DNA of 21,132 nucleotides from Bacteroidales bacterium UBA4866 (GTDB lineage Bacteria > Bacteroidota > Bacteroidia > Bacteroidales > P3): the NCBI GenBank assembly GCA_002399565.1, contig DHDW01000017.1:1-21132 (forward strand). Direction: 5' to 3'. Both the position numbers and the translations under genes were made by a program. Position 1 is the first letter of the stretch, and every line of letters starts with the position of its first letter. The notes under the pieces are model-generated. The model was given only the letters and a program-made list of their open reading frames with translations. It ran no database searches and was not told where the DNA came from. Shown here one piece after another: positions 1-21,132 of the stretch.

Positions 1-42
1 CCAATTGAAGTATTGTGGAGAGCGAGGAAGGGGAAAGAATAA
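1..42 (+). CDS. Possible C-terminal end of a gene entering from the left (partial)
   Basis: Frame 1 is open from the window edge for 13 codons (ending RKGKE) and stops at TAA 40-42. The next gene on the same strand starts 94 bases later. The length is too short to identify a family, and an open stretch of 13 codons can occur by chance. It is listed because polysaccharide genes normally sit upstream of a CapD-type dehydratase on the same strand. Confidence 0.3.
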   Translation, partial: PIEVLWRARKGKE

Positions 43-83
43 GGTTTTTCGTAAAAATACAGATAATTGTATTAATTTTGGGG

Positions 84-114
84 TTTGAAATTAAGGGTAT
101 AATATCATATTTTG
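84..114 (+). promoter_or_regulatory. Putative Bacteroidota promoter for the CapD-like gene
   Basis: TTTG at 84-87 is followed after 20 bases by TATTTTG at 108-114. The element is close to the Bacteroidota consensus (TTTG, about 19-21 bases, TAnnTTTG), but the -7 box has one n instead of two. It lies 22 bases before the ATG at 137. Confidence 0.35.
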
Positions 115-136
115 ATTGTAGAAAAGCAGTAATACG

Positions 137-2068
137 ATGAATAGACTATATAAAAAGATGCTTTCGTTGATTAATAAATTGATGAAAGACAGGTATCTTC
201 CTTCTTGGGTTATTATCCTAATTGACTTTGGTATTTGTGTTCTTGCTGCCTTTATTTCTGGTTTTATTCTTGGTGGAAAGGAGAAGTATTTCAACTTTCC
301 TTTGGATGTTTACTCCGCAAGATTCCTTATTCTTTCAATAGTTCTAACTACAAGTTTCTTAGTTCTTTTCAGGGTTGCAAAAGGTGTTATTCGCTATTCT
401 ACCTTTAGCGATGCAATGAGAATTTTCTTTGCTGTGGTTTTCTCTTGTGCTTTAATGCTTATCGTTAATGCTATTTACAAATATAAAATTGACCCTTTGG
501 AAAAGGATTTTATCCCCAAACAGCTAATTCTTATCTATTTCTTTGTTTGCTATATTGGGCTATTTCTTTTCCGTATGTTTGTTCGCTGGTTGTTTGAAAA
601 AGCCTATAAAGCAGGAATACATATAAGCATGACCACTTCAGTAATTATTTTTGGAGCAGGAAGAACAGGAACTGCAACTGCCAACACCATGATGAGTGCT
701 TCAAGAAAATACTACATTAAAGGGTTCTTTGATGATGAAGATTCTCTCTCTGGAAAGTCAATTATGGGTTTCAGGATTTGGGGAAAGAAAGATTTTGAAA
801 AGATTTTAAGCTATAAAGATATTGATGAGTTGGTTATTGCAACCAATAGAATTACCACTCAAAGGAAGAATGAAATTTTTGACCTTTGCTACAAAAATAA
901 GATTAAGGTACTTACTGTTCCTCACATAAAAACTTGGACTGATGGTGAGTTGAAGGTGGAACAGATTAAGGAAATTCAAATTGAACAGCTTTTAAATCGT
1001 GAAGAGATTAAACTAAATGTTGATATAATAAGCCGTGAAATTGCTGATAAAACAGTTATGGTTACTGGTGCTGCTGGTTCAATTGGCAGTGAAATCATTC
1101 GTCAGCTTACTCGCTTCAATCCTAAACTTATTTGTGTATTAGACCAAGCTGAAACCTCTCTTTATAATATTGAAAACGAATTAATAGATAAATATCCAGA
1201 GGCAAAATACAAAACAATTATCTGTTCTGTTCAAGACAAAGAAAGACTTGAAGATGTATTTAATCAAATTCGTCCCGATATTGTCTTCCATGCTGCTGCT
1301 TACAAACATGTTCCTATGATGGAGGCTCATCCTTATGAAGCTGTTAGGGTAAATGTGTTTGGAACAAAGAATATTGCAGATCTTTCTTCAAAGTATGGAG
1401 TAAAGAAGTTTGTTATGATTTCAACCGATAAGGCTGTTAATCCAACCAATGTTATGGGTGCAACCAAACGATTTGCTGAAATCTATATTCAATCCTTAGG
1501 AAAGACATCCCAAACTCAGTTCATAACAACTCGATTTGGAAATGTGCTTGGCTCCAATGGTTCTGTTATACCCCGTTTTCGTCAGCAAATTCAAAAAGGA
1601 GGTCCTGTAACAGTAACACATCCTGATATTATACGCTACTTTATGACAATTCCAGAAGCTTGTCGTTTGGTTTTGGAAGCAGGAGTAATGGGCAAGGGAG
1701 GAGAAATATTCCTTTTCGATATGGGAGAACCTGTGAAGATTCTTGATTTAGCCAAAAGGATGATTAAGCTTTCTAATCTTGAGCTTGACAAAGATATTAA
1801 AATTGAATTTACAGGACTTCGTCCAGGTGAAAAGCTTTACGAAGAACTTCTTAATCAAAAAGAACACTCTCTTCCAACCTATCATAATAAGATTTTCGTT
1901 GCCAACAACGAATCCTTTGAAATGGATGAAGTAATTAAATCCTTTGTTGATTTGGAACAAGAATGCCATAATCAAAGTGAAGAAGGAATTGTTAGAGTAA
2001 TTAAAAGTCTTGTAAGAAATTTCAAAAGTAATAATAGCCGATTTGAAAAATTAGATGCAAAGGAATAA
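137..2068 (+). CDS. Membrane-bound nucleotide-sugar 4,6-dehydratase/epimerase, CapD/PglF/WbpM family
   Basis: This 643-residue protein should modify a UDP-linked sugar, most likely as a UDP-GlcNAc 4,6-dehydratase, at the start of a polysaccharide or protein-glycosylation pathway. The N-terminus has about four transmembrane segments (roughly residues 22-45, 62-82, 92-113 and 129-149), then a CoA-binding-like Rossmann domain around residue 170 (IFGAGRTG). The catalytic SDR domain starts with the nucleotide motif TGAAGSIG at 310-317. STDK begins at S429 and is followed by M440 and K444, giving the SX10MX3K pattern known from long FlaA1/WbpM-type enzymes, where Met replaces the usual SDR Tyr. Length and domain order are normal for the long membrane form. 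The reading frame overlaps the next gene by 14 bases, so the two are probably co-transcribed. The exact sugar product cannot be read from sequence. Starts at M9 or M17 are also possible. Confidence 0.93.
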   Translation: MNRLYKKMLSLINKLMKDRYLPSWVIILIDFGICVLAAFISGFILGGKEKYFNFPLDVYSARFLILSIVLTTSFLVLFRVAKGVIRYSTFSDAMRIFFAVVFSCALMLIVNAIYKYKIDPLEKDFIPKQLILIYFFVCYIGLFLFRMFVRWLFEKAYKAGIHISMTTSVIIFGAGRTGTATANTMMSASRKYYIKGFFDDEDSLSGKSIMGFRIWGKKDFEKILSYKDIDELVIATNRITTQRKNEIFDLCYKNKIKVLTVPHIKTWTDGELKVEQIKEIQIEQLLNREEIKLNVDIISREIADKTVMVTGAAGSIGSEIIRQLTRFNPKLICVLDQAETSLYNIENELIDKYPEAKYKTIICSVQDKERLEDVFNQIRPDIVFHAAAYKHVPMMEAHPYEAVRVNVFGTKNIADLSSKYGVKKFVMISTDKAVNPTNVMGATKRFAEIYIQSLGKTSQTQFITTRFGNVLGSNGSVIPRFRQQIQKGGPVTVTHPDIIRYFMTIPEACRLVLEAGVMGKGGEIFLFDMGEPVKILDLAKRMIKLSNLELDKDIKIEFTGLRPGEKLYEELLNQKEHSLPTYHNKIFVANNESFEMDEVIKSFVDLEQECHNQSEEGIVRVIKSLVRNFKSNNSRFEKLDAKE

Positions 2069-3050
2069 AATTATTGACATAGCAAAGGGGATAGGGATTA
2101 TGCTTGTGGTTTACACTCACACCAAGTGTTATGCTCACGATGCCATTTACATTTTTATTATGCCACTCTTCTTTGCCCTAAGTGGATATTTCTTTAATGA
2201 AGGAAGAACCATAAAGGAAAATATTAAAAACAAATTTAATAGCCTCATAATACCTTATATCTTCTACTTCCTCTTAGTTCAATCTCTTTTTATTCTTGTT
2301 CATAAATTCTTCTATCAAGATATATATTTTGCATGGGGAATGTTTTTCAAACCCTATTGGGCAGTTGGTCCAATGTGGTTCTTTTGGGGCTTGTTCTTTA
2401 CTTCTGTTTTCTTTACACTTATTGCCAAAATATTCAAAAAGACATATTTAATTATTCTTCTTAGCCTAATCTTCAGCATTGGAGGTTATTTACTCTCACT
2501 ATATAAAATACAAATCCCACTCTATATTGACTCTGCACTAAGCATGACCATATTCTATGCTTTTGGATACCTTCTAAAGAAGTTTAATGTTGTAGAAAAA
2601 CTAAACACCAAAACTTCAATTATTGTTGGAGTTTCATCTCTTATTCTTTACTCCTTAGCAATTGTATTCCAAATAGTAAATAATACCAAACCAAACGAAG
2701 TTCCTCAAAACTATCCTTTGTTTTTATTAGCTGCCATGGGAGCAATAATGATTTTCCTGATTGTTTGCAGATATATTATGCGTTTTAAATTCCTTTCCAG
2801 CCTGCTAAGCTTCTACGGAAAAGAATCCCTAATAATATTTGTATTTCATGTCTTTACATTCTATTTATTCTGTCTATTGTTTAACTTGGATATAAAAAAC
2901 CTAACCTATCTTCAAGGCTTCTTAATCACAATCTTTGCCCTAATACTTTCAATGATAATTGGACTATTGCAAATGAAATACCTCCCAATCCCCAACCTGA
3001 AGCAAATGTACAGGTATTTGAAAGAAACCCTTAAGACTTCTCTAAAATAA
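2055..3050 (+). CDS. Membrane acyltransferase 3 family protein (sugar O-acetyltransferase-like)
   Basis: This 331-residue, very hydrophobic protein has about ten predicted transmembrane helices. The N-terminal block (DIAKGIGIMLVVYTH, then MPLFFALSGYFF) is the signature of the acyltransferase_3 family and resembles the fucose 4-O-acetylase/NolL-like branch. His22 in the first helix matches the conserved His of the family, followed by the FF..SGYFF motif near residue 40-47. Members move an acyl group, usually acetyl, onto a sugar at the cytoplasmic membrane. The start overlaps the end of the dehydratase gene by 14 bases, which indicates translational coupling and a role in decorating the same glycan. 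The acceptor and acyl donor are not determined by the sequence. Confidence 0.88.
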   Translation: MQRNKIIDIAKGIGIMLVVYTHTKCYAHDAIYIFIMPLFFALSGYFFNEGRTIKENIKNKFNSLIIPYIFYFLLVQSLFILVHKFFYQDIYFAWGMFFKPYWAVGPMWFFWGLFFTSVFFTLIAKIFKKTYLIILLSLIFSIGGYLLSLYKIQIPLYIDSALSMTIFYAFGYLLKKFNVVEKLNTKTSIIVGVSSLILYSLAIVFQIVNNTKPNEVPQNYPLFLLAAMGAIMIFLIVCRYIMRFKFLSSLLSFYGKESLIIFVFHVFTFYLFCLLFNLDIKNLTYLQGFLITIFALILSMIIGLLQMKYLPIPNLKQMYRYLKETLKTSLK

Positions 3051-3076
3051 TCTTTCTTTAAACCATATCTCTGATT

Positions 3077-3147
3077 ATATCTCTTTGCATATAAATTAAT
3101 TTATTATGTGGCTTTTATATGCTTTTGCATATAATTTCTTATTTTTG
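3077..3147 (+). promoter_or_regulatory. Duplicated operator-like element and -7 box before the DUF488 gene
   Basis: A 16-base element occurs twice, 40 bases apart. At 3117-3132 it is a perfect inverted repeat (ATATGC, TTTT, GCATAT). At 3077-3092 it is a degenerate copy (ATATCTCTTTGCATAT) with 13 of 16 positions identical. Eight bases after the second copy is TATTTTTG (3140-3147), an exact TAnnTTTG -7 element. Two equally oriented palindromes just upstream of a -7 box look like binding sites of a dimeric regulator, perhaps encoded in the same locus. The -7 box lies only nine bases before the ATG at 3157, so the leader would be almost absent, which is a weakness of this reading. Confidence 0.45.
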
Positions 3148-3156
3148 CAGGATAAT

Positions 3157-4053
3157 ATGTATTATAGAAGGAAAATATTATTGGCTTTATTAAGTTTTTT
3201 CGGAGGTAAACTAACTGCAAAACAACTTCAAAAATATTTGTTTTTGTTTACTCGCCAACAAGATACGAAATCTTTTGATTTTGTCCCCTACCATTATGGC
3301 TGTTTTTCATTCCAAGCCAATCAAGATATATCGACCTTAACCAAATATGGTTACTGTCAAATAACGGAAACAAAAGATGGAAGATTTTACGAGCTTATAA
3401 AAGATGAAGATTTTATCAATACACTCAAACCTGAAGACAAACAAAAATTAATTGATACTAAAGACAAGTTCGGTAAGTTAACTCAAACTGAATTAATTCG
3501 TCATACTTATAGAAACTATCCATACTATGCAATAAAAAGTGATATTGCAAAGAGTTTGTTAAATAGTTCCGAGCTTGAAATAATTGAACAACAAAAAAGA
3601 CATTATTCAGAGAAACAACTATTTTCGATTGGATATGAAGGCATTTCGTTAGAAACATATATCAATAAATTGATAATAAACGACGTGCATGTTCTTTGCG
3701 ATGTGAGAAAGAATGCATATAGTCAAAAATATGGTTTTTCAAAAAAAACTCTTGAATTAGCCTGCAAGGGTACAAATATTGAATATATTCATATCCCTGA
3801 TTTAGGGATTGTGTCAGATAAAAGGCAAGAGCTAAATACACAAGCAGATTATGATGCCCTATTTAACGAATACAAACAAACAACTTTAATTGGTAACAAT
3901 AAATCAATTCTATATATTCGTGATTTGTTAGATAAATATAAAAGAGTAGCACTTACTTGTTTTGAAAAAGACCCTAAACAATGTCATAGAACTTGTGTAG
4001 CTAATACTTTAATTCAACTACCAAATGCTGATTATGGATTAAAACTTTTGTAG
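3157..4053 (+). CDS. DUF488 domain protein with N-terminal YwgA/SocA-like region
   Basis: I choose ATG 3157 (298 residues) over ATG 3106, because the earlier codon lies inside the repeated element and upstream of the -7 box. Residues 1-80 (KYLFLFTRQ, FVPYHYGCFS, LTKYGYCQI) resemble the start of YwgA- and SocA/Panacea-type proteins, a helical region seen in antitoxin and accessory contexts. Residues 156-286 form a DUF488 domain: FSIGYEG at 156-162, CDVRKN at 181-186 and the C-terminal FEKDPKQCHR block with C268, C276, H277 and R278. DUF488 has no established biochemical role that I can rely on, although its Cys/His/Arg conservation suggests an enzyme. Only two bases separate its stop (TAG) from the next start, so the pair is an operon. 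Combined with its place among accessory genes, a role in stress or defence is possible but unproven. Confidence 0.8.
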   Translation: MYYRRKILLALLSFFGGKLTAKQLQKYLFLFTRQQDTKSFDFVPYHYGCFSFQANQDISTLTKYGYCQITETKDGRFYELIKDEDFINTLKPEDKQKLIDTKDKFGKLTQTELIRHTYRNYPYYAIKSDIAKSLLNSSELEIIEQQKRHYSEKQLFSIGYEGISLETYINKLIINDVHVLCDVRKNAYSQKYGFSKKTLELACKGTNIEYIHIPDLGIVSDKRQELNTQADYDALFNEYKQTTLIGNNKSILYIRDLLDKYKRVALTCFEKDPKQCHRTCVANTLIQLPNADYGLKLL

Positions 4054-4055
4054 AA

Positions 4056-4874
4056 ATGCCTCTAACTCGTATTTTAATTTCAGTGAAAACTTATCCCACA
4101 CTATCTACCACATACGACGAATTAGTTTGTACAGCAGGCTTTAGAGAGGATGGTTCTTGGATAAGAATTTATCCAGTCCCTTACAGAAAGCTGGAATATA
4201 CAGATAGATACAAGAAATGGCAATGGATAGAAATAGATATTGTCCGCAACACAAGAGATTTTAGAAAAGAGAGTTATAGACCTGCCGATTTAAAAAAAGA
4301 AATTATAGTAGGTGACTCTATCCCCACAATTAAAAATTGGAAACTTCGTAAAGACATTGCTTTGAAAAATGTTTATACCAATATGTCAGAACTTATTCAA
4401 GAAGCAAAAGATGAAAATATTAGTACATCATTAGCTGTTCTTAAGCCAAAGAAAGTTTTGGATTTTATTTGGGAGCCTTGCGAAAGAGAATGGGATAAGA
4501 AAAAGCTTGACGCTATAATAGCAAAACAAGCTCAGGGAAGCTTGTTCGACAATGAAGAAACAAAAAAGTTATTTAAGATAGCTAAAAAAATACCTTATAA
4601 ATTTTCATATGTATTTACCACAGATGACGGCAAAGAACGCACTCTAATGGTAGAAGATTGGGAATTGGGAGAATTGTTCTGGAAATATGATGATGAAGAA
4701 TTGGCATGCCAAAAAGTAAAAGAAAAATATTTTGACTACATGGTGAATAAATGTGACCTATATTTCTTTCTTGGCACAACTAAAAGATTTCATAATGTAG
4801 GACATAATCCATTTATTATAATTGGTTTGTTTTATCCTAAAAAAGAAGACAAATCTCAACTTTCGCTATTTTAA
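4056..4874 (+). CDS. Uncharacterised partner of the DUF488 protein
   Basis: This is a 272-residue soluble protein without signal peptide or membrane segment. The first 60 residues carry the most conserved-looking block: VKTYPTLSTTYDELVCTAG, then an aromatic and Arg-rich stretch (SWIRIYPVPYR, ending at residue 44) and WQWIEID. A beta-rich N-terminus of this sort would fit an OB-like or nucleic-acid-binding fold; a dual-OB assignment is possible but I cannot confirm it. The C-terminal part (residues 180-272) has a second beta-rich block ending in HNVGHNPFIIIGLFYP. The gene follows the DUF488 gene by two bases and no other gene follows on this strand, so the two products probably act together. 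Function unknown. Confidence 0.72.
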   Translation: MPLTRILISVKTYPTLSTTYDELVCTAGFREDGSWIRIYPVPYRKLEYTDRYKKWQWIEIDIVRNTRDFRKESYRPADLKKEIIVGDSIPTIKNWKLRKDIALKNVYTNMSELIQEAKDENISTSLAVLKPKKVLDFIWEPCEREWDKKKLDAIIAKQAQGSLFDNEETKKLFKIAKKIPYKFSYVFTTDDGKERTLMVEDWELGELFWKYDDEELACQKVKEKYFDYMVNKCDLYFFLGTTKRFHNVGHNPFIIIGLFYPKKEDKSQLSLF

Positions 4875-4924
4875 TTATTTTTTACTATTACCAATTCTTA
4901 TAAGTTTATACTAGACAAGAAATT

Positions 4925-4960
4925 AAAAAAGGGAAGTAGAAATTACTCTTACTCCCCTTT
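4925..4960 (-). terminator. Rho-independent terminator of the HU-like gene
   Basis: On the minus strand an 11-bp stem (4950-4960 pairing with 4928-4938, one G-U wobble) encloses an 11-base loop and runs into TTTTTT (4930-4925). It lies 25 bases after the TAG of the HU-like gene. Read from the plus strand the tail is poor (TTTAGATT), so it would stop the DUF488 operon only weakly. Confidence 0.7.
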
Positions 4961-4984
4961 AGATTCCGAAAACCAATTCTCTAA

Positions 4985-5416
4985 CTACGGAGTTGGAGTT
5001 TCGTTTCCAGTTTTTGACTGCAATCCCTTGATGTCTAAATCAACGAATGTAGTCTTTGTTTCCCTAAGCTTTTTGTAAAACCTTTTTGAAGGACGGAAAC
5101 GTACATACTTCCTTGTAATGGTTTCTGCAGTTACTTCCTCTAAGGTATCAACAGCTTTGGCTGTGATTTTGAAATAAAATTTCCCTAAATCACCCAACTC
5201 AACAGGATTTCCCTGCAAGAGATTCCATGTTACAACAGTTTCCAACTGTCTTAGGGTGTTAAGGATATCCCCAGCTGAAAGTGTAGATGTTTCTGAAATC
5301 ATTTCAGCAATTTCCTCAAAACCTACTGTTTCATTGTGGAAAATCCTTGCCAGCCATTTTTCACCAGGATTTGTTCCTGTTGAAATTCTCCTTTTTACCT
5401 TAAGAATTCTAGGCAT
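4985..5416 (-). CDS. HU-family DNA-binding protein (HU-HIG type)
   Basis: This 143-residue protein belongs to the Bacteroidota-specific HU-related group of histone-like proteins. The N-terminus is basic (KVKRRISTG), followed by the two-helix dimerisation region (FEEIAEMISETSTLSAGDI) and the beta-arm/saddle region (VELGDLGKFYFKI). The C-terminus (VRFRPSKRFYKKL) is the typical 'I/VRFRPSK' strand of this family, and a short Thr/Pro tail (ETPTP) ends the protein. Such proteins bind DNA without strong sequence preference and shape the nucleoid; many Bacteroidota genomes carry several copies. It is a single-gene unit between divergent and convergent neighbours, with a clear terminator behind it. 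No perfect TAnnTTTG box is seen upstream. The nearest is GAGATTTG on the minus strand, next to a small inverted repeat (TTGC, six T, GCAA) at 5446-5459. Confidence 0.88.
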   Translation of the reverse strand: MPRILKVKRRISTGTNPGEKWLARIFHNETVGFEEIAEMISETSTLSAGDILNTLRQLETVVTWNLLQGNPVELGDLGKFYFKITAKAVDTLEEVTAETITRKYVRFRPSKRFYKKLRETKTTFVDLDIKGLQSKTGNETPTP

Positions 5417-5651
5417 AATAGTAATCGATAAGGTTTTTTAGATTATTGCTTTTTTGCAACAAATCTCTCCCTATCTTATTTACTTAATAACTGGGAAATT
5501 TTTTTTCTGAGTGATTTTGATAACTTTTTTTAAAAATATTTTTCAATATTATGATATGCAGGGATTTAAAATTTACAATTTATGAATTTTTATGACAAAA
5601 ATTAATAACCTTAATTGCCTGTTTTCTGCCTTAGAAGATAATAAAAAATAA
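5417..5651. other. A/T-rich intergenic stretch before the 22-bp repeats
   Basis: I see no coding pattern here in either direction. The stretch holds the upstream region of the minus-strand HU-like gene, then long A and T tracts around 5500-5560 that may be bent DNA. No tRNA-like or riboswitch-like fold is apparent. Confidence 0.5.
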
Positions 5652-5750
5652 ACTTAGTCCTTGCATCAAATAAACTAAGTCCTTAGGGTCAGAGGACTAA
5701 GTCCTTAAGCATAGAAGACTTAGTCCTTTGGGGGTAAGGACTAAGTCTAT
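5652..5750. repeat. Five-unit 22-bp tandem repeat with palindromic ACTWAGTCCTT cores
   Basis: The core ACTTAGTCCTT or ACTAAGTCCTT starts at 5652, 5674, 5696 and 5718, and a shortened core (ACTAAGTC) at 5740. The period is exactly 22 bases throughout. About 11 bases of each unit are conserved and 11 differ freely (for example GCATCAAATAA, AGGGTCAGAGG, AAGCATAGAAG). Several cores are preceded by GG, so the site itself is a palindrome (GGACT, A, AGTCC). Neighbouring units can also pair with one another. No sixth unit is found on either side. There are no cas genes, and the unit is too short for a CRISPR. The regular two-turn spacing suggests an array of protein-binding sites on one face of the helix, or a structured RNA. 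Confidence 0.85.
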
Positions 5751-5754
5751 TTTT
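5716..5754 (+). terminator. Strong hairpin formed by the last two repeat units, terminator-like
   Basis: Bases 5716-5728 and 5736-5748 form a perfect 13-bp stem with a seven-base loop (TGGGGGT), followed by ATTTTT at 5749-5754. Structurally this is a good plus-strand intrinsic terminator. However, no plus-strand gene ends just before it, so it may instead be a by-product of the repeat or end a short untranslated RNA. Confidence 0.45.
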
Positions 5755-5862
5755 CAGCTGCTTTATTCTGTGATATTCATCTATTTAAGTTTGCTTTTTT
5801 TATCCTAAAATGAATGAATAGTATTTATGTAGTAATACTTCAATTTAAAAATACATTTGTAG

Positions 5863-5894
5863 TTTGAACTTAGGTCATATATTTTGTATGTTTG
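5863..5894 (+). promoter_or_regulatory. Bacteroidota-type promoter of the STAND ATPase gene
   Basis: TTTG at 5863-5866 is followed, after 20 bases, by TATGTTTG at 5887-5894, an exact TAnnTTTG -7 element with correct spacing. It leaves a leader of about 40 bases before the ATG at 5940, supporting that start and not a start at 6357. A second -7-like box (TACATTTG) lies at 5852-5859. Confidence 0.65.
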
Positions 5895-5939
5895 CAAAAA
5901 GAATATATGTCTCTTTGAATATTAAAAAATGTTATTAAT

Positions 5940-8900
5940 ATGAATTGGAAAATTTTTGAATTAAAATACGACAAACGAGAAACTTGGGCATTTGAACAAA
6001 TGTCTTATTTACTTTTCTGTATATAGTTTAATGATAGAATTGGACTATTTCGCTACAAAAACCAAACAGGAATTGAGACAGAACCAATCGAAAAGGACGG
6101 AAAATTTTATGGATTTCAATCTAAATATTATACAACCTCGATCTCTGACAATAAAAGTGACATTATAGATTCAATTAATAAAGCCAAATCTAAAAACAAA
6201 CAATTAAATGTAGTTTATCTTTATCTCAATCAAGAACTATCTGAAAGTACTAAAATAACCAAGAAGAAACCTCAATACCAAATAGACATTGAGAAATCGG
6301 CTAAAGCATTAGACATAAATATTCAATGGCGAGTTCCTAGTCATTTTGAATTACAATTGTCTTTGCCTAAAAATAAATATTTGTTTGATATTTTTTTCAG
6401 TACTGACACAAGCGAAGGAGATTTGATTGATGAACTTTATAAACACAACGAAAATATTTTACAAGCAATTCAAACTGAAATATCTTATGGGGATAAACAA
6501 ATCAAAATTAACCGAAATTCTGTTGTTGAAACAATATCAAATGCTTCTCAAAACAGGAAAAACATTATTATTTCAGGCGAAGGAGGTTGCGGTAAAACAG
6601 CAATTTTCAAGGAGTTTTATAATTCCAATTTTATAAAAATGCCAATTTGTGTTTTTAAAGCAAATGAGCTTAATGTTAATCATATTAATGACATATTTCA
6701 ATTTGACCACAAATTCACATTTATGCAGTTTCTCAATGCTTTTAAAGATGAACCTATTAAAATATTTGTAATTGATTCAGCAGAAAAACTTGCAGGAATT
6801 TCTAACAACGACATTCTTATTACTTTAATACAACAGTTAAAAGAAAATGATTGGAATATAATCTTTACAACACGCTATGCTTATCTTAATGATTTAACTT
6901 TTCATATTAGAGAGAATTATCAGTTGCCATTTGTCGTTAATGATATTTCTTTGATTGGTATTGATGAATTAGAATCAATAGCAGAAGAATTTAATTTTTC
7001 ACTACCAGAGAATCAAAAATTTGTAGAAAGACTTAGAAATCTATTTTATCTAAATGAATATGTTCAGTATTATCCAAATATAGATAAGCAAGGAAACTTT
7101 AAGGGTTTTATTGACTTGCTTTGGAAAAAACGAATACAAAATAATATCATTCAAAAAGACAATTTACATATAGAAAGAGAAAAGTGTATTATCAGCATTG
7201 CCAAACAAAGATGTGAGACAGGACGGTTTTATATCAATGCTGATAGTTTGCCGCAATCTGCATTGTTTCAATTAAAGCAAGACGAAATACTTGGTTATGA
7301 AGATACTCATAATGGATATTTCATTACTCACGATATTTATGAAGAATGGACTTTAGATAAAATAGTTTCTCGCAGTTTTTCAAATTATTCAAACACAAAA
7401 GAATTTTTTGACGACTTAGGAAATTCATTACCTATTCGCAGAGCATTTAGATTGTGGTTATCTGACCATTTATCTGAAAACAGTAAAGAAATAGAAAGTT
7501 TTATTCAGGATGCATTTACAAACGTTGATGTTTCACAATTTTGGAAAGATGAATTTTTAGTTTCCGTTTTATTGTCGGATTATTCAGAGACATTTTTTAA
7601 CTTTTTCGAGAAAGAAATCATTGCAAATGATTTTAAAATACTAAAACGAATACTATTCCTATTAAGAATTGCATGTACTGATATTTCATCAATTCAAAAT
7701 ATCGAAACTATAAAGCCAAAAGGTAAAGGATGGGAAGAAGTAATTACACTTATTAACAAACATAAATCTGATTTTTTCGATAACAATTTAAAACTTGTTT
7801 TACCAGTCTTAACTAATTGGTGCGAATTCAGTAAAAAAGGAGAAACAACACGATTTGCTGGGTTATTAGCATTAAGTATCATTGAAAAAGCTGAAATATC
7901 CAAAGACTTTTATATTCATGATGATGTAGAAGAAAAAATATTTGGAATAGTTTTCAACGCCTCAAATGAAGTAAAATCAGAATTAAAAGAAATATTTGAT
8001 AAAGTTATTGCTAACAAATTTACTAAATACAATGCCCCTTATAGCGGACTTTGTTCAAAAATTTTAGAGAAACCATACATTGCAATAGAAGTAATAAAAG
8101 CACTTCCATTGTCAGTTATCCAATTATGTGAATTATTTTGGCAAAAACAAGAAAGAGAAGAAGATGATCTTGATTATGAAAAAAATAGCATGGAAAGTCA
8201 ATATGGTCTAGTAAATGAATTTAGACATAGTTATTTTCCTGCAAGTGCCAATCAAACACCAATAAAATGGTTATTACAAATAGCATTCTATGAAACACTT
8301 GATTTTATCATAGAATTTACAAATAAATCAATTGAATATTATAGCAAATCTGACTATGGAAAAGAGGATGTTGTAAAAATTACATTGCACATAAATGGAA
8401 AAGAAGTACCACAGTATTTGAGTAGTTCTATTTGGTGTACGTATCGTGGAAACGATAGTACGGTTGTTCCGCATTTATTACAGTCAATACATATGGCATT
8501 AGAAAAGTTTCTTTTAGAACTTTCTCAAATAATAGATCAGAAAACAATCCAGAACATACTTATAAAAATCCTCATTCAATCGAAATCGGCTTCTCTTACT
8601 TCCATTGTCTGTAGCGTAGTGCTTGCTAATCCTAACAAATTCTACGATATAGCTTTGATTTTATTTAGAACAATAGAATTATTTCATTTGGATACAATTA
8701 GATGTTCAAATGAGTTTCAAGCTAAATTGCTGTATTCAATTGGTTATGGAATGGATAAATTAAAAAATCTTTTATACGTAGATGAAAGACTTAAAACATG
8801 TGAGGATAAACATAGAAATTCAAATTTAGAATTATTGTTTTTGAATTATCAACTTTTGGGAGTAAAAGAATTTACAGAAGAACAAAACAAAGAATTCATC

Positions 8901-10625
8901 GAAAAATTGTATGAGATAATTGACCAATATAAATCAAATTTTTCAACAAGCAAATCTTTTGGAATTCTGTTGGCAAGAATGGATAGAAGAAACCTTAAAT
9001 TTAAAATATCTGAACAAGAAGGCAATAATCTACTTATTGAATTTAGTCTTAAAAAACTTTCTGCTGAAAATAGAGAACTGAGTGAGCAAACCCATAAACA
9101 ATTTGAAGAAACTTTTAAATATACCTTCTTAAAAATATGGTCAGACTTTTTAATTGGAGAGAAAAACAAAAACAAAAAATGTGAGGAATATGACAACAAT
9201 CCTCTTTTAGCTTTATCAGAGACGAAACAACTTATTGAAGAACTAACATCAGGACAAAATGAGATGAGAATGTTCGATTATTCCATACCTGCGTTTTCTT
9301 GTTCAAAATTAATGATTGAATACAAAGACAAACTATCAAAAGAAGATAAAGATTTCTGCAAAGAAATTATTCATTCTTCCTTGTCTAATCTTTTTGCTGA
9401 TGATTACAATTATCAAATAAGTGATGGTGTTGAAGCGTCTGTTCATGCGATTCCTGCATTAATAAATGAATATCCAGAAGAAGCAGAAAATTATGTTTCA
9501 ATAATGGTCTTGAGCCTTTTCGATGAAACGCCTATTGGTGAGTATAAAAGAATATGCGATTACGTCATTGAATCAATTCACAAAGCAAAATTGTGGAAAC
9601 AAAATGCAAAAGTTGCGCAATCAATTTTATTCGGATACATAAAACTCAAACCTATTTATAAAAATATTATTGAGAAAATAAGGAAAGAAAAAGGTTGGGG
9701 AAGAATCTCTAAGAGTTCAATTATTGAAAAGTTAGATAAGATAAATTCTGATTTTACTTTTGAAAATATATCTTTTGATATTCATGATATTGCTCCACTT
9801 GATATTCATGATTTGGAAATAGTTCTTCAATTAATTCCTTCTGACACAAAAGATAAAATTCACTTAGACATCTACGAGAAGTCTTTGCCTTTATTGGCTT
9901 CATGGTTATTAAAAGATAGGAGAAGTTATAAATACGATTCAGGAGATAAATCTAATATTTATTTGTTACGTCGACATGTTTTCAAAAATTTTGCGTATTT
10001 CATTTTACAAAGAGAAGAAAGCGAAATTGATGCATTCCTAAAACCATTTATTGCTTCTTTTTCTTCAACTGAAGAAACAGCTTCATTTATTGAGCAAATA
10101 GTAATTGCAGAAGATTCGCTAAAAAAACAGGAGCAGTTTTGGTATGTTTGGAATAAACTATATCCTAAAATAAAAGAATTGTGTGGCAATCCAAAAGTTT
10201 ATCATCTAAGGGAAGTTATATGGAATTACTTATTAGCTTTGAAGTGGAATGATGGTGTTGAGGATTGGCATAGTTTAAAAAAAGAAAATTTGTCACTTTA
10301 TACTAATTCTTCAAAAGAAATAGGAAACATTCCTGCTGTATTGTATTCTATTGTCAGAGTTTTGAATTCAATAGGAACTAACTTTAAAGATGAGGGAATT
10401 GACTGGATTTATACAATTGTATCAAATAACAATTCTTTGAATTTCCACGATTTAGAATCAAATACTTTATACTACTTAGAGAAGTTTTTGAGAAAATATA
10501 TTTTCATTAATAGACAAAAAATCAAGGAAGAACTAAGATTAAAAAATAAGATTATCCCAATTCTTGATTTCATGATTGAACTAGGTTCTATACATGGATA
10601 TTTATTAAGAGAAAGTATTTTATAA
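5940..10625 (+). pseudogene. Avs-like nuclease-STAND ATPase gene interrupted by an amber stop at codon 29
   Basis: The frame starting at ATG 5940 runs to TAA 10623-10625 (1561 codons) and is broken only once, by TAG at 6024-6026. The residues on both sides of the stop belong to one domain. Before it is a helix with FEQMSYLLFC (E19). After it come GLFRYKNQTGIETEPI (E46) and YGFQSKYY (Q60, K62). Together these give the E, E, QxK layout of a PD-(D/E)XK/Mrr-like nuclease, of the kind fused to antiviral STAND ATPases. No in-frame ATG lies between the stop and the NTPase domain, so the nuclease cannot be made by simple re-initiation; the first alternative start codon is a TTG at 6357, which would drop the nuclease. 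A single base change (for example GAG to TAG) would explain the break. The rest is undamaged, so the lesion is recent, a sequencing error, or is suppressed. The other genes here use TAG as a stop. Confidence 0.8.
6357..10625 (+). CDS. STAND-type P-loop ATPase and helical-repeat sensor part of the same gene
   Basis: This is the uninterrupted body (1422 codons from TTG 6357) and probably not a stand-alone gene. It holds a P-loop NTPase: Walker A GEGGCGKT at residues 74-81 of this segment, Walker B-like IFVIDSAEKL with D140, and a sensor-like TTR at 171-173. That arrangement is typical of STAND ATPases, including the Avs antiviral sensors. From about residue 330 to the end (about 1090 residues) the protein is made of Leu/Ile/Lys/Glu-rich amphipathic helices without a catalytic motif, as expected of the helical-repeat region that recognises a phage protein and drives oligomerisation. 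No C-terminal signal or membrane segment is seen. Known Avs proteins combine a nuclease, the ATPase and such a sensor in this order, so the family assignment is good. Which subtype it is, and what it recognises, cannot be read here. Confidence 0.75.
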   Translation: MSLPKNKYLFDIFFSTDTSEGDLIDELYKHNENILQAIQTEISYGDKQIKINRNSVVETISNASQNRKNIIISGEGGCGKTAIFKEFYNSNFIKMPICVFKANELNVNHINDIFQFDHKFTFMQFLNAFKDEPIKIFVIDSAEKLAGISNNDILITLIQQLKENDWNIIFTTRYAYLNDLTFHIRENYQLPFVVNDISLIGIDELESIAEEFNFSLPENQKFVERLRNLFYLNEYVQYYPNIDKQGNFKGFIDLLWKKRIQNNIIQKDNLHIEREKCIISIAKQRCETGRFYINADSLPQSALFQLKQDEILGYEDTHNGYFITHDIYEEWTLDKIVSRSFSNYSNTKEFFDDLGNSLPIRRAFRLWLSDHLSENSKEIESFIQDAFTNVDVSQFWKDEFLVSVLLSDYSETFFNFFEKEIIANDFKILKRILFLLRIACTDISSIQNIETIKPKGKGWEEVITLINKHKSDFFDNNLKLVLPVLTNWCEFSKKGETTRFAGLLALSIIEKAEISKDFYIHDDVEEKIFGIVFNASNEVKSELKEIFDKVIANKFTKYNAPYSGLCSKILEKPYIAIEVIKALPLSVIQLCELFWQKQEREEDDLDYEKNSMESQYGLVNEFRHSYFPASANQTPIKWLLQIAFYETLDFIIEFTNKSIEYYSKSDYGKEDVVKITLHINGKEVPQYLSSSIWCTYRGNDSTVVPHLLQSIHMALEKFLLELSQIIDQKTIQNILIKILIQSKSASLTSIVCSVVLANPNKFYDIALILFRTIELFHLDTIRCSNEFQAKLLYSIGYGMDKLKNLLYVDERLKTCEDKHRNSNLELLFLNYQLLGVKEFTEEQNKEFIEKLYEIIDQYKSNFSTSKSFGILLARMDRRNLKFKISEQEGNNLLIEFSLKKLSAENRELSEQTHKQFEETFKYTFLKIWSDFLIGEKNKNKKCEEYDNNPLLALSETKQLIEELTSGQNEMRMFDYSIPAFSCSKLMIEYKDKLSKEDKDFCKEIIHSSLSNLFADDYNYQISDGVEASVHAIPALINEYPEEAENYVSIMVLSLFDETPIGEYKRICDYVIESIHKAKLWKQNAKVAQSILFGYIKLKPIYKNIIEKIRKEKGWGRISKSSIIEKLDKINSDFTFENISFDIHDIAPLDIHDLEIVLQLIPSDTKDKIHLDIYEKSLPLLASWLLKDRRSYKYDSGDKSNIYLLRRHVFKNFAYFILQREESEIDAFLKPFIASFSSTEETASFIEQIVIAEDSLKKQEQFWYVWNKLYPKIKELCGNPKVYHLREVIWNYLLALKWNDGVEDWHSLKKENLSLYTNSSKEIGNIPAVLYSIVRVLNSIGTNFKDEGIDWIYTIVSNNNSLNFHDLESNTLYYLEKFLRKYIFINRQKIKEELRLKNKIIPILDFMIELGSIHGYLLRESIL

Positions 10626-10645
10626 ATATGTGAATTGTAGATTAT

Positions 10646-10672
10646 AAAAAAGAGGAGGAAAATTCCCCCTCT
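10646..10672 (-). terminator. Rho-independent terminator of the methyltransferase gene
   Basis: Read on the minus strand, 10672-10663 (AGAGGGGGAA) pairs with 10660-10651 (TTCCTCCTCT) with one G-U wobble and a tight loop, followed by TTTTTT (10651-10646). It lies 36 bases past the methyltransferase stop. On the plus strand the same stem has an A-C mismatch and no T-run, so it would hardly stop transcription of the STAND gene. Confidence 0.65.
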
Positions 10673-10707
10673 CATGTAGATGATTCTTACTAATTACTTT
10701 ATTAGTC

Positions 10708-11478
10708 TTAGATATTTTTGAATATAAAGAAGACATAACCAAAGTATTCTTTGTTGGTTTGGTAGTATTCTATCTCTTGCTCCATTCTTTCAACAAAATC
10801 TTTAGCTGCAAAGCTGTAATTGTTTTCTTCAAGAAATGGTTGAAAACGAGTTTTTGCAATAGAATGATAATTATCAATCCAAGTGTATTCAGGCAATATG
10901 AAATGTGCTATTGGTTTATAACCACAATCTTCAATTATCTTTAATTTTGTTGAAATCATATCTATCTCAGATACATTTTCTGTTATAAAGCTTGAATCTT
11001 TTGGTCTTTGATTGCTTAACCAACAACATTCTGTTACTGCCATATAGCCATTTGGTTTAAGATATTGCTTCCACTCTTTCAAACCTTTCTCAAATCCAAT
11101 ATGGTAAATGGAGCCTTCAGCCCAAATTACATCAAATTCATTTTTCTTAAAAGGAAGTTCGCACATTGAAGCAACAAGTCCTTTAACTTTATTGGTTAAA
11201 TTCTTCTTTTTTATTCTCTTGTTAAGCCCTTCAATCATCTTGGGGGCTATATCAACGGCAGTAATTTCACAATCAATATTTGATGCAATAATTTCTGTCT
11301 GTTTCCCAGTACCACATCCTAAATCTGCAATCTTAAGTTTAGAAGAAGTATTATCTAAAAAGCTTAATGCCCTAAGGGTTTCCATTTTTCCACCAGGACC
11401 TTGAGAGCTAATACCTGCAAAAAAGTTAATTACTAATTGAAAATCGAAATCTACTATTAATTTATTTTCTGTATTCAT
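10708..11478 (-). CDS. Class I SAM-dependent methyltransferase
   Basis: Starting at the ATG 11478, the protein has 256 residues. I prefer this to an ATG at 11505 because a -7 element and palindrome lie at 11494-11532, so the longer start would probably be upstream of the transcript. Motif I (IADLGCGTG, D52 and residues 53-58) binds SAM, ITAVDIAP follows as motif II, and FDVIWAEGSIYHIGF is the motif IV region. The N-terminal DFDFQL...FF..I..QGPGG block is typical of a Bacteroidota group of small-molecule-type methyltransferases annotated only as class I. The substrate is unknown. A C-terminal alpha-helical part (EYTWIDNYHSIAKTRFQPF to the end) probably covers the substrate pocket. It is a single-gene unit with its own terminator, and may be a passenger of this accessory stretch. 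Confidence 0.88.
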   Translation of the reverse strand: MNTENKLIVDFDFQLVINFFAGISSQGPGGKMETLRALSFLDNTSSKLKIADLGCGTGKQTEIIASNIDCEITAVDIAPKMIEGLNKRIKKKNLTNKVKGLVASMCELPFKKNEFDVIWAEGSIYHIGFEKGLKEWKQYLKPNGYMAVTECCWLSNQRPKDSSFITENVSEIDMISTKLKIIEDCGYKPIAHFILPEYTWIDNYHSIAKTRFQPFLEENNYSFAAKDFVERMEQEIEYYQTNKEYFGYVFFIFKNI

Positions 11479-11493
11479 GATTAATTGTATTGT

Positions 11494-11532
11494 CTCACAA
11501 AGCAAATCTACTAATGATTTACAATTTGTGAG
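11494..11532 (-). promoter_or_regulatory. Operator-like palindrome around the methyltransferase -7 box
   Basis: CTCACAAA at 11494-11501 and TTTGTGAG at 11525-11532 form a perfect 8-bp inverted repeat. Inside it a second pair of arms (AAATC and GATTT) lies nearer the centre. On the minus strand TAGATTTG (11510-11503), an exact TAnnTTTG -7 element, falls inside the palindrome and 25 bases before the ATG at 11478. A repressor bound here would block the promoter. No good -33 TTG at the usual distance is seen. Confidence 0.5.
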
Positions 11533-11553
11533 CGTTAAAAATTATTTAAATAA

Positions 11554-11667
11554 ATAACTATATCCCCAAATGAACTATTTGAGAACAACGAAAAGGAAGA
11601 ACCTGTAAACGAAACAGATTCTTATAATACAATATCCGAATTAAATAAACTATTAAACATCCAATGA
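11554..11667 (+). pseudogene. Possible C-terminal remnant of a lost gene
   Basis: After a TAA at 11551 one frame stays open for 37 codons to TGA 11665. It reads like a protein end, acidic and then helical (FENNEKEEPVNETD, then SELNKLLNIQ). There is no start codon and no upstream part, and the family is not recognised. In A/T-rich DNA this could be chance, so the entry is tentative. Confidence 0.25.
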
Positions 11668-11770
11668 TTTTAGATTGGCAAAATTATAAATAATAATCGA
11701 AATAACAAAATACAAAAATTCTTTCCAATGAAAGAAAATGAAATTTATGCTTATATTTCCTAAAAAAGAA

Positions 11771-11778
11771 TATCTTTG
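11771..11778 (+). promoter_or_regulatory. -7 element before the first lipoprotein gene
   Basis: TATCTTTG is an exact TAnnTTTG match and lies 32 bases before the ATG at 11811, a normal leader length for Bacteroidota. No convincing -33 element is seen. Confidence 0.45.
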
Positions 11779-11810
11779 CAGGTAAATATTAACTATTAAA
11801 ACAAAATATC

Positions 11811-12557
11811 ATGAAAAAGATTATTGCACTATTAGTAATTACATTTAGCATTTTTAGTTTTTATTCTTGCAAGGAGGATAAAGATAATACTCCAACTTCA
11901 AAGCCTTATACCAATATTTCATTACAAGACGCTAAGCGATATGTTGGATTAGATTACAATTCAGTTAAATCAGAATTAGAGGCAAAAGGATTTAGATTAG
12001 GAGATTATTATCCAGAAGAAGTTAATATTTATGGATATACTAATGCTGATACTACTTTGTCATATTCTTTATTTATTAATTCATCAAATATTATTTATAG
12101 AGTAAACTATGGTAAGATGAGTAAGAATATAGATAATACCTTATCTAATTTTGAATTTTGTCGAGGAGAATGCATTAATGAAGTTAATAATAGTTCTGAT
12201 TTCACTTATATGGCTACAAATAATATATTGTTTGGAGATATTTTTGATTCACAAGAAGAATTTCAAAACTATTTTAATCAAAATAAATACTCATTGTTTT
12301 ATTGTTTAGAATCATGGCAATCTGACAGATACATATACGGTATAGATTTTATCAATTTGAAAAAAGAAGAACAATTTGAATTCAAAACAAGTAGCAATAC
12401 TACCACCACACCTACAACACCAGAAGAAGAACAAACTTACACAAACCCTTATGGAGTTGGAGTTGTATATATAGATAAATCATTAGCTCCAGAAGAAACA
12501 TTCGATAAATCAAATCTTATCCGCAACTCAGGAATTTTTTATCTACTCAAGAGATAA
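11811..12557 (+). CDS. Hypothetical lipoprotein
   Basis: This is a 248-residue protein with a lipoprotein signal peptide: two Lys, a hydrophobic run and lipobox FYSC with Cys20. The mature end begins C-KEDKDN, a charged stretch of the type that directs Bacteroidota lipoproteins to the outer face of the outer membrane. Residues 38-62 (GLDYNSVKSELEAKGF) resemble a PASTA-like alpha/beta unit, but too weakly to call. A Thr/Pro/Glu-rich linker (TTTPTTPEEEQ) near residue 200 separates a C-terminal segment. Two Cys around residues 118-122 (FCRGEC) may form a disulfide. The gene has its own promoter and a gap of 91 bases before the next lipoprotein. Function unknown. Confidence 0.7.
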   Translation: MKKIIALLVITFSIFSFYSCKEDKDNTPTSKPYTNISLQDAKRYVGLDYNSVKSELEAKGFRLGDYYPEEVNIYGYTNADTTLSYSLFINSSNIIYRVNYGKMSKNIDNTLSNFEFCRGECINEVNNSSDFTYMATNNILFGDIFDSQEEFQNYFNQNKYSLFYCLESWQSDRYIYGIDFINLKKEEQFEFKTSSNTTTTPTTPEEEQTYTNPYGVGVVYIDKSLAPEETFDKSNLIRNSGIFYLLKR

Positions 12558-12648
12558 AGAAGATAAGCATACCAGACGATGGTTTGTAATTACAAGAAAC
12601 AAACTTCATAATTGAATTATTAATCGATATCAAAAGTATATTTAGATT

Positions 12649-13149
12649 ATGAAAGTATTAAAAGCTATTTTTTTAGGATTATTTCCACTGCTTTTTAGTA
12701 GCTGTATAAGTTATAATATTTTACCGGAAAATGTTAGCGAAAAGTCAAAAATATCAGGTTTGTATATGAATGATTCATATGATGAATATAATACCACAAT
12801 TTGGTATTTATTAGATTATAATCATGATATTAAAAAGGATAGTATGATTGTTAAAATCGATATTTTAGATAAGAAAAAATTAAGTTTTACATTCATAAAA
12901 GATAATGAAGTAATTGGCCAAAAAATTATTAAAGGAAAATTTAAGGAAGATAATTGTTTTTACAAAAGGAGATTCTTTTATATAATTCCTATTGCTCCTA
13001 TTTTATGGGCGTTTGAAAATCATCAAAAAAGAATCTACCTCTTCAACAACGAACTTGTTATAGAATATGCTTATAATTATGGAGGAGTATTTTTTGTTAG
13101 GGGAAGTATTGATAAAGGTAATGGTGTTTATAGATTCAAACGCAAATAG
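12649..13149 (+). CDS. Small hypothetical lipoprotein
   Basis: This is a 166-residue protein with signal peptide and lipobox FSSC (Cys19). The mature part is beta-rich and contains a repeated I/K/D pattern (SKISGLYMND, MIVKIDILDKKKLSFTF, IIKGKFKED) like small periplasmic lipoproteins of Bacteroidota that form lipocalin- or beta-sandwich-like folds. The end (GVYRFKRK) is basic. A hydrophobic segment at about 108-118 (FYIIPIAPILWAF) probably packs inside the fold. The stop is TAG. A -7-like box (TATATTTA, one mismatch) lies too near the start to be convincing, so it may be transcribed with the preceding lipoprotein. Function unknown. Confidence 0.65.
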   Translation: MKVLKAIFLGLFPLLFSSCISYNILPENVSEKSKISGLYMNDSYDEYNTTIWYLLDYNHDIKKDSMIVKIDILDKKKLSFTFIKDNEVIGQKIIKGKFKEDNCFYKRRFFYIIPIAPILWAFENHQKRIYLFNNELVIEYAYNYGGVFFVRGSIDKGNGVYRFKRK

Positions 13150-13200
13150 TATTAAAAATCCAAAAACATAATAATTCTATCAATACCTTACCTCTCAAAA

Positions 13201-13216
13201 TATATTTGTAAATTTG
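13201..13216 (+). promoter_or_regulatory. Two adjacent -7 elements before the glycosyltransferase operon
   Basis: TATATTTG (13201-13208) and TAAATTTG (13209-13216) are both exact TAnnTTTG matches placed head to tail, 25-33 bases before the ATG at 13241. No TTG is found at the usual -33 distance. They probably drive the polysaccharide genes and possibly everything to 19791. Confidence 0.5.
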
Positions 13217-13240
13217 TCGCTATAAATTTTGTTGTTGTTT

Positions 13241-14278
13241 ATGAGCGAAAGAAAATTATTGGTTGTTGGGAGTAGTGGTATTCACACTTTTAATACTATT
13301 GATTTAATTAAGGATTATTTTTCTGATGTATTTCTTATTACTGATAAGGAGTATGATGATTTTAAGGAAATAGAGCATAAGATTTTTGACTTCTCTTTTT
13401 CCAATCCTCTTAATATCCCTTTACTTCCTCATAAGATAAACAGAGTAATAAGGGATTATAAGCCTGATTTTATTATTATTATTCAAGTCTCTACAAGTGC
13501 TTTCGCTACCATTATTGCCAATACAAAGAATATTCCAACCTTGGTGATTGCTTTGGGTAGTGATGTTTTGACTACTCCTCAAAAGGGTTTCTTCTATAAA
13601 CAAATGGCAAAGTTTGTTCTTAAGAGAGGGAAATACTTTAATACTGGGGCAAGGTTTGCTGCAGAAAAAATGAATGCTTTGGCTGGAAGGGATTTGAATG
13701 TTGTTGTGGCCAATTCTGGGTTTGAGCCTGGATGTAAGCCAATGGAAAAACAAAATATTGTTTATTCTAATCGTTTGCATAAGTCTTTGTATCGTATTCC
13801 TCAAATTGTTGAAGCTTTTGCAAGGTTTGTGAAGAATGGTAGAGAGGATTGGAAATTGGTTATTGGTGCAACTGGAGATGAGGAAAATCTTAGAAGAATT
13901 GCAAAGGAACTGGCAGTTGAGGATAAGGTAGAGTTTATTGGTTGGGTGGAAAAGGAAACAAATAACTATTATTATTCTATTTCAAAGATATGGGTTTCAA
14001 TACCTGAAACAGATAATACTCCAATTTCTCTAATGGAAGCAATGGCAGCAGGTTGTATTCCTGTTATGAGCGATTTAATTGCTAATAGGGAATGGGTTGA
14101 AGATGGAAAGAATGGAATAATTGTTTCGGATTATTCTTCAAACTATATAGAAAGAGCATTGAGTTTGGATTATGATAGTTTGGTAAGATATAATATTGAT
14201 TTAATGGAAAGAGAAGGAACTAAGGATGCAAACAGAAGAAAATTTTATTCAATATTTGATAAGGAGTTTGGAAAATGA
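13241..14278 (+). CDS. GT4-family glycosyltransferase
   Basis: The start is ATG 13241 (345 residues); the in-frame TTG triplets at 13229-13237 immediately before it are probably not coding. Two Rossmann halves are visible: the N-terminal half begins KLLVVGSSGIHTF and holds the FIIIIQVST and VIALGSD strands, and the C-terminal half begins around residue 170 (IVYSNRLHKS). The latter contains the GT-B signature PETDNTPISLMEAMAAG with Asp and Glu in a Dx7E spacing instead of the usual Ex7E. The enzyme should add a sugar to a lipid-linked intermediate at the cytoplasmic face of the membrane. The stop overlaps the next start by four bases (ATGA), so the two are co-translated. Donor and acceptor are unknown. 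Confidence 0.88.
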   Translation: MSERKLLVVGSSGIHTFNTIDLIKDYFSDVFLITDKEYDDFKEIEHKIFDFSFSNPLNIPLLPHKINRVIRDYKPDFIIIIQVSTSAFATIIANTKNIPTLVIALGSDVLTTPQKGFFYKQMAKFVLKRGKYFNTGARFAAEKMNALAGRDLNVVVANSGFEPGCKPMEKQNIVYSNRLHKSLYRIPQIVEAFARFVKNGREDWKLVIGATGDEENLRRIAKELAVEDKVEFIGWVEKETNNYYYSISKIWVSIPETDNTPISLMEAMAAGCIPVMSDLIANREWVEDGKNGIIVSDYSSNYIERALSLDYDSLVRYNIDLMEREGTKDANRRKFYSIFDKEFGK

Positions 14279-15402
14279 GTGAAAAGATAAAAGTTGTACA
14301 TATTACTACTGTTCATAAGAGATTTGATTCGAGGATTTTTTATAAGGAATGTTCTTCTTTGGCAAACAAAGGCTATGAGGTTTTTATGATTGTTGCCGAT
14401 GGGAAGGGAGATGATGAGGTTTCGGGAGTAAAAATATTGGATGTTGGACTTGAAACAAACAGAGTAAGAAAACTCTTTGTCTCTTGCTATAAAGCATATA
14501 AGAAAGCCAAAGGACTTAACGCCGATATTTATCATTTTCATGACCCAGACTTTTTGCCTTGGGGAAAGAGGATAAAACAAAGAACAAATATTGTATTATT
14601 TGATTCTCACGAAGATTTTCCTTCTCTTATGCTACAGAGAAGTTATATCCCTTCTTATCTTAGAAAGTTTTTATTTAATATTACAACTCTTTTGGAGAAG
14701 AGTTGCACAAGAAAAATTACTGGTGTAATTACTGCAACCGAAACTATTAAAGAAAAATTCCAAAACTATGGACTGAAACATATTCAAATCATAAAGAATT
14801 ACCCAATACTCAAACCATTTGAAACGGAATTTAAGGAAATCAAAGAAGAAACAGAGCCTATTGCCTGCTATGTTGGGGGGTTGACTTCGGTTAGAGGAGT
14901 AAGAGAAATGATATTAAGTTGTGCTATTGCCAAAGTAAGATTATTTTTGGTTGGAGAGTTTGACGATATGGAGTTTTTCTCCCAAATGAAAAACCTTCCT
15001 CAATGGGATAATGTTACTTTTTTTGGCTATGTTAACCATGAAGAGCTTTATGAAAAAATATATTCTCAATCAACTCTTGGATTAGTCCTTTTACATTCTG
15101 CACCAAATCACACTCATTCCATTCCAATAAAACAATTGGAATATATGCAAGCCAAACTTCCTGTTGTGTGTACTTCGGAAATTAATTTTTGTAAAGAAAT
15201 AACAGAGAAAACAGGTTGTGGTATTGTTGTCAATCCATTAGATATAGAAGAAACAGCAAAAGCTATTATGAAAATTTGTCAAGATAAATCTCTTGCAAAG
15301 CAAATGAGCGAGAAAGGATATGAAGCCACAACAAAAGAATACAATTGGATTTCACAAGAAACCGCTCTTTTAGAATTTTATCAAACACTAACAACAAAAT
15401 AA
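14275..15402 (+). CDS. GT4-family glycosyltransferase
   Basis: This 375-residue GT-B enzyme has an N-terminal half with VVHITTVHKRFDSRIFYKEC, a pattern common in polysaccharide-cluster glycosyltransferases, then YHFHDPDFLP and FDSHEDFPS. The C-terminal half has the nucleotide-sugar site region (CYVGGLTSVRGVREM near residue 200) and the end motif IPIKQLEYMQAKLPVV, where the family has Lys, Glu and a small residue. It sits between two further glycosyltransferases, overlapping the first by four bases and preceding the next by four, so all three belong to one transcription unit. It probably transfers one residue of a repeat unit. The linkage is not predictable. Confidence 0.9.
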   Translation: MSEKIKVVHITTVHKRFDSRIFYKECSSLANKGYEVFMIVADGKGDDEVSGVKILDVGLETNRVRKLFVSCYKAYKKAKGLNADIYHFHDPDFLPWGKRIKQRTNIVLFDSHEDFPSLMLQRSYIPSYLRKFLFNITTLLEKSCTRKITGVITATETIKEKFQNYGLKHIQIIKNYPILKPFETEFKEIKEETEPIACYVGGLTSVRGVREMILSCAIAKVRLFLVGEFDDMEFFSQMKNLPQWDNVTFFGYVNHEELYEKIYSQSTLGLVLLHSAPNHTHSIPIKQLEYMQAKLPVVCTSEINFCKEITEKTGCGIVVNPLDIEETAKAIMKICQDKSLAKQMSEKGYEATTKEYNWISQETALLEFYQTLTTK

Positions 15403-15406
15403 TTTT

Positions 15407-16636
15407 ATGAAACTATTAATTCTTACGCAGTATTTCCCTCCAGAGGTTGGAGCCCCACAAAGCCGCTTGTATGAAGTTGCTTTACGATTGAAGAAAAAGG
15501 GAGTAGATGTTACCGTTTTGACGGCAATGCCTAATTATCCACAAATGGTTATTCATCCAGCCTACAAAGGCAAACACTACTGCAAAGAAAACCTTGATGG
15601 GATGACAATTCATCGCTCTTGGATATATATTCCCAAATCAAAAGCTCTTATCAAACGCCTCCTTAACTATTTTTCTTTTGTGTTTTCATCTCTTTGGTGG
15701 GGATTATGGAAGATTGAGAAACAAGATATATTGCTTGTAGAATCTCCTCCTTTGTTCTTAGGAATAACTGCCTATTTACTTTCAAGAGCAAAGGGAGCAA
15801 AATTAGTATTTAACGTTTCTGACCTTTGGCCTGAGAGTGCAGAGAAATTAGGTTTGATAACAAATAAGCCCTTATTGAAAATGGCAACTCGCATGGAAGA
15901 GTTCTTTTACAAAAAATCTGCTCTTATTTCTGGGCAAACTCAGGGAATAGTCAATAATATAAAAGAACGATTCCCCAACAAAACAGTTCACTGGCTTAAA
16001 AATGGAGTAGATATTAACTTCTATGATGTGAATAAAAGCTTTGAAAAAAACTCTTGGCGAAAAGCTCATAATATGAAAGAAACAGATTTCCTTTTGTTCT
16101 TTGGTGGAATATTGGGATATGCACAAGATATAGAAGTAATACTAAAAACTGCCAAATTGGTTTCCGATAATAAAGACATAAAATTCATTATCTACGGCAC
16201 AGGACCCGAAAAAGAAAGACTTGTGGCAATGAAAAACCAGTTAGAATTAGAAAATGTATTTTTCTTTGATGCTGTTCCAAAGAGTCAAATGCAAAATATA
16301 ATAATGGATATGAATTGTTCAATGGCACCGCTAAAGAAAATAGATCTCTTCAAAGGAGCAATTCCAACCAAAATATTTGAAAATCTTGCTCTAAAAAAGC
16401 CTCTTTTGCTTGGAGTAGAAGGAGAAGCAAAGGATTTATTTGTAGATAAAGGAAAATGTTGTTTATTTTTTGAACCCGAAAACCCTGAAGAGATGAAAAA
16501 ACAAGTACTTTACCTCTACAATAACCCTGATAAATTACAAGAATTAGGAGAAAATGGCTTGGATTACGTATCAAAATACTTTAACAGAGATATTATTGCC
16601 GAAGAATATTACCAAGAGCTAAAGAAGTTACAATAG
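15407..16636 (+). CDS. WbuB-like GT4 glycosyltransferase
   Basis: This 409-residue enzyme begins MKLLILTQYFPPEVGAPQSR and continues with VTVLTAMPNYPQ, the characteristic N-terminus of the WbuB group, whose E. coli member is annotated as an L-fucosamine transferase in O-antigen synthesis. FNVSDLWPESAEKLG near residue 137 and WLKNGVD near 197 fit the same group. The C-terminal domain shows FGGILGYAQDIEVI, YGTGPEK, PLKKIDLFKGAIPTKIFE and the GEAKDLF region. A hydrophobic stretch (FVFSSLWWGLW) probably contacts the membrane. The same family also occurs in capsule clusters with other sugars, so the fucosamine substrate is only a guess. It ends in TAG, and the following helicase gene starts after three bases. 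Confidence 0.9.
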   Translation: MKLLILTQYFPPEVGAPQSRLYEVALRLKKKGVDVTVLTAMPNYPQMVIHPAYKGKHYCKENLDGMTIHRSWIYIPKSKALIKRLLNYFSFVFSSLWWGLWKIEKQDILLVESPPLFLGITAYLLSRAKGAKLVFNVSDLWPESAEKLGLITNKPLLKMATRMEEFFYKKSALISGQTQGIVNNIKERFPNKTVHWLKNGVDINFYDVNKSFEKNSWRKAHNMKETDFLLFFGGILGYAQDIEVILKTAKLVSDNKDIKFIIYGTGPEKERLVAMKNQLELENVFFFDAVPKSQMQNIIMDMNCSMAPLKKIDLFKGAIPTKIFENLALKKPLLLGVEGEAKDLFVDKGKCCLFFEPENPEEMKKQVLYLYNNPDKLQELGENGLDYVSKYFNRDIIAEEYYQELKKLQ

Positions 16637-16639
16637 ATA

Positions 16640-18658
16640 ATGGTAAGGATAGAAGCTGAAAAAATATTAAAAGAGAAATTCAATATAGATCATTTCTACG
16701 ATGAACAATGGGAAGTGATTGAAAGTTTATTGAATGGTAAACGAGTTCTGTTTATTGAAAAGACAGGATTTGGTAAATCTCTTTGTTTTCAGTTTCCAGC
16801 AATTGTATTTAGTGGAGTAACAATAGTTTTTTCTCCTTTAATAGCATTGATGAGAGATCAATGTAGGAAATTAAATATTTTAGGCATTGCGGCTAAATGT
16901 ATTAATAGTGAACAAGAAGAAGAGGAGAATAATAAAATCATTGAAGAAGCTAAAAATGGGGAAATTAAAATCTTATATATAGCTCCAGAAAGGCAAGAAA
17001 ATACAAAATGGATAGAATCTACTAAAGATTTAAATTTATCAATGGTTGTTGTTGATGAAGCTCATTGTATATCTGTATGGGGACATGATTTCAGACCTGC
17101 ATTTAGAAGAATAATAAGTTTAGTAAATCTACTTCCAAAGGGAATGCCTATTTTAGCCACAACTGCAACAGCCACAAAGAAAGTTCAAAAAGATATTGAA
17201 CAACAAATGGGAGGAGAATTAAAAGTTTTGAGAGGTAATTTGATGAGAAGTAATTTTAAACTTTTTGTTATTAAAGTAAACTCTCAAGATGAAAAGATGA
17301 TATGGTTAGGTGAAAATCTTATTAACTTTCCTGGTTCGGGGATTATTTATACTGGTACAAGAATTGAAGCAGAAACATATTCAAAATGGTTGGAATATCT
17401 TAAAATTCCTTCTATGGTTTATCATGCAGGTTTAGATTCTAACTTGAGGATAGAAATAGAAGAAGGGCTAATTGAAAATAAATGGAAATGCATAACTTCG
17501 ACCAATGCTCTTGGAATGGGAATTGATAAATTGGATATTAGATTTATTATTCACACACAAATTCCTCAATCTCCAATTCATTATTATCAAGAAATTGGAA
17601 GAGCCGGAAGAGATGGGAAAACTGCATTTATAATTTTATTTTATGCTCAAGAAGATAAAAAATTACCAGAATCATTTATTGAAACTTCAAGACCGAGCGT
17701 TGAAAAATACTATGATTTTATAAGTGTAGTAAAAGAAGAGTTGCTTAGCCAAAAAGAAATATGTAAGAAGACTAATTTGAAACAAAATCAAGTAAGAGTT
17801 ATTAAAGCAGACTTGATTGATCAAAAGATAATTAGAGAAATAAATATAGAAGGTTCAAAAAAAATAGAATATATTTTAGGAGCTCCAGAATTTGATGCAA
17901 CAGTATATAATCAAATTAAAGAAGGAAAGAGAAACGACTTAGAAAAGATGATTGAGTATGTTGATACAAAGCAATCAAGGATGAAGTTTCTTTGTAATTA
18001 TTTAGGAGATGAAACTTCTTCATTTGAATTTAAGAATTGTGATAATACTGATTATAGAAAAAGAACTGTTGAATTAACTCCTCAATGGGAAGAAAAATTA
18101 AAAGAGTTTACAGAAAGTTATTTCCCTGAAATAATCTTAGAAACGAAATTTTCTAATTTAACAAATGGTTTTGCTGCTTCATATTATGGAAATACTAAGG
18201 TTGGAAAGATAGTTCATCTTTGCAAATATGAAAAAAGAGGAGATTTCCCTGATTATCTTTTAAAGCTGGTTTTGAAAGTATATAATACTAAACTAAGCCA
18301 AGAAAAATTTGATTTAATACTTTATGCTCCTCCCACATTATCAGGAAATCTTGTAAGAAATTTTGCCATAAAGATTTCATCATACTTGAAAATACCTATT
18401 TCTCATGATTTACAAAAGCTAAGAATAACTAAAGAACAAAAGATATTTGAAAACTCATACTTAAAACAAGATAATATTAAAGATGCTTTTGTTTATATTC
18501 AACCTGATGAAATAAAAGATAAGAACATTCTTTTAATTGATGATATTTGTGATAGTAAAGCAACACTTAAAGAAATAGGAAGGTATCTTACTTCCTTAGG
18601 AGTAAATAAAATAACACCATTAGTAATAGCTAAAACAGTAGGAGGAGATACACTATGA
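16640..18658 (+). CDS. RecQ-family helicase fused to a ComFC-like phosphoribosyltransferase
   Basis: This is a 672-residue fusion. The N-terminal half is a RecQ-type SF2 helicase: a Q motif (FYDEQWEV), Walker A KTGFGKS at 41-47, SPLIALMRDQ, DEAH at 139-142 in the RecQ-specific block DEAHCISVWGHDFRP, then LATTATAT, and the motif V/VI region GMGIDKLD...QEIGRAGRDG. The following RecQ zinc-binding block is degenerate: positions matching E. coli Cys380, Cys397, Cys400 and Cys403 are S446, F464, C467 and T470. No HRDC domain is seen. The C-terminal 170 residues are a ComF-like PRTase: LILYAPPTLSGNLVRNFA, TKEQKIFENSYLKQDNIKDAF, and the PRPP-loop motif NILLIDDICDSKATL starting at residue 629. The helicase should unwind DNA 3' to 5'; the PRTase reaction is unknown. 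The gene overlaps the DprA-like gene by four bases. Confidence 0.9.
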   Translation: MVRIEAEKILKEKFNIDHFYDEQWEVIESLLNGKRVLFIEKTGFGKSLCFQFPAIVFSGVTIVFSPLIALMRDQCRKLNILGIAAKCINSEQEEEENNKIIEEAKNGEIKILYIAPERQENTKWIESTKDLNLSMVVVDEAHCISVWGHDFRPAFRRIISLVNLLPKGMPILATTATATKKVQKDIEQQMGGELKVLRGNLMRSNFKLFVIKVNSQDEKMIWLGENLINFPGSGIIYTGTRIEAETYSKWLEYLKIPSMVYHAGLDSNLRIEIEEGLIENKWKCITSTNALGMGIDKLDIRFIIHTQIPQSPIHYYQEIGRAGRDGKTAFIILFYAQEDKKLPESFIETSRPSVEKYYDFISVVKEELLSQKEICKKTNLKQNQVRVIKADLIDQKIIREINIEGSKKIEYILGAPEFDATVYNQIKEGKRNDLEKMIEYVDTKQSRMKFLCNYLGDETSSFEFKNCDNTDYRKRTVELTPQWEEKLKEFTESYFPEIILETKFSNLTNGFAASYYGNTKVGKIVHLCKYEKRGDFPDYLLKLVLKVYNTKLSQEKFDLILYAPPTLSGNLVRNFAIKISSYLKIPISHDLQKLRITKEQKIFENSYLKQDNIKDAFVYIQPDEIKDKNILLIDDICDSKATLKEIGRYLTSLGVNKITPLVIAKTVGGDTL

Positions 18659-19791
18659 GAAATGAAGAGGCATATTGGATAACATTGGCACACTTACCAA
18701 GATGGGGTTATGCAAAGATTAATAATATAATTGCAAAATTCCATCATGATTATAAGATTTCAATTACAGAGTTCTTTCAATTGTCTGATTTGGAATTAAG
18801 AGATTTATATTCTTTAGAAGAAAAAGATATTATAAGTCTAAATCAAGCAAAATTAGAAATTCCAAATAATGCTTTTATTGCTGAGTCTTTACTGAATGAA
18901 GGTTATGAATTAATTCCTATTATCTCATCAGAATACTCTAATACGCTTAAAGAAAATCTTAAACTTAAACATTCCCCTTCGCTCCTATATGTAAAAGGAG
19001 ATAAAACAATCCTACAAGAAAACTCAATTGCTATAGTTGGTTCTCGTGATGCTTCTGAAATTGCTTTGCAATTTACGGATAATATTGCAAAAATGGCATC
19101 AAAAGAATATAAAGTTGTTGTAAGTGGTTTTGCAAAAGGAGTAGATAAACAAGCTCTTGATTCTGTTTTAAAATATAATGGACGAAGTATAATAGTTCTT
19201 CCACAAGGAATAGCTACTTTTGATTCAGGATTTAGAACATATTATAAGCCTCTTGTAAGTGGTGATTTGTTAGTTTTGAGTGTTTTCCCCCCAAAAGCTA
19301 CTTGGAATACAGGATTTGCAATGGCAAGAAATCCTATTATTTATGGTTTAGCAAATGAAATATATGTTGCAGAATCATCAGAAAAAGGAGGGACTTGGTC
19401 TGGAGCTATTGATGGATTAAAAAAAGGCAGGAATATATATGTTAGAAATGTTACAGAAGAAGAAAATAATGCAAATCAATTATTGATAGAAAAAGGTGGA
19501 ATAGCGATTGATAATTTTGGAGAAAGAATTAATACTGATATTCCAAAAGAAGAGTTAGAGATAGATTTAGTTAATGAACCAAAAGTTAATTATGAAGATA
19601 AGATTGTTGAACTTCTTTATAATGGACAATATGCAGTAAAAGATATAATTAAGATTCTTAAACTTGATTTAACAGAAAAAAAAGTGAGAGATATTTTAAA
19701 ACAAAGAAAAGATGTTGAAATAACTTGTAAAAAGCCATTGAAGTTTACAATGAAAGATTGTAGGGTGAAGCAAATTACAATTGATATTTAG
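18655..19791 (+). CDS. DprA/Smf-like DNA-processing protein
   Basis: This 378-residue protein resembles DprA, which binds single-stranded DNA and loads RecA in natural transformation. A helical N-terminus (residues 1-75, with LPRWGYAKINNII) stands in for the SAM/HhH region. The Rossmann core shows IAIVGSRDAS (VGSR at 128-131), VVSGFAKGVD at 155-164, IVLPQGI near 180, ARNPIIYGLA from 224 (usually RNRII) and AES..GGTWSGA at 239-251. A C-terminal winged-helix-like segment (IVELLYNGQYAVKDIIKIL) follows. The conserved RNR is RNP, and the SGSxxTA block is altered to GGTWSGA, so it belongs to a divergent branch and not to the housekeeping copy. The start ATG overlaps the stop of the RecQ-PRTase gene (ATGA), which implies a stoichiometric pair. 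Stop is TAG. It is probably part of a defence or DNA-handling module. Confidence 0.88.
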   Translation: MRNEEAYWITLAHLPRWGYAKINNIIAKFHHDYKISITEFFQLSDLELRDLYSLEEKDIISLNQAKLEIPNNAFIAESLLNEGYELIPIISSEYSNTLKENLKLKHSPSLLYVKGDKTILQENSIAIVGSRDASEIALQFTDNIAKMASKEYKVVVSGFAKGVDKQALDSVLKYNGRSIIVLPQGIATFDSGFRTYYKPLVSGDLLVLSVFPPKATWNTGFAMARNPIIYGLANEIYVAESSEKGGTWSGAIDGLKKGRNIYVRNVTEEENNANQLLIEKGGIAIDNFGERINTDIPKEELEIDLVNEPKVNYEDKIVELLYNGQYAVKDIIKILKLDLTEKKVRDILKQRKDVEITCKKPLKFTMKDCRVKQITIDI

Positions 19792-19826
19792 AAATCAGAC
19801 TCGTTGACTCATTCTTTGTTGTAAGA

Positions 19827-20285
19827 TTATTCAATAACAACAGCAGGAACAGTTTTATAGCTATTTTTATATATTCCTATTTGTTTTAGACATTTGCCTT
19901 TAGGAATTTTGATTTGTTGTTTGTCGTAAAAGTGTTTATCTTCGTAATTGATAATTAATATTTCTAATTCATCAGGCATAAAAATATCACTAACTCCTCC
20001 ATATAATATATCTCCTGTATATGCTAAAGCCATATTTGGTTTAAGCACTTTTTTAATCTCTATTACTTTGTTTTTTATTTCTAAACATTCTCCTTTTTCA
20101 GCAAAAATTGTAAGTCCAGATAGGTCTTCGTTAGAATAACTTTCTTTAGAGACATTTAAGCTTTCATTCGTAACTTCTGGAGATTCAGGATTATTTAGAT
20201 TAAACAATGTAGAAAAATAAACTGTTGTAATTATTCCTGCAACAAAAGATGCAAGAATAGCTATAACTAATAATAACTTCTTCAT
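19827..20285 (-). CDS. Hypothetical membrane-anchored protein
   Basis: This is a 152-residue protein with one N-terminal hydrophobic segment (residues 4-27, LLLVIAILASFVAGIITTVYFS) and no cleavage or lipobox signal, so it is probably a signal anchor with the rest outside the cytoplasm. A Ser/Glu/Asn-rich linker (residues 33-55) leads to a small beta-rich domain (residues 58-152) with two Cys (GECLEI and KGKCLKQ) that could form a disulfide. The two 'KG.CL' contexts look like a short internal repeat. It converges with the DprA-like gene. No relative is recognised. Confidence 0.55.
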   Translation of the reverse strand: MKKLLLVIAILASFVAGIITTVYFSTLFNLNNPESPEVTNESLNVSKESYSNEDLSGLTIFAEKGECLEIKNKVIEIKKVLKPNMALAYTGDILYGGVSDIFMPDELEILIINYEDKHFYDKQQIKIPKGKCLKQIGIYKNSYKTVPAVVIE

Positions 20286-20313
20286 ATGAATAACTTTTAA
20301 AAGATTAGTTGTG

Positions 20314-20321
20314 CAAATGTA
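20314..20321 (-). promoter_or_regulatory. -7 element of the anchored hypothetical protein
   Basis: On the minus strand TACATTTG is an exact TAnnTTTG match about 28 bases before the ATG at 20285. A TTG lies 23 bases upstream (20347-20345), slightly farther than usual. Confidence 0.4.
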
Positions 20322-20421
20322 TAAAAAATAACTTAAATGTAGAGCAATTCACTCCATAATTTATTTCCAGGACTTTATGGAATAATTTGTATGTGTGTTA
20401 TGTGCTTTCGTAAAAAAGTAA

Positions 20422-20429
20422 TACTTTTG
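20422..20429 (+). promoter_or_regulatory. -7 element before the polyprenyl synthetase gene
   Basis: TACTTTTG is an exact TAnnTTTG match about 50 bases before the ATG at 20480. No TTG is present at the usual -33 position, so the assignment rests on the -7 box alone. Confidence 0.4.
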
Positions 20430-20479
20430 CATAGATTCAACTTTTTTATTGAAAAAGGTTATGCTAAAATGTTTATAAG

Positions 20480-21132
20480 ATGAGAAAAATAGAAGAATTA
20501 CAAGAAATAGCAATAAAAATAATTGAAGAAGAAAGTTTTTTATCCTCTCCAAACAATCTTTATGAACCTATTGAATATGCCATGCATCAGGGAGGAAAAA
20601 GGATACGTCCACTACTTGCTCTTATGGCTGCAGAGCTTTTTTCTGGAGATATTGAAAAGGCTAAACCAGCAGCAATTGCAATAGAAGTCCTTCATAATTT
20701 CACTCTTTTGCATGATGATATTATGGATAAATCTCCTTTAAGAAGAGGTATGCTAACGGTATATAATAAATATGATACCAATACAGCAATACTTTCAGGA
20801 GATACAATGTTTGCCAAGGCTTTTACATATTTATTAAAGGCAGACAAAACACAAATACATGATTTAGTTGAGGTATTTACCAATGCATCAATAGAAGTTT
20901 GTGAAGGTCAGGCTATGGATATGTGTTTTGAAGAAAGAGATGATGTGAGGATTGAGGAGTATATTGAAATGATACGCCTTAAAACTGGAGTTTTGCTTGC
21001 CTCTGCCCTTAAATTGGGAGCAATTACAGCCCTTGCAAATAAAAAGGATATGGATTATATTTATGATTTTGGATTAAATATTGGTATAGCTTTCCAGTTG
21101 CAGGATGATATATTGGATTGCTGGAGTAATTT
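20480..21132 (+). CDS. Short-chain polyprenyl diphosphate synthase (partial, runs off the right edge)
   Basis: 217 residues are present, starting at ATG 20480, and no stop occurs before the window ends. GGKRIRP at 38-44 is the substrate-binding motif of the trans-isoprenyl diphosphate synthases. The first Asp-rich motif is DDIMD at 79-83 followed by KSPLRRG, and the second is DDILD at 209-213. The enzyme condenses isopentenyl diphosphate with an allylic diphosphate in the cytoplasm. An aromatic residue (F74) lies five positions before the first motif. In this family a bulky residue there limits chain length, pointing to a farnesyl or geranylgeranyl product and not to the longer quinone side chain. 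About one third of the protein is outside the window. It is most likely a core, vertically inherited gene marking the end of the accessory stretch. Confidence 0.93.
   Translation, partial: MRKIEELQEIAIKIIEEESFLSSPNNLYEPIEYAMHQGGKRIRPLLALMAAELFSGDIEKAKPAAIAIEVLHNFTLLHDDIMDKSPLRRGMLTVYNKYDTNTAILSGDTMFAKAFTYLLKADKTQIHDLVEVFTNASIEVCEGQAMDMCFEERDDVRIEEYIEMIRLKTGVLLASALKLGAITALANKKDMDYIYDFGLNIGIAFQLQDDILDCWSN

Follow-up and report, generated by a model that had tools for sequence, protein, structure and literature searches.

A copy of the PsyrTA (RqlHI) gene pair with an altered PRPP loop in a Bacteroidales genome

The two genes at 16640-19791 of the window (the whole 21,132-nucleotide stretch of Bacteroidales DNA analysed here) are a copy of the already described PsyrTA (RqlHI) system. 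In this copy PsyrT is likely the toxin and PsyrA likely the antitoxin, by analogy with relatives studied in E. coli, and we hold with moderate confidence that the pair works in this way and possibly arrests an infected cell. Its domain content, the end-to-end model match of PsyrT, the four-base overlap, the conserved pairing and the sporadic occurrence are computed directly. An earlier note had described a RecQ helicase fused to a phosphoribosyltransferase (PRTase) and a DprA-like gene overlapping it by 4 bp, and intact ORFs, Pfam, PADLOC and fold models confirm this description; the three activities (helicase, PRTase, DprA) had been named correctly. The suspicion that such an association might already be described was well founded, as PsyrTA/RqlHI was studied in E. 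coli in 2015 (PMC4670107). The broader idea of competence functions rebuilt as a module of unknown kind gives way to a known toxin-antitoxin pair, for which the ComF/DprA analogy is already in print. The features of the pair are as follows.

16640..18658, + strand: psyrT / rqlH, RecQ-like helicase with C-terminal PRTase, 672 aa, ATG start; predicted toxin (PADLOC, Pfam)
16703..17617, + strand: SF2 helicase core, residues 22-326 (Pfam; motifs aligned with those of relatives in 18 further genomes of the order)
17909..18046, + strand: RecQ zinc-binding-like region, residues 424-469 (Pfam RecQ_Zn_bind, 26.6 bits; alignment)
18155..18649, + strand: predicted PRTase domain, about residues 506-670 (PsyrT model, AlphaFold, Foldseek)
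18539..18565, + strand: PRPP-loop motif DDICDSKAT, residues 634-642, with Lys640 at 18557-18559 (sequence, alignments)
18655..18658, + strand: ATGA overlap of the psyrT stop and the psyrA start (sequence)
18655..19791, + strand: psyrA / rqlI, DprA-like protein, 378 aa, ATG start; predicted antitoxin (PADLOC, AlphaFold, Foldseek)
18898..19497, + strand: DprA Rossmann-like domain, residues 82-281 (Pfam PF02481, 129.2 bits)
19591..19752, + strand: C-terminal winged-helix-like region, about residues 313-366 (helix/strand order of the AlphaFold model; named by inspection)

Both ORFs (16640-18658 and 18655-19791) are intact, lie on the + strand and have four bases in common. PsyrT matches the PADLOC model PDLC03928 with 825.6 bits, residues 5-670 aligning to positions 7-688 of 689, and PsyrA matches PDLC03927 with 244.7 bits over positions 6-325 of 398; weaker PADLOC matches of the two proteins are to DpdF, other helicases, ShosT and ShosA. 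The features that characterize PsyrTA and RqlHI are found together here: a RecQ-like helicase fused full-length to a C-terminal PRTase (PADLOC, fold model), a DprA-like partner directly downstream on the same strand, and an acidic PRPP-binding motif (DDICD, residues 634-638), with the adjoining loop Gly replaced by Lys. As both PADLOC models match, the difference from catalogued PsyrTA is, as far as tested, one of sequence divergence. RqlH/RqlI of the extraintestinal E. coli strain F11 has the same arrangement, in which the gene of a RecQ-like helicase with a C-terminal PRTase is followed directly, in one operon, by that of a DprA-like partner (PMC4670107). The acidic PRPP motif DIVD663 of RqlH corresponds, matched by motif, to DICD638 here, and RqlI differs in length (400 aa versus the 378 aa of PsyrA). 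Further differences of the window PsyrT, a largely lost set of zinc cysteines and the Gly to Lys change in the loop, are judged by comparison with other relatives.

The helicase part of PsyrT carries core motifs, with Walker A TGFGKS (K46), a DEAH box and QEIGRAGRDG, and Pfam reports DEAD (2.1e-26), Helicase_C (1.7e-19) and RecQ_Zn_bind (1.1e-05). PsyrT passes the broader RecQ subfamily model TIGR00614 (340.5 bits, 219.8 required) and does not reach the NCBIfam recQ equivalog TIGR01389 (373.8 bits, 640.2 required). In an alignment with the genome's own RecQ (L003), one of the four zinc cysteines is left in PsyrT, and other PsyrT relatives, e.g. L023 and L016, keep three or four. On the equivalog score and the cysteine count we rejected PsyrT as a housekeeping RecQ.

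The PRTase assignment is weak by Pfam alone and otherwise firm. Pribosyltran matches PsyrT at 6.6e-05 (22.7 bits, below the Pfam cut-off of 26.3) and the NCBIfam comF model TIGR00201 gives 23.4 bits against a cut-off of 233.55, so the domain was checked in further ways. Taken alone, residues 492-672 reach 171.1 bits on the PsyrT model, at model positions 525-688, and their AlphaFold model has a mean pLDDT of 91.0. Compared with the PDB by Foldseek, this model finds PurF best (E 5.4e-06), along with ShosT (8zvb, 8zvc and 8zvd, of which 8zvc is titled 'ShosT with PRPP-Mg') and H. pylori ComF (7p0h), which predicts a PRTase fold of the kind that these proteins have. TM-scores to PurF, ShosT and ComF, normalized by query length, lie at a moderate level of about 0.5-0.65, and thus the fold class is clear but there is no close relative among the matches. 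PsyrT is not itself a ComF, given its TIGR00201 score and a PRTase that is helicase-fused rather than stand-alone.

PsyrA is a DprA-like protein (Pfam DNA_processg_A, 1.6e-37) whose AlphaFold model has a mean pLDDT of 88.5 and finds S. pneumoniae DprA (3uqz) as its best Foldseek match (E 7e-17), with ShosA (8zva, from E. coli APEC O1) fifth. Its C-terminal region, at about residues 313-366, matches no Pfam model at that model's cut-off. A 97%-identical PsyrA has been named from a Bacteroidales MAG. The window PsyrA, with 111.1 bits, does not reach the NCBIfam dprA equivalog TIGR00732 (191.15 required), and together with a better PF02481 match at C35 of the same genome this led us to reject it as the housekeeping DprA. 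ShosTA likewise combines a DprA-like antitoxin with a PRTase toxin, and the window pair shares with it fold similarity, a weak ShosT match and a clear ShosA match. It differs in that ShosT is a PDB chain of its own (432 aa) whose listed entries name no helicase, whereas the window PRTase is helicase-fused. The pair was rejected as ShosTA: ShosT scores 19.7 bits, over the PRTase end only, PsyrA scores higher on the PsyrA model than on the ShosA model (244.7 versus 109.6 bits, PADLOC), and a stand-alone PRTase is missing.

The PRPP loop of the window PsyrT departs from that of most relatives. The position of Lys640 holds Gly (DSG) in 113 of the 120 best homologues among 8000 scored, and Ser in four of them. 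In the three nearest it is Lys: P0002, P0003 and P0001, the cluster to which the window protein belongs. The motif reads DSK in the window, P0001 and P0003, and GSK in P0002, where the preceding Asp is gone; at L043 and L045 the same position holds Cys. Lys in place of the loop Gly could weaken catalysis, judging from the sequence. One possible reading is that the PRTase of this lineage has lost catalysis, leaving PsyrT as a PRPP-binding or helicase-only protein. The rewritten motif favors it, as does the lack in P0002 of the Asp that matches, by motif, D663 of F11 RqlH, whose change to Ala gave a largely non-toxic mutant (PMC4670107). Against it, the PRTase half is no more eroded than the middle of the protein and the frame is intact, and the 99%-identical cluster P0001, which contains the window PsyrT, has 50 member sequences. 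Identities between the window protein and P0002 are 83.8, 74.7 and 78.5 percent for the helicase, middle and PRTase parts, and no selective erosion of the PRTase half is seen. Loss of catalysis is in our view unlikely. A related proposal starts from the same facts, a lineage that rewrote its PRPP loop (Gly to Lys and, in one relative, a key Asp to Gly) in a protein that stayed intact: the chemistry of PsyrT may have changed, or it may act as a PRPP-sensing, helicase-driven effector that is no longer a transferase. We regard this, too, as a doubtful prospect.

A different possibility is that the pair is a domestic DNA-uptake or DNA-repair module standing in for the usual RecQ, ComF and DprA. 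ComFA, ComFC and DprA bring together the same three kinds of activity, and the PRTase model resembles H. pylori ComF, both of which speak for such a role. ComFA belongs to a helicase family other than the RecQ type, while the window helicase is RecQ-type and PRTase-fused, and other ComF-type and DprA genes are found in the genome. In this assembly (2.1 Mb in 54 contigs, 84% complete) C35 carries a separate DprA (258.9 bits), C46 and C5 hold two further genes with a RecQ zinc region, and C3 has a ComF-family gene (121.1 bits, below the NCBIfam cut-off of 233.55). The earlier note had proposed a search for separate housekeeping dprA, recQ and comF, and genes of all three types are thus present elsewhere in the genome.

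The distribution of the pair bears on the same question. PsyrT was found in 19 of 295 genomes of the order, the window's genome included, at 756-880 bits on the PsyrT model (three candidates were scored per genome). The next best gene scores 380.5 bits, the level of an ordinary RecQ, leaving a clean gap. None of the three other genomes of the same family has PsyrT. The earlier note had allowed that a housekeeping role would hold if no other dprA or recQ existed and the pair were universal in the lineage; instead the occurrence is sporadic. Since separate dprA, recQ-type and comF-type genes accompany a sporadic PsyrT, a housekeeping or competence role was rejected as unlikely, and we give very little credence to the domestic module. 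Between defence and domestic DNA uptake, which the earlier note had left side by side, defence is the likelier option, though unproven. In a set of 295 genomes from the class, the PsyrA model has matches at E<=1e-40 in seven, the window's among them, a rate that is not comparable with the 19 of 295 for PsyrT because it comes from a different draw of genomes and a stricter test.

Pairing of the two genes is conserved elsewhere, which answers the co-occurrence count that had been asked for. A scan of genome contigs gave 40 loci, with PsyrT or part of it, as judged by script, in 38 (L041-L078) and in neither L079 nor L080; the window, two plasmid records and 18 further PsyrT loci of the order bring the total to 59, or 58 after removal of one repeat. 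PsyrA lies beside PsyrT, or part of PsyrT, in 56 of these 58 distinct loci, window included, and is absent from L027 and L060. Exactly four bases are shared in some pairs, e.g. L041, L047, L050 and L055, with start codons chosen mechanically. At one locus, L042, a second PRTase gene sits between psyrT and psyrA; a scan for this second gene found none in 295 genomes of the window's order, but was run without a positive control, so that the negative carries no weight by itself. A survey by Russell and Mulvey reports RqlH alone in 55.3% of strains, above all Gram-positives, and both proteins in 43.5%, with rqlH upstream whenever the two co-occur (PMC4670107).

Mobile elements carry the pair in a few cases. 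Among 72,556 plasmid records, eight match PsyrT at 1e-60, and in three the match spans 80% of the query or more; in both of the two inspected among these three, an annotated DprA adjoins the helicase, and one plasmid copy of the pair lies inside a BREX locus. Of 50,697 phage records, 21 match and none covers 80% of the query; none of the 20 matches listed runs past residue 500 into the PRTase. A phage-borne copy was rejected on these grounds, and a scan of viral contigs with PsyrA confirmed nothing.

For known defence genes nearby, which the earlier note had suggested counting, we took ORFs of 110-900 aa lying no more than three genes from the pair at L041-L078; of these 174, 120 from 28 loci (L041-L068) were searched with PADLOC at 1e-20. 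Controls were 120 of 164 ORFs at most five genes from an ordinary RecQ gene, from 14 of 20 regions, L088 and L090 being left out because the script found no RecQ and four more for size. The 120 ORFs near the pair gave nine defence-system names and the 120 controls three, with one ORF per family and two names possible on a single ORF. The excess is weak and too slight to rest on.

In the window itself, the immediate company of the pair is of another kind. The earlier note had placed it next to a STAND ATPase and a DUF488 pair; the STAND gene, Avs4, lies six ORFs upstream and stops at 10625, some 6 kb short of the pair, and about 12.6 kb lie between the pair and the end of the DUF488 gene. Neither Pfam (E<=1) nor NCBIfam gives a match for the supposed second DUF488 member, 4056-4874. 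Directly 5' of the pair are three glycosyltransferase-type ORFs (the first by Pfam, the other two by inspection), and psyrT starts three bases past the stop of a glycosyltransferase gene. Among the 59 loci, 52 have an ORF upstream, and in 12 of these a same-strand ORF lies within 30 bases, by crude ORF calls of which some may be spurious. A Bacteroidetes-type promoter pattern has four matches in the window versus 2.4 expected; none falls between the glycosyltransferase gene and psyrT, and one lies within that glycosyltransferase gene, at 15825-15856.

Published work on relatives suggests what the two proteins may do. Loss of RqlI in E. coli F11 is reported to cause DNA stress through RqlH, whose toxicity requires the PRTase domain and an intact acidic PRPP motif; by itself, that domain is non-toxic. 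RqlI removes the toxicity of normal RqlH, and the two co-precipitate only with the PRTase domain present. With helicase mutants of RqlH, viable counts fall and SOS rises, and RqlI fails to bring the counts back. The Discussion of that report already compares the pair with DprA and the comF operon (PMC4670107), and PMC5512222 describes it as related to ComFA/ComFC. PMC8790059, citing Sberro et al. 2013, counts psyrTA among the validated toxin-antitoxin families, and shosTA, syrTA and rqlHI are cited as toxin-antitoxin systems with DprA homologues in PMC9122126. There, a DprA-like and PRTase pair protects against T7 and lambda, and the DprA protein is proposed as sensor and the PRTase as effector. 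A full-text literature search, judged on titles and abstract starts, found no paper on the mechanism of ShosTA.

By analogy with RqlHI and ShosTA, PsyrA would keep the PRTase of PsyrT in check. PsyrT may then be freed or switched by a trigger, for example single-stranded DNA or intermediates of phage or plasmid replication, and, as it travels along DNA, would damage DNA or nucleotides at the expense of PRPP. PRPP use by PsyrT could in this way stop the infected cell. A role in defence against phages or other foreign DNA is possible, and is consistent with the cataloguing of PsyrTA in PADLOC and with its ShosTA relatives.

The pair could also be a toxin-antitoxin or addiction module without a real defence role, kept since loss of PsyrA is harmful. 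RqlHI acts as a toxin-antitoxin pair (PMC4670107), and in the experiments reported in PMC12409345 PsyrTA gave no phage protection in either host: its deletion in E. coli NILS69 did not raise the plating of 10 phages, and the system cloned in K-12 had no detectable effect against 15 phages. Three phages plated better with PsyrTA in K-12, for which the authors blame low lawn density, and K-12 expressing it had a growth defect. Some copies adjoin housekeeping genes, namely recA (L059), an aconitase-family leuC/leuD-like pair (L051) and, by eye, an aro-type row (L060). On the other side stand the place of PsyrTA among the defence systems of PADLOC, the protection against T7 and lambda by the related pair (PMC9122126), the plasmid copy inside BREX and the presence of Avs4 in the same window. 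Maintenance by addiction alone appears to us less likely, and a toxin-antitoxin pair that may arrest infected cells is the reading we prefer.

The question raised by the earlier note is thus settled: the association of helicase, PRTase and DprA was already described, and the window holds one more copy of it, in itself an ordinary find. PRPP-loop variants such as the window PsyrT are useful natural comparisons for the family.

The pair psyrTA occurs at varied genomic sites. In the window, psyrT follows a glycosyltransferase gene with only three bases between the stop of that gene and its own start (16636/16640), and because of this spacing psyrT may be cotranscribed with a polysaccharide cluster. 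Elsewhere, psyrTA lies within a plasmid BREX locus, with pglX on one side and a DUF262 gene on the other (locus L039), between recA and a GmrSD_N-domain gene (L059), or immediately ahead of an HsdR-like gene (L023). Two more loci with the pair are:

L051:9995-13529, psyrTA flanked by two aconitase-family genes, in a Dehalococcoidia-labelled MAG
L042:4374-6035, third gene placed between psyrT and psyrA, in a Flavobacterium-labelled MAG

At L051, the pair lies between the genes of the two aconitase-family (leuC/leuD-like) parts, and PsyrT, at 863 aa, carries a C-terminal extension that, by eye, looks like an HRDC domain. The third gene at L042 overlaps psyrT by four bases and psyrA likewise by four. 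Its product ends in a phosphoribosyltransferase of the PsyrT/ShosT type, preceded by approximately 340 N-terminal residues without assignment, and has 18 protein-database matches at 1e-5, counting itself. A search of the window's order, run without a positive control, found the gene in 0 of 295 genomes.

The window also holds the following genes:

3106-4053, + strand, DUF488 protein
4056-4874, + strand, 272-aa protein, two bases downstream of the DUF488 gene
4985-5416, - strand, HU-like DNA-binding protein, on the strand opposite to the two preceding genes
6357-10625, + strand, Avs4 (AVAST type 4) STAND nuclease (NCBIfam NF041815 and PADLOC)
10708-11505, - strand, SAM-dependent methyltransferase

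Besides psyrTA, Avs4 is the second catalogued defence gene of the window, scoring 1875.4 bits with NF041815 (cut-off 1500) and 1439.8 bits in PADLOC. The PADLOC mad2 match of the methyltransferase is limited to residues 56-164, a generic methyltransferase region. Pfam and NCBIfam searches returned no match for the 272-aa protein.

At two further loci, L063 and L067, psyrA is open and the psyrT reading frame is apparently broken, perhaps through loss of the toxin ahead of the antitoxin or through assembly error.
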